64,000 bases of DNA, taken from NCBI GenBank assembly GCA_029564595.1, contig JAKQPS010000035.1, forward strand, positions 4,870-68,869. The letters are read 5' to 3'. The position numbers and the translations under genes are program-made. This DNA is from a bacterium. Lineage in GTDB: Bacteria; UBP15; UBA6099. This document shows, piece after piece, positions 1-64,000 of the stretch; within the stretch, counting starts at the first letter, position 1, and the number at the start of each line of letters is the position of its first letter. Under the pieces are notes generated by a model. That model had not been told where the DNA came from. It did not search any database and saw nothing but the letters and a program-made list of their open reading frames with translations.

Positions 1-2
1 AC

Positions 3-917
3 GTGTGCGGGGCGGACGATGAGGCGAGGCGCGAGATGAGCGCGTCGCAGGTCTTCAGGGCGCTGGACGTGTTGGCGGATTCGGGGACGTTGTTTGTGAC
101 GTTCACGGGAGGCGAGCCGCTATTGAGGGGGGATTTTTTCGAGATAGCGGAGCGGGCGGTGGAAAAGAATTTCGCGGTGAGGATTTTCACTAACGGGACG
201 CTGATAGACGAGGCGGCGGCGGACAGGATAGCGGCGCTGAATCCGCTGGAAGTGGGCATCAGCGTGTACGGGGCGACCGCCGAGACGCACGATGGGATAA
301 CGGGGGCGGCGGGGTCGTTCGAGAAGAGCGTCGCGGCGGCGCGGGCGCTGCTGGCGCGGGGTGTGACGGTGACGGTGAAGTCGGTGATAATGAAGCCGAA
401 TTTCGGGGAGTACGGGGCGCTGATCGACATGGCGCTGGAGATGGGGGCGAAGTATGTGTTTGACGCGACGGTGTTTCCGAGGGACGACGGAGGGCGGGAG
501 CCACTGGAGTTGAGGCTGGACGATGATATGCTGTGGGAGACGTTGAGGGATGATAGGTTGACGGGGAGGAAGCCGGGCAAGCCTGCGCCGGATGTGTGCC
601 GGGGGCCGGTGTGCGACTTGTCCACCGCGACGGCGGGGTTGTCGCCGGAAGGCGATATCTTTCCGTGCCTGCAACTGCGCAAACGGATGGGGAACATCAA
701 AGAAATAGACAGCCTCTCCGAGGTCAGGGACGCATGGATGGATATAATTTCGGGTTTGACGCGGGAAACGGAAAACGAGAAGCGCTATAATTGCGAGTAT
801 AAGAAGTATTGCGCGAGGTGTCCGGGGCTGGCGGAGTTGGAAGACGGGAGCGCGACGGGGCCGTCTCAGTGGGCATGCCGCGCTGCAAGACTGAGAGCAA
901 AGGCGAAAATGGAATGA
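3..917 (+). CDS. Radical SAM/SPASM peptide maturase, 5'-truncated by the window edge
   Basis: The visible 304 residues are the C-terminal part of a radical SAM enzyme with a SPASM-type auxiliary cluster domain. The family's CxxxCxxC motif would lie just upstream of the window. The SAM-binding GGE motif is at visible residues 36-38 (TFTGGEPLL). SPASM-like cysteines are at about 199, 204, 222, 264, 270, 273 and near 292. Such enzymes often modify ribosomally made peptides by forming thioether, C-C or epimerised residues. The stop overlaps the start of a 56-residue Cys-containing peptide gene (ATGA), which supports that role. The true start is not visible and the GTG at position 3 should not be taken as one. 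The family call is firm; the chemistry and substrate are inferred from context. Confidence 0.85.
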   Translation: MCGADDEARREMSASQVFRALDVLADSGTLFVTFTGGEPLLRGDFFEIAERAVEKNFAVRIFTNGTLIDEAAADRIAALNPLEVGISVYGATAETHDGITGAAGSFEKSVAAARALLARGVTVTVKSVIMKPNFGEYGALIDMALEMGAKYVFDATVFPRDDGGREPLELRLDDDMLWETLRDDRLTGRKPGKPAPDVCRGPVCDLSTATAGLSPEGDIFPCLQLRKRMGNIKEIDSLSEVRDAWMDIISGLTRETENEKRYNCEYKKYCARCPGLAELEDGSATGPSQWACRAARLRAKAKME

Positions 918-1084
918 TTGAAGAGCCGGAAGTGAAAAACGAATCGGTCGGCGCGGCGAAACGGCCTTATTCGAAACCCCGGATAAAATCGAGCAGCATT
1001 AAGGATACGTTCCTCGCCTGCGGCAAATGCGGCTCCGGCCCTGTGGAAATGTTCGTGTGCGTGGTATTCCCCGAACTGAGCTAG
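914..1084 (+). CDS. Putative RiPP precursor peptide, 56 aa
   Basis: This small gene starts at an ATG overlapping the stop of the radical SAM/SPASM gene (ATGA), so translation is probably coupled. The hydrophilic leader (residues 1-32) contains RPYSKPRI, which resembles leaders of radical-SAM-modified peptides with a Y-x-x-P-x-I pattern. The putative core begins near LACGKCGSG and carries Cys36, Cys39 and Cys49 followed by a hydrophobic end (VCVVFPELS). No transporter or RRE protein is visible downstream, but upstream genes lie outside the window. A longer in-frame reading from 809 would overlap the maturase by about 100 bases and lacks a convincing ribosome site, so the coupled start was chosen. 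The RiPP assignment is inference from size, Cys content and position. Confidence 0.7.
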   Translation: MIEEPEVKNESVGAAKRPYSKPRIKSSSIKDTFLACGKCGSGPVEMFVCVVFPELS

Positions 1085-1107
1085 CTTCCACACAAAGATA
1101 AAAGATG

Positions 1108-1266
1108 TTTGCGGGGCAACCATTTTTTGCAAAAATTGGTTTCCCCGCGCCCCTTCCAAAAAAACTCTTGGCCGCCGATTTTGATGAACTTCGTTCAACT
1201 CAAAATCGGCTTATTTAATAGCTAAAAAACAGAAAGATGCAATTTTCGCCTTCGGCGATTGGGAAA
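1108..1266. repeat. Direct repeat, copy 1 (~160 bp)
   Basis: This copy begins TTTGCGGGGCAACC and ends near CCTTCGGCGATTGGG. It matches the copy at about 1349-1508 almost throughout. It contains an imperfect hairpin around TTTTTTGCAAAAATTGG and a TTTTGATGAACTTCG segment followed by CAACTCAAAATCGG, which can fold back. It sits immediately after the RiPP-like gene. Confidence 0.75.
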
Positions 1267-1348
1267 AAGCCCTTTTGAAAGGGGGCGCTTCCCAAGCTTT
1301 TCAATTTTTGGCGATGGCGAGAGAGGTTGGGGAAAATCGGGTGGTTGT

Positions 1349-1508
1349 TTTTGCGGGGCAACCATTTTTTGCAAAAATTGGTTTCCCCGCGCCCCTTCCA
1401 AAAAAAACTCTTGGCCGCCGATTTTGTTGAACTTCGTTCAACTCAAAATCGGTTTTTTTAATAGATAAAAAACTGAAAGATGCGATTTTCGCCTTCGGCG
1501 ATTGGGGA
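1349..1508. repeat. Direct repeat, copy 2 (~160 bp)
   Basis: Second copy of the repeat at 1108-1266, in the same orientation, with a few single-base differences and one extra A in an A-run. No open reading frame is shared by both copies. Confidence 0.75.
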
Positions 1509-1748
1509 ATAGTCCTATGAAAAGGGTTGTTTCTCCAAGCCTCTTTTCAAATTCTGGCGTCGGGATAGTCGCTGGCACGCAATAGGCAGTCGCCGGCATT
1601 CGAAAACGCATAGAATATTTTTACTTCATTTATCGCCCGCGCGTGCGGCGCTGTTGAAATGAGCGGGCATATCAAATATACTATTACCCTGTGGACGGGC
1701 GGAAAGCCCGCGCCCCGGCGCGCGCCGGAGGCCGGAGGTTAAGTTTTG

Positions 1749-2483
1749 ATGACCGAGATGACCAGCAAGTTAGACGAGCTTTTCAAGCTCCAGCAGATAG
1801 ACAACCAGATTCTTCAGAATATGCGGCGAATCCGCCAGATAGACAAAGTCGAGCATCCTGTTCAGAAGAAACACAGGGAGCTTAACGCCAAACTCGAGGC
1901 TTTCGACAAAGAACAAATCCCGTTCAAAGCGAAAGCCAAGGAGCTTCAGGATCAGATAGCGGTCTATAAGGATAAAAAGAACAACGTTGACATGAAGCTC
2001 GACGATTCCCAGACGGACCCCAAAGAGCTTCAATTCATATTCAAGGAAAGAGAGCAGTACACAAAGCTGATAAAGACAGCCGAAGACGAGATAGTGAAGC
2101 TGATGCTTGAGCTTGGCAATGTCGATCTCAAGAAGCGCGGGTTCGTCGAGCAGCTCAACGATATAGAAGAAGAATTCAAGAAAGTTACCGCAGAGCGCGC
2201 CGCCGACAAGGAGCGCTTTGCCGCAGAGGTTGAGAAGCTCCGCGAGGAGCGCAAGGCCTTTAAGAACTTCTCCGACAAGACCCTGCTGTCGCACTATCAG
2301 GAACTTCAGAAGACGCACGACGGGATGGCGATAGCGACTATTGAGGACACCGACGACAAAGATATCAAGGTGTGCACCGGCTGCAATGTCGAGGTCAGCC
2401 TGAGGACGCTGCAAGCGCTCGAACGCGCGGACGGGCTGGTTTACTGCCAGCGCTGCGGGCGCATCCTGTACAGACAGGGCTGA
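1749..2483 (+). CDS. C4-type zinc-ribbon coiled-coil protein
   Basis: The 244-residue product is a long charged helical coiled coil (about residues 5-195) followed by a C-terminal zinc ribbon with two Cys pairs, CTGC and CQRC, about 25 residues apart. This layout matches the widespread bacterial CT398/zf-RING_7-like family, whose function is poorly defined but often linked to nucleic acid or secretion functions. A GGAGG at 1734-1738 lies ten bases before this ATG. A TTG three bases earlier is also possible. The RNase H-like gene follows 26 bases downstream on the same strand, a pairing common in this family, so the two are probably co-transcribed. Confidence 0.8.
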   Translation: MTEMTSKLDELFKLQQIDNQILQNMRRIRQIDKVEHPVQKKHRELNAKLEAFDKEQIPFKAKAKELQDQIAVYKDKKNNVDMKLDDSQTDPKELQFIFKEREQYTKLIKTAEDEIVKLMLELGNVDLKKRGFVEQLNDIEEEFKKVTAERAADKERFAAEVEKLREERKAFKNFSDKTLLSHYQELQKTHDGMAIATIEDTDDKDIKVCTGCNVEVSLRTLQALERADGLVYCQRCGRILYRQG

Positions 2484-2509
2484 GCGGAAACGGAATCCCC
2501 TGAAACACG

Positions 2510-2956
2510 ATGAATAAAAGCGAAGACAGTTTTTCCTATGATATTGACGCGTACACGGACGGCGCCGCGCGCGGCAACCCCGGCCCGTCTGCGGCGGCGG
2601 CGGTTCTGATGAAAGGCGGACAGGTGGTCGCCGAACGCTCAATCTATCTTGGACATTCAACGAACAACCGCGCTGAATACGAGGGCGCGCTTCTGGCGCT
2701 TGAGACGGCCGCCGAGCTAGGCGCGACATCTCTGAGAATACATACGGACAGCGAACTTATCGCCCGGCAGGTGCGAGGGCAGTACAAAGTGAAGAACATA
2801 GACCTGATGCCGTTGAGAGAGAAAGTTGTCAGTCTTGCCGCCAAGCTCGAAAAGTTTGCTATAGTCGAAATACCGCGAGGAAAGAATAGCGCCGCCGACG
2901 GGCTGGCCAACGCCGCCCTTGATGCCGCCCTCGGGCTTAGGCCCCGCCGGGACTGA
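2510..2956 (+). CDS. Ribonuclease H-like protein
   Basis: The 148-residue protein has the RNase HI fold signature: TDGAARGNPG with Asp17, NNRAEYEGAL with Glu56, HTDSEL with Asp80 and a C-terminal Asp130 in ADGLAN. These are the four acidic metal ligands of the family, so it should be active on the RNA strand of RNA/DNA hybrids. It lacks the basic protrusion of E. coli RnhA and resembles the archaeal/Sto-type RNase HI group found in many bacteria. It lies 26 bases after the zinc-ribbon gene. The exact cellular substrate is not known from sequence. Confidence 0.88.
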   Translation: MNKSEDSFSYDIDAYTDGAARGNPGPSAAAAVLMKGGQVVAERSIYLGHSTNNRAEYEGALLALETAAELGATSLRIHTDSELIARQVRGQYKVKNIDLMPLREKVVSLAAKLEKFAIVEIPRGKNSAADGLANAALDAALGLRPRRD

Positions 2957-3064
2957 CGCATCTTTGACATACCCGGTTCTATAACGCGAAAGACAGAATA
3001 ATCTAGCGATATAAGGGAAACTCCACCAAAGTTTCTTTTTGGCCGCTGGAGGCGGTTTTCAGCA

Positions 3065-3191
3065 GCCCGGATTCATCGATAGAGCCGATGAACCGGGGCG
3101 GTTTTCATAGCGGCGAACTGCTTCGACACCCCCAAGCTGAGCTTGAGGGGCCACCCGGAAAGATTTCTTCATAGGTCGCGGATTCGGGTTT
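3065..3191 (+). repeat. Family A MITE-like repeat, short form
   Basis: The segment starts CCCGGATTCATCGATAG and ends GCGGATTCGGGTTT, so its ends are imperfect inverted repeats. The first 60 bases match the 53606-53830 and 63853 copies, including TTTTCATAGCGGCGAACTG. The second half instead matches the sequence at 27514-27585 (CACCCGGAAAGATTT). It appears to be an internally rearranged version of the 225-base form and lies between two convergent genes. Confidence 0.7.
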
Positions 3192-3203
3192 CAAGGCGGG
3201 GCG

Positions 3204-3887
3204 CTATTTTCCGGAGGCGGCGCGGGTTTTGACGGCTTCGGTCTGGATTAGCGCGTTGGCCAAATCAAACCCGATCTGGATGGTAGGCTGTCTTTCAACC
3301 AGATATTTTCCGACCATGCCGCTTTCGGCGATGTCGCTGATTGTGGTGTGGAACAGCATGGTGCGTTTGCCGTCTGAGGTGGGCACAAGCTCCCAGATGA
3401 TCGCGTTGGCCGGGTCGTCCGTCTCGTTGTATTTTTTCTTCTTTACGTTCTTTTCGTCGAGGCTGACAATGGTTATCTTCCTCGGCTTGTCGTATTTCCA
3501 TTTCTGTATGTAGTCCGTCTGGATTTTCACCGGGCCGAGCTTGATGAGGAACATGTAGAACTGAACGACGGCGAAGTCGCTCTTTTTTTCAATGACTTTG
3601 ACTCTGGTGATCTGGTTGATCATCTTAGGGTAGCTTTCGTAGTCGGCGAGGATGTTCCAGACTTTTTCGGGCGGGGCGTTGACGATTACGCCGGAGACGG
3701 CGAGTTCTTTGCCGGGGCGCTGGGCGCGGTCTACGAAGGCGACGCGGCCTCCATCGAGGAGCTTTTCGAGTTGAGCCGGGTCGAGTTGTTTCCATATCGG
3801 GTCGGCGGCGTTCGCTCCTGCGGCGGAGAATACGGCGGCGGCGAGGGCGAAGGCGGCGATTGTTTTTCTAAAAGCGCGATTTTTCAT
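3204..3887 (-). CDS. Exported SRPBCC (START-like) domain protein
   Basis: The 227-residue product has a cleavable signal peptide (about residues 1-27, ending GANAAD) and a single SRPBCC/polyketide-cyclase-like domain with the typical PPEKVWNILADYESYPKM motif. Proteins of this fold bind hydrophobic ligands; the ligand here is unknown. A GGAGG precedes the ATG. It is a paralogue of the next gene (3911-4582), which shares layout and the APPEKVWxxxxxFxxYxKM motif, and the two lie 23 bases apart. They probably form a transcription unit and act in the periplasm or cell envelope. Confidence 0.75.
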   Translation of the reverse strand: MKNRAFRKTIAAFALAAAVFSAAGANAADPIWKQLDPAQLEKLLDGGRVAFVDRAQRPGKELAVSGVIVNAPPEKVWNILADYESYPKMINQITRVKVIEKKSDFAVVQFYMFLIKLGPVKIQTDYIQKWKYDKPRKITIVSLDEKNVKKKKYNETDDPANAIIWELVPTSDGKRTMLFHTTISDIAESGMVGKYLVERQPTIQIGFDLANALIQTEAVKTRAASGK

Positions 3888-3910
3888 CTTTCAAGCCTCC
3901 GTGTCGGATA

Positions 3911-4582
3911 TCAGAGTTTTTCGGCTTTGTCCACAACAACGCGGGACAGCACGATGGCGCTGGAGAGGTTGATGGACATGACGGTGGCGGGCTGTTCCTG
4001 AAGGGCGGCGCCGACCAGCGGGCTGGCGGACGCCAGATCGGATGTTATCGAGTATATGACCACTGTGTTTTTGCCGCCGTTCACAGGGTAAAGCTCCCAG
4101 TACCCGCTGACGTTTTTCACCTTGCCCGACACCCAAGAGATATCCGCGCGGCGCGGGGCGTCGAATGTGTATTTAAGGACATAGTCCGTGCTTATCGTCA
4201 ACATGCTGACTTTGAGGACGGTGACGGTGAACTCGACAAGGGCGGTGTTGCCGGAGCGTTCAAGGACTTTCGCGGCGCTCATGTCGGGCATCATTTTTTC
4301 GTAGTCATCGAATTCGGTGATGGCGCGCCATACCTTTTCGGGAGGGGCTTTTGCGAGGATTCCGATAGAGCACAGTTCGAGTTTTTCCGGGCCGACCACG
4401 TCAACAGAGGCGATCTCGCCTTTTTCCAGCAGCCGGGCTAAAGCCTGTTTGTCCATGTATTTCCAAGAAGGGGCTTCTTTCTTGGCCGCCGGGGCGGCGG
4501 ACGCGCAGACTGCGACCGCGACAGCGATTATCGCGCATACAGCCGCAACTGGAAGTCTCTTTAATGAAGTCGGATTTGCCAT
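3911..4582 (-). CDS. Exported SRPBCC (START-like) domain protein, paralogue
   Basis: The 223-residue product starts at the ATG preceded by CGGAGGCATAC. A longer in-frame reading to 4666 has no ribosome site and would spoil the signal peptide. Residues 1-30 form a signal peptide ending CASAAPAA. An SRPBCC domain follows with APPEKVWRAITEFDDYEKM. A lipid or other hydrophobic ligand is likely by family, but none can be named. It is the upstream member of a tandem duplicate pair with 3204-3887. Confidence 0.75.
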   Translation of the reverse strand: MANPTSLKRLPVAAVCAIIAVAVAVCASAAPAAKKEAPSWKYMDKQALARLLEKGEIASVDVVGPEKLELCSIGILAKAPPEKVWRAITEFDDYEKMMPDMSAAKVLERSGNTALVEFTVTVLKVSMLTISTDYVLKYTFDAPRRADISWVSGKVKNVSGYWELYPVNGGKNTVVIYSITSDLASASPLVGAALQEQPATVMSINLSSAIVLSRVVVDKAEKL

Positions 4583-4707
4583 GTATGCCTCCGCGTTTCC
4601 TATTACTTCCCGATGTTCAAGAATCCGCACGTCCAAATTATCAGATAAACGGTTGCGCGTCAACATTGAAAGAGCGCGAGCGCCGCTCTTTCTAATGCGC
4701 GAACGAT

Positions 4708-5460
4708 TTATTTTCTGACGGGTTTTTTCATAAATTTTATTATGATAACGCTGATTTCATAAAGGAGCATAAGGGGGACGGCCAAGAAGAACATGGAGGC
4801 AACGTCGGCGGGGGTGAGTATGGAGCCTACAATAAGGCTGATGAGGATGGCGTATTTGCGGTTCGCCACTAAGAACTGATGAGTTATGATGCCCATTTTT
4901 GCTAGCAGGACGAGCACGACGGGAAGTTCGAAGACAATCGCGAACGCGATGACGAAGGTTCCGACGAAAGACAGATATTTGTCGAGGGTGTAAGTGGGTT
5001 GTATGCTGTCCCCGGCGAAACTTTCGAGGAATTGAAGGGTCATGGGGATGACGAGGGAGCCGGAAAAAGCGCCTAAGAAAAAGAGTATTGTTCCGAAAAA
5101 CACGACGGGAAAAACAAACCTGCGCTCTTGAGGAAGAAGAGCAGGTTTGATGAAGAGCCAGATTTGGTACAGGAGTACCGGGGCGCAGAAGATTACGCCG
5201 AGGATCATAGCGAGTTTTATGCGCCACATGAAGGCGTCCGCCGGGCCGAGGGTGATGACTTCGCCGGCGCCTTTGATAAGGTGGTTGAGAACGGGGAGTG
5301 TGACAAACCAGCTTGCTATGCTGCCGATTGTGACGGTGATAAGGGCGTAAATTATGCGGGAGCGCAATTCATCGAGGTGTTCGATGAGGCTCATACGGGA
5401 CGGATCGTCGTTTTGAGCGGCGGTGTCGGCGTTTTTTTTTGCGGTCTCTGCGTCAGACAT
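4708..5460 (-). CDS. tatC: Twin-arginine translocase subunit TatC
   Basis: The 250-residue protein has six predicted membrane helices and the TatC N-terminal signature MSLIEHLDELRSRI at residues 23-36. TatC is the receptor subunit of the Tat system, which exports folded, cofactor-loaded proteins. An N-terminal extension of about 22 polar residues precedes the usual start. The ATG at 5394, directly before SLIEHLDELR, is an alternative, as neither has a strong ribosome site. TatA/TatB are not in the window. At least two Tat substrates are: the phosphoesterase at 58416 and formate dehydrogenase at 59987, each with an RR signal. Confidence 0.95.
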   Translation of the reverse strand: MSDAETAKKNADTAAQNDDPSRMSLIEHLDELRSRIIYALITVTIGSIASWFVTLPVLNHLIKGAGEVITLGPADAFMWRIKLAMILGVIFCAPVLLYQIWLFIKPALLPQERRFVFPVVFFGTILFFLGAFSGSLVIPMTLQFLESFAGDSIQPTYTLDKYLSFVGTFVIAFAIVFELPVVLVLLAKMGIITHQFLVANRKYAILISLIVGSILTPADVASMFFLAVPLMLLYEISVIIIKFMKKPVRK

Positions 5461-5522
5461 AAAGGTGAATTTAGCACAGTGAAATTACAGTGTCAAACAA
5501 AGGCGAGGCGGGCGCCGGGCAA

Positions 5523-6419
5523 TTATTTTCCGCCTGACGGGTTGAATATCTGGGTGTTTTTGAAGAAGTCTTCCCACAGCGAATTTTCCAACCCGATGTT
5601 CGCCCTGAAGTTCTCCAGATACATGCACATAACGATGCGGTCGCCTTCGTATGTCTCGATCTGGGCCGGCAGCATGGAGGAGGGATTGATGTACATCACC
5701 TCGCGGGTGACGCCGAGATTTTTGTTCGGGTCGGCGGGGGTCATGGTCAGACGTATGAACTGGCCGGGAAGTTTTTCCTCGTCGAAGTCCAGTTTTTTCT
5801 TGGCGGGGTCGAAGTGGAAGTTTTTCTTGGCGGCGAGCGGGGCGGTGTCGGCGACGACGCGCCCGGATTTGAAGTAGCGCTCGATGTATGATTGCATGGT
5901 GTGGATGTTGTGGTTGAATCCGATCTGGCGCGCTCCCTCGAAGGCGATCGCGGGCATGAAGAAGATGTTTTTGGCTGTCTGTTTGTCCATCACGGGGTCG
6001 CCTGATTTGGGGAACTTGCTGTATAGGTTCTTGTTGTCTTTGAATCCGAACACGACTTGAGAGCCGGGCGCGCGCTTGATGGTTTTCGTGGCTATGTCGG
6101 TTCCCGGATTGTCGGCGGCCAGAACGGTAAACATGTTGTAGCCGGGTTTTTTCCATTTCATGTCGAGTTTGTAGGTGTACCAGTATTCGCGGTTGTCTTT
6201 TCCTTCTTCGTTTTTAGGGTTGTGTTTGATGGCGGTCGGGGTGTCCCAGATGAACACGTGGAGCACGCACTGGTAGTCTTTGACGGTGGAGATTTTCGAA
6301 AGGGTTTTTTCCCAGATATCCTTCGGGGAATCGGCGAGGGCGGGCTTGGGCGCTGCGGATAGAATGACGGCGCAGGCGAGCGCGGCTGATATAGCGGCTT
6401 TTAATGTTGCGGATTTCAT
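5523..6419 (-). CDS. Exported LolA-like / DUF1571-type protein
   Basis: The 298-residue product has a signal peptide (residues 1-29, ending PALADSPK) after an AGGAGG ribosome site. The mature part resembles the LolA/LolB-like beta-barrel half found in DUF1571 and outer-membrane lipoprotein-sorting relatives. It includes TVKDYQCVLHVFIWD near the N-terminus and a C-terminal YEGDRIVMCMYLENFRAN. Such proteins are thought to bind lipids or lipoproteins in the periplasm. It lies upstream of tatC on the same strand and near the two SRPBCC proteins, hinting at an envelope-related group. The family call is moderate; no substrate can be named. Confidence 0.6.
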   Translation of the reverse strand: MKSATLKAAISAALACAVILSAAPKPALADSPKDIWEKTLSKISTVKDYQCVLHVFIWDTPTAIKHNPKNEEGKDNREYWYTYKLDMKWKKPGYNMFTVLAADNPGTDIATKTIKRAPGSQVVFGFKDNKNLYSKFPKSGDPVMDKQTAKNIFFMPAIAFEGARQIGFNHNIHTMQSYIERYFKSGRVVADTAPLAAKKNFHFDPAKKKLDFDEEKLPGQFIRLTMTPADPNKNLGVTREVMYINPSSMLPAQIETYEGDRIVMCMYLENFRANIGLENSLWEDFFKNTQIFNPSGGK

Positions 6420-6454
6420 GGCGGAGCCTCCTGTGAGCGCGGTTGCGCGCCCGG

Positions 6455-7465
6455 CTAGATGCGGACCTCGCGGCTTTCGCTGCGCGACGGCACGGTCTTT
6501 GTTTTAGTCTGATGAACGGCGGTGATGTAGCGGACCGTTCTTGTTTTGCAGCGCATAACCACCGAATGTGTCACTGCGGTGTCGCCGTGATAGCGGACGG
6601 CGTCAAGGAAGTCGCCGCCGGTGACGCCTGTGGCGGAGAAGACGGTGCTGTCGCCGTGGCAGAGGTCTTCGGCGGAGAAGACGGTTTCCATTTGTTTTTT
6701 AGAGAAGCCGAGTTCGATGATTTTCTTTTTTTCTGCGGGGTCGCGGGGCCAGATTTTCACTTGAATATCGCCGCCGAGGCATTTGAGGGCGGCTGCGGCG
6801 AGAACGCCTTCGGGGGCTCCTCCGACGCCCATGAGGATGTTGCTGCCGCTTGAGGCGGTGGCGCAGGCGATGGCTCCGGCGACGTCGCCGTCGCTTATTA
6901 GTTTTACTCTTGCTCCGGCGGTTCTGACTTCGTCTATGAGTTTTTTATGTCTGGGCCTGTCGAGTATGACCACAGTGAGTTCGCCCATTTTGAAGTCGAG
7001 GGCTTTGGCGACGCGTTTGAGGTTGTTTTTGACGGAGTCGTTGATGTCGATGCAACCTTTTGCGGCAGGGCCGACGGCGATTTTGTCCACGTAGAAGCTG
7101 GGGAAGGACATTAGAGCGCCCGCGTCCGCGGCGGCAAGGACGGCGATGGCGCCGGGAAGACCTTTGGAGGTGAGGGTGGTTCCGTCGAGAGGGTCGACGG
7201 CGATATCGACCTGCGGGTCGTGTATGCCGCCTCCGCCGACGTGTTCGCCGATGTAGAGCATGGGGGCCTCGTCTTTTTCGCCCTCGCCGATCACGATTTT
7301 TCCTCGGATATTTACCAGTTCGAGCATGCCGCGCATGGCGTCCACAGCGGCTTTGTCGGCTCCGTTTTTGTCGCCTTTGCCCATCCAGCGGGCGGCTTTG
7401 AGGGCGGCGGCCTCGGTGACTCGGACGAATTCGAGAGTTATCTCTCTCGTCATGTCCATTGTCAT
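6455..7465 (-). CDS. glpX: Class II fructose-1,6-bisphosphatase GlpX
   Basis: The 336-residue enzyme hydrolyses fructose 1,6-bisphosphate in gluconeogenesis. Family motifs present are GEGEKDEAPMLYIGE, AVDPLDGTTLTSKG (metal-binding Asp residues) and GVGGAPEGVLAAAAL. The start is the ATG following AGGGGGAC; it overlaps the stop of the UDP-glucose dehydrogenase gene (ATGA), so the two are probably translationally coupled. The Cys-rich or membrane features of other phosphatases are absent. Length is normal for GlpX. Confidence 0.95.
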   Translation of the reverse strand: MTMDMTREITLEFVRVTEAAALKAARWMGKGDKNGADKAAVDAMRGMLELVNIRGKIVIGEGEKDEAPMLYIGEHVGGGGIHDPQVDIAVDPLDGTTLTSKGLPGAIAVLAAADAGALMSFPSFYVDKIAVGPAAKGCIDINDSVKNNLKRVAKALDFKMGELTVVILDRPRHKKLIDEVRTAGARVKLISDGDVAGAIACATASSGSNILMGVGGAPEGVLAAAALKCLGGDIQVKIWPRDPAEKKKIIELGFSKKQMETVFSAEDLCHGDSTVFSATGVTGGDFLDAVRYHGDTAVTHSVVMRCKTRTVRYITAVHQTKTKTVPSRSESREVRI

Positions 7466-8835
7466 GTCTTTGTCCCCCTTTTTGGTTTTGCGCCCCGGCA
7501 AATAGAGGAGCAATTGTCGGGAAGGATTTCCGGCTGCGCGCCGGGTTCGCGACCGACCCCGTGGTATTTCAGGCCCGCGCGCGCGACGAGTTCCGGGTTA
7601 TAGATATTGCGTCCGTCGAACACGTGAACGTCCGCCATGATTTCCTTTAGACGGCAGAAGTTCAGGTGTTTGAAGTGGTTCCATTCGGTAAGGGCCATGA
7701 GGGCGTGCGCGCCTGCGGCGGCGTCGTATGCGTCTTCGCAGTATTTGACGGAGGGGAAGAGAGGCTCGCACTTTCGCATCGCCATGGGGTCGTACGCGCG
7801 CACATTCGCGCCAAGCTCCAGCAGGCGGGATACGATAGCGAGCGCGCATGATTCGCGAAGGTCGTCCGTGCCGGGTTTGAAGGAGAGGCCGAGAACGGCG
7901 ACAGTTTTTCCTTTGAGGGAGTCGAGGGCGCGCTCGGCTTTATCAACAAGCCTGAGCGGCTGGGCGTCGTTCACTTTGATGGCGGCGTCGATGATGGTAA
8001 TCTCCGAGCCGAACTTGCGGGATACGTGGAGCAGGGATTCGGTGTCTTTGGGGAAACAGGAGCCGCCGTAGCCGATTCCGGCGCGAAGGAACTTGTTGCC
8101 GATGCGCTCGTCGAGGCCGACTCCACGGCTCACTTCCTCAATGTCCGCGCCCACCGCCTCGCACAGGTTGGCTATTGAGTTGATGAAGGATATCTTGGTG
8201 GCCAGAAAGGCGTTGGAGGCGTATTTTATCATTTCGGCGCTTCGCACGGACGTTATCACCATCGGCCTTTCGAGCGTGGCGTAAAGCTCTATGAGTTTCA
8301 TGGCCACCGACCTGTTTGGAGCGCCGATGACGATGCGGTCCGGGTAGAGCGCGTCGCGTATGGCGCTGCCTTCGGCAAGGAACTCCGGGTTAGAGACGAC
8401 TTCGACCTCGGCGTTTTCCGGCTTAACTTTGTCGATGATGTGTTTGACGAGGTCGCCGGTTCCGACGGGGACGGTGCTTTTGTTGACGACGATCATGCCG
8501 CAGGCGAGAGAGCGTCCGATTGCTTCGGCTGCGGCTTCGACTTGAGAGAGGTCGGTTCCGCCGTCCTTAGCGGGGGGAGTGCCGACCGCGATGAAAACTA
8601 TCTCGGACGCTCTGACCGCCTTGGCGGTGTCGGTTGTGAACGAGAGGCGTCCGTCCTCGATGTTGCGGGCGACCATCTCTTCAAGCCCCGGCTCGTAGAA
8701 AGGCATCCGGCCTTTTTTCAGGTTCCCGATTCTTTCCTTGTCGCTGTCGACGCATTTGACGATGTTGCCGAGTTCGGCGAAGACGGTTCCGGTGACGAGG
8801 CCGACGTAGCCGACGCCAATGACAGCAATGTTCAT
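7462..8835 (-). CDS. ugd: UDP-glucose 6-dehydrogenase
   Basis: The 457-residue enzyme oxidises UDP-glucose to UDP-glucuronate, a precursor of capsular and envelope polysaccharides. It has an N-terminal Rossmann motif (GVGYVGLVTG) and the catalytic cysteine in GIGYGGSCFPKD. The central dimerisation and C-terminal UDP-binding domains are also recognisable (VLGLSFKPGTDDLRES). The start is the ATG after AAAGGACC, at which the Rossmann strand begins in the normal position; upstream in-frame sequence to 8898 is unlike the family. The final ~20 residues (after DNCSS) extend into the glpX start region and are poorly conserved. Confidence 0.94.
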   Translation of the reverse strand: MNIAVIGVGYVGLVTGTVFAELGNIVKCVDSDKERIGNLKKGRMPFYEPGLEEMVARNIEDGRLSFTTDTAKAVRASEIVFIAVGTPPAKDGGTDLSQVEAAAEAIGRSLACGMIVVNKSTVPVGTGDLVKHIIDKVKPENAEVEVVSNPEFLAEGSAIRDALYPDRIVIGAPNRSVAMKLIELYATLERPMVITSVRSAEMIKYASNAFLATKISFINSIANLCEAVGADIEEVSRGVGLDERIGNKFLRAGIGYGGSCFPKDTESLLHVSRKFGSEITIIDAAIKVNDAQPLRLVDKAERALDSLKGKTVAVLGLSFKPGTDDLRESCALAIVSRLLELGANVRAYDPMAMRKCEPLFPSVKYCEDAYDAAAGAHALMALTEWNHFKHLNFCRLKEIMADVHVFDGRNIYNPELVARAGLKYHGVGREPGAQPEILPDNCSSICRGAKPKRGTKT

Positions 8836-8934
8836 TAGTTGCGGTCCTTTCTCGAGTCGCGCGGCGCTAGTGAAGACATCAAAGCGATTATAGCACAATG
8901 AAAAAACCGATTCAAACGCTGAGCCGACGCAGCG

Positions 8935-10389
8935 TCAGGCGTTCGGGATGTAAGCAAAATCGGCTTTTTTTACCGCCTTGACCTCGTCGAGCCTCGACAC
9001 CGGGGTTGTGGACGGAGCCGCGCGCAGGGCTTCCGGGTTCTCATCGGCTATCCGCGCCACCTCCAGCATGGCCTCGGCGAACGCGTCGAGCGTCTCTTTG
9101 GATTCCGTCTCCGTCGGCTCGATCATGATGGATTCTTTGACGATGAGCGGGAAGTAAACCGTCGGCGGGTGGAAGCCTCTGTCGATGAGGGCCTTGGCGA
9201 TGTCGAGCGCGCGGACTCCGTTCTTCATCTGTTTCGACGCCGACAGGACGAACTCGTGTTTGCAGGTTCTATCGTAGGGAAGCTCGTAGGCGTTTTTCAG
9301 CTTGCTCATAAGGTAGTTGGCGTTCAGCACCGCCGTTTCGCTCACGCGGACGAGGCCTTCGCGTCCGAGAGCAAGTATGTAGGCGTAGGCTTTAAGGATG
9401 ACGCCGAAGTTGCCGTAGAAGGGGGCGATGTAGCCGATGGACTGAGGGTGGTCGTAGTCGAGGGCGAAAGTGCCGTCGGAGCGTTTGACGACGCGGGAAA
9501 TCGGGAGGAATGGGATGAGTTTTTCGGAAACGCCGACGGGGCCTGCGCCCGGCCCGCCGCCGCCGTGCGGTGTGGCGAACGTCTTGTGAAGGTTGAGGTG
9601 GACGACGTCGAACCCCATGTCGCCGGGACGGCAGCGTCCGAGGATGGCGTTCAGGTTGGCTCCGTCGTAGTACATAAGGGCGTCTTTGGAGCGGGCAAGC
9701 TCGACTATGCGTTGCAAGTCCGCGTTGAACAGCCCGAGAGTGTTGGGCGATGTGAGCATTACCGCCGCCGTTTCATCGTCGAGAGTTTTTTCGAACTCTT
9801 CGAGGTCCATGACGCCGCGCGAGTTGGACTTGACGGTGACGACCGAGTATCCGGCGATGGCGGCGCTGGCGGGGTTGGTTCCGTGGGCGGAGTCCGGGAC
9901 GATTACCTTTGTTTTTTTCGAGCCGCGCGAGTTGTGGTAGGCGGCGATGAGCATGATGCCGGTCAGTTCGCCGTGCGCGCCGGCCATAGGCTGCATAGTG
10001 AATTCGGCCATGCCGGTGATCTCGCAGAGGAGGGCGGCGCAGTCGTGGAGTATCTGGAGCGCGCCCTGAGTGAGCATGCCGCCGAGCCTTAGCTGGGGCA
10101 GCAGCGGGTGCAGCGCCGCGAATCCCTCCATCTTCGCCGCCTGCTCGCACATCTTAGGGTTGTACTTCATGGTGCAAGAGCCGAGCGGGTAGAAGTTCGT
10201 GTCCACGCCGAAGTTGCGGCGGGACAGTTCGGTGAAATGCCTCACTACGTCCAGCTCGGAAACTTCGGGCAGTTCGGCGGGTTTTTTCCGCATAAGGGCG
10301 GAGGGAATTTCTATCTTCGCGAACACGTCGGATTCCGGGGGCCTGACGCCTTTGCGGCCGGGGGAGCTTTTCTCGTATATGAGTTTCAT
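8935..10389 (-). CDS. gcvPB: Glycine dehydrogenase (decarboxylating) subunit 2
   Basis: The 484-residue protein is the PLP-carrying half of the two-subunit P protein of the glycine cleavage system. The PLP lysine is in [18 protein letters not shown], and [11 protein letters not shown] near the N-terminus is typical of GcvPB. It decarboxylates glycine and passes the aminomethyl group to lipoyl-GcvH. Its start overlaps the gcvPA stop by four bases. GcvT and GcvH are not in the window. Confidence 0.95.
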
Positions 10390-11720
10390 GACAGGACCTC
10401 CTCGAGCGCCTCGGCGAGGCGTCCGATTTCTTCTTTGGTTCTCTTTTCAGTCACGGCGACCAGCATGGAGCGCTCCATGCCCTCGTAATATCTGCCGAGA
10501 GGGAACCCGGCGGCGAACCCTTTTTCGATTAGGTCGCCGATGACTGTTCCGGCGTCGCGGGGCAGTTCGACGGCGAACTCGTTGAATGTGGGAGCCGGGT
10601 ATTTGATGTTGACTCCGGGAATCTGCGAGAGTCTCTTGCGGGTGTACGCGGCTTTCTCGGCGCATACGCGGGCTACCTGCTGAAGGCCGCCTTTTCCGAG
10701 CAGGCACATGTAGACGAGGGCGGACAGGGCGCAGAGGGCTTCGTTGGAGCAGATGTTGCTTGTCGCCTTCTCGCGGCGTATGTGCTGCTCGCGCGTCTGA
10801 AGCGTGAGGACGAATCCGCGCCTGCCTTGCGAATCCTCGGTGGCTCCGACAATTCTGCCGGGCATGCGGCGGGCGTTGTCCGCGCGAGCGGCCATGAAGC
10901 CGAGGTACGGCCCGCCGAACGACAGAGGCAGGCCGAGGCTCTGCCCTTCCCCCGTCACAATGTCGGCCCCCATAGCTCCGGGCGGCTTGATCAGTCCGAG
11001 CGAAAGCGGATAGACCGAGCAAATAACCATTGCTCCTGCTTCTTTGGCCATTTTGGAGACATCCGAGAAATCGTCCACGCAGCCGAAGAAGTTAGGGTTC
11101 TGGACTATGACGGCGGCGATGTCCGAGCCGAGGGCGTCTTTGATTTTTTTGCGGTCCGTCACTCCGCCTGAAATGGGTATCTGCTCGAACTGGAGACCGA
11201 GGTTGGATGTGTAGCTTTCGAGCATGACGCGGTAGATGGGGCTGACGCCCTGATCGACGATGATTTTTTTTCTGCCGGTGGCGCGGACGGCCATCATGGA
11301 GGCTTCGTAGAGGGCGGTTCCGCCGTCGTACAGGGAGGCGTTGGAGACGTCCATCTCGACCAGCCTGCATATCGCCGTCTGGTACTCGTATATCGCCTGA
11401 AGCGTTCCCTGCGATGTTTCGGGCTGGTAGGGGGTGTAGGCGGTGTAGAACTCGCTGCGGGATACTATGGGGTCGACGGCGGCGGGGATGAAGTGGTCGT
11501 AGAATCCGCCTCCTACGAAGTTGACGAGCTGGGTGGCGTTCTTCGCGGCAAGCCCGCGCAGCGTTCTGAGAACCTCGTGCTCAGGTTTGCCTTTCGGCAA
11601 ATCAAAGGAGCGGGGCGACAGCGACGCGGGGATGTCGGCGAAAAGGTCGTCCAGAGACGAAGCTCCGACCGCTTCGAGCATCTCGTTCAGTTCTTCTTCG
11701 GTGTGGGGTATATATGGCAT
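10386..11720 (-). CDS. gcvPA: Glycine dehydrogenase (decarboxylating) subunit 1
   Basis: The 444-residue protein is the partner of GcvPB in the heterotetrameric P protein. Recognisable family sequence includes [35 protein letters not shown] and the C-terminal Gly-rich [10 protein letters not shown]. It has the fold of the PLP enzyme but no PLP lysine, as expected for this subunit. A strong AAGGAGGCGAG precedes the ATG, 22 bases after the GNAT gene. The overlap with gcvPB supports equimolar expression. Confidence 0.95.
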
Positions 11721-11742
11721 TTCTCGCCTCCTTAAATGGCGT

Positions 11743-12402
11743 TCACAGCAGTTTGACGCAGACTATTCCGTAAAGGTCTTGCGGATGCAGCGGGGCGAAG
11801 ACGGTCTCGGACATCCTCAGGCGCGAGTACACGGAGAACCCAAGCTTTGCGTAGAAGGGGAGAGCCGAGCGGTGCGCGCTGGAAGTGCCCAAGTGAACTC
11901 CCTTAACGCCCAGTCCGCGCAGATAGTCCATGTACTCCAGCATTATTTTCGAGCCTAGCCCGGCGCGGCGGTATTGCGGCAGAAAGTCGATGTGCAGATG
12001 CGCCGGATAGACGTCTGTCGGGGTAGCTATGTGTTCTCCGCGAATCATCGCAGAGAGGCTTCGCCTGATGTAAAGGAGGTCTTTCGGCGTCAGCTTGTAT
12101 CTTCCGGATATTATGCCGCGCAGCAGGGCCGGGTAGATTTCTCTTTTTGTCACACTGTCGCACGCCGCGGTGTCCGGGCATCCGAGCAGGTATCCGGCAA
12201 TCTCGCCGTCGGCCATCGCGAGGAAATTGTGGGAGGCGTCGTAGTCCGTGTAATAGAGGGTGAGCATGTCGGCGAAGAGGTCGAAGTTGTCGAAGTACGG
12301 GGCGACCGTTTCGCCGCCGAAGCCGGTGTCGTACACTATACGGCGCACGGCCTCGCGGTGCGCGGGATTGGAAGGGTCGTATCTGACGATTTCTTTTTTC
12401 AT
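11743..12402 (-). CDS. GNAT-family N-acetyltransferase
   Basis: The 219-residue protein carries the acetyl-CoA motif of GNAT enzymes at FLPQYRRAGLGSKIMLEYMD and the following GVKGVHLGTSSAHRSALPFYAKLGF, typical of beta4-alpha3 to alpha4. The acceptor substrate is unknown. It lies between an HNH protein and gcvPA with short gaps, so it is probably co-transcribed; no functional link with glycine cleavage is evident. Confidence 0.8.
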   Translation of the reverse strand: MKKEIVRYDPSNPAHREAVRRIVYDTGFGGETVAPYFDNFDLFADMLTLYYTDYDASHNFLAMADGEIAGYLLGCPDTAACDSVTKREIYPALLRGIISGRYKLTPKDLLYIRRSLSAMIRGEHIATPTDVYPAHLHIDFLPQYRRAGLGSKIMLEYMDYLRGLGVKGVHLGTSSAHRSALPFYAKLGFSVYSRLRMSETVFAPLHPQDLYGIVCVKLL

Positions 12403-12444
12403 GTCATGGATGTCGCGGCGTTGGACGAGGGCGCTGCGGGTTCC

Positions 12445-12960
12445 TTAGTTGATTTCTCCTGACAGCGGGACCGCGTACGGCACGTATTTCTCCCAGTCTT
12501 CCCTGAAGCAGGCCTGAAGGGTGGGGGTGAACTGGGGCGCGCGCGGCGTCTTGCGGAGCTTCATCCCCGCCGCTTCCGGAGTGCGGTTCCCCTTTTTCAC
12601 GTTGCAGTGCTTGCACGCCGTAACGAGGTTCTCCCAGCAGGTTTCCCCGCCGAGCGAGCGCGGCATGATGTGGTCGAGAGTAAGCTCCGCGGCCTTGCGG
12701 GTCTTGCCGCAGTATTGGCACGTGTGGTGGTCGCGCATGAAGACGTTCCCTCTTGAGAACGGCACTTGCATGCGCGGCTTCTTCACGTAGTAGTTCATCT
12801 TGATGACCGACGGCATGTCGAATTCCTGAAACTGAGAGCGGGCGGAGCGGTCGCGTTGTTCCAGCATCTCCGCTTTGCCGGAGAAGACGAGACATATCGC
12901 GCGTTGCCAGCGTGTGATGTTGAGCACCTCGTAGCTTGCGTTGAGAACCAGCACGTCCAT
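12445..12960 (-). CDS. HNH endonuclease-domain protein
   Basis: The 171-residue protein contains an HNH domain with a zinc-binding Cys pair (CQYCG), the LTLDHIMPRSLGG motif and a second Cys pair (CKHC). It begins with VLVLNASYEVLN, characteristic of a widespread chromosomal HNH family (McrA-like) of unknown physiological role. No methyltransferase or intron is adjacent, so a restriction or homing role is not supported. It is 42 bases upstream of the GNAT gene on the same strand. Confidence 0.85.
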   Translation of the reverse strand: MDVLVLNASYEVLNITRWQRAICLVFSGKAEMLEQRDRSARSQFQEFDMPSVIKMNYYVKKPRMQVPFSRGNVFMRDHHTCQYCGKTRKAAELTLDHIMPRSLGGETCWENLVTACKHCNVKKGNRTPEAAGMKLRKTPRAPQFTPTLQACFREDWEKYVPYAVPLSGEIN

Positions 12961-13088
12961 GATGATATCAACGCTCCTTGTGAGCCGCGGAGGGCGCGCC
13001 CCCGCGTTAATGCCCGGCCCGGAAAGTCAAATCCGGGGAAGAGGCGGCGCGGCCGTCCCGCCGCGCCGCCGCCTGTTGTCAAGCGTCT

Positions 13089-14381
13089 TTACATCCTGCC
13101 GCTGAAATACGCGTCGTACGCTCCCATGTCAAAATGCCCGTGCCCGCTCAGTCCGAACAGGATGGTTTTGCTCTCTCCGCTTTCCTTGCACTTCAACGCC
13201 TCGGCGACCGCGCCGTGTATCGCGTGCGCGGATTCCGGAGCCGGGATATGTCCTTCAGTCCTCGCGAACAGCACGGCGGACTCGAAGATCTGTTTCTGTT
13301 CGACGGATATGGCTTCCATGATGCCGTCGTGAATGAGGTTGGAGACGATGGGCGCTCCGCCGTGATACCTGAGGCCGCCCGCGTGTATCGGAGCCGGCAT
13401 GAAGTCGTGCCCCAGCGTGTACATCATCATCAGCGGCGTCATCCCAGCCACGTCTCCCACATCGTACTCGTATTTCCCTTCGGTGAGCGACGGGCATGAC
13501 TTCGGTTCGACCGCCACGAAGCGGATGTTTTTCCCGCCCAGTTTGTCCGGCAGGAAGGGCAGGGTAAGCCCGGCGTAGTTGCTTCCGCCGCCATGACACC
13601 CCACCACCACGTCCGGGTATTCGCCCACAGCCGCCATCTGTTTTATGCACTCTTGCCCGATGACTGACTGGTGTAGCAGCACGTGGTTGAGCACGCTGCC
13701 AAGCGCGTATTTCGTGTCTTCGCGCCCCGCAGCGTCTTCCACCGCCTCGCTGATGGCCAGACCGAGGCTGCCGGAGCATTCGGGGTCTTTTTCGAGCGCC
13801 GCGCGCCCTGCCGCGGTAAGGTTGCTCGGACTGGGAACCACATTGGCTCCCCACGTGTTTATCAACGACTTGCGGTACGGCTTCTGGTCGAAGCTGATCC
13901 GCACCATGTACACCATGCACTCGATCCCGAACAGGCTGCATGCGAAGCTCAACGCGCTTCCCCACTGCCCGGCTCCGGTCTCGGTGGCTATCCTTTTGAC
14001 GTTTTCTTTTTTGTTGTAGTACGCCTGAGCGACAGCCGTGTTCGGCTTGTGGCTTCCGGCGGGGCTTGTGCCTTCGTATTTGTAGAAAATCTTCGCGGGC
14101 GTTCCGAGCGCCTTCTCAAGCCCGACCGCGCGGAACATCGGGGTCGGTCTCCACAGCGCCAGTATGTCCAGCACTTCCTCCGGTATGTCGATCCAGCGTT
14201 GAGAGCTTACTTCCTGCTCGATAAGGCCCATCGGAAACAGCGGCGTCAGAGCTTCCGGCCCTATCGGCTCTCTTGTTCCCGGATGCAGCGGCGGGTCCAG
14301 CGGTCTAGGAAGGTCGGGCAGCGCGTTGTACCATTTCCTCGGGATCTCGTTCTGGCTAAGCGTGATCATTCTCGATTGCAT
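13089..14381 (-). CDS. trpB2: Tryptophan synthase beta chain, TrpB2 type
   Basis: The 430-residue PLP enzyme belongs to the TrpB2 branch of tryptophan synthase beta subunits. The PLP lysine is in [17 protein letters not shown] and the glycine-rich phosphate loop is [14 protein letters not shown]. The N-terminal extension with [12 protein letters not shown] is typical of TrpB2. It condenses indole with serine; TrpB2 often works without a tight TrpA partner and no trpA or other trp genes are near. An AGGAG precedes the ATG. It starts a run of minus-strand genes ending at 3204. Confidence 0.93.
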
Positions 14382-14476
14382 TCATTTCTCCTTTTAATCC
14401 GGCCTCGAAGGCTTTCATTTTTGCGGCGCGCGTCCAGCGCGCCCTTCGCTTTATTTTATCGGGGCGGCTCCGGCCT

Positions 14477-14716
14477 TCAGCCGGTCTCGCCTCCGTCGTT
14501 TCCCAAACCCCCGGCCCCGAATCCCGGAAATCTCTTTTTCAACGTCTCCGCCCTGACATCCACTTCCTCTTCCGTCAGCCTGCCGCTTTCGAATATCTCG
14601 TTCAATATCCCCCGCTCGAAAAGCAGGGTCACGATGGACACGGAGCGAACTAGGTAGTCGCCGCCTCCGCTTCCCTCGATAATTCTTTCAGTGTCCGTCA
14701 TTTGTCCGTCCGTCAT
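14477..14716 (-). CDS. Small hypothetical protein, coupled to the acidic membrane protein
   Basis: The 79-residue product is not recognised. It begins at an ATG overlapping the stop of the upstream 706-residue gene (ATGA). It contains a helical segment with DYLVRSVSIVTLLFERGI and EIFESGRLTEEEVDVRAE, then a Gly-rich tail (FGAGGLGNDGGETG). No signal peptide or membrane helix was seen. Translational coupling suggests a partner of the upstream protein. A second ATG five codons in is possible. Confidence 0.55.
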   Translation of the reverse strand: MTDGQMTDTERIIEGSGGGDYLVRSVSIVTLLFERGILNEIFESGRLTEEEVDVRAETLKKRFPGFGAGGLGNDGGETG

Positions 14717-16833
14717 TTGCTTGAAGTTTTAACCGCTGCTGCGCCCGCTTCGAGGGCGTCAAGTCTGTCGAGCATCGAAAGCGCTCTAGGCTCCGCCACT
14801 CGGCCTTCCGACAGAATCTGTCTAGCGCGCGATGTCATTTCTTCGAATTCTTCTCCGCCGCCAGATGCGCTCTGTTCAGCTTTCATAATCAGCGCGCTGA
14901 CGAATTCTTCGTCCAGAGCGGACGTTTTGATGTCTTCCCGCCTTATTATTCGTATCATCATAAGGGCGTCGTCCGGCCTATTCTTTTCATTCCTCAGCTT
15001 GAAGCTCCAAGCCACAGGCAGATATGCGGAAATTTTATTTTTGTCAGAGCCAGTGTCGGGAAGCGCCGACCTGTATTGCAGAAAGCTCGCGAGCGCGTCA
15101 TCCATCTTCAACGGCTCTGACATAGCGGCTTTCTCTCCGCTTTTGTACAGGCTGTCAAGCCCGCCCAGATACACATCAGTGTATATCCTGTAACCCAAGT
15201 CCGCGAATCCCGCCAACAGCATTAGGACAACGAAAATTGAGCTGAATATTCCGGACACGTTGACCGTCGTCCGCTCGATGATGGTGTGCTTGTGCGCCGG
15301 GCCGTACTGTTTTTTAATCTCATCTTTCGAAAGAAGGGCCTCGTCTTCTTCGTCCTTTTCGTCGGTGTTTGCGATGACGGGCGCGGGGGGCGTCGAAAAA
15401 GCCGCCGAAACCTCGGCCGCAGGCTCTTCTTGCGCTGCCTCCGCGACAGACTTAGCCTCCGCGGCCGGCTCCTCCGTCTCGATTTCCTCGGTCTGCTCCT
15501 CGACATCTTTCAACTCTTCGCCGGAGCTTTTCTTTTTCTTTCCGATGCTGAACAACTTTAGTTTTTTCATCTTTTTCGGATCGCCCGCTTCCTCGTCGGT
15601 TTTTTCAGGAGGCTCTTCCGTGGCGTTCGCGGGTCCTTCGTCGCTCATTTCGAGCAGTTCAGCCTCCTGAGGCTCGCTTTTTTTTATTTTTTTCGGTTTC
15701 TTCAAAATCGTCAGTTTCGAGAAGAAACCAGCTTTCTTCTTCACCGTAGCGGGTTCGCCGTCCGCCGCTGTTTCGTCCGCGTCCTCTTCGGCAGCCTCCG
15801 GCGTTGATTCTTTAGTTGTTTCTTCTGTATGGTCCGCCGCGGCCGCCACCGCCTCGAGCGCCTTTTTCACCTTCTCTTCATCCGGCGCGGGAGCCGGCTC
15901 AGTCTCGGCGGCGGGAGCCGTTTCCGGAATCCGAGCGCTGTGTAGCTCTTCGTCAACCAACTCAATGTCTTCAGGCGGCGGAGCGTCCGTCAGCGTTCCG
16001 GCCAGTATGTCTTCCAGCGATTTCTCTTCCTCCGCGCTTATGGGAGCCGCGTCCGACTCTGCGGTTTCTTCAGCGGCGGCGGGCGCTTCATGCTCCGTCT
16101 CTATGTCCATTTCGATGCTGTCGAATTCGCCTTTTTCCGTTTGCCCGCCGCTCCCGGCGTCCATTTCTTCGAACGCTTCGATGGCCGCGAGAGCTTCGTC
16201 TATCTCAGGTGGATTCTTCTCTTGCGGCTCCGGAGCGTTTGCTTCGCTGGCGGCTTCAACTTCCTCCGCCCGAACGTCCGTCAGCCCCGAAAGAATGATG
16301 TCTTCAGCGGAAAGCTCGGCAGCCGCGCCAAGATCGTCTGTTGCGGGAGCGTCCAATACGTCCGTCCCGACCGCATCTTGCGCGCCGGATTTCGAATCGT
16401 CGTCCCATACCCGCTCGAACTCTTCCTCGTCCAGCTTGCTTGCGGTGTAGTCCAGATCAACCGACGCGTCGGTCGAGAAATCGTTCTGCGAGCCGGATGG
16501 TCGCTCAGGGTCGCTTTTCCTTTTTAGCGCGTTCCGCTCCACAAGATCGCGCAGCGTGAGTATGCCAGCAGCGCCGAGCTTCGGCCCGCTCTTTATGGAC
16601 CTCACCAACTCCAACCTGTCGGAAATGTTGGTAAAAAGCGTGTCTATGGAATCAAGCATGGACGCGTCAAGCTCCTGATCATCGTCCATAAAAACTTCTC
16701 TCGGATATCGCGATAGAGCGGCCTTCAGCAACTCTTCGGCCTCGTCGAGCCGACCCTTGTCCATCAGCCCGGCGGCGCGGTTATATGCCATTAAGCTGTC
16801 TTCATATCTCTGTAATATTTCGTCGAATTTCAT
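14713..16833 (-). CDS. Acidic membrane-anchored protein with TPR-like N-terminus
   Basis: No family is recognised for this 706-residue protein. Residues 1-60 form a TPR-like helical pair (AYNRAAGLMDKGRLDEAEELL). Residues about 110-520 are low-complexity, very rich in Glu, Ala, Asp and Pro, broken by basic patches (KKPKKIKKSE, KKMKKLKLFSIGKKKK). One membrane helix is predicted at about 525-550 (IFSSIFVVLMLLAGFADLG), followed by an ordered ~150-residue C-terminal region. The long disordered region suggests a scaffold or spacer on one side of the membrane. It is followed by an overlapping 79-residue gene. Function cannot be stated. Confidence 0.8.
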   Translation of the reverse strand: MKFDEILQRYEDSLMAYNRAAGLMDKGRLDEAEELLKAALSRYPREVFMDDDQELDASMLDSIDTLFTNISDRLELVRSIKSGPKLGAAGILTLRDLVERNALKRKSDPERPSGSQNDFSTDASVDLDYTASKLDEEEFERVWDDDSKSGAQDAVGTDVLDAPATDDLGAAAELSAEDIILSGLTDVRAEEVEAASEANAPEPQEKNPPEIDEALAAIEAFEEMDAGSGGQTEKGEFDSIEMDIETEHEAPAAAEETAESDAAPISAEEEKSLEDILAGTLTDAPPPEDIELVDEELHSARIPETAPAAETEPAPAPDEEKVKKALEAVAAAADHTEETTKESTPEAAEEDADETAADGEPATVKKKAGFFSKLTILKKPKKIKKSEPQEAELLEMSDEGPANATEEPPEKTDEEAGDPKKMKKLKLFSIGKKKKSSGEELKDVEEQTEEIETEEPAAEAKSVAEAAQEEPAAEVSAAFSTPPAPVIANTDEKDEEDEALLSKDEIKKQYGPAHKHTIIERTTVNVSGIFSSIFVVLMLLAGFADLGYRIYTDVYLGGLDSLYKSGEKAAMSEPLKMDDALASFLQYRSALPDTGSDKNKISAYLPVAWSFKLRNEKNRPDDALMMIRIIRREDIKTSALDEEFVSALIMKAEQSASGGGEEFEEMTSRARQILSEGRVAEPRALSMLDRLDALEAGAAAVKTSSK

Positions 16834-16923
16834 TTCGCCGCAATCCCGCTCGGATGTCTCCCGATAGGCTTTTTGAGAAGTGGCGGCGCCGCCGCCGCTT
16901 CTCTCCTGCCCGCCATTTCAGTA

Positions 16924-16952
16924 ATTATACATAATTTATTTGCATTGCAAAC
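16924..16952 (-). promoter_or_regulatory. Candidate promoter with palindromes
   Basis: On the minus strand a perfect TATAAT lies at 16929-16924 with a weak -35 (TTTGCA) sixteen bases upstream, about 90 bases before the 706-residue gene. The -35 region includes the palindrome TTTGCAATGCAAA, a possible operator. This is visual matching only. Confidence 0.35.
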
Positions 16953-17110
16953 AATATATTGTATAGATTTCTCAATCTCCTTATGTAAAATCGTCGAAAA
17001 GCAGTTTGTTTTCCTCAAAAACAGCGAAAAACCTCCCGGATTTTCTTGAGAAAATCCGGCATCTAAAAACGTTTCACTAGGTTATTCTGTCGAATTATAT
17101 AGAGCAAGCG

Positions 17111-18154
17111 CTATCTGACGCGGCCGACAACCAGCAATGCGCGGCCTGCGGACATCCGGGGCGGGATTTTCCACAGCGCGCGCTCTACGATCTTCGCGCG
17201 GCGCGCGAACGCCGGGTCGCTCCAATGCTCGTCTCCGATGACCCGGCCGAGCGGGCCGTCCGCCACGTGGTGGCAGCACACTATTTTCGCGTCCCGCAAC
17301 CCGGCTTCCCGCGACATCCGCTCCAGCCGCCCTGCGGACAAATATTTCACATGAAGTTCGCCTTCTACGGTGATTTCTCTCCGGACGGCTGCGCTCATCG
17401 CGCTTCCAAGCCCCGCAGCGCGCGCGTCCGCCGTCAGCGCTCCCGCCATGCTCTCCACCGAAAACGCCACCCAGCCGCCCCGCCGCACAGTCCCGGCGAT
17501 TCCCGCCAGCGCCGCTTCAGGGTCGTTCAGATAGCAAAGCGTCTCAAGGGCCAGAGCGGCGTCCATGGCGCGTGGCGCAACCGCGCCCGACAGGTCCTCC
17601 GCATCCGCCCATGCGAGGTCGTAAGACCCCGCGCCGACCCTCGCAAGCCTGCCCCACGCCGCCGTCAACGCCCTCGGCGACGCGTCCACCAGCGTCACAT
17701 CGCAACCCCGTCCCGCCAGCCTTGCCGCCGCTCTCCCGACCCCGCCTCCGGCGTCCAGAACCTTCGACCCGCGCCCCAACTTATCGAATTCGTCGAACAG
17801 CAACTCTTCGTACACGTCCATCTGATATCTCTTCTTGTGGAACACCGGGGATTCTTCGTCAAGGAAATCGTTGTACTCCGAAAAATCGGACCATTCTCGC
17901 TCGTAAGCCAGAACGTTCCACAAGGAGGGTTTCCGGCGGCACAGCCGCTCCGCGTTTGGGCCGCCCGCCGCGGCAATCTTTAATTCCTCGGACATAGCTG
18001 GCCATTCAACTGAAAACTCGCCGCGCGCCGCCGCCGCGCCTAGAACATCAAGCGGTCTCGGCATACCCTCGGAAGCAAGCGCGTCCGCTGCGCTCGCCAC
18101 TGTCCGGGTCTCGCCACTGGCATTGTCTCTCAACACTGCATCGCGCATCAGCAT
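17111..18154 (-). CDS. Class I SAM-dependent methyltransferase
   Basis: The 347-residue protein has a Rossmann methyltransferase domain at about residues 130-280. The SAM motif is KVLDAGGGVGRAAARLAG, followed by the acidic VTLVDASP and AWADAEDL. An N-terminal ~120-residue region (with SLWNVLAYEREWSDFSEY) is unlike common methyltransferases. The acceptor is unknown. The start has no strong ribosome site; ATG at 18148 is an alternative. It stands alone between the dnaJ/dnaK pair and the acidic protein. Confidence 0.82.
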   Translation of the reverse strand: MLMRDAVLRDNASGETRTVASAADALASEGMPRPLDVLGAAAARGEFSVEWPAMSEELKIAAAGGPNAERLCRRKPSLWNVLAYEREWSDFSEYNDFLDEESPVFHKKRYQMDVYEELLFDEFDKLGRGSKVLDAGGGVGRAAARLAGRGCDVTLVDASPRALTAAWGRLARVGAGSYDLAWADAEDLSGAVAPRAMDAALALETLCYLNDPEAALAGIAGTVRRGGWVAFSVESMAGALTADARAAGLGSAMSAAVRREITVEGELHVKYLSAGRLERMSREAGLRDAKIVCCHHVADGPLGRVIGDEHWSDPAFARRAKIVERALWKIPPRMSAGRALLVVGRVR

Positions 18155-18284
18155 ACCGCAATTCTAGCACACCTCTCAGATCCGAAAAACGGGAGGGGCG
18201 AAACGAACCCGCAAAAAACAGGTTGGCGCGCTGAAGCTTAGAATATGGAATCGCCAAAATGATATGCGCCGAATGGCAAATGGA

Positions 18285-18953
18285 TCAGACGGCTCCGCCG
18301 GACGCCGGCATTCGCGCGGAGCGCGGGGGCGGCCGCTTTCCGGCTCTCTCAAGAAACGCCGCCGCCATAGGAGAGTCCACGCGGGCGAGCGCCGATTCTA
18401 TCTGCGCGCGCATCGCGGCGTCCGAAGTCTTATGAAGGGATATCAGCGGGATAACGGCAACCCGCGATTCAAGCTCTGCGATTGCCGCCACAGCCTCCGC
18501 GCGCACCGCGCGCTCTTCGTCCGATAGGGCTTTTATCAGCGCCCATGCCACCTCTTTGCCGCCGAGCGCGGATATGGCCCTCACCGCGTGCAGCCTCACA
18601 TAAGGGTTCTTCGACAGGCGCATCCGGATCACAAGCTCGTCGAGCGGCAGAAAAACCGAGCGGGGCCGCGGCCTATGCGCCGCCTTTGGCGCCGCCGCTC
18701 CGGGAACAGCTTCTTCGATTGATTTTTTCTTTTTCGCCGCTGCCGATTCAGCGCGCGCGCGCGACCTCAACAACTCATACGCCGCCGTCACGCGCTTGAA
18801 CGCCTCCGCCGCCATCGGGTCGCCCGGATTGACGTCCGGATGCAACGCGACCGCCTTCCGCCTGAACGCCTGCTTAAGTTCGGCCTGCGTGGCCCCCTCT
18901 TTGACCCCCAGCAGGGCGAGGCTTTTTTCCACATTGTCTTTGGGTCGCGTCAT
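18285..18953 (-). CDS. J-domain protein with HEAT-like repeats
   Basis: The 222-residue protein has an N-terminal J domain (residues 8-72) with the Hsp70-stimulating HPD at 38-40. A linker (RAESAAAKKKKSIEE) follows, then about 100 residues of HEAT/PBS-like repeats (LHAVRAISALGGKEVAWALIK; VRAEAVAAIAELESRVAVIPLI). It lacks the zinc finger and substrate domains of DnaJ, so it is a specialised co-chaperone whose HEAT part probably binds the client. Its start overlaps the stop of the upstream DnaK-like gene by four bases, so the two almost surely work as a pair. Confidence 0.85.
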   Translation of the reverse strand: MTRPKDNVEKSLALLGVKEGATQAELKQAFRRKAVALHPDVNPGDPMAAEAFKRVTAAYELLRSRARAESAAAKKKKSIEEAVPGAAAPKAAHRPRPRSVFLPLDELVIRMRLSKNPYVRLHAVRAISALGGKEVAWALIKALSDEERAVRAEAVAAIAELESRVAVIPLISLHKTSDAAMRAQIESALARVDSPMAAAFLERAGKRPPPRSARMPASGGAV

Positions 18954-20665
18954 ACCGCCGCCAGTTCGTTCAGATAAACGCTCATCGTTTCCACCGCCGT
19001 TTTCAACTGGTGGATGTCCCCGCCGCCGAGCGCCGACTTTATATAGTCGACAAGCTCCTCGATTTCAGGGTTGTCGTTGAGCGATTCTAAGCCTTCGCGC
19101 TCGGCTTTCTCGTTGATGCGGCTCAGCAAAGCGCGCGCCTGCCTGAGCAATCGGTTTCGAGCTATGAACAACTCGTCCTCGTCCTTGTGCGCGGCGGCGT
19201 CGAGCGCCATCTTCCGAATGTCTTCCTCGTCCACGGCGTTCCCTGCTTCGATTCGTATCTCTCTGTGCTCGCCGGTCTCCTCGTTCTGCGCGCGCACGTG
19301 CGCTATGCCGTTCACGTCGATGTCGAAAACCACGTCGATCCTCGGGACGCCGCGCGGGGCCGGAGGTATGCCTTCCAGAGTGAACCTGCCGAGAGAGAAA
19401 TTGCGGCTCGCCTGCGCCCGCTCTCCCTGCAGCACATGAACCTCGACCGATGTCTGTCCGTCCGTAACCGTCGTGAACACGCGGCCCCGCGTCGTCGGGA
19501 TGCAACTGTTCCTCTCGATGATCGGCACGAACACGTCGTTGTCCGTCTCGATGCCCAGCGTCAGCGGAGTTATGTCCACCAGCACAAGCCCTTTTACGCC
19601 GCCGGACATCACGCCAGCCTGAATGCACGCGCCGACCGCCACCGATTCATCCGGGTTCGAACTACGAATCAATTTGTTTCCGAACTTCTCTTCAAGCCGC
19701 CTGCGCACCGCCGGAATCCTCGACGAGCCGCCCACCAGCGCCACCGCGCCTATGTCGCGCAGCGACATCCCCGCGTCTTCCAGCGCCGCGCTCACCAGCC
19801 CGTCTATCTCGTCCAGATAATCCGCGACAAGCTCCTCGAACTTCTGCCGAGTCAACGTCATCTGAAGATGCTTCGGGCCTTCTCTATCGGCGGAGATGAA
19901 AGGCACATGGATGGACGCCGAAGCCGACTCCGAAAGCTCTTTCTTCGCCGACTCCGCCGCGTCCCGCGCCTTCTGCATCGCCATCGGGTCTTCCCTCAGG
20001 TCTATCCTGTGCTTCTGGTAGAAATCCGAAACGATGTGATGCACGACGCGGGCGTCGAAATCGTCTCCGCCAAGCTTGTTGTTGCCCCGCGTCGCAAGCG
20101 CCTCGTAAACCGTTCCCGATATATCCAGAACCGACACGTCGAAAGTGCCGCCGCCTAAATCGAAAACCAGAATCGTCCCCTCCTGATTGCGGGGCATGCC
20201 GAACGCCAGCGCCGCCGCCGTCGGCTCGTTTATCAGCCTTTTGACCTCCAGCCCCGCAAGCTCGCCCGCAAGCTTCACCGCCTGCCTCTGGCTGTCGTTG
20301 AAATACGCCGGAACTGTTATTATCGCCTCCGTTATCGGCTCTCCCAGAAACTCCTCCGCGCTCTCCTTAAGCCTGCCGATGATTATCGCCGCAATCTGCG
20401 CAGCGGCGTACTCGCGCCCGTCGATGTTCACTTTGAAATTCTCGCCCAGCTTCCTCTTTATGGACCTGAAAGTGCGCTCGCAGTTGATGACGGACTGGTT
20501 CTTCGCCGCCGTGCCGACCAGCAGTTCTCCTTCCTCTCCGAAAGCCACCACGGAAGGAGTCAGACGCTCCCCGCGCTGGTTTGGGATAACCACCGGCTCC
20601 CCGCCTTCTAGGGCGCATATCACTGAGTTGGTGGTTCCGAAATCGATTCCGACAGCCCGGCCCAT
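18950..20665 (-). CDS. DnaK-like Hsp70 chaperone, short form
   Basis: The 571-residue protein has a complete nucleotide-binding domain (GIDFGTTNSVICALE at the N-terminus, FDLGGGTFDVSVLD, LVGGSSRIPAVR) and a substrate-binding beta domain (TLGIETDNDVFVPIIERN; GIPPAPRGVPRIDVVFDID). The helical lid is short and the tail ends YLNELAAV. It is about 60-70 residues shorter than classical DnaK and lacks the EEVD-like end. It is therefore probably a secondary Hsp70. No CIRCE element, grpE or full dnaJ is adjacent. It overlaps the J-domain/HEAT gene, its likely partner. Confidence 0.9.
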   Translation of the reverse strand: MGRAVGIDFGTTNSVICALEGGEPVVIPNQRGERLTPSVVAFGEEGELLVGTAAKNQSVINCERTFRSIKRKLGENFKVNIDGREYAAAQIAAIIIGRLKESAEEFLGEPITEAIITVPAYFNDSQRQAVKLAGELAGLEVKRLINEPTAAALAFGMPRNQEGTILVFDLGGGTFDVSVLDISGTVYEALATRGNNKLGGDDFDARVVHHIVSDFYQKHRIDLREDPMAMQKARDAAESAKKELSESASASIHVPFISADREGPKHLQMTLTRQKFEELVADYLDEIDGLVSAALEDAGMSLRDIGAVALVGGSSRIPAVRRRLEEKFGNKLIRSSNPDESVAVGACIQAGVMSGGVKGLVLVDITPLTLGIETDNDVFVPIIERNSCIPTTRGRVFTTVTDGQTSVEVHVLQGERAQASRNFSLGRFTLEGIPPAPRGVPRIDVVFDIDVNGIAHVRAQNEETGEHREIRIEAGNAVDEEDIRKMALDAAAHKDEDELFIARNRLLRQARALLSRINEKAEREGLESLNDNPEIEELVDYIKSALGGGDIHQLKTAVETMSVYLNELAAV

Positions 20666-21168
20666 AATGTGCCTCCATTTCAGCGGTTCCGCAAAAAAGC
20701 TCCCTTAAGCGAATGGCGCGCGCGCCACATCTGAATGGGTTTCAGACTCCCGCCTCTGACTATAGGCGCTTATCTTATTCTTTAATCACAATTTTAAAAT
20801 AGCATAAACAAAACAAGCTGTGCCTATAGTTAAGTATATTAATACCCGCTCCCGCCTCTCTTTGTAAATACTATTACAAAAATATGCGGGGCAGTTCCCA
20901 TAAAGAAATTGAAAAGCTTTGGAAAAATAGTTCGGGAAAAGAAACTTTCCAGAAAGGTTTTTTTTTCGACCGTTGGAGGCGGAAAAACTTTCTTTCTTTT
21001 TTTTCTTTTCATCTTCTCTTTCTCCTTTCGTTTTCTCTTCTTTCATCTCCCGCATTCAGGCCGCGCTCAGAGAAGGCAACGGGGTTGTGGCGGGCCGACG
21101 TTGTCCTGTATAATCACCAGAAGACAGTGAAGAGCGGCAGACGTCAGAACGACGAAGGAGCGGCTAAA
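20666..21168. other. Divergent intergenic region upstream of dnaK-like and M20 peptidase genes
   Basis: No gene seen. AT-rich around 20770-20870, with an inverted repeat ACTATAGGC (20759-20767) and GCCTATAGT (20822-20830) flanking the AT-rich core. Further right (20905-20985) a degenerate piece of the family B hairpin repeat appears (AAGCTTTGG, AGAAACTTTCCAG, TTGGAGGCGG) followed by a pyrimidine-rich run. A reading that extends the peptidase upstream through this region is not credible. Confidence 0.5.
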
Positions 21169-22518
21169 ATGTTGACGGACAGCGACGTAAAAAGGATGTC
21201 GGAAGAAGTTCAGAGACACCTAATCAACCTGATAAGGATAGACACCACGAACCCGCCGGGCAACGAGACGGCCGCCTGCGAGTACATGAAAGCCGAGTTG
21301 GCCAAAGACGGGCTGGAGAGCGAGATACTAGAATCCGCGCCGGGCCGCGGCAACTTCGTGTGCAGGCTAAAAGGCGACGGCAGCAAGCGCCCGCTCGCCC
21401 TCGCGTCCCATCTTGACGTCGTCCCCTGCGAGCGCGAATCGTGGTCGGTCGATCCCTACGCGGCGGTAGTCAAAGACGGTTTCATCTGGGGGCGCGGCTC
21501 GCTCGACACCAAATCGCTCACCGCTATCCAGATGGTCACTGTCGCCGAACTGAAAAGGAAGAATATCCCGCTCAAGCGAGACGTCATCCTGCTCGCCGTC
21601 GCGGACGAAGAACAGTCCGGCTCATACGGAATGGGCTGGATGACAACCAAGCATTTCGACAAGATAGACTGCGAATACCAGATAAACGAAGGGGCCGGCA
21701 TCGGCATCCCGATGGGCAACAAGAACGTCTATCAGGTTCAGACCGCCGAGAAAGGCGCGAACTGGTTCAAGCTCACCACGCGGGGCGAACCCGGACACGG
21801 CTCTATCCCGCGCAAAGACAACTGCGTCGTCAGGATGGCGAAAGCCATCGAGAAAGTCTCGCATCCGTTGCCGATGCGCAAAACCAAAGTCGTCGAGGGA
21901 TTCATCAACGGCATGGCGTCCAAGGCCCTCGGATTCCCCAAAGGCCTGCTCTTCAAACAACTCCTCAACCCCGCCCTCTGCGGCCCCGTCCTAAAAGCCA
22001 TCCGCTCCGCCGAACCCGACACCGGCGACATGCTCTCTTCCATGCTCCGCGACTCAATCTCCCCGACCATGTTCCACGCCGGAAACAAAGAAAACGTCAT
22101 TCCCCCCAAGTGCGAAGCCGTCATCGACTGCCGCATACTCCCCGGCCAGACATCCGCGGGATTCAAAAAGATGCTTTCCGAGATGATAGACGTAGACAGC
22201 ATAGAGTTGCTTGTCGAGCAAGTTCCCGACCCCACCGAAAGCCCGGCGGACACCGAGCTGTACCGCTGTATCGAGCGCGCCATCATGAAGAACGACCCCA
22301 AAGGCGTCCTCGTGCCGTACATCTCCACCGGAGCCACTGACTCCCGCTTCCTTCGCAAAAAAGGCGTCGTCGCTTACGGTTTCTCCCCGTTCCTGTCTAA
22401 AGTCGACTTCCGGGAATTCCTCTACACCATTCACGGCCACGACGAGCGCATACCCATCGACGGCGTCGATTTCAGCGTAAGAGTCACATACGACCTTGTG
22501 GCGGATTTTTGCGGATGA
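21169..22518 (+). CDS. M20/M28-type zinc metallopeptidase (ArgE/DapE/ACY1 family)
   Basis: The 449-residue enzyme has the M20 metal-binding and catalytic motifs: ASHLDVVP, GRGSLDTKS, the catalytic Glu pair in VADEEQSG, INEGAG, and a C-terminal His in IHGHDERIP. The dimerisation insert is present in the middle (GEPGHGSIPRKDN). It should hydrolyse an amide bond in an N-acyl amino acid or small peptide; the substrate is unknown. The ATG chosen follows GAAGGAGCGG; the in-frame sequence further upstream crosses a repeat remnant. The stop overlaps the next gene's ATG. Confidence 0.9.
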   Translation: MLTDSDVKRMSEEVQRHLINLIRIDTTNPPGNETAACEYMKAELAKDGLESEILESAPGRGNFVCRLKGDGSKRPLALASHLDVVPCERESWSVDPYAAVVKDGFIWGRGSLDTKSLTAIQMVTVAELKRKNIPLKRDVILLAVADEEQSGSYGMGWMTTKHFDKIDCEYQINEGAGIGIPMGNKNVYQVQTAEKGANWFKLTTRGEPGHGSIPRKDNCVVRMAKAIEKVSHPLPMRKTKVVEGFINGMASKALGFPKGLLFKQLLNPALCGPVLKAIRSAEPDTGDMLSSMLRDSISPTMFHAGNKENVIPPKCEAVIDCRILPGQTSAGFKKMLSEMIDVDSIELLVEQVPDPTESPADTELYRCIERAIMKNDPKGVLVPYISTGATDSRFLRKKGVVAYGFSPFLSKVDFREFLYTIHGHDERIPIDGVDFSVRVTYDLVADFCG

Positions 22519-23000
22519 GCGACTCCCGCGACGGCGCGCCTCGCTCCGCCGTCTCGCATTACTCGTTCCTCGGACTCGCCAGATGGCTCTGGCTGCGACT
22601 GCTGGGAAAAGAGATTATCGTTTCCGGCGAATGCGACATGTGCGGGGGCTGCTGCCGCGCCCTCAACCTGTCGGAAAAAGGCCGCTGGGTCCGCACGGAA
22701 GAAGAGTTCCGCGGTCTGGTCGAGAAATATCCAGAATACGCCCGCTTCAAGCATTGCGGATTCACCACTCTCGGTCTGATGACGTTCGAATGCTCCATGC
22801 TCGGCCCCGACAACCTATGCGCCGACCACGACAACCGGCCTGAACTCTGCCGCGTGTATCCGGAGACTGACCTGTACTTCATGTGCGGCGCGCTCCCGCG
22901 CTCCTGCGGATACGAATACAAAGCCGCCCCGTCGTTCCGCCGCGCGCTTCGCCGCGCTTCCCGCAAAAAATCTATAGAGAAACCGGAAGCTGGAGATTAG
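22515..23000 (+). CDS. YkgJ-type CxxCxxCC metal-binding protein
   Basis: The 161-residue protein has the Cys signature of the YkgJ/UPF0153 family, GECDMCGGCC, with further Cys at CSMLGPDNLCADHD and RPELCRVYP and a YFMCG motif. Members are thought to bind zinc or an Fe-S cluster, function unknown. It starts at an ATG overlapping the peptidase stop (ATGA), so translation is probably coupled. A family B hairpin repeat begins sixteen bases after its stop. Confidence 0.82.
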   Translation: MSDSRDGAPRSAVSHYSFLGLARWLWLRLLGKEIIVSGECDMCGGCCRALNLSEKGRWVRTEEEFRGLVEKYPEYARFKHCGFTTLGLMTFECSMLGPDNLCADHDNRPELCRVYPETDLYFMCGALPRSCGYEYKAAPSFRRALRRASRKKSIEKPEAGD

Positions 23001-23383
23001 CGGGCTGTTGGTTTTTAAGGGAAAACTTTTGAAAAAGTTTTCCCTTAAAATCCATTTCAAAATCTTTCAAGCTAGCGCCGAAGTCGGGGCTGCGCCTCCG
23101 CCTTCGGCGCGTATCATGTGAAAAGATATTGGGAAAGGGTTTTCAAGAGAATCTTCTTCTTAAACATTTTCACAGGGGGCGTCGGGAGAAGAATCGCGGC
23201 AGCGATTCTCTCCCGACGACCAATGAAACGTTTTGAAGAGATTCCAAAGAGAAACTTTTTCAAAAGTTTCTCTTTGGCCGCCGGAGGCGTCGGTCGGCGC
23301 TTTTTGACTTAAACGAGGGTTGGCAATATAATGGATTTCACGCGCGGGCAATCGGTTGCGCCGACGGGCCGGGAGGTTGCCGC
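23001..23383. other. Gene-free repeat-rich stretch
   Basis: It is largely filled by family B repeat units (23017-23277). The last 80 bases hold the remB leader with GGGAGGTTG as the ribosome site. No gene seen. Confidence 0.6.
23017..23277. repeat. Family B composite palindromic repeat, copy B1
   Basis: It contains a 30-base hairpin (23017-23046; arms AAGGGAAAACTTTT) and a GCGCCGAA...CCTTCGGCGCG hairpin near 23072-23109. A GATATTGGGAAAGG segment, an inverted repeat around CGTCGGGAGA...TCTCCCGACG and a 34-base hairpin at 23244-23277 (arms CCAAAGAGAAAC) complete it. The same modules occur in reverse order and orientation at 44334-44679. Confidence 0.8.
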
Positions 23384-23677
23384 ATGTTTCTTCACATTGG
23401 CAATAATGTGCTTATCAGAAAAGACGACGTGATAGGGATTTTCAACATATCGGCTATGTCTCAGGACTCGAAAGGCAAAAAGTTCTGCGCGGAGACGATA
23501 CAGAAAAAGGAAACCATTGACATATCGGACGGCAAGCAGACGTCGATCATATTGACGGCGTACGCGGCGTACGTGTCGAGAATATCGACGGCGACGCTGC
23601 TGGCAAGGTCGGGCGAGCCGGTGGAGAAGATGTTGTCGGCGGAAGGGTTCCCGGCGACCGCGCCCGAGCAGGGATGA
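23384..23677 (+). CDS. remB: RemB/DUF370-family regulatory protein
   Basis: The 97-residue protein matches the DUF370 (RemA/RemB) family: MFLHIGNNVLIRKDDVIGIFN at the start, and a C-terminal YAAYVSRISTATLLAR. In Bacillus the RemA paralogue is a DNA-binding activator of biofilm genes; the role of RemB is unclear. A strong GGGAGG lies eight bases before the ATG. The AmrS gene follows 37 or 46 bases downstream depending on its start. Confidence 0.75.
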   Translation: MFLHIGNNVLIRKDDVIGIFNISAMSQDSKGKKFCAETIQKKETIDISDGKQTSIILTAYAAYVSRISTATLLARSGEPVEKMLSAEGFPATAPEQG

Positions 23678-23714
23678 AGGGCCGGGCGGCGGGAAGCGGC
23701 TCCGAGAGAGCGGG

Positions 23715-24731
23715 TTGAGCGCGATGACCGAGCGCGAGGCGGCTTATTACGAGTCCATTGGCGGGGGCGCCGCGAGGTGTCTGCTGTGCCCGCGCGGGTG
23801 CGTGGTCCCGGACGGCGGGGCGGGGTTCTGCCGGGCGAGGTCGGCGCGAATCGGCAAGCTGTTCGCCTCCTCTTACGGCCTTTACACCTCGCTGGCGATA
23901 GACCCGGTGGAGAAAAAGCCCCTCTACCATTTCCTGCCCGGCTCGGCCATACTCTCCATCGGCGGGATGGGCTGCAACCTCAACTGTTCTTTCTGCCAGA
24001 ATTGCGAGATATCTCAGGGCAGCCCGGCGACGCGAAGCATCGAGCCGGAACAGCTTGCCGAACTGGCGGCGCGGGAGGATTGCCCAAGCGTCGCTTTCAC
24101 TTACAACGAGCCTCTGATCTGGTTTGAGTTCATCCGGGACTGCGCGCCCCTCATCAGACGCGCCGGTCGCAAGGTGGTTCTGGTGACGAACGGCTACGTG
24201 AACCCGGCGCCGCTCGCCGAGTTGCTTCCGTCGCTGGACGCGATGAACATCGATTTAAAAGCGTTCGACGACGGGTTCTACCGGGAGCACACGGGGGGCA
24301 GTCTGGAACCTGTGAAGGAAACCATCCGGGCGGCGGTCGCGGCGGGGGTATGGGTGGAGACTACGCTGCTGTTGATTCCGGGGCTGAACGACGCGGCGTC
24401 CTCAGTTCGGGCGCAGGCCGAATGGCTGGCGTCCCTCTCAAAGGACATCCCGCTCCACATATCGAGGTATTTTCCGAGAAACAAGATGAAACTGCCGCCG
24501 ACTCCGCCGGAGTCTATCGAGCGGGCGCGGGCAGAGGCGGCGAAGGCCCTGAACTATGTGTACACAGGCAACATGAATGACGGCGAATGGTCGACGACGA
24601 GGTGTCCGGAATGCGGGCACGCTCAGATAGAGCGCGCGGGGTACGCCGCGCGGGTGGTCGGGCTGAAAGGGAGCGCGTGCGGGCGATGCGGCGCGCGCGC
24701 GGCCGTGATAATGCCTGACCGGGAGGATTGA
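23715..24731 (+). CDS. amrS: AmmeMemoRadiSam-system radical SAM enzyme AmrS
   Basis: The 338-residue protein has the radical SAM motif CNLNCSFCQN and the N-terminal CLLCPRGCVV...GFCRAR Cys motif of AmrS. The family also shows FTYNEPLIWFEF and NIDLKAFDDGFYREH. A C-terminal zinc ribbon (CPECGH, CGRCGA) is present. AmrS works with AmrA and AmrB proteins in a conserved but unassigned pathway; neither is in the window. The start may be TTG at 23715 or ATG at 23724; neither has a strong ribosome site. The sppA start follows one base after the stop. Confidence 0.88.
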   Translation: MSAMTEREAAYYESIGGGAARCLLCPRGCVVPDGGAGFCRARSARIGKLFASSYGLYTSLAIDPVEKKPLYHFLPGSAILSIGGMGCNLNCSFCQNCEISQGSPATRSIEPEQLAELAAREDCPSVAFTYNEPLIWFEFIRDCAPLIRRAGRKVVLVTNGYVNPAPLAELLPSLDAMNIDLKAFDDGFYREHTGGSLEPVKETIRAAVAAGVWVETTLLLIPGLNDAASSVRAQAEWLASLSKDIPLHISRYFPRNKMKLPPTPPESIERARAEAAKALNYVYTGNMNDGEWSTTRCPECGHAQIERAGYAARVVGLKGSACGRCGARAAVIMPDRED

Positions 24732-24732
24732 G

Positions 24733-25743
24733 ATGGAAATAGACCGAGAGAAAATCAGGAAGCAGAACCGCAAGCTGAACTGGATAATCATAGCGGCGGT
24801 GGTGTTTGTGGGCGCGGCGCTGACGCTGTCGGCGGTACTGGGGTCGAGGGTGGACGCCAAAAAAATCGCCGGGCTGAGCCGAAAGGGCGGGCTGTTTTCG
24901 AGCGCGTCTTCCGGAGACAGGGTGGGCGTGTTGTACATCTCCGGAGTGATTCACAGCGGCAGGTCTGGCGCGGGCGGCTTCATGGGTTCGAGAACAAGCG
25001 GCTCGGACTCGATAGTGTCCATGATAGAGAATGCCGCCGTTGATCCCGGCGTCAAGGCTCTCGTGGTCAGAATCAACAGTCCCGGCGGCAGCGCCGCAGG
25101 CTCTCAGGAGATTTACGACGCCCTTCTCAGATTCAAACAGAAGAAAAAACCTGTCATCATTTCGATGGGCGACGTAGCGGCTTCCGGCGGCTATTATATT
25201 GCGGCGGCGGGCGACACCATTTTCGCCGACCCCGCTACCCTCACAGGCAGCATCGGCGTCATATTCAGCCTCGTCGGATACGAGGAACTATTCAAAAAAG
25301 TCGGCCTCGACTCCAACGTCATCAAGAGCGTCGAACACAAGGACATCGGCTCTCCATACAGGCCGATGACGGAGGAGGAGCGGCAAATACTTCAGGGCGC
25401 GGTGGACAACATTCACTCGCAGTTCATAAGCCACGTGGCCAAGGGCCGGGGCATGGAAATCGAAGAGGTCGCCAAACTCGCCGACGGCAGGCTCTACACA
25501 GGCGAGCAGGCGCTAGGAAACAAGCTTGTGGACAAAATGGGCGGGATGCACGAAGCGGTGGAGTTCGCCGCCAAAAAGGCTGGCATGCCCTCGTCTCCCA
25601 AACTCGAATATCTCCAAAAAGAGAATCCTTTCTTGTCCCTGTTCGAGACGGCGAGCGAAATCGGCTCCGGTGTGTTGGCGAACAAGATTGCCGAGGCGGC
25701 GGCCAGACAAATGTTGTCCGCCCCCGGAATCGAAACAAGGTGA
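24733..25743 (+). CDS. sppA: Signal peptide peptidase SppA, short form
   Basis: The 336-residue membrane protease has one N-terminal membrane helix (NWIIIAAVVFVGAALTLSAVL, about residues 15-35) and a single ClpP-like SppA domain. The catalytic dyad is Ser151 (AASGGYYIA) and Lys203 (SVEHKDIGSP). It degrades released signal peptides or other membrane-embedded fragments. GGGAGG precedes the ATG. It forms an apparent operon with amrS. Confidence 0.92.
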   Translation: MEIDREKIRKQNRKLNWIIIAAVVFVGAALTLSAVLGSRVDAKKIAGLSRKGGLFSSASSGDRVGVLYISGVIHSGRSGAGGFMGSRTSGSDSIVSMIENAAVDPGVKALVVRINSPGGSAAGSQEIYDALLRFKQKKKPVIISMGDVAASGGYYIAAAGDTIFADPATLTGSIGVIFSLVGYEELFKKVGLDSNVIKSVEHKDIGSPYRPMTEEERQILQGAVDNIHSQFISHVAKGRGMEIEEVAKLADGRLYTGEQALGNKLVDKMGGMHEAVEFAAKKAGMPSSPKLEYLQKENPFLSLFETASEIGSGVLANKIAEAAARQMLSAPGIETR

Positions 25744-25822
25744 CGCTGGGGCTTAGCGGGATGACGTCAAGCAAAGTTGAAGATGGATTCTGCAATCTGC
25801 AAATAAAGAACGGAGCAACCTT

Positions 25823-26683
25823 ATGGACAATGCCGGATTGAAAGAGGCGGAGAGAAAACCCGCCGGGGGGCTGGAAGAGAAGTATTACGATTTTGACGGA
25901 CTGTCGATAAGGTATGTGGACAGCGGGCCGGCGGAGCGAGCGCCCGGCGCTCCCGCGATATTCTTCATTCACGGCCTCGGCGGCTCGATAGAGGACAACT
26001 CGGCGTGTTTCCCGTATCTGGCGCGCGATTGGCGCGTGGTGGCGTTCGATTGTCCGGGAACAGGAAAATCCGACAAGCCGGACAGGGAATACGACATCGA
26101 TTATCTGACGGACTTCTCGCTGGAACTCGCCACCCGGCTGGGGCTGGACAAGTTTTACATCGCGGGCGGCTCGCAGGGCGGGCTTCAGACGCTGCTCTGC
26201 TGTCTGCGCGCGCCCGAACGGATTTACAAAGCGGCGGTGTACTCGCCCGCCGGGGTGTGGGCCCCGAACCCTATGGGAGCCGCTTTCTTCTCAGCCTTGC
26301 CCCCGGTGGCCACTAAACTCTTCTTCCGCATTTCCTCCATGCTTTGGTACTCCCCCGGATTCGCCGGAGCCGCCGAACTGCGCCGGGAGGACTTGGCGGA
26401 AAAAGACGCTTACGAACAGCCGGGGTTCGGCAAACATGTCTTCGGCTGCCTCGTCTCGCAGATGAGCGGAGACTTCCGGCCCATGTTCAGGCGGATAGAG
26501 ACCCCGACACTGATACTGTGGGGAACGCACGATTTCGGCATGCCCTCAAGGATGGGAGACGAGCTTCACGGTCTCATGAAAGATTCAGTGTTAGAGAAAG
26601 TTCCGCGCGCCGGACACAACATCCCCAAAGAAAGGCCGGAATTTTTCGCGTGCCGGCTGACGGAGTTTTTCAGCGAGGGCTAG
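25823..26683 (+). CDS. Alpha/beta hydrolase
   Basis: The 286-residue protein has the alpha/beta hydrolase fold with oxyanion-hole FFIHGLGGS, nucleophile Ser117 in GGSQGG, acid Asp237 in GTHDFGMP and His265 in RAGHNIPKE. The substrate is unknown; the sequence resembles esterase/haloperoxidase-like MhpC relatives. The start follows CGGAGCAACC. No obvious signal peptide is present. It is 79 bases downstream of sppA and may be co-transcribed. Confidence 0.82.
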   Translation: MDNAGLKEAERKPAGGLEEKYYDFDGLSIRYVDSGPAERAPGAPAIFFIHGLGGSIEDNSACFPYLARDWRVVAFDCPGTGKSDKPDREYDIDYLTDFSLELATRLGLDKFYIAGGSQGGLQTLLCCLRAPERIYKAAVYSPAGVWAPNPMGAAFFSALPPVATKLFFRISSMLWYSPGFAGAAELRREDLAEKDAYEQPGFGKHVFGCLVSQMSGDFRPMFRRIETPTLILWGTHDFGMPSRMGDELHGLMKDSVLEKVPRAGHNIPKERPEFFACRLTEFFSEG

Positions 26684-26775
26684 GGCGGACGAGGCAGCGG
26701 ACACAACGACAGAAAAACAACAATGGCAAAACCGAACAATTTTAATTAATTGTGGCGCGATTGCAATATGCGCTG

Positions 26776-26866
26776 TATAATAAATGTGGAGATTGAGGAT
26801 TTTGAGGAAAAATCAAAGTCCTCGGACGCGCAAGCACGGCCGGGCGAACGCGTCCGAACTAGGAGG
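26776..26866 (+). promoter_or_regulatory. Candidate -10 and leader hairpin of the small Cys protein gene
   Basis: A perfect TATAAT lies at 26776-26781 without a convincing -35. In the resulting leader, CGGACGCG (26823-26830) and CGCGTCCG (26849-26856) are perfect inverted repeats with an 18-base loop. Five bases later comes AGGAGG (26861-26866), the ribosome site. A hairpin so close to the ribosome site could modulate translation or stabilise the message. Confidence 0.4.
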
Positions 26867-26876
26867 AAAGAGTACA

Positions 26877-27083
26877 ATGCAGTGTCCATTCCTTAGCTTG
26901 GGCAACAAACGCCCTTTCTGTGAAACCGGCGCATTCGGTCTCATGGTCCCCAAACCCGGCGACTACCGCAAGTTCTGCACAAACCGCTCGTACTACATGT
27001 GTCAGGTTTACCGCGCCAACACCGGCACGGGGGACAAAGAAAAGTGCCTCCAAGAAATAGCCCCGAGGCTCGTTCAGGCGTAA
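26877..27083 (+). CDS. Small cysteine-containing protein, 68 aa
   Basis: The product is not assigned to a named family. It begins MQCPFLSLGNKRPFC and has cysteines at 3, 15, 34, 42 and 57, with Y/F residues next to most of them (YRKFC, YYMCQVY). The spacing suggests a metal site or disulfide pair. The ATG is preceded by an ideal AGGAGG ten bases upstream. The in-frame sequence upstream to 26784 is not used, since it crosses the leader hairpin. Its own promoter-like sequence and strong ribosome site suggest high expression. Confidence 0.65.
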   Translation: MQCPFLSLGNKRPFCETGAFGLMVPKPGDYRKFCTNRSYYMCQVYRANTGTGDKEKCLQEIAPRLVQA

Positions 27084-27259
27084 CGCGGCAATTTAATGTT
27101 AAAACTGAATAAAGAGGAATCCCGGGCGGGCGGCGCGCGCGGTTTGGCATAGTTACTAATTTCACAAACAGCGCGTCCGCCACATGTATTCAGCATGCCT
27201 TCGACTGTATTATCCCAGATTCGAGACCTCTGAAAAACGTTTTGTGCGCCTTGAAGAAT

Positions 27260-27484
27260 GATCCCGAATTTTTTGTTAGGATGCAGGAGCGATTGTTCAG
27301 AGCGGATGAAACAAGAAATGCAGGCGCATTTTTGACGTAGGGGCGGGGTTTCCCCGCCCCAAATTGTCGTAGTTATTGGGCGCGGAAACCGCGCCCCTAC
27401 TGAAAAAAGAATGTGTTGCCAACGAAGCAGTTCGCCGCTATGAAAATCGCCCCGGTTCGTCGGCTCTATAGACGAATCCGGGTT
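27260..27484 (-). repeat. Family A MITE-like element, 225 bp
   Basis: Reverse-oriented copy of the 53606-53830 element, also 225 bases. Its outer ends, ATCCCGAATT on the left and GAATCCGGGTT on the right, are imperfect inverted repeats. Shared internal blocks include GGAGCGATTGTTCAGAGCGG and AGCAGTTCGCCGCTATGAAA. It has no coding capacity. A family C palindrome is inserted at 27337-27400. Confidence 0.8.
27337..27400. repeat. Family C double-hairpin element, 64 bp
   Basis: The element begins GTAGGGGCGGGGTTTCC and ends GGAAACCGCGCCCCTAC, so its ends are near-perfect inverted repeats. Each end is itself a GC-rich hairpin (GGGGCGGGGTTTCCCCGCCC and GGGCGCGGAAACCGCGCCC) with AAATTGTCGTAGTTATT between. 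It lies inside a family A element. The same unit occurs reversed at 53691-53753. Confidence 0.85.
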
Positions 27485-27580
27485 AAAAATAAAACCGGCG
27501 CTATTCTTCGCTGTAGAACGTCCCCAAGCGCAGCTTGCGAGCGCCACCCGGAAAGATTTTTTCAGAGGTGCGGATTCGGA

Positions 27581-30538
27581 TTAGTTTTCGATGAAAGGCT
27601 GGTAGGGGTCGGAGGAGGCGGGTTGGCCGGGGTTGGTCGCCCTGTCGATAAGGATGTTGAACTGTTCCCTATGGGTTGGGAATCTGCGGGCGGCGCCGCG
27701 AAGAGTGGAGATGGCTTGGTCGGGTTCATCGCAGTTGCCGTAGCTGATGGCAAGCGAGAGGAAAAGCTGAGGCTCGTCAGGAATTCTTTTTACGAGTTCG
27801 GACAAGACGGTAACGGCTCTCTCGCAGTCGAGGGATGAATAGAATTTCTGGAGCGGGAATTCGGGGTCGATATCTCTGATTTCGCGGACGGCGCGGGCGA
27901 AGTTGTCATGCTGGCCAACGTTGCGGAATAGGATGGCTAGCGCGTAGAGGAGTTCGAGGTCGCGGTCAAACTCGGCCATGATTTCCTCTACTTCGCGGGC
28001 ATAGAGATGCTGAAGTCGGCAGTTGTAGTATTGTTCGGCTATCTCGATGCGGAGCCAGAGCATGTCGCGGCGTTTCTCTTTTGCGTGGTCGAGGACTTCG
28101 ACGGCTTTCGAGCAGGCCCCCATTTGGTTGTATATGCGGGCGAGGTTGATGTAAGGGGATGCGTAGTAGGGGTCGAGGTTGGAAGCCGCTTCGTAGTATT
28201 GAATGGCGGCGTCTCGTTGACCGAGGGCGACGAGAGCGCCGGCGATGTTGTGGAGGGCGCGGGAGTTGTAGGGGTCTAGGGCGAAAGCTGTAGTCCAGAG
28301 GGCGACGGCCTCGGAGATGGACTTCTGGGTCTGCTGGCGGAAAAGGACGGTGGCGAGGGCCTCGTGCAACTGGGGGTCGAGCGGGTCGAGTTTCAGGGCT
28401 TTGCGCATCAACTCAAGGCCTTTTTCCCTTTGCCCGAAGTAGAACTGGCAATGGCCTTTGTTTGAGAGGGCCTTCGAGTTGAGGGGGTCGTATTTGAGGG
28501 CGAGGTTGAATTCTTTGAGAGCGGTTCTGAAATATTTTTGGTCGCCTGTCTGAGCGCCGTAGTCGAGATAGATTTTTCCGCGTTCGTTGTGGATGGAGGA
28601 GATGTTGACGGCGCTTGAGTCGTCTAGGGAGATATAGCGCGGGCTGCCGCCGAAAGCTTTCCATTGGGGGGTGGCGTCTGCTTCGAGCATTGAGTCAATC
28701 TCATCCGGGGAGATGTCGCCGGGGGCGATTCTGTAGACGGCGCCTCTTGGGACTGTGCGGTAATCCATTTCGAGAGGGATGAAAAGGAAGTCGGAATAGA
28801 AGGCGCGGGACGGGTTTGCGCGCATAAGTTCGACGGCGTATCTGGCGCGGGCCGGGTCGTCCACCCTGAAGACTGGTTTTTCTTCCTCGAACAGAAACGT
28901 GTCCGGGAATATCACGTCGGGGTAGTGCCGCCGCAGGCGGTCAAGCTCCCATTTGAAGGGGAGGAACGAGACGGGGACGACGGTTATTTCGCGGCGTTTG
29001 AAGATGTCGCCCTCGCAGGCTCTGAAGTAGCCCATTATGCCGGGCGTCTGGGTTCCGATGAAGACGACGCTGTTTGATCTGACGTCGTCGATGATGGCCT
29101 CGCCGAGGATGCGGGCGCCGCCGGCGCGATTCATGTGGCGGCGGTCTGCGCCGGTGAGGTTGACGCCGACTATGAAGAGGATGAGGGCAGCGGCGGCGAG
29201 CCTGAACGGGGCTTTCCACAGAGCGCCCCGGAGGGGCCTCCAGCCGACCACCGCCGCGGCTCCGGCTCCGGCGAACAGGCTCATGACGATGAACAACTGG
29301 ACTCGGAGGGCGTCGGGTTTTCCGTGGCTGATCAGCAAAGAGCCTGCGAGCGCGCCCGCGCCGCAAAGGAACGCGAAAAGCGTGGAGCGCCAGTCTTTGC
29401 GGAACAGGAGGACGAGGCCGGGCAGTCCGAGCGCCATCATCGCCGGCGACATCTGTCCGAGGAACATCTTTATGTTCACTCGCTTGAGCAGTTCCATTTT
29501 GTCGGCAGGGAGCGTGGATTCGTAGCCCTGAAGGAAAAGCAGGTTAAGGAAGTTGACGGGGTTTCTCGGTCCCCACCAGTCCGAGACGGGGCCGCGCGCG
29601 GAAGCCAGAGGGAGATAGGCGAAGACGAGAGAGACGGCGGCGGCGGCGGCGAGTAAGGCGAGAGCGCCGCTGATAAAGCGGACGAGGCCTTTTCTTTTCA
29701 GTCCGATGAAAACGAGATATCCGGCGTATGCGGCTCCGATCGCGGCGAGCGCCCAGACGGCGTATTGTGTCAGCGCCGGGACGGCGTCAAAGGCGCGGAA
29801 CAGGTTGATCATTGCCGCGCCGAAGAGGATGAGCAGAGGCCCGGCGAGCGCGCGCCATCTGTGTCCGGGCAGCAGAGCAAGATGGATGATTGCGGCGCCG
29901 AGCGCGAAAGCCATGAGCAAATGGTGAGTGAAGCCGAGGAAGATGAGAAGCAGAGCGCCGGAGACCAGAGGGCGGGAGCCGCGCGAGCGGTCGATAGCCA
30001 GAAGGAGGATGACACCCGCGAACAGGGCGGCGTGCGCCGCGTAGACCTCTGCTATGAGGCCGAAATGGACGAATGAGCGGCAGCCCGCCAGCGCGGCGAG
30101 CGTTACCAGTCCGGCAAAAACCGAGCGGGACATCCTGACGACGGCGATGTAGAGCATTGTAGCGGCGAGCGCGGTCAGCAGCGCGCTCATCACGTTCGCC
30201 CTGAACGGGAACTCGTCGAACGGGAGAAGCGCGAACAGGCGCGACAACTGGGTGAACAGGGGGTAGCCGGGAGAGTGGGCGACGCCGAGGTTGCAGGAGA
30301 CTGAGACAAGCTCCGCGCTGTCGCCCCAGTAGAGTGTCGGGGCGGCGCAGTATAGCAGCCAAGCGAAGGCGGCGAAGAACACAGCGGCCGGGGCCGCCCC
30401 TTTTCCGGCGCGCGCGGCTATTGCCGCTCTGAAGGAGTCCGCTTTGGCAGACAGTTCCGAGACCTTCAACTCAAGAGCGGAAGGCTCTTTCGCGGGGCGC
30501 GCGGGATGTTTTTTCTTCTTTGCTTTTTTGGCGCTCAA
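27581..30538 (-). CDS. DUF2723 membrane protein with C-terminal TPR repeats
   Basis: The 985-residue protein has a basic N-terminus, then roughly ten to twelve membrane helices with the DUF2723 signature (YWGDSAELV; LGVAHSPGYPLFTQL), a putative GT-C-type glycosyltransferase/mannosyltransferase-like family. A soluble ~100-residue region follows. About six TPR-like repeats occupy residues 640-970 (e.g. YDPLNSKALSNKGHCQFYFG, LDPYNSRALHNIAGALVALG). The TPRs suggest a partner or substrate dock. Its start overlaps the upstream radical SAM gene (ATGA). It is the last gene of a four-gene alternating operon. Confidence 0.82.
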   Translation of the reverse strand: MSAKKAKKKKHPARPAKEPSALELKVSELSAKADSFRAAIAARAGKGAAPAAVFFAAFAWLLYCAAPTLYWGDSAELVSVSCNLGVAHSPGYPLFTQLSRLFALLPFDEFPFRANVMSALLTALAATMLYIAVVRMSRSVFAGLVTLAALAGCRSFVHFGLIAEVYAAHAALFAGVILLLAIDRSRGSRPLVSGALLLIFLGFTHHLLMAFALGAAIIHLALLPGHRWRALAGPLLILFGAAMINLFRAFDAVPALTQYAVWALAAIGAAYAGYLVFIGLKRKGLVRFISGALALLAAAAAVSLVFAYLPLASARGPVSDWWGPRNPVNFLNLLFLQGYESTLPADKMELLKRVNIKMFLGQMSPAMMALGLPGLVLLFRKDWRSTLFAFLCGAGALAGSLLISHGKPDALRVQLFIVMSLFAGAGAAAVVGWRPLRGALWKAPFRLAAAALILFIVGVNLTGADRRHMNRAGGARILGEAIIDDVRSNSVVFIGTQTPGIMGYFRACEGDIFKRREITVVPVSFLPFKWELDRLRRHYPDVIFPDTFLFEEEKPVFRVDDPARARYAVELMRANPSRAFYSDFLFIPLEMDYRTVPRGAVYRIAPGDISPDEIDSMLEADATPQWKAFGGSPRYISLDDSSAVNISSIHNERGKIYLDYGAQTGDQKYFRTALKEFNLALKYDPLNSKALSNKGHCQFYFGQREKGLELMRKALKLDPLDPQLHEALATVLFRQQTQKSISEAVALWTTAFALDPYNSRALHNIAGALVALGQRDAAIQYYEAASNLDPYYASPYINLARIYNQMGACSKAVEVLDHAKEKRRDMLWLRIEIAEQYYNCRLQHLYAREVEEIMAEFDRDLELLYALAILFRNVGQHDNFARAVREIRDIDPEFPLQKFYSSLDCERAVTVLSELVKRIPDEPQLFLSLAISYGNCDEPDQAISTLRGAARRFPTHREQFNILIDRATNPGQPASSDPYQPFIEN

Positions 30539-31911
30539 AATTGCCGTCCCCTGAAAACCACCCTAAAGAACTTCCTTATAAGATACAGCAGATGAGCCGG
30601 AGAGTGAATACGCCGGAACGCAAGAGTCAGCAGAGTGAGCGGTCTGTAGAAGAACCGGCGGTTGGCCAGTCTGAACATTTTTTCAAGCGTCGCGGCGTCG
30701 AATTTGCCGGGCATCTCGTAGGCGGCCCTACCGAGGAAGAAGCCCTGTTCGTACATGTTTCGGTCGTTGTGGAACAGGAAACGGCCTTCCTTTGCGGCGA
30801 TGTCGTGCAGGTCCGTGCCGGGGAAGGGGATTACGATGAAGAACATGGCCTGATGGAGCGGCAGCGAGCGCGCGTGCTCGATGTTGCGGCGCATGGACTC
30901 CTCGGTGTCGAATGGGAGGCCGAGCATGAAGAAGCCGTTCATGAGTATGCCGGCGCGGCGCGCGGCGGATATTGTTCCGCGCACTTTTGAGACATCCACT
31001 TTTTTGCCGAGTTTGGTCATGATTTCCTGATCGCCCGTCTCGACGGCGATGCAGAGGGCGTAGAATCCGGCGCGACGCATCAGTTTAAAAAACTCATAGT
31101 CCCCGATGTCCGGCTTTATGCCGGAGGGTATCATGATGCTGACTTTTCTATCTCTGCGCTTGATGAGGTTTTCGCAGATTTCTTCCGCGCGGTCGCGTTT
31201 AAGAGTGAAGTTGTCGTCCCAGAAGTGGACTTCCCGCGCTCCGTGTTTGAGAGTAAGCTCGTCGAACTCGGCCATGACGGTATCGATTTTTTTATATCTG
31301 ATGCGGTTCTGGAAGATGATGTCGGAGGCGCAGAATATGCAGTTGTAAGGGCAGCCCCGGCTGGTCATCATCGGGAGAACGGGGTTTCGTTTCGTGTGTT
31401 CGAGCCTGTATTTGTCGATGTCGCCCAGATGCCAAGCGGGGAACGGCAGGGCGCTGAGGTCTTCGATGAGGGGCCGTCGTCCGTTGGAGACGATGCCGGA
31501 GCCGTCGAAGAAAGCCAGCCCGGCGATTTCGCGCAGAGGTTTGCCGTCTTCGATTTCAGACACAGTTTCCTCGGCCTCGCCGATAGCGACTGCGTCCGCC
31601 CATTCAGGGATAAGCTCTTCGTATTTGACGGTCGGGTAAGGGCCGCCCATTATGATTTTCAGCGAAGGATATTTTTTGCGGACGTATTCGATGACGCGGA
31701 TGGCGGGGCCGATAGAAAGAGTGTTGGCGGTGATGCCGAACCATTCGTGGTCGGGGACGGCGCGGTCGAGCGCTTCCTCCCATTTTTTTTCATAGTTGGC
31801 GTCGATGTAATCGACTTTGCGGCCCCTGCTTTCGAGGGTGGCTGCGATGGAAAGCATGCCCATAGAGGGGAATCTGTAGCCTTCGTAACAGTCTGGGTTA
31901 AAAAATATCAT
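30535..31911 (-). CDS. B12-binding-domain radical SAM protein
   Basis: The 458-residue protein has an N-terminal cobalamin-binding-like domain (residues 1-130, with IIMGGPYPTVKYEE) and a radical SAM domain with RGCPYNCIFCASDIIF. A C-terminal hydrophobic helical region follows (PLTLLTLAFRRIHSPAHLL). The cobalamin DxHxxG histidine motif was not seen, so base-off B12 binding is uncertain. Relatives include enzymes that methylate or cyclise lipids and other metabolites; the substrate is unknown. It overlaps both its neighbours. Confidence 0.85.
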   Translation of the reverse strand: MIFFNPDCYEGYRFPSMGMLSIAATLESRGRKVDYIDANYEKKWEEALDRAVPDHEWFGITANTLSIGPAIRVIEYVRKKYPSLKIIMGGPYPTVKYEELIPEWADAVAIGEAEETVSEIEDGKPLREIAGLAFFDGSGIVSNGRRPLIEDLSALPFPAWHLGDIDKYRLEHTKRNPVLPMMTSRGCPYNCIFCASDIIFQNRIRYKKIDTVMAEFDELTLKHGAREVHFWDDNFTLKRDRAEEICENLIKRRDRKVSIMIPSGIKPDIGDYEFFKLMRRAGFYALCIAVETGDQEIMTKLGKKVDVSKVRGTISAARRAGILMNGFFMLGLPFDTEESMRRNIEHARSLPLHQAMFFIVIPFPGTDLHDIAAKEGRFLFHNDRNMYEQGFFLGRAAYEMPGKFDAATLEKMFRLANRRFFYRPLTLLTLAFRRIHSPAHLLYLIRKFFRVVFRGRQF

Positions 31912-33781
31912 AGGCTTTCAGTTTCCAGTCGGCGCAAAGAGCGCGGAATTTTTCGGCCTCGGCTGAGGCTCCCAGTTTGGCGTGGGCGTCTGCCAGTCCG
32001 CAGTGAATCGTCTCGTTCTCAGCGTATTGTAGGGCAAGGGATAGAGAGGACACAACATCGGAGTGTCTGCCGGAATCGGCGAAATGGCGCGCGCGCTCTG
32101 TGAGCATGTCCGCCGTCAGAGCGTCGAACACCGAGGAGAGGGGGCCGCCTGAGGCGAGCGCGGGCGGGCCTTCGTCGCGCGGAGTTCCTTCGCGGGAGTT
32201 CAGCGCGAACAGGGAGCCGGACGGCAGGGGAGTCATCGCCGATTCGAGAATCGGGTTGTGGAACATGCGGGTGGTGTTGGCGAGAACGTCGCAGCGGCCC
32301 GCGTTGGCTTCAGCGATTTTTGCGGTCTGAATGTTGACGGAAGGCAAATTTATCGTGCGGCCCTCGCGCAGCCGGGCGAACTCCTCAGGGGTGAGAGGGT
32401 ACTGTTTGCCGCTTTCGGCGGCGAGGTCGATTTCCGGGATGGCGGCGGGGTGGCCTTGTCCGCGAGCGCGCTCGCCCATGTATCCGGCGTACCACGGGAA
32501 CGCAAGATACAGGCGGTGAAACACGAAGGCGTCGCGGCGGACGTTCGGTATGAACTGATAGTGGAGCGGGGGGGCGACGGTGTCGTTTGCGACGTGGTCT
32601 ATGAATATCATGGCGTCCCGGGGCGCGTCGCGGAGGATGGCTTCAGAGTAGGCGCGCGGGGAGTCGTCGAGGCGGACGGCGAAAAGGCGGTTGTTTCGAT
32701 ACAGCAACCACGCCGGATGCGCTACGCACGCGGCGGCGATGACGGCTGCGGCCAGCTTCCGCGCCGGCGCGGGATTCGCTTTGCCCGCGAGAGTTCCAAG
32801 TCCCGCCGCTCCCAGCAGCAGGAACGCCGCGCACGCCGGGAGGAAGAACTCCTCTTTCTCGTGCGTGGGATACATCACAGGGAAAAACGCGCCGAGAGCG
32901 AACACTCCCGCGAGCAGCCATCTTCTGAACCCGGCGGCAGGAGAGATAAAAAACGCCGCCGCCGCGCCCGCCGCCAATAAAATGGACGACTGTGAAAGCA
33001 GCGACCCGGCCAGAGATTTCGCTGCGGCAAGCATGACCGCCGCCTTGTATTCCCCGGCCACCCAGAAATCCCTGCCGCTCATCAGTACCGGAAGGTTCCC
33101 GGCGCGCTCGACCAAGTTCCAGTCGAACAGGTCGGAGCGGGCGGACATCAGGGGAAGAGAGGCGTAAGCGGAAAGCCCGGCGCAGATGATGAAAGCTCCG
33201 CAGAAAAGGACTAGCGGCAGAGAGCGGCGGTTGGTCCACAGGCCCGCCGCGCCGAGCAGAAGGGCGGGGAAGGCGAGTGTTCCGTGGTTGCCGAGGCCGA
33301 CGGCTCCCGCGAAGAATACGGCGGCCCACGCGCGCCCCGCGCCGCCTGACGGCAGCGCCAAGGCGAGCAGCGCGACGCAGAACAGCAGGTTCAAAGTGTA
33401 AACTTCGAGAGCTACGGCGGACGACCACAGGAAGGTGGACGCGCCAAGAACGAGTGCGGCGTAAACCCCCGCCGGAGCGCCGCCGAGCCGGGCAGCGACG
33501 CGGAAGAAGACCGCGAGCGCCGCCGCCGCCGACAAAACGCTGACAAGGCCGAACCTGAAACCCGCCTCTCCTGTGGGGACCGCCAAAGCGAGTTTTCCCA
33601 ACAGGGTGACGAGCGGGTATCCGGTGGGGTGCGCGACTCCGAGGTAGTGCGCGGACAACACGAAGTCGGCGCTGTCGCCCCAAGCCATGTCCGGCCTTGC
33701 AGACCACAGGAAAAGGGCGGCTCCCGCAAGGTATATCGCCGCAGACAGCGCGCCCGCGCCGCGCGGCTTACTTAGCCACAT
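31898..33781 (-). CDS. DUF2723-family multi-spanning membrane protein
   Basis: The 627-residue protein has about ten membrane helices and the DUF2723 signature (MAWGDSADFV; LGVAHPTGYPLVTLLGKLA), suggesting a GT-C-like glycosyl transfer role. The C-terminal ~120 residues are soluble and helical (one TPR-like segment) but without the long TPR array of its paralogue at 27581-30538. It overlaps the upstream and downstream radical SAM genes by fourteen bases each. Confidence 0.82.
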   Translation of the reverse strand: MWLSKPRGAGALSAAIYLAGAALFLWSARPDMAWGDSADFVLSAHYLGVAHPTGYPLVTLLGKLALAVPTGEAGFRFGLVSVLSAAAALAVFFRVAARLGGAPAGVYAALVLGASTFLWSSAVALEVYTLNLLFCVALLALALPSGGAGRAWAAVFFAGAVGLGNHGTLAFPALLLGAAGLWTNRRSLPLVLFCGAFIICAGLSAYASLPLMSARSDLFDWNLVERAGNLPVLMSGRDFWVAGEYKAAVMLAAAKSLAGSLLSQSSILLAAGAAAAFFISPAAGFRRWLLAGVFALGAFFPVMYPTHEKEEFFLPACAAFLLLGAAGLGTLAGKANPAPARKLAAAVIAAACVAHPAWLLYRNNRLFAVRLDDSPRAYSEAILRDAPRDAMIFIDHVANDTVAPPLHYQFIPNVRRDAFVFHRLYLAFPWYAGYMGERARGQGHPAAIPEIDLAAESGKQYPLTPEEFARLREGRTINLPSVNIQTAKIAEANAGRCDVLANTTRMFHNPILESAMTPLPSGSLFALNSREGTPRDEGPPALASGGPLSSVFDALTADMLTERARHFADSGRHSDVVSSLSLALQYAENETIHCGLADAHAKLGASAEAEKFRALCADWKLKAYDIF

Positions 33782-35183
33782 AGTCGGCCACCACCGTGCG
33801 CGCCTGTTTCAGCAGAGAATACGCTTCCCGCGCGCTCCTTATCGAAAACGCTTTTTTTATTATGTACCCCGGACGGAGATAAAATTTCGAGTAACCGCGC
33901 CTGAGCAGTTCCGCCAGTTCGGGGCGTTCGAGCCGCCGGGACAGGATGGGCATGTCGCGCGCGCCCGCCGCCATATCGTCCCACACCGAGCGGTCAATCT
34001 CGCCTGCGGCCAGCCGCCTTTCGTATTCGCGGGCGCCCGGAAACAGGGAGCCGATGTTGAACACGGCGAAATCGGGAGAAAGCTCAATGGCGCATTCGAT
34101 AGTTCTTTCTATGTCCTCGCGCGATTCGTCCGGGCCGCCGATCATGAGGAACGCGTTGATAGTCAGGCCCGCCGCGCGGCAGGCGGAGAAAGCCCTGTCG
34201 AGGGCGGCGTCTGAGACCGGTTTGTCGGCGGCCTGCCGCGCGCGTTCGTCTCCGAACTCCACGCCGAAAGAGACATTGACGCAGCCCGCGCGCCTGAACT
34301 CGATTGCTGCCTCCTCGTCGAGAAGGTCCGCGCGCGTCTGGCACGACCATTTCAGTCCGGCTCCGAGGCGCTTGATGCCGCGCGCGATTTCGATGGCGCG
34401 CTCTCGGTTGAATGTGAAAGTCTCGTCGATGACGGACACAAAGCCGTAGCCCTCGCGGGCGGCAAGTTCGATTTCGGCCATAGCGCGCTCGACGCTTGCC
34501 GGCCTGTGAGCGCCCATAGACAGGGTTCGGCAGCAGAAGGAACATTGAAATGGGCATCCGCGCGCCGACAGCAGAGTGGTGGTGCGCGTGTTAATGAACG
34601 GGTTGAAATAAGCGCCGGGATTGCGCAGCAGGGAGCGGGAAGGGAGGGGGATCGACTCCAGATCGGCCATAGCGGGAGATGGGGTGGCGGTGTCTCCGGG
34701 GGCGACTACGCCCGATTCCGGGCCGGGGACGCGTCCGCCGCGAAGAAGCGCGTCCGCGAGCGCGGAGAAGGCTTCCTCGCCGTCGCCGACAATGCCGTAG
34801 TCCGCGCCGAGCGCGCGCAGTATGCCGGGGTCGCATGAGACGTGCGGGCCGCCGGCCACGATGGGCGCGTCCAACCTCTTCCTCAGCGCGGAGATGAGCT
34901 TGCGCGCCTCGCCGAGCGCAGGGGTCGTAACGCTTACTCCCGTCAGCCTCGGCCTGCGGGACGCTATCAGGTCCGCCAATTCCTCATCGCTTCCGGCGTC
35001 CACCTGCCCGTCGAATATCTCGACGCCGAAACCGCGCGCGGACAGCGACGCCGCTATCGAGCACAGCCCCAGAGGCGGGTAATAAAGATAGTAACCCGCC
35101 TGCTTTGCCCGCTTTCCGCCGGCGCTGTTCATCTCCGAAAAATCGTATCCCGGAACAGCCAAAGCCACATCTGGAAACGCCAT
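33768..35183 (-). CDS. B12-binding-domain radical SAM protein
   Basis: The 471-residue protein starts MAFPDVALAVPGYDF, has a cobalamin-binding-like N-terminal domain (FGVEIFDGQVDAG; APIVAGGPHVS) and a radical SAM core with GCPFQCSFCCRT. It is related to the 30535-31911 protein. The start was set at the ATG that begins the first domain; upstream in-frame sequence lacks family similarity. No Shine-Dalgarno is seen, and a TATAAT lies only six bases upstream, consistent with a leaderless transcript. It heads the operon. Confidence 0.85.
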   Translation of the reverse strand: MAFPDVALAVPGYDFSEMNSAGGKRAKQAGYYLYYPPLGLCSIAASLSARGFGVEIFDGQVDAGSDEELADLIASRRPRLTGVSVTTPALGEARKLISALRKRLDAPIVAGGPHVSCDPGILRALGADYGIVGDGEEAFSALADALLRGGRVPGPESGVVAPGDTATPSPAMADLESIPLPSRSLLRNPGAYFNPFINTRTTTLLSARGCPFQCSFCCRTLSMGAHRPASVERAMAEIELAAREGYGFVSVIDETFTFNRERAIEIARGIKRLGAGLKWSCQTRADLLDEEAAIEFRRAGCVNVSFGVEFGDERARQAADKPVSDAALDRAFSACRAAGLTINAFLMIGGPDESREDIERTIECAIELSPDFAVFNIGSLFPGAREYERRLAAGEIDRSVWDDMAAGARDMPILSRRLERPELAELLRRGYSKFYLRPGYIIKKAFSIRSAREAYSLLKQARTVVADYVAK

Positions 35184-35189
35184 GAATTC

Positions 35190-35218
35190 ATTATAGCAAC
35201 ATCTTGTATTAATGTATA
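35190..35218 (-). promoter_or_regulatory. Candidate promoter, possibly leaderless
   Basis: On the minus strand TATACA (35218-35213), a 17-base spacer, and TATAAT (35195-35190) are followed by six bases and then the ATG of the radical SAM gene. The transcript would begin at or next to the start codon. The same TATACA-N17-TATAAT arrangement occurs before the cyclase pair. Confidence 0.4.
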
Positions 35219-35317
35219 ACCCGGCGCGCCTCAATTCCGAAAAACTTTATCCCGCGCGCTTTTTCCGCCGCGCAGGGTTTATTTGACACGCGCGCCGCGC
35301 GGCAATACAATGAAAAA

Positions 35318-36259
35318 ATGAATGAAACATCGCAAAAAATCCAACTCCTCATAAGCAATATTGAACGAGTTTTCGTCGGCGGACGGGACACCGTCGAGCT
35401 TTCACTCATCGCCCTGTTCTGCGGCGGACATCTTCTCATAGTCGATCTGCCCGGCGTCGGGAAAACCACGCTCGCCAAGGCGATTGCCCGCTCGATTCAG
35501 GGCAAAACGAAACGCGCGCAGTTCACTCCCGACCTGCTTCCGGCGGACATAACGGGAGTGAATATTTACATCCATCAGAAAGGCTGTTTCGAGTTCCACC
35601 CCGGGCCGGTGTTCTGCAACATACTGCTGGCCGACGAGATAAACCGGGCCACCCCGCGCGCGCAGTCGAGCCTGCTCGAAGCGATGGAGGAGTTTCAGGT
35701 CTCCGTCGACGGCGTCACTCATAAGCTCGAACAGCCGTTCATGGTTATAGCGACGCAGAACCCGGTGGAGATACAGGGCACGTTCCCGCTTCCGGAAGCG
35801 CAGTTGGACAGGTTCCTAATTTCGGCGGCGATAGGGTATCCGTCGCGCGCGGATGAGGCGCGGATACTGGACGATAGGGCGGAGTCCGACCCGCTGGATT
35901 CGCTTGAGCCGGTGATGACTCTGGAAGATGTCGAGCGGGTGAAGAAAGCGGTGTCCGCCGTCCATCTGTCCGAGCCGGTGAAGAACTACGCGCTGGACAT
36001 CGCCGCGGCGACGCGCGATAGCGATGAAATATTGCTCGGGGCGAGTCCGAGGGCGACGCTCGCGCTGGCGAGGGCTGCAAGATGCGAGGCTCTTTTCAGG
36101 GGCCGCGACTTCGTGGCTCCCGAAGACGTCAAGGCGGTGGCGGCTTCAACGCTTGCGCACAGGATAGCGCTGCGGTCGGCCTCCCGTCTCAACCTTGAAC
36201 GCAACCGCGCCGCCGTCTCCGCCATCGTTGACAGGCTGCCCGCGCCTCGTCCGGGGTGA
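35318..36259 (+). CDS. MoxR-family AAA+ ATPase
   Basis: The 313-residue ATPase has Walker A (GVGKTT at residues 46-51), Walker B (LLADEINRA), the family motif PRAQSSLLEAMEE and sensor/arginine regions (IATQNPVEIQGTFPLPEAQLDRFL). MoxR ATPases act as metal-insertion or assembly chaperones, usually with a DUF58 protein carrying a von Willebrand-like domain. The DUF58 and transglutaminase genes follow directly, a common three-gene operon. Confidence 0.93.
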   Translation: MNETSQKIQLLISNIERVFVGGRDTVELSLIALFCGGHLLIVDLPGVGKTTLAKAIARSIQGKTKRAQFTPDLLPADITGVNIYIHQKGCFEFHPGPVFCNILLADEINRATPRAQSSLLEAMEEFQVSVDGVTHKLEQPFMVIATQNPVEIQGTFPLPEAQLDRFLISAAIGYPSRADEARILDDRAESDPLDSLEPVMTLEDVERVKKAVSAVHLSEPVKNYALDIAAATRDSDEILLGASPRATLALARAARCEALFRGRDFVAPEDVKAVAASTLAHRIALRSASRLNLERNRAAVSAIVDRLPAPRPG

Positions 36260-36263
36260 GAAC

Positions 36264-37274
36264 GTGATCGAACGTCTCGCCGCATTCGGCAGGCTTATCT
36301 TTCTCGCTCTCTGGGCGGGACTGCTTTTTCTCATAGCCACGAACATTCAGTCGGGCTGGCTGTACGTCGTCATCTCCTTCATGCTTATTCTTGCGGCGGT
36401 GTCGGTGGCTGCCCCGAAATCGGCGCTGCGCGCGGTGTCCCTCGAAGCCGCTCTTCCCGACCTCTGCGAGCGCGGTTCTCCCGCGACCGCCGTCCTCACA
36501 ATCAGAAACAACTCCCGATTCTCCCGGCACATGCTGAGGATAGAGTCTCTGTCATGTCCGGGAATAAGGTTTGAACCCGACCGCGTGTTCATCGTGTCGC
36601 TGCCCGCCCGCTCGTCCCTGACTGTTTCAGCGAGGTTCGTGCCGGAGAGCAGGGGGCGGCTTAAGATGGAGAGAGCGGCGGTCAGTTGCGGCGCTCCTCT
36701 TGGGATTTTTACCGCGCGGCGCGAGTTTCCGCTTCGGGCAGTCTCGCTTGCGCACCCCCGAGTGGACCGCGCGGAAGGGGAAGCCCTTGCCGAATACGGC
36801 GGACGCGCAGACCCGCGCGCCAACCCCGCGAGATTCGAGCTTCGCGACTCCTATAATTACAGACTTCGGGAATACGTCCCCGGCGACTCGCTCCGCCAGA
36901 TACACTGGAAGCTCACGGCGCGCGCGGGGGAGCCGATTGTCAAACAGAACGACGGCGCGGCGGTCGAGCACGCCGGGATATTCATAGACAACGACGCCGC
37001 GAACTACCCGCCGGGCAGCGGAGAACGGTTCGAACGGCTGCTAGAACAGGCTGCCTCGCTGGCGCATCACCTTGTGTTCGCGCGGGGCGCGGGCGTCTCC
37101 ATCACGGCGTCCGCAGCTCCCGGCATCACCGTCGATTCGCCGGATTCATGGGAGCGCGCGCTGCGGTGGCTGGCCCTGATCGAGTTGCAGTCCGGGAATT
37201 ATCCCCTTCAACCGCCCGGCCCGGACGCGGACTTCACGTTTTCCCCGCTCGAACGGACGGAGGCTTCGGGATGA
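36264..37274 (+). CDS. DUF58 domain protein
   Basis: The 336-residue protein has two N-terminal membrane helices (LIFLALWAGLLFLIATNIQ, LYVVISFMLILAAVSVAA) and the DUF58 motif RLREYVPGDSLRQIHWKLTA at about residues 205-225. A GTG start four bases after the moxR stop, preceded by GGGGTGAG, was preferred; the in-frame sequence from 36195 overlaps moxR. It probably partners with MoxR and TgpA in an envelope-assembly or peptide-crosslinking unit. The stop overlaps the next ATG. Confidence 0.88.
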   Translation: MIERLAAFGRLIFLALWAGLLFLIATNIQSGWLYVVISFMLILAAVSVAAPKSALRAVSLEAALPDLCERGSPATAVLTIRNNSRFSRHMLRIESLSCPGIRFEPDRVFIVSLPARSSLTVSARFVPESRGRLKMERAAVSCGAPLGIFTARREFPLRAVSLAHPRVDRAEGEALAEYGGRADPRANPARFELRDSYNYRLREYVPGDSLRQIHWKLTARAGEPIVKQNDGAAVEHAGIFIDNDAANYPPGSGERFERLLEQAASLAHHLVFARGAGVSITASAAPGITVDSPDSWERALRWLALIELQSGNYPLQPPGPDADFTFSPLERTEASG

Positions 37275-39466
37275 GCGCCGCGCGCGGAGTCTTCTCCGCT
37301 CTTAACTCTCCATACCGGCGGCCCGAAGAGGTCGAGCACAACGTGCCCTTGCGCGCGTTCACATGGCTGGCCGTGGTCCTGAGCTTGTGCGTGGCGGCGC
37401 GCGACACCGGTCTAATGTCCCCTCTGGCGCTCGGCCTGTCTGCTGTGTCCGCAGGCTACGTCTTCAGCCACTTCAGGCGCATGTATTCCAACTGGTGGAT
37501 GAAGATTGCGCTCGCCGCTGGAATGGTCGCCGCCGGGTTCATCTACGTCAACCAGATGCTTTTCACCCAGCGAGACCACATCGTCGTTCTCACCGAGATG
37601 ATGATATTCCTTCAGGCCCTTCACAGCTTCGACCTTCCGAGGCGCAAAGACCTTATATATTCCCTGCTGTCGGCGTTCATGCTGATGTGCGTCGGAGGCG
37701 TGCTGAGCCGCTCGCTGGACTTCGGAATTTATCTGGCGGTCTTCATCCTGCTTGCTCTGGCGATGCTCGCGATATTTCACTACAGGGAGACGTCCGAACG
37801 AGCGTTGATAATCGGCAACCCGCGCTCGATCGCGGCTGTCGTTGCCCGGCTCGCCATCGCGCTCGCCGTCTGCTTCCCGCTGTTCTTCCCCCTCATCCCA
37901 AGATACCGCACATACGCGTTCGCGAACCTCCCGGTTTCAGGCCGACTGAGGGAGGCGGCGCAGAAATTCTCCGGACAGTTGATGTATCCCGACCCGCCGT
38001 CTGCGGCAGTCGGGATTGACGCCGGTTTCGGACCGGACGCCCAAGTCGGCTCGGACTTCTCTGCAGAACGGTATCTGGCGGGCGGCGACGCCTATTTCGG
38101 CTTCGTTCCCGAACTCGACCTGAACAGCCGCGCGAGGCTATCGGACAAACTCCTCATGCGCGTCAAAAGCCCCTCCGCCGTCTATCATAGAGGCCTCGTG
38201 TTCGACACCTTTAAAAACAATTTGTGGATGATATCCGACGCCGAGGGCGAACAGTTGACCCGCAAGGAAGCCTCACCGGTGTTCCGTCTCGACCGCTCCG
38301 GCGATACCGAATACCAGTCCGCCTTCATCGGCGCGTCCCTCACTTATCACACCTACTACCTCGAACGCGACATGCCGAATATCATCTACGCTCCTTACCG
38401 GCCCGACACCCTTTATTTCCCCGTCGGGTTTATTTTCATGGACGACAATCTGGCAATGAGGGTCCCCGCCGTCCTGCTCGAAGGGACAATCTACACCGCG
38501 ATTTCGACTACGCCGTCCATAGACCCCGAGACGCTCAGGAAGGTGGCGTTCCCGCCGTGCCCGGATGTGGACGAAAAATACTGCTCCATCGGTTTCATGA
38601 CGCCGAAGATGCGCGCGCTCGCCCTCGAAATAACCGCAGGCTCAACCTCCGTTCTGGACAAGGTGGAGGCGATAGCGGCGTATCTGGAAAATAATTATGA
38701 GTATGACATCGACGCGCCGCCCGCGCCGCCCGGCGCTCACCCCGTTCATCATTTTCTCTTCGAATCAAAGAGGGGATACTGCGAACATTTCGCGTCCGCA
38801 ATGGCTCTGCTTGCGAGAGCGGCGGGCGTCCCTTCAAGGCTCGTCACCGGCTTTGTTCCCGGCGCGTATAATCCGCTGACAGGCTACTTCGAGGTGCGCG
38901 GGACGGACGCCCACGCATGGGTGGAAATCTATTTTCCCATAGTCGGCTGGCTGACTTTCGACCCCACCCCGTCCGGCCCATCCGGGCCTGTGTTCGCCGA
39001 AGAAGTCACCCCGATGTCCTTTCTGTACGACCGATACTTCAAAGGAATCGCCGAAGGCGCGCTTGCGGGCGCGGCCCGGTTGTTCTATTCCGCCGCCATC
39101 GCCCCGGCATGGATTTCCGCCGCGCTCTCCGCGCTTGCTGTCGCCCTTTGCGCGGGCGCTTTCTTTTTGATATCAGCGCGCCGCAGTCGCAGAAGCGGGC
39201 GATTCCCGCTGCCCCCTAACAATCGCTCGGTCGCCAGCGATTACCTTCGCCTGCTGCGAGCCAGACCTGAACTTAGAAACGCCCCTCGCTCGGCGTCGGC
39301 GACCGACCTGTCGGTTTTTATCGCCCCAGACGCGCGCGACTCATGGCTCGAACTGGCCGCCCTCTATAACCGCGCCGTTTTCAGTCCGCTGCCTCTCGAC
39401 GACCGCGACGCCGCCACCGCCCGCTCTCTCGCCGCCACCCTCAAGGCGCGCGCGCAGCGTATGTGA
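37271..39466 (+). CDS. TgpA-type membrane transglutaminase-like protein
   Basis: The 731-residue protein has about six N-terminal membrane helices, an extracytoplasmic transglutaminase-like domain, and a C-terminal membrane helix near residue 620 plus a DUF4129-like tail. The catalytic triad is Cys504 (RGYCEHFASAM), His548 (TDAHAWVEIY) and Asp564 (LTFDPTP). It should act on peptides or proteins in the periplasm; the substrate is unknown. It starts at an ATG overlapping the DUF58 stop. Confidence 0.92.
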   Translation: MSAARGVFSALNSPYRRPEEVEHNVPLRAFTWLAVVLSLCVAARDTGLMSPLALGLSAVSAGYVFSHFRRMYSNWWMKIALAAGMVAAGFIYVNQMLFTQRDHIVVLTEMMIFLQALHSFDLPRRKDLIYSLLSAFMLMCVGGVLSRSLDFGIYLAVFILLALAMLAIFHYRETSERALIIGNPRSIAAVVARLAIALAVCFPLFFPLIPRYRTYAFANLPVSGRLREAAQKFSGQLMYPDPPSAAVGIDAGFGPDAQVGSDFSAERYLAGGDAYFGFVPELDLNSRARLSDKLLMRVKSPSAVYHRGLVFDTFKNNLWMISDAEGEQLTRKEASPVFRLDRSGDTEYQSAFIGASLTYHTYYLERDMPNIIYAPYRPDTLYFPVGFIFMDDNLAMRVPAVLLEGTIYTAISTTPSIDPETLRKVAFPPCPDVDEKYCSIGFMTPKMRALALEITAGSTSVLDKVEAIAAYLENNYEYDIDAPPAPPGAHPVHHFLFESKRGYCEHFASAMALLARAAGVPSRLVTGFVPGAYNPLTGYFEVRGTDAHAWVEIYFPIVGWLTFDPTPSGPSGPVFAEEVTPMSFLYDRYFKGIAEGALAGAARLFYSAAIAPAWISAALSALAVALCAGAFFLISARRSRRSGRFPLPPNNRSVASDYLRLLRARPELRNAPRSASATDLSVFIAPDARDSWLELAALYNRAVFSPLPLDDRDAATARSLAATLKARAQRM

Positions 39467-39748
39467 ATGTTAAGCTGGAAAGCCAAAGATGAAGCTAATC
39501 CGCATTTTTCACCATTGCGGGTCAAAATCATTTATGAATAAGATTCCTCTGAAATTCCTTTCCCAATATCTTTTCACATGATACGCGCCGAAGGCGGAAG
39601 CGGAGCTCTGACTTTGGCGCTGACATGAAATGTTTTGAAAGGGTTTTAAGGGAAAACTTTTTCAAAAGTTTTCCCTTAACTCTTACTCTTACTCTTTTTT
39701 CTTCTTTTTCTATCCTTTTCCCCAAACGCGCGCCGCTGGCGCGGCGCG
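39467..39748. other. Intergenic stretch with a family B repeat unit
   Basis: No gene seen. It contains the repeat B2 (about 39550-39677), including GATACGCGCCGAAGGCGG and a 30-base hairpin at 39648-39677 lying between two convergent genes, where it might serve as a bidirectional terminator. Confidence 0.5.
39550..39677. repeat. Family B repeat unit, copy B2
   Basis: Same module order as 44565-44679: CCCAATATCTTTTCACATG, GATACGCGCCGAAGGCGGAA, TGAAATGTTTTGAAAGGG and the AAGGGAAAAC...GTTTTCCCTT hairpin. The second (CCAAAGAG) hairpin module of B1 and B3 is absent. Confidence 0.75.
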
Positions 39749-42700
39749 TTATCTTGCATCGAACAGAGGATCGCAGAGAAGCGTGTTTGCGGACACCGGG
39801 ACAGATTTGCCATAGTTCTTTTTAAAAACATCGAGGTCCTGCATGGAAACTTTTCCGTCCATATTGAAGTCTGCCGCGGGGTGATACAGAGCGTCGCCCG
39901 CGAAAGAGCCGAACCTGTGTCTTAAAGATTTAAGACTTGCCATTCCGACTGTGGGGCTGCAAGCGGGATTGCCGATCTCGCCGCCGCCGCCGGAATTTCC
40001 GACGGGGATTGAGGTTGGCGACACAGACGTCGCGGTTGTCGCGCTGAGACTTCCTGCGGCCTTCAGCGTCACCATGCATTCGCCGGGCGCTGAATCCGCC
40101 GCGCACCCCATCACCGCCGACATTGCCGGCTCCCACGTCCCCGCCGGAAACACCGCCCGGATGATGTACTGTTTCGACGCGTCAACACATTCGGCGCATG
40201 TTCCCGTTCTCATTTTGAAGAACGGTATATTCCCTATCGCATTCGTCTGCATGGATTTGACGACCGTTTTCGTCGCGGCATCTACCACTTCGACTCTTAC
40301 ACCGGGCAGAGGCGTTTCTACTTTTCCGAACCCCGTCGCCGCCCCCGCCGCCGCGAAACATCCCGGCTCTCCCGCCGCGCATGACTCTATCTCATACTTC
40401 GTGAAAGGTTTGCCGAACTCGATCGACACCGGACACACATCAGGGTCAATCGCGCACGGGTCTTGAGTTTCCAACCTGACCGGCGAGGGGGAAACGGCTA
40501 TCTGCGATTCGCGGCATAAGACCCCGGTGTAGCTCACGCCGAGGTAGTAGTTGCCGGAATAATGAACATCAAGGTTGTTGAATGAAAGAGGTTCTTGTCC
40601 GAGTTGTCTGTCATGCGCGCCGGGCATGGGGCTTGCCGTCAGCCTGCCGTAAGGCGTCAAGCAGGATGCGGGGTTCGAACTGGTGCACAGATACACATGA
40701 TATCCCGCGCCCATTCCGTCGTCATCCGCCGAGTTCGTCCAGCCCGCGCGCGCTCCGTAGTAAGTCGGCGGTATTTCAAACCCTTCCACCGCAACGGGAG
40801 GCAGGCATTTTTCGCCCGGTCCGTCGCAGTAACCACAGTTAGGCGCATTCTGCGCGCCGTAAACTGCGCTTTGGTTGCCCGACGGATCCTTTGCCGTCAC
40901 ACAGTACACATACTGCGCATCAGACGTCACGGATTCATCCATATAATTCAGAACCGTCAGAGGCGAAGAGTTGATTTTTGAGAATTTTGCCGCCGAGTTG
41001 CATGTCGCCAAGTCTCCTTCGCATCTATGGACGTCGTAAGTGACGGGGTTCTTATCCGACACCGCGCTCCAAGCCGGAGAACAAGAGAACACATCGAATT
41101 CCAAAGGAGTATTCATTCGCGGTTTTTCAGGCGGCGTGATGTCTTGAGGAACACATACGACCGGCCCGGAAGTCGCGGGCGCGGGCGTCCACCGGGAAAA
41201 TTTGTCGAACATGTTGTAAGCGTAAACTCTGTAACAATAGGCGACGCCGTTTGTGAGATGAGCGCCGGAGTCCGTATAGCTTGTCTCACCTCCGGCGGAC
41301 ACCGTTCTGATGGGAATTGCCCCGTTGGGATTCGGCAGTTGGGCGCAGCCGCCATTGATCGCAGGCGCTCGCATTATCTTGTATCCCACAAGTTCACCCG
41401 GCGTCGGGTAGTCGCAGTAATCGAAAGTGTCGTATTCGTCCGCGCAAACCTTGTCCCATTCTATTTTACAGGACTGGCCTTCCGGTTCAGCGGTCGCCTT
41501 CTGATTTTCAGGCCAGCGGGGCGCTCCATCCGGATCCCCACAAGGAACCAGCACGCATTTGCGAAACAGATACGTCGTGTCAAACAAACTGCAATTTGCC
41601 GTCTGGCTTTCGGGGCATGTTCCGGCAGCCTTGCAATTATCGCAAGCCTCCACCCAGAAACACCATTCATTTTCTTCACTGCCGAAAGCGGTGTCGTTGG
41701 AATACGACATCGGATTCGGAACCGACGGCTGGGCGATTAGAGAGAAATTCAATTTCGAATAGCCGACAGGGCGGCCCTGAGCATCCGCGCCACATGATGA
41801 AAGCGTTGCTTTTTGACAATAATAGATATTGTATCCGCCGCCTCCGGCCAGATCAGACTCGGAGCCGGGCTCCCAGTTGACATTTATGCCGTAACTGCCG
41901 ACCTGACAAACGACTGAAGGCTCTATCTTCGCCGGAGGTTTTAGGTCTTGAGTCGCGCAGGTGGCGGATGTCCATCCTGATTTGTTGTCGCCGACATCGA
42001 TAGCCCTGACTTCATAACTGTATGTAGTAGCGTTGATGAGGTTCGGATCGTCAAACGAGTTGGGAAGAATGGTGGTCGTGTTCAACTGAACTCCGCCTCT
42101 TCTGATGTCGAAACCGTAAAGAGACGGGTCTGAGGTCTTGTCGGCCGTCCATGAGCAGTAGCATTTTTTTTCATGCCCTATCGGGGTGGAGCAGGTGAAC
42201 TCGGCGGGAGCAACCGGGGCCACCCAGTCTTCGGGCGCGCAGACTGCGGAAGTCCATTGCGAGGGCGGAGCTTCTTGACATATGGGATGCGATGAGGAGT
42301 TCACTGCAGAAAAATAAAAATATCTCGGATGTCCGTTGAGTTCAGAGTCCGGGATGTTAAATGTTTTCGAATACGCAACTGAGCCGTTTTCAGGAAAGTT
42401 ATCAGGGCCGGACAAAGACTCCACAAGGGTCGCCGTGTTCCTGTCGTTGACGGTGTTGTAATAGACGTTGTAATAGCTTACAAAAGATTTGTCAGGCGAA
42501 GGAAAAATATCAAAAACGCAGTCGTTGCCGGCCGCCGGAATGGTCGTCCCCTGTCTTATGCAGGTCGAGGTTGACCCCGCGCCGCCCGTCTTGCAGATGG
42601 AGGATTTCACAATAGGCGGAGCCGGCCTGCCGCACGGGCTACTCGTTACGCTTCTGTTGTCTTTGATCATTTCAAGGCTTGGGGTGGTGTCTGTCCTGAA

Positions 42701-43972
42701 ATACGGGACGCCCCCCGTTAACTGAAGCTTGCTTGTCGCAAACAACATCCGCGCGCTTTTGCTCGTCGAGCCGAGCAACGTCTTTCCGTTGGGCAGGGCG
42801 TTCTTGGCTATGAATCTCAGTTCGCTGTTGGTGTATCCTATTTTCAACTTAGTCTCTGTGTCGGTTCCCACGAAAATCTTGCAAGCCAGCGGGTCCGGCG
42901 TGTTCGGGTTGGTGACGCAGTCGCCGTTCCAGAGAACTTTTGCGAGGTTCGGGTCTATAGCTTCCATTTTCGGAGAGAAAGACAGCGTGAACGCATTCGG
43001 ATAATGCGTGTCCGCAATATTCATATCATCGATGTCGGGATTGAAGAAATGCATGCTATACATTTCAATCGCTCCCGAACCCGATAGAGGCGGCTGTCCG
43101 CCAAGCTTTATCTTGGCGCAAACCACATCGTCCGTCGGCAGTTCTCCGTATCCCTTTCCGGCGCTGGCGGAAAATCCATGTGTATCAACTATCTGCCAAC
43201 CTGAAACGACGGACTGAACTCCATTTTCGTCAGGCTCTCCACAGGTGTCTCCCGTGGGGTCGTTGACTGTGTAAGCGGTTCCGCAAGTCGGAGCGCCCGG
43301 TTGGTTTACTGAACAGCGCTCATAACTTGACATCATTGTACAGTTGTTCGTCGCCGCTGTTTCGTAAAAGTTGTTCCATGAAGTCACGCTTGAGCAGGAC
43401 ACATTGTCTAGGCTGGGAAGTTGTGATGTGACGTTGCCTCTGCTGTCCGCCGCCACGATGTAATATGTGATGATATCTCCGGGATCTGTCCCTGCTAGAT
43501 TAATTTCTCCTTTGAACTTGCCGGAAGCTGAATCATAACTCATCGTTACAGGCGGCCCGGTATTAGCTACCTCGTTCACATAGTAGTAGAGCTTGGGATT
43601 GCCTTGTTTCAAACAGTCCCCTGTTCCGTTCGGGTTGGGTATGCATGGGGGATTGGGAGAGATGGCCGGGTCGGGCCTGCTCCACCATTCGGATATCTCG
43701 CAGTCCGTCCGGTCGCAGTTGTCGCCGCAGCAGACCTGTATCTGTTCCCGCCCTTCAATAGTCGCGTACACCGTCATTATGGCGCCCGGAAGCGCCGATG
43801 AATTGACTATATCTTTTATGACAGGCGTTCGTGGCATCGAAGGTATGCCTAACTCGAATATCAAGTCGTCAGCAAACGCCGCGCGCGCGCCGCACAACAT
43901 CATTGCCGCGGCAGCTATAACGGCAAATGCTACGAATCGCGCTTTCCGGCTTGTTTTCGATTGTCTATTCAT
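39749..43972 (-). CDS. Large secreted multidomain protein with dockerin-like C-terminus
   Basis: The 1407-residue protein has a signal peptide (residues 1-35, ending ARAAFADD) after GGAGGACATG. The mature part contains several fibronectin-type-III-like segments, each with a terminal Tyr/Val pattern (e.g. TTYSYEVRAIDVGDNKSGWT, GVAYCYRVYAYNMFDKFSRW). Many Cys residues occur in the N-terminal region (CCGDNCDRTDCE). The C-terminus has a dockerin/EF-hand-like motif (ADFNMDGKVSMQDLDVFKKN). No catalytic domain was recognised. It is probably a cell-surface or extracellular adhesin or scaffold-binding protein. Confidence 0.8.
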   Translation of the reverse strand: MNRQSKTSRKARFVAFAVIAAAAMMLCGARAAFADDLIFELGIPSMPRTPVIKDIVNSSALPGAIMTVYATIEGREQIQVCCGDNCDRTDCEISEWWSRPDPAISPNPPCIPNPNGTGDCLKQGNPKLYYYVNEVANTGPPVTMSYDSASGKFKGEINLAGTDPGDIITYYIVAADSRGNVTSQLPSLDNVSCSSVTSWNNFYETAATNNCTMMSSYERCSVNQPGAPTCGTAYTVNDPTGDTCGEPDENGVQSVVSGWQIVDTHGFSASAGKGYGELPTDDVVCAKIKLGGQPPLSGSGAIEMYSMHFFNPDIDDMNIADTHYPNAFTLSFSPKMEAIDPNLAKVLWNGDCVTNPNTPDPLACKIFVGTDTETKLKIGYTNSELRFIAKNALPNGKTLLGSTSKSARMLFATSKLQLTGGVPYFRTDTTPSLEMIKDNRSVTSSPCGRPAPPIVKSSICKTGGAGSTSTCIRQGTTIPAAGNDCVFDIFPSPDKSFVSYYNVYYNTVNDRNTATLVESLSGPDNFPENGSVAYSKTFNIPDSELNGHPRYFYFSAVNSSSHPICQEAPPSQWTSAVCAPEDWVAPVAPAEFTCSTPIGHEKKCYCSWTADKTSDPSLYGFDIRRGGVQLNTTTILPNSFDDPNLINATTYSYEVRAIDVGDNKSGWTSATCATQDLKPPAKIEPSVVCQVGSYGINVNWEPGSESDLAGGGGYNIYYCQKATLSSCGADAQGRPVGYSKLNFSLIAQPSVPNPMSYSNDTAFGSEENEWCFWVEACDNCKAAGTCPESQTANCSLFDTTYLFRKCVLVPCGDPDGAPRWPENQKATAEPEGQSCKIEWDKVCADEYDTFDYCDYPTPGELVGYKIMRAPAINGGCAQLPNPNGAIPIRTVSAGGETSYTDSGAHLTNGVAYCYRVYAYNMFDKFSRWTPAPATSGPVVCVPQDITPPEKPRMNTPLEFDVFSCSPAWSAVSDKNPVTYDVHRCEGDLATCNSAAKFSKINSSPLTVLNYMDESVTSDAQYVYCVTAKDPSGNQSAVYGAQNAPNCGYCDGPGEKCLPPVAVEGFEIPPTYYGARAGWTNSADDDGMGAGYHVYLCTSSNPASCLTPYGRLTASPMPGAHDRQLGQEPLSFNNLDVHYSGNYYLGVSYTGVLCRESQIAVSPSPVRLETQDPCAIDPDVCPVSIEFGKPFTKYEIESCAAGEPGCFAAAGAATGFGKVETPLPGVRVEVVDAATKTVVKSMQTNAIGNIPFFKMRTGTCAECVDASKQYIIRAVFPAGTWEPAMSAVMGCAADSAPGECMVTLKAAGSLSATTATSVSPTSIPVGNSGGGGEIGNPACSPTVGMASLKSLRHRFGSFAGDALYHPAADFNMDGKVSMQDLDVFKKNYGKSVPVSANTLLCDPLFDAR

Positions 43973-44333
43973 CAGTCATGTCCTCCGTTTTGCGGCGACG
44001 GGCTTCTTTCACTCCCCGCGCGGCGCCGTCTGTTTTTTGCTCTTCCCCTACCGGCCCGCGAACAGCGCTGAGAACACGTTCAGCCGCGCCGGATTGACAA
44101 ACGAAAACAAGGTTGCCTAGTAAATATATATCAAAATTGTTGCCAACTTGCGACAAACACCCCTAAAAAGAAATCGTTTATTCAAGCCTATATTTTTTGC
44201 CGCTCTTTTTCGGTTTTCAAGATTAAAGGCCAAACTGTGACTTTTTTGCCACTAGGCCTGCGACTTTTTTGTCGCAAAAAATAGAGAAATAAGCGCAGAA
44301 AAGACAAAAAAGCCAATGAGATGCCTCCGGCGG

Positions 44334-44679
44334 CCAAAGAGAAACTTTTGAAAAAGTTTCTCTTTGGAATCTCTTCAAAACGTTTCAATGGTCGTCGGGA
44401 GTGAATCGCTAACGCGCTTCTCCTCCCGACGCCCCATGTAAAATCGTAATCGTAGGGGCGGGGCTTGCCCCCGCCCTTTTAACATTTCGGGCGACCCGAC
44501 GGGTCGCCCCTACGGGCACGACGCCGCCAACCGCCATGAACAAGATATCTCTGAAAACATCATTCCCAATATCTTTTCATATGATACGCGCCGAAGGCGG
44601 AAGCGAAGCCCCGCCTTCGGCGCTAGCATGAAACGTTTTGAAAGGGTTTAAGGGAAAACTTTTTCAAAAGTTTTCCCTT
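44334..44679. repeat. Family B composite palindromic repeat, copy B3
   Basis: It begins with a 34-base hairpin at 44334-44367 (arms CCAAAGAGAAAC) and continues with an inverted repeat around TCGTCGGGAG...CTCCCGACG, a nested family C element (44452-44513), CCCAATATCTTTTCATATG, GATACGCGCCGAAGGCGG and a 30-base hairpin at 44650-44679. It is the reverse counterpart of the 23017-23277 copy, which lacks the nested element. Confidence 0.8.
44452..44513. repeat. Family C palindromic element, 62 bp
   Basis: Starts GTAGGGGCGGGGCTTGCCC and ends CGGGTCGCCCCTAC, with two GC-rich hairpins as in the 27337 and 53691 copies. The inner part differs (TTTTAACATTTCGGGCGAC). It sits inside a family B repeat. Confidence 0.75.
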
Positions 44680-44732
44680 AAATCTTTTCCATAACTCCGC
44701 ATTTTGCCCCCCACGCGCCGGAAGCGGTTTGC

Positions 44733-44773
44733 TATACAAAAGGAATTACAGATTATATAATTCTTAGAATTAT
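44733..44773 (+). promoter_or_regulatory. Candidate promoter and overlapping operator of the cyclase pair
   Basis: TATACA at 44733-44738, a 17-base spacer and TATAAT at 44756-44761 fit a sigma-70-type promoter. A perfect 17-base palindrome, ATAATTCTTAGAATTAT (44757-44773), overlaps the -10 element and the expected start point, a typical place for a repressor. The leader to the ATG would be about 125 bases. Confidence 0.45.
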
Positions 44774-44893
44774 TATAGAAAGAACAGACGGTTGGGAAGA
44801 AAAGAGTATGGGATCGGCGGGAGAAGGCGGAAGCGAGAGCCTCCGAAAGAGCGCCGGAGCGGAGCCGTCTTTCAAGCGTCGCGGAGGTTTTGA

Positions 44894-47767
44894 ATGAAGA
44901 AACTGAAGCTGTGGAGAACCCCGGAATCCAGAAACAAGGTCGTGGGCGTCGCGCTGGGGCTGTTGGTGGGAGTGGTCGCCGGGCTGTTGCCGCACCCTAA
45001 GGCGGCAGACCTGCCGGGCGTTGGGGTGGCCCATGAACTGTTGAAGAGTTTCGAGCACAAGGCGTACGACCAGAGATTCCGCACGAGAGGCCCGCTGCCG
45101 GAAGAAAAAGTGTCGCGGGACATCGTGTTGCTGGACATAGACGACGACAGCTACGAGTGGCGCACATGGCCGTTCGACAGGACGATATGGAGCGAGATAG
45201 TGACGGCGCTGGGAGCCGAGGGCGCGGGCGCGAGGATGGTTCTGTTCGACGTGTTTTTCTTCGACCGTTCAGGTCCGGCGTTGAACCCCGGCGTGGCCGA
45301 CACGTTTTCGAAGAAATTCGAGACTCTGGCCTCGACCGTTCCTGAGGAAACAGAGTGGGACCAGAACGTAAAAATGAAACTGTACGAGATTTCGGACAGG
45401 CTGACTGGGCCGGTCGAGGAAAAAGACATCAAAGAGATGGTGGCGGAGCTTGACGCGATCACGGGCGACCCGCAGTTCGCAAGGTTCTCCGAGGCGTACA
45501 ACGACGCGGCGCTGTACCTGTTTGAGAACTCTACGCTGGACGCGCTGGCTCCGGACAGGGACGCGATTCTGGCGGACTCGATACAAAGGGCGGGCAACGT
45601 GTTGCTCGGACAACTCGCCAACAAGGAAGAGGAATCCGCATACAAACGGGACGACATATTGTATGACCCGGACGCGAGGGCGATGTTCCTGAAGTTCATC
45701 GGCATGACCGACAGGACGCAGACGGACAATCAGGCCGAGGTTGAATTGAACAAGGCGCTGCGCAACCTGAGGCCGGGCGATTTCGAGTGGCTGCTGGAAA
45801 AAAGCGGCGAGAAGCAGTCCGGCGCGCGCAAGCCGATACCTTTCAGCGACAAGGAAAAAGAGCTGGTCATGGCTGAACTGGCAAAGGTGCGCGCCCAGAC
45901 GGATTACGGAATGGGCGTGAATGAAAGATTTAAAGCGAAGATAAGGCCCGACAACCCGGTTCCGGCGAAGAGCGTTTTGGACGAGTACATCGACGTGGTT
46001 CAGTTCCAGACGGTTATGCCGATGTTCGGGGACGGCTCGGCGGGAGTGGGATACGTTCTGCCCGAACTGCAGAAGGACGGCGTCATACGCATGATGTCTC
46101 CCGCGCTGAACTTTGACGACACGCTTTATTTCCATATATCCTTCCTCGCGGCGATGCATTATCTGGGCGTTCAGAACGATGACTTGGATTTCTATCCGGA
46201 AAAAATCGTCATAAGGAACGCTACGTTTCCCGGAAGCGAAAAGAAGACGACTATAACGATGCCGCTGGATGAAAAAGGCACGCTGCTTGTGAACTGGGCG
46301 GGGGCGTTCCTGCAGCCGAACACATTCATACACCGCAGCGTTAGAAAGATTTACGAAGACGCGGTTAAATACAACATCCTAAAGAAGAACGAGGCGGGCG
46401 CGCCGCTGGCGCAGCACGAAGCGGCAATTCTGGAAAGCCTCGACGCCGAGGAAGCCAAACGAGTGACCGAGGAGTTGGAGTTTTTTAGGGAAAAGGTGAT
46501 TCTGATAGGTTTGACGGCGGCTGGCACGCACGATCTGAACCCGGTTCCGTTCAATCCGAGGGACCCCCTCGTAGGCATGCACGCCAACGCGGTGAACACG
46601 ATAATCAAAAGCCTGTTCATCAAAAGGGCCGCGTTCTGGGAGGTCTTTGCGGCGGTGGTGGCGATGTCCGCGCTGGTGGGTTTTGTCGGCGGCGCGGCGA
46701 AACAAGCCGTCGGCGGCGCGGTGGCGGCGGGAACAATCGTCGCGTACGCCGCGGCAACCCAATATCTGTTCGGCTCCGCGATGATATGGGCTCCCTTCGT
46801 GTCGGTGGTCGCGGCGATCTCGCTCTCCTACCTGCTGGTGGTGGTCTACAGGTACATGACAGAGGGCAAGGAAGCGAAAAAGATGAAGTCGATGTTCTCC
46901 ACATACGTGAATCCGGAGGTCGTGGAGACGCTGATACATCACCCGGAAAAGCTGAGGCTTGGCGGAGAGAAGATGGACCTGACGGCGATGTTCGCGATGG
47001 CGTACGGGCCGGGGCTTTCGGAAGCCGAGTCGCCGGAGGAGCTTGTCGACAGGCTGAACGAATATTTTACGGCGATGACGGCGAAGATATTTGACAATCA
47101 GGGAATGTTGGACAAGTACGAGGGCGCGATAATTATGGCTGTGTACGGCGCGCCCATTCACTACGAGGACAACGCGGTTAAAGCCTGCTACGCGGCGCTG
47201 GACATGGTGAAGGCCAACGACGAGCTTCTCAAGAAATGGGAGCAGGAGGGAAAGAAGCCGATACGCACTATGGTCGGGCTGAATTCCGGCCTGATGATAG
47301 CCGGGAACATGGGGTCGGAGTCGAGGTTCAACTACACGATAATGGGCGACGCGGTCAACCTCTCGGCCCGTCTTCTGGGAGCCAACAAGCAATACGGCTC
47401 GAGCCTGATGATAAGCGAGTTTACGCTGGAAAAAGCGAAGGATTTCGTGATAGTGAGGATGTTGGACAAGATGCGGGTGGTCGGGAAACTGGAGCCTGTT
47501 AAAGTATACGAGTTGCTGGGCAGGACGGACGAAGGGCTGCCGGAGGATGTGGCGGAGTGCGCGAAACGTTTCGCGGAGGCGTACGAACTGTATCTGGAAA
47601 TGAAGTGGGACGAGGCGAAGGCCGGGTTCCAGAGGGCGATGGACGCCCGGCCCGGAGACGGCCCAAGCAAGGTGTACATGGCCCGTTGCGACGATTACAA
47701 GGCCACCCCGCCGCCGGTCGGCGATGACGGCAAGTGGGACGGCGTGTACGTGATGACCAAGAAATAG
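44894..47767 (+). CDS. CHASE2 class III cyclase subunit, C2-like half (metal Asp lost)
   Basis: The 957-residue protein has an N-terminal membrane helix and a long extracytoplasmic CHASE2 sensor region (about 45-555; DIVLLDIDDDSYEWRTWPFD). Three membrane helices (about 575-650) and a class III cyclase domain (about 665-860) follow, then a short helical tail. In the cyclase domain the two metal-binding Asp are replaced: Met702 in FAMAYG (usual FSDI) and Ala745 in KYEGAIIM (usual KYIGDAIM). The purine-selecting Lys741 and Thr815 and the transition-state Asn822 and Arg826 (YTIMGDAVNLSARL) are intact. It cannot form a normal homodimeric active site but can supply the second half to the downstream paralogue. 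GCGGAGG precedes the ATG. Confidence 0.92.
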   Translation: MKKLKLWRTPESRNKVVGVALGLLVGVVAGLLPHPKAADLPGVGVAHELLKSFEHKAYDQRFRTRGPLPEEKVSRDIVLLDIDDDSYEWRTWPFDRTIWSEIVTALGAEGAGARMVLFDVFFFDRSGPALNPGVADTFSKKFETLASTVPEETEWDQNVKMKLYEISDRLTGPVEEKDIKEMVAELDAITGDPQFARFSEAYNDAALYLFENSTLDALAPDRDAILADSIQRAGNVLLGQLANKEEESAYKRDDILYDPDARAMFLKFIGMTDRTQTDNQAEVELNKALRNLRPGDFEWLLEKSGEKQSGARKPIPFSDKEKELVMAELAKVRAQTDYGMGVNERFKAKIRPDNPVPAKSVLDEYIDVVQFQTVMPMFGDGSAGVGYVLPELQKDGVIRMMSPALNFDDTLYFHISFLAAMHYLGVQNDDLDFYPEKIVIRNATFPGSEKKTTITMPLDEKGTLLVNWAGAFLQPNTFIHRSVRKIYEDAVKYNILKKNEAGAPLAQHEAAILESLDAEEAKRVTEELEFFREKVILIGLTAAGTHDLNPVPFNPRDPLVGMHANAVNTIIKSLFIKRAAFWEVFAAVVAMSALVGFVGGAAKQAVGGAVAAGTIVAYAAATQYLFGSAMIWAPFVSVVAAISLSYLLVVVYRYMTEGKEAKKMKSMFSTYVNPEVVETLIHHPEKLRLGGEKMDLTAMFAMAYGPGLSEAESPEELVDRLNEYFTAMTAKIFDNQGMLDKYEGAIIMAVYGAPIHYEDNAVKACYAALDMVKANDELLKKWEQEGKKPIRTMVGLNSGLMIAGNMGSESRFNYTIMGDAVNLSARLLGANKQYGSSLMISEFTLEKAKDFVIVRMLDKMRVVGKLEPVKVYELLGRTDEGLPEDVAECAKRFAEAYELYLEMKWDEAKAGFQRAMDARPGDGPSKVYMARCDDYKATPPPVGDDGKWDGVYVMTKK

Positions 47768-47811
47768 CCGCGGCCTGCGCCGCATAATGCCGGAATCACT
47801 GGAGAACCTCG

Positions 47812-50800
47812 ATGAAACTAAAACTTCCGCACAAGGCTGAAGACAGGAACAAGATAATCGGCCCGTTCATAGGGCTTGCGATGTCCGCTCTATTCATCGC
47901 GCTGTTCGCGTCCGGAGCTTTAGATACGATAGGGAACCTCGACCTAGACGCGAAGTTCAAGGTGCGGCAGAGATTCGAGAAGCCGCCCGTGAACAGAGAC
48001 ATCCACAATGTGCTGATCGACGACTCGACTCTCGATTGGGAGGGCGCGTACCCTGACGACCCGATATATTACGTGGACGTGATAAACGGGCTTGGGCTGG
48101 ACAAACACGGAGCGCTCGCCACTCTGTTCGCTATCGACTACTCGCGCCCCTTCGGGCGCAAGGTGGACATCGACGTCCGGGAAGGGTTCTCAGGGGCCAC
48201 TGAGCAGATATCTCAGATATTGTTCTACAACCTCGAATTGAAGTTCGGCATGATGGAGAAGATAGGGACGTACAGAGATTTTCTCGACGACCCCGAAGCT
48301 CCGTCGTACGCTGCGGATCTGGCTCCCAGATTCGAGGAGATTGTTTTCGACGAGGAGCTCGGGAGCGTGTCCGGCCTGATGGAACAGGTGGCCGGGTTCG
48401 CCGGGCACAACATGCATCTCAACGAGCTTGCGCCCGACCGGGAGAAGGCGGTTGGCCGCGCGGCGGCCTCCGCTCGCAATGTCTATTTCGCGTTCAGCGC
48501 GAAGAACTATCTGCCGACCCCACACGAGCCGAAAGACCTGAAACTGGACAAGAAAACGCGCGCCGTCTTCGAGCGCGTGCTATCCTACCCCACCCGCAAC
48601 AAGCCGGACAACCCTGCCGAAGCGCTCGTGTTCGACGCCTACCAGAATCTTGATTTGCGCGACTTCGACTTCCTTCTCGAAGGCGAAGGCGAGCCTTTCG
48701 AGGGCGCTGTCGCAAAAAGGATTGCCGAAGACAGAAAGAGGAAGTCAGAAGAGCTTTATAACTTCCACAAGCAGAACTCGCCGCCGATGAGCGCGAAGGT
48801 TCTGAAGACCGACGCCTACGCGAGGAGCCTGTTTGAGAAAGCGATGAAGTCCGACCCGCCGCCGGCCCCCCCTTCCATGGAAGCCCTCGCGCTCGAAGCG
48901 TACCAGTCTCTGTCGGCGAGCGATCTGGACTACCTGATGGGCAAAGAGGGGACGCCTTTCGAAGACGCGATAAACGACAGGCTTCTGAAGGACAAAGTGC
49001 TGCGCATGGCCGGCGCCGAGCAGAAGGAGGGAGAAACCGAGGCGGCTGAAAAAGAATACTACGTCTTCGATATTCCCCCCGGACTTGAAAACGCGTTCCC
49101 GCGGCTCAACAAGGTCAATCCCGTGCAGCCGGAAATCGGGATGAACACCGCCGGTCAAGGCCCGCAGAGGGCGGAGTTCAGCAGAAGAGACGGCACGCTG
49201 CGGATGATCGCGCCCGTGTATGTTTATGAAAACAAACTGTATCCCCACGTGGATTTTCTCATCGCTCTGAAATATCTGAAAGTAAAACCGGAAGATGTGT
49301 TGCTGAAAAGAAATAAAATCGTCCTCAAGAACGCGACGCTTCCCGGAGCTAAAAGCGGGACCGAGGACATATCCATCCCGCTGCTTCCCGGCGGCAAGAT
49401 GCTGGTCAACTGGGCGGGCATCTGGGCGGACACCACGCTGTTTGACACGGACAGCTTCCTGAATTTCTACTCCACCCTCGGACGGCACAGCATCCTTGAG
49501 CGGGGAAGAGCGAACGCGAAGATTCCGCCGGAAGAGCAGACCGACCCGCTGCAAGAGGACGAGGCGAAGATTTACGAGAGCATCGTCAAGACCGGGGAAG
49601 CGGCGACTCTGGACGAAAAGATAAAGGCTCTCAAGGACAAGATAATAATCATCGGGCTGACGGCGGAAGGCACTGCGGACATGAACCCGACGCCGCTCGA
49701 ACCGAGATATAAAATTCTCGGACTGCACGCAAACGCGATAAACACCATAGTTGAAAGGCTGTTCATTGACAAAGCGCCGTTCGTCTGGGTGGCGCTGATA
49801 TTCGTGGTTCTGGGCGCCGGGCTGGGATTCTCCGGCGGCGCGGTCAGGCACACAAACCCGTTCTTGGTGGCCGTCATAAACTTCTCAATCATGCTGTTCG
49901 TGGCGGCTGCTTACTTCGCGGCGGCTAACTATCTTTTTATTGCCAAGCGCATAGAAATCCCCGTGTTCGCCGCTATCGGGCTGATAGCGGCGACGTTCCT
50001 AAGCGTCTTCATCTACCGCTTCCTCACCGAAGAGAAGGAAAAGAAGAAGATGAAAGGCATGTTCTCGACTTACGTGAACCCGCAGGTCGTCGATTCGCTT
50101 CTGGCGGACCCGGACAAGCTGAAACTCGGCGGCGAGAGGACTCGAGCGTCAGTGTTCTTCTCCGACGTAGCAGGGTTCACCTCAATATCCGAAGCTCTGA
50201 CGCCCGAAGAGCTGGTTGAGTTGCTGAACGAATACCTGACGGAGATGACGGCGATACTCATGCAGTACGGCGGCACGCTGGACAAGTATATCGGCGACGC
50301 GATCGTGGGCATCTTCGGCGCTCCCATCCCCTTCCCAGAGCACGCCAAGAACGTCTGCTACAACGCGCTGGACATGCAGGCGAAGATAGCCGAGATGCGG
50401 GAGGTGTGGAAGACTCAGGGCAAACATCTTCTGCAGGTGCGCTGCGGGGCGAACACGGGCGAGATGATAGCGGGCAACATGGGTTCCACAAACCGCTTCT
50501 GCTACACCGTCATCGGCCCGGAGGTGGACTTCGGCGAGCACATGGAATCGTCCGGAAAGCTCTACTCCACCCAGACCACGATAAGCGAGTTCACGCGGGC
50601 CGAGGCGGACGAGTTCATAATCGTCCGGTTCCTCGACATACAGATCAGTTCGGCGTATAAAAATCCGGTGAAGATATACGAACTGCTCGCCAAGAAGTCC
50701 GACGGCCTGCCGGACATCAAGCTCGAATGCTGCGACCTGCACGAGGACAGCGTGCTGTTCTATTTCCAGAGGCGGTTCGACGAGGCGGCGGAAAAGGCCG

Positions 50801-51105
50801 CCCGGATATTCGACATATTCCCGGAGAAACCCGTTGGAGACGCGACATCGGCGCTGACGGCCGCCGCAAAACAGGCCGTCGATCTCTACAGACAGGGCAA
50901 ATATAAGGAATCGGCAAAGCTGATGAGCAAAAGCATCAACTCGAAGTCGTATCCGCCGGAGCGGCTCGAAGAGGAGACGGTCAAGTTCCTCCACCCGACG
51001 TGCATGCAGTTCGTGCGGATAGCCGAGGCGAAGGCCGACCCGCCGGACGCCTCGTTCGACGCGATTCTGGCTGAAGCCACTCACAGGAAAGACCTGAAGT
51101 TCTAG
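47812..51105 (+). CDS. CHASE2 class III cyclase subunit, C1-like half (Asn/Arg lost)
   Basis: The 1097-residue paralogue of the preceding gene, 44 bases downstream, has the same layout: an N-terminal membrane helix, a long CHASE2 region with a charged insertion (about 250-420), three membrane helices (about 650-745) and a cyclase domain (about 750-950), then an extra ~140-residue helical tail. Both metal ligands are present, Asp785 (FFSDVAGFT) and Asp829 (KYIGDAIV). The transition-state pair is lost: YTVIGPEVDFGEHMES has Asp906 and His910 where Asn and Arg are usual, and Pro903-Glu904 replace Asp-Ala. It should therefore need the upstream protein to make one complete ATP site. Confidence 0.92.
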   Translation: MKLKLPHKAEDRNKIIGPFIGLAMSALFIALFASGALDTIGNLDLDAKFKVRQRFEKPPVNRDIHNVLIDDSTLDWEGAYPDDPIYYVDVINGLGLDKHGALATLFAIDYSRPFGRKVDIDVREGFSGATEQISQILFYNLELKFGMMEKIGTYRDFLDDPEAPSYAADLAPRFEEIVFDEELGSVSGLMEQVAGFAGHNMHLNELAPDREKAVGRAAASARNVYFAFSAKNYLPTPHEPKDLKLDKKTRAVFERVLSYPTRNKPDNPAEALVFDAYQNLDLRDFDFLLEGEGEPFEGAVAKRIAEDRKRKSEELYNFHKQNSPPMSAKVLKTDAYARSLFEKAMKSDPPPAPPSMEALALEAYQSLSASDLDYLMGKEGTPFEDAINDRLLKDKVLRMAGAEQKEGETEAAEKEYYVFDIPPGLENAFPRLNKVNPVQPEIGMNTAGQGPQRAEFSRRDGTLRMIAPVYVYENKLYPHVDFLIALKYLKVKPEDVLLKRNKIVLKNATLPGAKSGTEDISIPLLPGGKMLVNWAGIWADTTLFDTDSFLNFYSTLGRHSILERGRANAKIPPEEQTDPLQEDEAKIYESIVKTGEAATLDEKIKALKDKIIIIGLTAEGTADMNPTPLEPRYKILGLHANAINTIVERLFIDKAPFVWVALIFVVLGAGLGFSGGAVRHTNPFLVAVINFSIMLFVAAAYFAAANYLFIAKRIEIPVFAAIGLIAATFLSVFIYRFLTEEKEKKKMKGMFSTYVNPQVVDSLLADPDKLKLGGERTRASVFFSDVAGFTSISEALTPEELVELLNEYLTEMTAILMQYGGTLDKYIGDAIVGIFGAPIPFPEHAKNVCYNALDMQAKIAEMREVWKTQGKHLLQVRCGANTGEMIAGNMGSTNRFCYTVIGPEVDFGEHMESSGKLYSTQTTISEFTRAEADEFIIVRFLDIQISSAYKNPVKIYELLAKKSDGLPDIKLECCDLHEDSVLFYFQRRFDEAAEKAARIFDIFPEKPVGDATSALTAAAKQAVDLYRQGKYKESAKLMSKSINSKSYPPERLEEETVKFLHPTCMQFVRIAEAKADPPDASFDAILAEATHRKDLKF

Positions 51106-51205
51106 CGCGCCGCAGTATCGACGTTTCAAGCGGCGCGGACTATCATCATAAAAAGCGCTCGACCGCTTCGGCGGCTGGCGCGGTCGCCTATCGGGGGTTC
51201 TCTTA

Positions 51206-52723
51206 ATGGCAAAACGAGCCATCATGATCGGCATCGACGGATGCCATCGCGACACTCTCTACCGCCTCATCGACGAAAAGCAGGTTCCTTTCTTCAACTG
51301 GATGGCCGACAACGGCGTCAGGGTGAAAAACGCGGTCACCATGTTCCCGTCCACCACCGCATCCTGCTGCGCCACTCTCTACACCGGGAGCTGGTATCGC
51401 AGCCACGGCCTCCTGAACAACGAGTGGGTAGACAGGTTCGCCGACCCGCCGCGCGGCCGCTCATACATCGAATGCCTTTACGAGGCCCTGCTCTCCTTCG
51501 ACAAAAAACTGTTCGGCCTGCCGACCATTCTGCTGCCGGACAGGAACGAGGGCGGCCAGATCAACAACGACCTCTGCCCCGACCATCCCACGATCTACGA
51601 AGAGATGACGGCGGCGGGAAAAATTTCATACACGTTTTTCCACTACATCGGAAAAGGAGCGACGGTGTGGGCGCGCCCGGCGAGGACGGACATGCTCCGC
51701 TACGGCATGATCGAACAGTACGGCAAACCATACCAGATGTTCGACAAGATGATGGCGACTCGCGCTATTCGCCTTATGCGCAAGCGCCCCGCGGACCTGC
51801 TGGCGATCTACTACGGCGGCAACGACGGCCACAGCCACCGGCACGGCGTCCCCGGTCAGGAAACCTACCTCCGGGACTTCATAGACAAGGAACTGACGAG
51901 ATTAAAAACCGCTCTCGAAGCGATGTTCCCGCAGGACGAACTGTATTGGTCTGTGTGCGCCGACCACGGGCAGTCCAACTTGGACAAGGAAAAACATCTC
52001 GAACGCTGCATGTGGATCGAAGATTTCTTTCCACAGTTGCGCGCCGCCGGTTTCGAGAAGATGGACAGGGGGCTGTCCCGCAACGAACTCGGCGGGTTGG
52101 ACGTCATCGGGACTCTCGGCCACGGGGCCGGAGCCGGCTTCTATATCAAAAACAGAAAGACTGGCGACTGGAAAACCCCGCCCGATTTTGCGTCCGACAT
52201 CGTCCCGGCTCTGAACAATTTCATGAAGGCTTCTGCCGGGCTTGCTCCTTTCGGGGATTACAAATTCAAAGGCTATCTGGACTTCCTTCTGACGCGGACT
52301 CGGTTCGACGAGCCGTACCGGGTGTACGTCAACAAGCCGCCGTACGACGCCGCAGGGGAACTGGTCCCGCTCGAAGAGCATTTCAAGGGCGGAGACCCGG
52401 CGTACGTTAAACCCGTCGAACGACTCCGGGGCATCGACAGCCCCAAGGGGCCGGACATCGTGTTGCTTCTTGACTACTGCGAAAATCGTTTCAACATAAA
52501 CACCGTCGAGGGTTTCCATCCCGGACAACACGGCTCGCTATGCCCAGACGACTCCTACGTGCCGATGCTGTTCGCCGGCCCCGGAGTGATAAGAGGCGAG
52601 CTTCCAGAGGCGTTCACCATCAACTGGTCTCCGACGGTCGCGAGCATGCTGGGAGTGAAGATGCCGCGCGCGGACGGCGCTCCGCTGCCCATCTTCGGCA
52701 ACGGGAAAGGAAGCGCGCGGTGA
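51206..52723 (+). CDS. Type I phosphodiesterase/nucleotide pyrophosphatase family protein
   Basis: The 505-residue protein belongs to the alkaline phosphatase superfamily. Metal ligands and nucleophile are seen: Asp11 (GIDGC), Thr51 (MFPSTTASC), NDGHSHRHG, CADHGQSN and a C-terminal HPGQHGS. No signal peptide is apparent, so it may act in the cytoplasm. Members hydrolyse phosphodiesters or nucleotide pyrophosphates; the substrate here is unknown. It is 100 bases after the cyclase pair, so a role in turning over a nucleotide signal is possible but unproven. Its last bases overlap the MoeB/ThiF-like start. Confidence 0.85.
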   Translation: MAKRAIMIGIDGCHRDTLYRLIDEKQVPFFNWMADNGVRVKNAVTMFPSTTASCCATLYTGSWYRSHGLLNNEWVDRFADPPRGRSYIECLYEALLSFDKKLFGLPTILLPDRNEGGQINNDLCPDHPTIYEEMTAAGKISYTFFHYIGKGATVWARPARTDMLRYGMIEQYGKPYQMFDKMMATRAIRLMRKRPADLLAIYYGGNDGHSHRHGVPGQETYLRDFIDKELTRLKTALEAMFPQDELYWSVCADHGQSNLDKEKHLERCMWIEDFFPQLRAAGFEKMDRGLSRNELGGLDVIGTLGHGAGAGFYIKNRKTGDWKTPPDFASDIVPALNNFMKASAGLAPFGDYKFKGYLDFLLTRTRFDEPYRVYVNKPPYDAAGELVPLEEHFKGGDPAYVKPVERLRGIDSPKGPDIVLLLDYCENRFNINTVEGFHPGQHGSLCPDDSYVPMLFAGPGVIRGELPEAFTINWSPTVASMLGVKMPRADGAPLPIFGNGKGSAR

Positions 52724-53550
52724 GCGCGCTGGGAGAAGAGGCGCGGCGCAGATACGCCCGCCATCTGATGCTCGACCGCGTGGGCGAGACCGGACAGGCG
52801 AAACTGCTGTCGGCTCGCGTGCTTGTCGTCGGCGCGGGCGGATTAGGCTCTCCCGTCATTTTTTATCTCGCAGCCGCGGGCGTCGGCCTCATCGGAGCAG
52901 CAGACTCCGACACGGTCGATATCAGCAACCTTCAAAGACAGATTCTTCATTCAACGCCCGACATCGGCAGGCTCAAGACCGATTCGGCCCGCGACACCGT
53001 CGAAGCGCTCAACCCGGATGTGAATCTAGCGCCCGTCGCCGAGCGCATAACCCCCGACAACGTAATGGAAATCCTTTCCGGTTACGACATCGCGGTGGAC
53101 GCGTGCGACAATTTCCACACGAGATATCTCGTGAACGACGCGTGCGCGCTCCAGCGCAAGCCGTTCGTCCACGGCGGGGTTTTCCAGTTTGAAGGCCAAG
53201 CTTCGACTTTCATCGCGGGCAAAGGACCTTGCTACCGATGCTTGTTTCCGACGCCGCCTGATCCGGAGATTATTCCTAGAGGAAATGAAATAGGCCTGCT
53301 GGGGGTCGTGCCCGGAACAATCGGACTGATTCAAGCGACCGAGACGGTCAAGCTCATTCTGGGGTTGGGAGATTCTCTCGTCGGCCGGCTGCTGATGTAC
53401 GACGCCCTGAAAATGCGTTTCAGAGAGCTTAATATCCGGCGCGATCCCGGCTGCCGCGTGTGCGGCGAGCGGCCTTCGATAACGGATATCTCCCCCGGCG
53501 AGCAGTCTTATATCCAGCCTCGACTCGCCCCGCGCTCAAGCGCTGATTAA
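52720..53550 (+). CDS. MoeB/ThiF-family adenylyltransferase (E1-like)
   Basis: The 276-residue protein has the ATP-binding GAGGLG at 38-43, the family motif DTVDISNLQRQILH, DNFHTRYLVN and two zinc-binding Cys pairs (CYRC, CRVC). The segment GLLGVVPGTIGLIQATETVK is that of MoeB. It adenylates the C-terminal Gly-Gly of a ubiquitin-like sulfur carrier such as MoaD or ThiS, for molybdopterin or thiamine synthesis. No carrier gene is in the window. A GTG start at 52720, overlapping the upstream stop (GTGA), with AAAGGA before it, was preferred. The molybdopterin link fits the formate dehydrogenase nearby. Confidence 0.88.
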   Translation: MSALGEEARRRYARHLMLDRVGETGQAKLLSARVLVVGAGGLGSPVIFYLAAAGVGLIGAADSDTVDISNLQRQILHSTPDIGRLKTDSARDTVEALNPDVNLAPVAERITPDNVMEILSGYDIAVDACDNFHTRYLVNDACALQRKPFVHGGVFQFEGQASTFIAGKGPCYRCLFPTPPDPEIIPRGNEIGLLGVVPGTIGLIQATETVKLILGLGDSLVGRLLMYDALKMRFRELNIRRDPGCRVCGERPSITDISPGEQSYIQPRLAPRSSAD

Positions 53551-53605
53551 TCCTGTTAAATACAACCGGGAGTGGTTTTAGCGGCCGAGTTCGAGTCGAT
53601 GATTC

Positions 53606-53830
53606 AACCCGAATTCGTCGATAGAGCATACGAACCGGGGCGATTTTCATAGCGGCGAACTGCTTTGTTGCCGCCGCATTTTTTTGTTCTGTAGGGGCGC
53701 GGTTTCCGCGCCCAATAACTACGACAATTTGGGGCGGGGCAACCCCGCCCCTAATTCAAAAATGCGTCTTTCGCCTTGCATTTCATCCGCTCTGAACAAT
53801 CGCTCCGAATCCTAATGACGGATTCGGGTT
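53606..53830 (+). repeat. Family A MITE-like element, 225 bp
   Basis: Begins AACCCGAATTCGTCG and ends GACGGATTCGGGTT, so the ends are inverted repeats of about 14 bases with one mismatch. It carries TTTTCATAGCGGCGAACTG, a nested family C element at 53691-53753 and GAACAATCGCTCCG. It is the reverse complement of the 27260-27484 element and has the same length. Confidence 0.85.
53691..53753. repeat. Family C double-hairpin element
   Basis: Begins GTAGGGGCGCGGTTTCC and ends GGCAACCCCGCCCCTA. It is the reverse complement of the unit at 27337-27400, with near-identical sequence, and lies at the same place within the family A host. The family A copy at 63853 lacks it and carries ATGAACAATAAGTTC there instead. 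Confidence 0.85.
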
Positions 53831-53929
53831 CAACGATGTATATCTACCTTTATTCGATTTTCCGGTTTTTTTCGTGAAAAAATCGGGTTAGCCTGAACCG
53901 CCAGAGGCATCTCACTTGCGTCTTCATCC

Positions 53930-53968
53930 AAAAAAAAACAAACAGCCCCCGGTGTTAAACGGGGGCTG
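53930..53968 (-). terminator. Rho-independent terminator of the parvulin gene
   Basis: On the minus strand the stem CAGCCCCCG/CGGGGGCTG (53968-53943) with an eight-base loop is followed by a run of T broken by single bases (complement of the A-run at 53930-53938). It lies 40 bases after the gene's stop. Confidence 0.85.
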
Positions 53969-54007
53969 TGGGAATTACTTGTTTATGCCGCTATGCGCGC
54001 CGTCAGG

Positions 54008-54946
54008 TCACTGTCCTGCGGGCGGAGCCGGGGGCATGGGCGGAACTTCGGGCGTCTTCTGAACGCCGACTTTATCCAGCTTGTCTTTGTGGAGCACGAA
54101 ATTCTTCTGCTTCTTCAGAGCTTCGACAGTATCTTCGGAAATCTTCTCTTTTTTCTCGGCCAGCATCTTCTGTTTGATGCCTTCCTTGACTTCCTCGAAC
54201 GGGGTGGCGTCGACTTCCGTCTTGTCGTCGGCGATAACGATGTGCCATCCGAAGCGGGACTGGAAAGGCTCGCTTATCTGTCCTTTATTAAGAGCGAAGG
54301 CGACTGATTCGAATTCGGGAGCCATCTGGCCGCGATCAAACCAGTCGAGGTTTCCGCCGTTGGCGCTGCTGGGGCATTTTGATTTCTCTTTGGCTACGGT
54401 TGAGAACGTATCCGGAGCGGCGACAACTTTCGCGTGCAGCGCGCGCGCCTCCTCCTCCGTGTCAACCAGTATATGTCTTGCTTTCATCTTGCCGCTTGAA
54501 AACTCGGCTTTGTTCTCGTCGTAGTATTTCTTAACCTCTTCGTCGGAGACGGCGACTTTCGCCACTTGCGGCTCGATTTCTTTCGTAAAGTATGTCTGAG
54601 CAAGTATCTGATTGATGTAGAAATCAATCATTGCTTTGGTTTCAGGGTCTTTGTCATAGCCTTTTTCGCGGGCGGCGGAGGCGAGGGCCATGAACTCGGC
54701 CACTTTGGAAACCAACTGTTCTTTCTGCGCCGGGTCCTGAAGCTGCTGCTGAACCATCGGGGCGAGGTGCGGAATCGCGTAGTTAAGATCTTCAGCGGTA
54801 AGTTTTCCGCCGTCGAACTCGGCAATGACCGTAGGGGCGTCAGCGCCCTGTTTAGCCGGGTCCGCGGGAGTCTTCTTACAACCTGCGGATAGGGCGATAA
54901 ACGGAGCGATTACACAACAAATGACAAGCTTCTTGGACTGTTTCAA
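54008..54946 (-). CDS. Parvulin-type peptidyl-prolyl isomerase lipoprotein
   Basis: The 312-residue protein is a SurA/PrsA-like foldase. A lipoprotein signal (LVICCVIAPFIALSAGC, lipobox Cys about residue 23) follows a TTG start preceded by GGAGG eight bases upstream. The track of in-frame sequence to 54961 gives an acidic start without that spacing. An N-terminal SurA-like helical domain precedes the parvulin domain (about 155-255) with KMKARHILVDTEEEA, LDWFDRGQMAPEF and the C-terminal SRFGWHIVIADD. It should assist folding of exported proteins at the inner or outer membrane. It follows fliN by about 45 bases and ends at a clear terminator. Confidence 0.88.
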   Translation of the reverse strand: MKQSKKLVICCVIAPFIALSAGCKKTPADPAKQGADAPTVIAEFDGGKLTAEDLNYAIPHLAPMVQQQLQDPAQKEQLVSKVAEFMALASAAREKGYDKDPETKAMIDFYINQILAQTYFTKEIEPQVAKVAVSDEEVKKYYDENKAEFSSGKMKARHILVDTEEEARALHAKVVAAPDTFSTVAKEKSKCPSSANGGNLDWFDRGQMAPEFESVAFALNKGQISEPFQSRFGWHIVIADDKTEVDATPFEEVKEGIKQKMLAEKKEKISEDTVEALKKQKNFVLHKDKLDKVGVQKTPEVPPMPPAPPAGQ

Positions 54947-54990
54947 GGCGTCAGCCTCCAATGTTGGATTGTGGGTCGCCGTCGGGCGGC

Positions 54991-55578
54991 TCAGTTGAGT
55001 TGCGAGAGCCTTTCCATCGGGCTGATAATGTTGGTTATTTTAATGCCGAAGTTCTCGTCGACTACGACCACCTCGCCGCGCGCGACGAGTTTGCCGTTGA
55101 CCATGATGTTTATCGGCTCGCCCGAAAGGCGGTTAAGCTCCACCACCGAACCGGGGCCGAGGTCGAGAACTTTCTGTATGGCCATTTCAGTTCTGCCGAG
55201 TTCGACGACCACCTGAAGCGGCACATCGAGAAGAGTTTCAATGTTTTTAGTCGCAAAATCCGGATGGGAGATTGCGGCGGGCGCGGCTGCGTGTGCCGCT
55301 GACGCTGCGGGCGCGGCTGCTATGGGAGCGGGAGCCGGAGAATCGTCCAGCATGGCCGCTAAATCGTCTCCGCCGAAATCGTCCATAGCGGGAGGCGGGG
55401 GCGCAGCAGGCGCGGACTTCGCGGGCGCCGGGTCGTCCAGCATCCCTTCAAGTCCGGCCAAATCGTCCGCCGTCAGTTCCTCGACCGCGCCACCGCCTTC
55501 AGCGGGGCCTTCCGTCGGGTCCTGCACTTCAGCCAACAACGCGTCTATTTCATCCTGATTCAGGGTGGGGTCGCCCAT
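54991..55578 (-). CDS. fliN: Flagellar motor switch protein FliN/FliY-like
   Basis: The 195-residue protein has the FliN C-terminal domain (about 110-190) with PLQVVVELGRTEMAIQKVLDL, GSVVELNRLSGEP and the ending GIKITNI. The N-terminus starts LNQDEIDALLAE, a motif usually seen at the N-terminus of FliM and FliY where it binds phosphorylated CheY, followed by an acidic, Ala/Pro-rich linker. A bare FliN usually lacks that motif, so FliY-like or chemotaxis-linked function is possible. No other flagellar gene is in the window. GGGAGGAG precedes the ATG. Confidence 0.88.
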   Translation of the reverse strand: MGDPTLNQDEIDALLAEVQDPTEGPAEGGGAVEELTADDLAGLEGMLDDPAPAKSAPAAPPPPAMDDFGGDDLAAMLDDSPAPAPIAAAPAASAAHAAAPAAISHPDFATKNIETLLDVPLQVVVELGRTEMAIQKVLDLGPGSVVELNRLSGEPINIMVNGKLVARGEVVVVDENFGIKITNIISPMERLSQLN

Positions 55579-55784
55579 TTATCTCTCCTCCCGGCCTCTA
55601 CCGCGCGATTGTTTATTTATTGAATCGGTTGCGATAATTCGATTGCTCCGATAATATTATTGTTGCAATTTTAACTATTATATCAGAATAAGTAAAGCCG
55701 GAAATAAAAAATAATAAGCTAAAAAAAGCGTGTGGACGGGGTGTTTTTTGCCCCCTCCAGACGAATTGACGGAGATTGCCGGTC
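55579..55784. other. Divergent intergenic region fliN/pilT
   Basis: An AT-rich region with palindromes such as AATAATATTATT near 55655 and TATTATATC. It must contain two divergent promoters, but no convincing -35/-10 pair was identified by eye. No gene seen. Confidence 0.4.
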
Positions 55785-56837
55785 ATGGAGATGAACGATA
55801 TTCTGGAAAAAGCGGTTCAGATGGGGGCGTCGGACGTGCATTTCGCCCGCGGGCTTCCACCTGTGTTCAGGATCGGCGGCAGACTGACCCGCGTCGGCGA
55901 GGAAAAGCTCGAATGGGACATGACCAAGAGGCTGATTTTTTCCATAATGTCCGACGAGCAGAAGCACCGGCTGGCGGATGAAAAGGAAATCGACTTCTCT
56001 CACAGCATAACGGGCGGAAGATTCAGGGTTAACGCTTTTTACGACAACTACGGCGTCGCGGCGGTGATGCGGGTTATTCCGCCAAGGCCGCCCGACATGA
56101 AAGCCGTGCTGATGCCGCCTGTGGGATTCCACTTGGCGCGGATGAAAAGCGGGCTTGTTCTTGTGACCGGCCCCACCGCCAGCGGCAAATCCACCACGCT
56201 CGCAGCCATGGTCGACCTCATCAACCGAGAGCGAGAGGCGCATATCATCACGGTCGAGGACCCGATTGAGTTCCTGTTCGACAGCGAGAAAGGTCTTGTT
56301 CACCAACGCGCTGTCGGCCCGAACACCAACTCTTTTTCATCCGCGCTTCGGGCCGTCCTCAGGGAAGACCCCGACGTGCTTCTGGTCGGCGAGATGCGCG
56401 ACATGGAGACGATGATGGCGGCGGTGACGATAGCCGAGACCGGCCCGCTGGTGCTCGCCACCCTTCACACCGTCAACGCCGCCCAGAGCATCGGCAGAAT
56501 CGTCGAAGTTTTCCCTTCCTACCAGCAGCAACAGATACGCTATCAGCTTTCGGTGACTCTCAAGGGGGTCATCTCGCAGCAGCTTGTGCCTCGCGCGGAC
56601 AAACCGGCCAGAATCGCCGCCCGCGAGATTCTCGTCGTCACTCCCGCCATTTCCAACCTCATTCGCGACGGACAGATACACCGCATACCCGAAGCCATCC
56701 GCGCCGGAGCCGACCTCGGCATGATCTCGATGGACGATTCTCTGCTTTTCTACTTTAAAAAAGGAATTATCAGCAAAGACGACGCTATTTCCCGCGCGTC
56801 CAATCCGGACGCTATGCGGGCCGCCGTCGAGGGGTGA
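55785..56837 (+). CDS. pilT: PilT-type pilus retraction ATPase
   Basis: The 350-residue ATPase has an N-terminal PAS-like region (GASDVHFARGLPPVFRIGG), Walker A GPTASGKST (residues 129-137), the Asp box (ITVEDPIEFLF), Walker B (DVLLVGEMRDMETM) and the His box (LATLHTVNAA). It is longer on the N-terminal side than typical secretion ATPases and matches PilT/PilU, the motor of pilus retraction. ATG after GACGGAGATT was used; TTG at 55776 is possible. The cyclic-nucleotide/GAF gene starts four bases after its stop, so the two are co-transcribed. Confidence 0.9.
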   Translation: MEMNDILEKAVQMGASDVHFARGLPPVFRIGGRLTRVGEEKLEWDMTKRLIFSIMSDEQKHRLADEKEIDFSHSITGGRFRVNAFYDNYGVAAVMRVIPPRPPDMKAVLMPPVGFHLARMKSGLVLVTGPTASGKSTTLAAMVDLINREREAHIITVEDPIEFLFDSEKGLVHQRAVGPNTNSFSSALRAVLREDPDVLLVGEMRDMETMMAAVTIAETGPLVLATLHTVNAAQSIGRIVEVFPSYQQQQIRYQLSVTLKGVISQQLVPRADKPARIAAREILVVTPAISNLIRDGQIHRIPEAIRAGADLGMISMDDSLLFYFKKGIISKDDAISRASNPDAMRAAVEG

Positions 56838-56841
56838 ATCC

Positions 56842-57807
56842 ATGACTCTGGACATTTCGGAGCTGAAGGGCATTGAGCTGTTCGCGCAGTTCAAGGACGA
56901 CGAGCTTGCCCGGTTCGCTCCCGTCATTGAAAAAATAGAGCTGTCTTCCGGAAGGAATCTATTCGTCGAGGGAGACCCCGGCGATTCTCTGTGCATAATA
57001 GTCAGCGGCGCGATCCGGGTATACAAGACCATAGATTCGATGGCGGGAGAAGAAAAATCGCTGGCCCTGCTCACCGCGGGCGCATATCTCGGAGAGATGA
57101 CGCTTCTGGAAGGTTCTCCCCGCTCGGCGTCGGCCCGCGCGGAGTTCGACTCCGTTATTTTTAAAATCACGCGCGAGAACTTCATCCGCCTGTTGCGCGA
57201 ATACCCACAGGCGGCAATCAGGTTTTTCGTCTCTTTCATGAACGTCCTGTCCGAGCGGCTGCGAAGAACCAACGAGGAGCTTGTCGTGCTGTACGAGATA
57301 GGCAAAGTGGTGGGAGCCGCCCCGCCGATCGACCATCTCCTTGAAGGGGTTCTCCGACCGCTGGTCAACACCGTGAAAGTGGAAATGGGCGCGGTCTTCG
57401 TTCTGAATGAAATCACCGGAAAACTTGAGTGCAAACACGCCGTCGGACAAGGCTCTTCCGACATGCTCAATGTAAAAATCCGAGAAGGCGAAGGAGTCGT
57501 CGGAAAGGCCCTCGCCGAGCAGGAGACGCTTTGCGTCAGGAATTTCGACAATGCCCCGGAGTGCGCCGGGTTGCCCAGACTCGGCTTCGAGCGGCCCGAC
57601 ATGCTGATAGCGCCTCTGGCGCGGGCCGGACGCCCTTTCGGCGCCCTGCTCCTCGCCCAGCGTCTCGACGGCAAGGGCTTCGACAACGCCAACATCAACC
57701 TCATCAACGGCGTCGCCTCTCAGGCCGCCGCCGCCATCGAGGCTGCTCTCTTCCAGCAGGATACCGCCGCAAGGGAAAACTTCGATAGAAAATCAATTAT
57801 GTTTTAG
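56842..57807 (+). CDS. Cyclic-nucleotide-binding and GAF domain protein
   Basis: The 321-residue protein has an N-terminal cNMP-binding domain (residues 8-125) with the phosphate-binding cassette YLGEMTLLEGSPRSASARA. A helical linker (FMNVLSERLRRTNEELVVLY) and a GAF domain (about 150-305) follow. No helix-turn-helix or output enzyme domain was found, so it probably works by protein interaction or by modulating its neighbour. It lies four bases after pilT, and cAMP is a plausible ligand because the Glu and Arg-Ser residues of the cassette are present. The 30-base family B hairpin begins sixteen bases after its stop. Confidence 0.85.
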   Translation: MTLDISELKGIELFAQFKDDELARFAPVIEKIELSSGRNLFVEGDPGDSLCIIVSGAIRVYKTIDSMAGEEKSLALLTAGAYLGEMTLLEGSPRSASARAEFDSVIFKITRENFIRLLREYPQAAIRFFVSFMNVLSERLRRTNEELVVLYEIGKVVGAAPPIDHLLEGVLRPLVNTVKVEMGAVFVLNEITGKLECKHAVGQGSSDMLNVKIREGEGVVGKALAEQETLCVRNFDNAPECAGLPRLGFERPDMLIAPLARAGRPFGALLLAQRLDGKGFDNANINLINGVASQAAAAIEAALFQQDTAARENFDRKSIMF

Positions 57808-57823
57808 CAAAACATGATGCGTT

Positions 57824-57940
57824 AAGGGAAAACTTTTAAAAAAGTTTTCCCTTAAAATCCCTTTCAAAACATTTCATGCTAGCGCCGAATGCAGAGCTTC
57901 GCTTCCGCCTTCGGCGCGTATCAAGTGAAAAGATATTGGG
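57824..57940. repeat. Family B repeat unit, copy B4
   Basis: Same modules as 23017-23130: 30-base hairpin (57824-57853), CTAGCGCCGAA, CTTCCGCCTTCGGCGCGTATC and GATATTGGGAAAG. Its first hairpin starts sixteen bases after the upstream stop codon, as in copy B1. Confidence 0.75.
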
Positions 57941-57984
57941 AAAGAATTTTCAATGGAATCCAATTTATAAAAGATTTCCTGATT

Positions 57985-58225
57985 CCCCCTGAAACTCATA
58001 TAGTGGTAAAACCTAAAAAAGCCACGTTTCACTTAACAAATATCTTCTCGAGGCGCATAGATTTTGGAGTGCGGCGATTCATCGCCGCTTTAATCGCGAT
58101 CAACGCTGACAAGAGCCGGGAATTAATTCCCGGCTCCGGGATGGTTCACATCGCTGGGAAAAGCGGCGATGAATCGCCGCGCTCCAAAGTCCCGCTCGCC
58201 GCGATAAATATCTGAGTTTCAGGGG
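57985..58225. repeat. Nested inverted-repeat element, MITE-like
   Basis: The outer ends are perfect 14-base inverted repeats (CCCCCTGAAACTCA at 57985-57998; complement at 58212-58225). Inside is a second inverted repeat of 29 bases with one mismatch (58063-58091 and 58160-58188; starts TTTGGAG, ends CGCCGCTTT). At its centre is a perfect palindrome at 58113-58136 (arms GAGCCGGGAATT). No reading frame spans it. No other copy was seen in the window. Confidence 0.75.
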
Positions 58226-58308
58226 GACTCAGGAAAGATTCTACCCATTGTGCCGGGTGGAGCCCACAACCCAGTTGTGGGCGATGGCGTGGCGGACGGC
58301 AAGGTTTG

Positions 58309-58337
58309 TTTAGATGTCGCAGGTTCGGGTTTATAAT
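58309..58337 (+). promoter_or_regulatory. Candidate promoter of the phosphoesterase gene
   Basis: TTTAGA at 58309-58314, a 17-base spacer and TATAAT at 58332-58337, about 80 bases before the ATG. The -35 match is weak. Visual identification only. Confidence 0.4.
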
Positions 58338-58415
58338 ATGGTCGGGCGGGAGAGGTTGTGGCGGCTAGGTTGATGGCATGGGGAAGATTGCCCGTAGCAC
58401 AAAGGAGTTAACGTT

Positions 58416-59792
58416 ATGAAAGAAATGACGAGGCGGGAGTTTTTGAAGGGGATGGCCGCAGCGGGAGCGGGTGTGGCGGCGGGGATGGCGGCATGGCCGT
58501 TCGGCGGCGCCCGCGCGAGCGAGGAACTGAAGATATCAGCGCGGGGGGCGTTCGTGCGTCAGCGCGGAGAGGGTTTCGCCCGCGTGCGCGCCATATCGCT
58601 GGAGCCGGGGTTCAGGATTCAGGGGGGAGCGGCGGGGACGGATGCGTTTAAAATCGAACTGACGAATGTCCGGGCGGGCAGGCTGTCGTTTTACGGAAAG
58701 GGCGTAGAGACGGCGGAAATCCGGGAGTCGGAAGGAACGGTGGTTTTGAGGGCGAACGCTTCGCAGCCGGGAGGCGCCGTTTTGGAAACCGCATACAACC
58801 CGGCGTCCGGGGAGCGACTGAACTTTATCGCTTTCAGCGATACGCATCTGGGGGCGGACGGGGCGACGGAGCAGTTCTCGCGCGTGCGCCGTCAGGTCAA
58901 CTTGCGCAGACCGGTTTTCGTGGTGAACGCGGGGGACAATGTGGATGTCGACGAACCCGCGCAATGGAATGTCTTTGAAACAGAGACGGCGAAGCTGGTA
59001 GCGCCGCTTTTCACGACAATCGGCAACCACGACAGTTACCTGTCGACCAAGCTGTACCGGGAGCGGATGGGCGCGCTGTATTACGCGGTCGATTACGGGG
59101 ACACGCAGGTTCTGTTGCTCGACAACGCGCAGAAACACAACGACGCAACGTTGAGGATGGACGGGCCGAAACCGGACGAACAATGGGAGTGGCTTGAGGA
59201 GCAGCTTGCGCGGCCCGCCGCGCACAGGTTCGTCTTTTTCCATTTCCCGGTCTACGGAAACCGAAGCATGCTTGATCCGATGTATATAAGGAACACAACG
59301 TTGGAGGAAAGAGAAAAGGAAGTCGAGAGAATGATAGGGATGTTCAGGGCGGCGGGCGTAGAGTATGTCTGTTTCGGGCACAAGCACAGCGCGCGTCGGG
59401 AAGAAATAGAAGGAATTATACATATACAATTAGGAGGCGGGGGCGCGCCGCCGGACAGGACGGGGGAGCGGGACTTGAACTTCGTCCATTTCTTCGTGGA
59501 TGAGAAGGGGGCGCGGGATTACACCGTGCATATCCATTCCGAACCCGGAGAGATTGAAAGCATAGAGTTCTGCGAATGGAGGGAGTCGCTCCCGGTCGGC
59601 GCGAAAGAGCCGATAATCGTCCACGGAGTCGCAGGAGACAGGCTCGTGGCGGTGGAGCCGGAACTGAAAATACTTTCCGGCCCGGGGACGCTGGAAGCTG
59701 GCGGAGTGTTCTCGGCGGACGCGCCGGGCAGGACGCTCATAGGGTGTTCGCATGGCGGGCTATGCATCGAAGCTATGGCAACCATAGAATAA
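58416..59792 (+). CDS. Tat-exported metallophosphoesterase
   Basis: The 458-residue protein starts with a Tat signal (TRREFLKGMAAAGAG; hydrophobic stretch and GGARASEE cleavage site). The mature part has a ~110-residue N-terminal domain and a calcineurin-like phosphoesterase domain: AFSDTHLG, VNAGDNVDVDE, TIGNHDSY, FFHFPVYG and CFGHKHSA supply the metal ligands. It should hydrolyse a phosphate ester or diester in the periplasm; the substrate is unknown. AAAGGAG precedes the ATG. It is a probable client of TatC at 4708. Confidence 0.88.
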   Translation: MKEMTRREFLKGMAAAGAGVAAGMAAWPFGGARASEELKISARGAFVRQRGEGFARVRAISLEPGFRIQGGAAGTDAFKIELTNVRAGRLSFYGKGVETAEIRESEGTVVLRANASQPGGAVLETAYNPASGERLNFIAFSDTHLGADGATEQFSRVRRQVNLRRPVFVVNAGDNVDVDEPAQWNVFETETAKLVAPLFTTIGNHDSYLSTKLYRERMGALYYAVDYGDTQVLLLDNAQKHNDATLRMDGPKPDEQWEWLEEQLARPAAHRFVFFHFPVYGNRSMLDPMYIRNTTLEEREKEVERMIGMFRAAGVEYVCFGHKHSARREEIEGIIHIQLGGGGAPPDRTGERDLNFVHFFVDEKGARDYTVHIHSEPGEIESIEFCEWRESLPVGAKEPIIVHGVAGDRLVAVEPELKILSGPGTLEAGGVFSADAPGRTLIGCSHGGLCIEAMATIE

Positions 59793-59826
59793 ATAAATAT
59801 CCAAACCAACAAAGACGTTTTTGCAG

Positions 59827-59900
59827 ATATGCCACTATTGACATAATAAACATGGCATATTCGATAAGATATTGACATGGCGTTTTAAATGGGTATCTTG
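59827..59900 (+). promoter_or_regulatory. Formate dehydrogenase promoter region with inverted repeat
   Basis: ATATGCCA (59827-59834) and TGGCATAT (59853-59860) are perfect inverted repeats with an 18-base gap, a plausible regulator site. Two TTGACA hexamers occur, at 59838-59843 (within the gap) and 59872-59877. The second, with TATCTT at 59894-59899 (16-base spacer), is the best promoter match; the leader would be about 80 bases. Confidence 0.4.
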
Positions 59901-59986
59901 GAAAAGATTGTGCCGTATTTATGTAAGTCTGAGAGTTCTAGTGTGATTAAAAATAAAACTTTTAAGAGAGGGGTGAGTTCACACAC

Positions 59987-62900
59987 ATGAAGCTGACCAG
60001 AAGAACGTTTCTGAAAGTTTCGGGCGCGACGGTGGCTGGACTGTCGCTCAGCGGAATCGGTTTCGGGTTCAAGAGTTCCCGAGCCTACGCCGCAGAGCTG
60101 CGCACAAAAGGCGCGACGGTAACAACCACCATCTGCCCGTACTGTTCGGTCAGTTGCAGCATCTTGGTGCACGCTGTTGACGGGAAGATAATCAACACCG
60201 AAGGCGATCCGGATGCTCCGATCAACCGAGGCGCGCTATGCAGCAAAGGCGCGTCGCTGTATCACCTCGCGGTGAACGACGACAGGGTGACCAAGCCGTT
60301 GTATCGCGAGCCGTACGGCAAGGAATGGAAAGAAGTGTCGTGGGACTGGGCGCTCGACGAGATCGCAAAGCGGATAAAGAAGAGCCGCGACGCGAGCTTC
60401 GCAGAGAAGAACGCCAAAGGCGAGACGGTGAACCGGACGGAGGGAATCGCGTCCGTCGGGAGCGCCGCGCTGGACAATGAGGAATGTTACATTTATCAAA
60501 AATTCCTAAGAGGTTTGGGTTTGGTGTATATAGAACACCAAGCCCGCATATGACACTCGGCTACTGTAGCGGCTCTGGGAGAGTCGTTCGGCCGAGGAGC
60601 AATGACCAATCACTGGATCGATTTCGCCAACAGCGATGTCGTGCTGGTGATGGGAAGCAACGCAGCGGAAAACCACCCGATATCATTTAAATGGGTAACG
60701 AAGGCGATGGAGAAAGGCGGCATGCTGATTAGCGTCGACCCGCGTTTCACCAAGACTTCCGCCAAGGCGGACATCTACGCGCGCCTTCGCTCCGGGACGG
60801 ACATTCCGTTCTTGGGCGGCATGATTAAGTATATTCTGGACAACGATCTGATCGACAAGTTCTATGTCCAGAATTACACGAACGCTTCGTTCCTCATCAA
60901 CAAGGACTTCAAGTTCGAGGACGGGCTGTTCTCCGGGTATAACGAGGAGAAACGCAGTTACGACAAGGCGACATGGGCGTATCAGAAGGACGCCAACGGC
61001 GTGATAATGAAGGATCCCTCGATGCAGGATCCGAACTGCGTGTATCAGCTTCTGAAAAAGCATTATTCCCGCTATGACATCGACAAGGTTGTGGAAGTGA
61101 CTGGAACGACCAAGGACGAGTTGTTGAAGGTCTATAAGACGTACACTTCCACCTCCGGTCCCGCGAAGTCTGGAACCATTCTGTACGCGATGGGCTGGAC
61201 GCAGCACACGGTGGGGACGCAGAACATTCGCACTATGTCGATGATTCAGACGCTATTGGGCAACATGGGAGTGGCTGGCGGCGGCGTGAACGCGTTGCGC
61301 GGCGAGTCGAATGTGCAAGGCTCGACAGACTACGGTCTGCTCTTCCACATACTGCCCGGCTACCTGAAGTTCCCCCTCGGCTCACAAGCCACGCTGGCGG
61401 ACTTCCTGAAGGCCACCACGCCGACGACGGCGGAGCCTCAGAGCCTCAACTGGTGGAGCAACACCCCGAAGTACATGGTCAGCCTGCTGAAGGCTTTCTA
61501 CGGCGAAGCCGCGACGAAGGAAAACGATTTCGGATACGGCTGGTTGCCGAAGGGCGACGTGGGAGCCAACTACTCTTGGCTCAATCTGTTCGATCAGATG
61601 AGCAAGGGCAAATTCACCGGATTCTTCGCGTGGGGTATGAACCCGGCGTGCAGCAGCGCGAACGCCGGAAAAGTGCGCAAGGCTCTCGGCGAACTCGACT
61701 GGCTTGTGAACGTGAACCTGTTCCCGAACGAGACGGGACAGTTCTGGAAAGGCCCGGGGATGGACCCGAGCAAGATAAAGACGGCCGTGTTCATGCTCCC
61801 GTGCGCGGCGTCGGTGGAAAAAGAAGGCAGCGTCAGCAACAGCGGACGCTGGGCGCAGTGGCGCTACAAAGCCGCCAATCCTCCGGGAGAGGCGATGCCG
61901 GACGCCGAGATTATCGAAGGTCTCGTCCACCGCGTGAAAGAGCTTTACAAGAAGGAAGGCGGAGCGTTCCCGGCCCCGATACTGAGCCTTGCGTGGGATT
62001 ACGAGGAAAACGGCCACCTGAGCGTTCGCAAGATAGCCCGCGAGATTAACGGCTACTACACGCAGGATGTGCCCGGAGCGGACGGAGCGGTGTTCAAGAA
62101 GGGGTCGCAGTTGGCGAACTTCGTCGGCCTGAAAGACGACGGGACGACCGCATGCGGCAACTGGCTGTATAGCGGAAGCTACCCCGAAGCCGGAAACATG
62201 ATGATGCGCCGGGACAACAACGACGCGTCGGGCATCGGGCTTTACTCCAACTGGTCGTGGTGCTGGCCGTTGAACCGCCGCATCATATACAACCGCGCGT
62301 CGGTAGACCTCGACGGAAACCCGCGCCGCCCCGAACTGCCCGTCATCAAGTGGGACGGAGCCAAGTGGGTCGGAGACATCGCGGACAACGCGGCTCCCCC
62401 GATGTCGGACAAGGAAAAAGGAAAGCTTCCTTTCATCATGACATCCGAAGGAGTCGCCAAGCTGTTCGGTCCCGGACTGGCCGAAGGCCCGTTCCCGGAA
62501 CACTACGAACCGCTGGAATGCCCGGTGGAGAACAACGCGTTCAGTTCTCAGAGAATCAACCCGACCGTCAAACTGTTCAACGAGAAGGGCGAGGGAGAAG
62601 GCAAGGACGTGTATCTGACTTGCGACCCGCGCTATCCGTTCGTGTGCTCCACGTACAGAGTGGTGGAACACTGGCAGACGGGGCTTATGACCCGCTGGAA
62701 CAAGCAGCTTGTCGAATTGGCTCCGCAGAACTTTGTCGAGATGAGCAAAGAGCTTGCGGCTCTCAAGGGAATAAAGAACGGCGAGATGGTGACGATCAAA
62801 TCGCCGCGCGGACAGATCGACGCCGTCGCGATGGTGACATCGAGATTCAAACCGTTCACAGTCAAGGGGCAGACCGTCCATCAAGTGGGAACGACGTGGC

Positions 62901-63028
62901 ACTTCGGCTGGTGCGCGCCTGTAAACGGCGGAGACACCGCGAACCTGCTCACGCCCACCGTGGGCGACGCCAACACCATGATCCCGGAATCAAAGGCGTT
63001 CATGGTTAATATTGAAAGGAAGGGGTGA
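59987..63028 (+). CDS. fdnG: Formate dehydrogenase major subunit, selenocysteine-containing
   Basis: This is one gene of 1013 residues read through an in-frame TGA at 60551-60553 as selenocysteine (Sec189). The context, ARI-Sec-HSATVAALGESFGRG, matches the Sec site of FdnG/FdoG. A SECIS-like hairpin follows. The N-terminus carries a Tat signal (TRRTFLKVSG). [4Fe-4S] Cys residues are at 50, 53, 57 and 85. The molybdopterin domains follow, with GWTQHTVGTQNIRTM, NMGVAGGGVNALRGESNVQG and the C-terminal GTTWHFGWC. It oxidises formate to CO2 in the periplasm and passes electrons to the beta subunit. Full-length size matches E. coli FdnG. SelA/B/C/D are not in the window. Confidence 0.96.
60551..60600 (+). 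promoter_or_regulatory. SECIS-like hairpin after the Sec codon
   Basis: Directly after the TGA, CTCGGC (60556-60561) pairs with GCCGAG (60591-60596). Within it an upper stem, CGGCTCT (60570-60576) with AGAGTCG (60580-60586), has one G-U pair and closes on a GGG loop about 24 bases after the TGA. Distance and a loop containing GG fit bacterial SECIS elements read by SelB. Folding was done by eye. Confidence 0.75.
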
Positions 63029-63034
63029 TCGGGA

Positions 63035-63757
63035 ATGGCTTACGCAAAACTGTTTGACTCGTCGAAATGCATCGCCTGCCGCGGTTGCCAGAAAGCTTGC
63101 AAGAACTGGAATCAGGATCCCGCGGAAAAGACGACCAACCGAGGAACCCACCAGAACCCGCCCGACCTTTCACACCAGACCCGCACCGTGGTCAGATTCA
63201 AGGAACAGGAAGGCGGAGACCTCGGAATCATCTGGACGTTCTTCAAGGACTCCTGCCGCCACTGCATAGAGCCGGCCTGCAAGATGATCGCCGACGGCAC
63301 GGATGAACAGGCCGTCGTCATCACCGACACTGGCGCCGTGATCTACAATGAGCGGACAGCTAAGGTTGAAGGGATGAACTGCGGATACAACATCCCGAAG
63401 CAGGAAAAAGACGGAGCGCCGTACGTGAAGTGCACGCTCTGTTTCGACCGGATCACGAACGGCCTGCAGCCGGCGTGCGTCACCACATGCCCGACCGGCG
63501 CGCTCGAATTCGGCAAGCGCGAGGATATCGTTAAACTCGCCCTCCAGCGCGTTGAAGAGGCCAAGAAACGCTACCCGGACGCTCACATATCGAGCGATTA
63601 TAAGGAAGTCAACTACATTCAGGTCTTCCACTATAAGGAAGATATGTTCGAAATGTACGCTGACAGAGAGAAACAGCAGAAGATCAAAATGGCTTCCCGC
63701 CGCGATCTTCTCAATCCGAAGAAAGCAGCCGGAATGATCTCGAAGCTGCTGGGCTGA
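63035..63757 (+). CDS. fdnH: Formate dehydrogenase iron-sulfur (beta) subunit
   Basis: The 240-residue protein carries four ferredoxin-like Cys groups, beginning CIACRGCQKAC (residues 12-22), followed by CRHCIEPAC, CTLC and CVTTCP. It relays electrons from the major subunit toward a membrane or cytoplasmic acceptor. It lacks the C-terminal membrane helix of E. coli FdnH, so a separate anchor or partner is expected; no gamma subunit gene follows within the window. It starts six bases after the major subunit stop, with GGAAGGGG upstream, and ends at a strong terminator. Confidence 0.93.
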   Translation: MAYAKLFDSSKCIACRGCQKACKNWNQDPAEKTTNRGTHQNPPDLSHQTRTVVRFKEQEGGDLGIIWTFFKDSCRHCIEPACKMIADGTDEQAVVITDTGAVIYNERTAKVEGMNCGYNIPKQEKDGAPYVKCTLCFDRITNGLQPACVTTCPTGALEFGKREDIVKLALQRVEEAKKRYPDAHISSDYKEVNYIQVFHYKEDMFEMYADREKQQKIKMASRRDLLNPKKAAGMISKLLG

Positions 63758-63783
63758 CATTTTAGAAACACAAGCACAACGCA

Positions 63784-63813
63784 AGGGGCGGCTTTCGGGC
63801 CGCCCCTTTTTTA
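63784..63813 (+). terminator. Rho-independent terminator of the formate dehydrogenase operon
   Basis: Stem AGGGGCGGC/GCCGCCCCT with a TTTCGG loop, followed by TTTTTT, 26 bases after the stop of the beta subunit gene. Confidence 0.92.
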
Positions 63814-63852
63814 TTTGTTTGAATTCGGATTCGGCAGATATACCAACTATTA

Positions 63853-64000
63853 AACCCGGATTCGTCGATAAAGCCGACGAACCGGGGCAATTTTCATAGC
63901 GGCGAACTGCTTCGTTGCCGCCGCATTTTTTTGTTCATGAACAATAAGTTCTATTCACTGCAAAAATGCGCCTTGCGCCTCGCATTTCATCCGCTCTGAA
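63853..64000 (+). repeat. Family A MITE-like element without nested insert, cut by the window edge
   Basis: Begins AAACCCGGATTCGTCGAT and follows the 53606 copy (TTTTCATAGCGGCGAACTG, then AAAAATGCG and CATTTCATCCGCTCTGAA), but where that copy has family C it carries only about 25 bases. It therefore represents an empty or different internal state of the element. Confidence 0.8.

Follow-up and report, generated by a model that had tools for sequence, protein, structure and literature searches.

Tandem bacterial CHASE2 cyclases with reciprocal active-site losses: a recurrent, predicted obligate two-subunit adenylyl cyclase

Bacterial class III adenylyl cyclases, according to a 2022 review, homodimerise, with both monomers forming two productive centres; the same review regards a fused dimeric bacterial enzyme as unknown and the advantage of the duplicated form as an open question (PMC9552081). 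Animal transmembrane adenylyl cyclases (C1a/C2a; AC5, 8sl3; VC1/IIC2, 1azs) carry the metal-binding Asp residues in one half and draw Lys, Asp/Thr, Asn and Arg from the other, as does the bacterial gene pair described here. Homodimers of soluble guanylyl cyclase (sGC) are inactive, its key residues being divided between subunits (PMC3591389). Bacterial CHASE2 adenylyl cyclases, such as S. meliloti CyaD1, CyaD2 and CyaK, share with the pair the combination of CHASE2, membrane helices and a class III cyclase domain, and CHASE2 enzymes feed the cAMP/Clr pathway (PMC13001267). No description of a bacterial heterodimeric class III cyclase pair of this kind was found in the open-access literature searched. 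The words heterodimer and "inactive cyclase domain" reportedly occur in Shenoy 2004, a possible precedent.

The window, the whole 64,000-nucleotide stretch of contig JAKQPS010000035.1 that was analyzed, contains two CHASE2 cyclase ORFs separated by 44 nt and lying in different frames, with GGAG ahead of the second ATG; the C1-like and C2-like halves are not fused in one chain at this locus. Their features are as follows.

44894..47767, + strand: first ORF, C2-like half, 957 aa (ORF list, Pfam, residue alignment)
First protein: CHASE2 at aa 48-593, membrane helices, class III cyclase domain at ~aa 657-881
46997..46999, + strand: Met702, first metal-Asp position, lost in the first protein (HMM alignment, direct reading)
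47114..47116, + strand: Lys741, adenine-specifying, kept in the first protein (31/31 C2-like halves)
47126..47128, + strand: Ala745, second metal-Asp position, lost in the first protein (HMM alignment, direct reading)
47336..47338, + strand: Thr815, adenine-specifying, kept in the first protein (31/31 C2-like halves)
47357..47371, + strand: Asn822 to Arg826, ribose/transition-state residues, kept in the first protein (each 31/31 C2-like halves)
47812..51105, + strand: second ORF, C1-like half, 1097 aa (ORF list, Pfam, residue alignment)
Second protein: CHASE2 at aa 27-667, membrane helices, class III cyclase domain at ~aa 739-965
50164..50166, + strand: Asp785, metal ligand 1, kept in the second protein (31/31 C1-like halves)
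50296..50298, + strand: Asp829, metal ligand 2, kept in the second protein (31/31 C1-like halves)
50527..50541, + strand: Asp906 and His910 at the Asn and Arg sites, lost in the second protein (never N or R, 31 assemblies)

CHASE2 and Guanylate_cyc were detected by Pfam in both proteins, with CHASE2 scores of 117.8 and 66.2 bits and Guanylate_cyc scores of 44.4 and 70.8 bits in the first and second protein, respectively. Helices flank CHASE2 in both (hydropathy segments 13-35 and 579-656 in the first protein, 13-40 and 649-739 in the second). Six catalytic positions were compared, in the order metal 1, Lys, metal 2, Thr, Asn and Arg: in an HMM alignment with cyclases of the same genome, the first protein reads M-K-A-T-N-R and the second D-K-D-T-D-H, where an intact enzyme reads D-K-D-T-N-R, and neither window protein holds the complete set in one chain. 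The base-binding half carries Lys and Thr (Lys741, Thr815), as class III adenylyl rather than guanylyl cyclases require. All ten residues on which the first-pass annotation had based its proposal of complementary losses were recovered at their positions by direct reading of both ORFs, and the second protein also carries Lys825 and Thr899, which that annotation did not list.

Other features of the window include, at 59987-63028 (+), a molybdopterin oxidoreductase resembling formate dehydrogenase, whose codon 189 is an in-frame TGA (ARI-U-HSATV) that probably encodes selenocysteine, and, at 39749-43972 (-), a secreted-looking protein of 1407 aa without a Pfam match, divergent from the cyclase pair.

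AlphaFold2 single-chain models, with dimer geometry outside their scope, indicate that both cyclase domains keep the class III fold (pLDDT 84.7 and pTM 0.83 for the first domain, 81.1 and 0.81 for the second). Compared with 3r5g, the first-domain model gave Z 26.2 and rmsd 2.2 over 188 residues, and the second Z 25.3 and rmsd 2.3 over 191 residues. At the sequence level, the C1-like domain matches mammalian C1 (1azs_A, AC5, AC8 and sAC 43-173); the C2-like domain matches sAC 278-418, the second half, but also the C1 half of AC9, so that similarity to C1 or C2 taken alone is weak evidence. In solved AC5 (8sl3), C1 reads ...VWSNDVTLANHMEA, with Asn changed to Thr and Arg to His, and C2 reads ...IWGNTVNVASRMDS. 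The earlier remark that C1a shows an Arg-to-His change was thus correct.

Both cyclase domains of a tandem CHASE2 pair could be read in 31 assemblies, which include close relatives and cover the window genome, its order, Nitrospirota, Lindowbacteria, Hydrogenedentota and others. All 31 pairs showed the reciprocal loss that characterizes heterodimeric class III cyclases (animal AC, sGC), a regularity that exceeds chance. Among the C2-like halves, Lys, Thr, Asn and Arg were each present in 31/31, while the metal 1 site held M12 A6 L5 K4 S3 W1 and the metal 2 site H24 A5 S1 V1, never D at either. Both metal Asp and Lys were invariant in the C1-like halves (31/31), with T16 A6 D4 E3 H2 at the Asn site, E24 H7 at the Arg site and drift of Thr to S3 C1, i.e., in four of 31 halves. 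Kept sites are therefore invariant apart from this Thr, and the lost sites hold 6, 4, 5 and 2 alternative residues. Gene order is fixed, with the metal-less C2-like half first and the C1-like half after it, usually within 50 nt or overlapping. The first-pass annotation had proposed surveying adjacent CHASE2 pairs for the same losses and had named, besides assay outcomes, two genomic observations that would count against its reading; neither a pair member with a full residue set nor a CHASE2 pair with non-reciprocal losses was found among the genomes surveyed.

Close to the window genome, the pair is kept within the genus (G001-G003), in another member of the family (G004, where the first protein has 51% identity) and in two further families of the order (G005, G006), and the residues at the lost sites differ among these relatives. 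More distant pairs were located by scanning 84,980 species genomes at the DNA level for a pattern encoding Lys-Tyr/Phe-Glu-Gly and then a codon whose first base is not G, hence never Asp. Matches fell in Nitrospirota (Magnetominusculus, Magnetocorallium, Nitrospira and others), Lindowbacteria, Hydrogenedentota, a Planctomycetota MAG, a Dependentiae MAG and other MAGs, the taxonomy of MAGs being taken as written in their records; matches in Larkinella, Butyrivibrio and Parcubacteria were rejected as not cyclases. The partner regions were reciprocal every time a contig held both domains. Since the scan selected C2-like halves, prevalence can be given for Nitrospirota only, where a search with the C1-like half, which imposes no selection on the partner, detected it in 11/295 genomes. 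Six further pairs from this search were all reciprocal, two of them with Val or Ala at metal 2.

Single canonical CHASE2 cyclases from these and other genomes were all D-K-D-T-N-R in the set examined. No half without a partner was found wherever the contig permitted a check; the halves of Magnetocorallium lie on different contigs, one unlinked case. Beyond close relatives, no conserved neighbours of the pair were found, and hence no hint of the signal sensed. The C1-like gene of one assembly (G098) contains an internal stop, which may be an assembly error. The two genes of another pair (L085) are in frame, and a MAFFT alignment of their read-through fusion stacks both cyclase domains on one.

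The genome containing the window (G000; 4.4 Mb, 203 contigs) encodes 12 class III cyclase domains, of which four belong to solo cyclases, all complete, and eight form four pairs. Each pair consists of a C1-like half, with both metal Asp kept and Asn lost, and a C2-like half, with Asn and Arg kept and the metal 1 Asp lost. Three of the pairs are shorter GAF-cyclases, with one or two multispanning membrane proteins, which have no Pfam match, encoded between the two halves.

L016:11382-15285: GAF-cyclase cassette, same genome, partly reciprocal losses
L017:6246-10954: GAF-cyclase cassette, same genome, partly reciprocal losses
L018:4841-9710: GAF-cyclase cassette, same genome, partly reciprocal losses

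Cassettes of this kind were likewise found in G001-G004, and a short contig of G006 carries an isolated C2-like half. In these cassettes the Asn site of the C1-like half is invariably Glu or Asp, and the metal 1 site of the C2-like half is invariably Glu; the metal 2 site mostly retains Asp, and some C1-like halves still have Arg. We regard the GAF-linked pairs as a third class within the window family, with a weaker split on which the argument does not lean. Adjacent cyclases need not be reciprocal, as illustrated by G030 C13 (L062:2299-6841), where a V-T-D-T-D-H protein stands beside a D-E-D-T-N-R protein. The window genome also has 10 cNMP-binding matches that could read cAMP; a cyclic-nucleotide-binding domain match at ~56938-57204 (+), within a 360-aa open frame ~6 kb downstream of the pair, is a possible reader.

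Within the genus, dN/dS is 0.08-0.10 and 0.055-0.06 for the two genes, so that both are under purifying selection and neither is decaying. Phylogenetic trees were built with the catalytic positions masked. The C1-like and C2-like clades of the window order are sisters (8 rows, support 100/100) amid complete single CHASE2 cyclases, and those of the Nitrospirota type group together as a single clade (100/100), with two complete cyclases as the closest outgroup (100/97). AU tests rejected one clade for all C1-like rows (p 7.5e-7), one clade for all C2-like rows (p 6e-5) and, weakly, a common clade of all pair members (p 0.0126); a single ancient split common to all CHASE2 pairs was rejected on these grounds. 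The trees thus indicate that the two halves of each lineage came from its own duplication and that the same split arose independently at least twice with CHASE2. Even if all pair members formed one clade, the residue losses would be separate, because the halves of each lineage are mutual sisters. GAF pairs fall elsewhere in the tree than CHASE2 pairs.

Taken together, residues, synteny and selection point to an obligate two-subunit membrane adenylyl cyclase that has a live and a dead site and joins two CHASE2 sensors, a reading to which we assign a probability of about 85%. An ancestral homodimeric CHASE2 cyclase would have been duplicated in tandem, and each copy would have lost the half of the shared active site that the other retains. 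In the live site, the metals would be held by Asp785 and Asp829 of the second protein, and the first would supply Lys741, Thr815, Asn822 and Arg826 to bind adenine and stabilize the transition state; the other site of the heterodimer, and both sites of either homodimer, would be dead. From the sGC precedent, the AC5 residues, selection and the fold, we infer one live site per heterodimer, which would let two diverged CHASE2 sensors feed a single cAMP output. ATP is the likely substrate given the Lys and Thr of the C2-like half. The enzyme would depend on both subunits, and its silent site would be available for regulation, as it is in animal membrane cyclases. The first-pass annotation's heterodimer with one productive site is well supported by the sequence comparisons, with 31/31 pairs reciprocal and no half restored in the genomes surveyed. 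The locus is no one-off: the survey showed a recurrent theme of at least two CHASE2 duplications plus a GAF-linked class.

Alternatively, the C1-like protein could be an active homodimer that manages without the usual Asn and Arg, with the C2-like protein acting as a regulator or receptor without catalysis of its own. Substitutions at canonical positions are tolerated by some class III cyclases, and the C1-like half keeps its Lys throughout and mostly its Thr. A regulator, however, would have no need of Lys, Thr, Asn and Arg, all of which the C2-like half has in 31/31 cases across phyla; its metal sites are what drift, and Thr drifts in the C1-like half and never in the C2-like half, leaving this explanation very improbable. 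Each protein being degenerate on its own, both might instead be pseudo-cyclases serving as nucleotide sensors or scaffolds, but a doubly dead pair would drift everywhere, whereas every pair has lost opposite half-sites alone, and the one both-altered protein seen, that of G030 C13, lies outside the CHASE2 pairs; we consider this even less probable.

Least probable of all is that each half pairs mainly with the intact cyclases of the cell and not with its neighbour. The genome does hold four complete cyclases, and sGC catalytic domains pair promiscuously (PMC3591389), but the halves stay adjacent across phyla without any other conserved neighbour and were never found unpartnered where the contig allowed a check. 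On the preferred reading of an obligate two-subunit cyclase, annotating either gene as an adenylate cyclase is misleading, as neither is expected to work alone, and these small separable proteins could be used to test the purpose of the heterodimer and its dead site.

Compared with described systems, the pair differs from its closest single CHASE2 relatives retrieved, in which a single chain carries all six residues and homodimerisation is expected. Like sGC alpha/beta, it comprises two separate homologous subunits, although sGC is soluble and eukaryotic, with a heme-NO sensor and cGMP as product. The chytrid rhodopsin-guanylyl cyclases (NeoR/RGC) form an obligate heterodimer that couples two different sensors to one output (PMC8815786), but fungal RGC1 and RGC2 keep all cyclisation residues, and the basis of their obligate pairing is presumed to reside elsewhere than in the active site. 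In animal transmembrane cyclases, the C1 changes of Asn to Thr and Arg to His resemble those of the C1-like halves of the Nitrospirota type (Thr) and of the window order (His), which have reached these residues independently. The animal enzymes are one fused chain with 2x6 helices and no CHASE2, whereas the bacterial pair is encoded by two genes, each with its own CHASE2 and the C2-like one first; a repeated, conserved split into complementary bacterial subunits would show the same step without fusion. More broadly, it seems reasonably probable that tandem duplication followed by reciprocal loss has repeatedly produced obligate two-subunit adenylyl cyclases from homodimeric ones in bacteria, on at least two occasions with CHASE2 and on a third with GAF. 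The products would be coincidence detectors with a single active site and a silent regulatory one, convergent with animal C1/C2.
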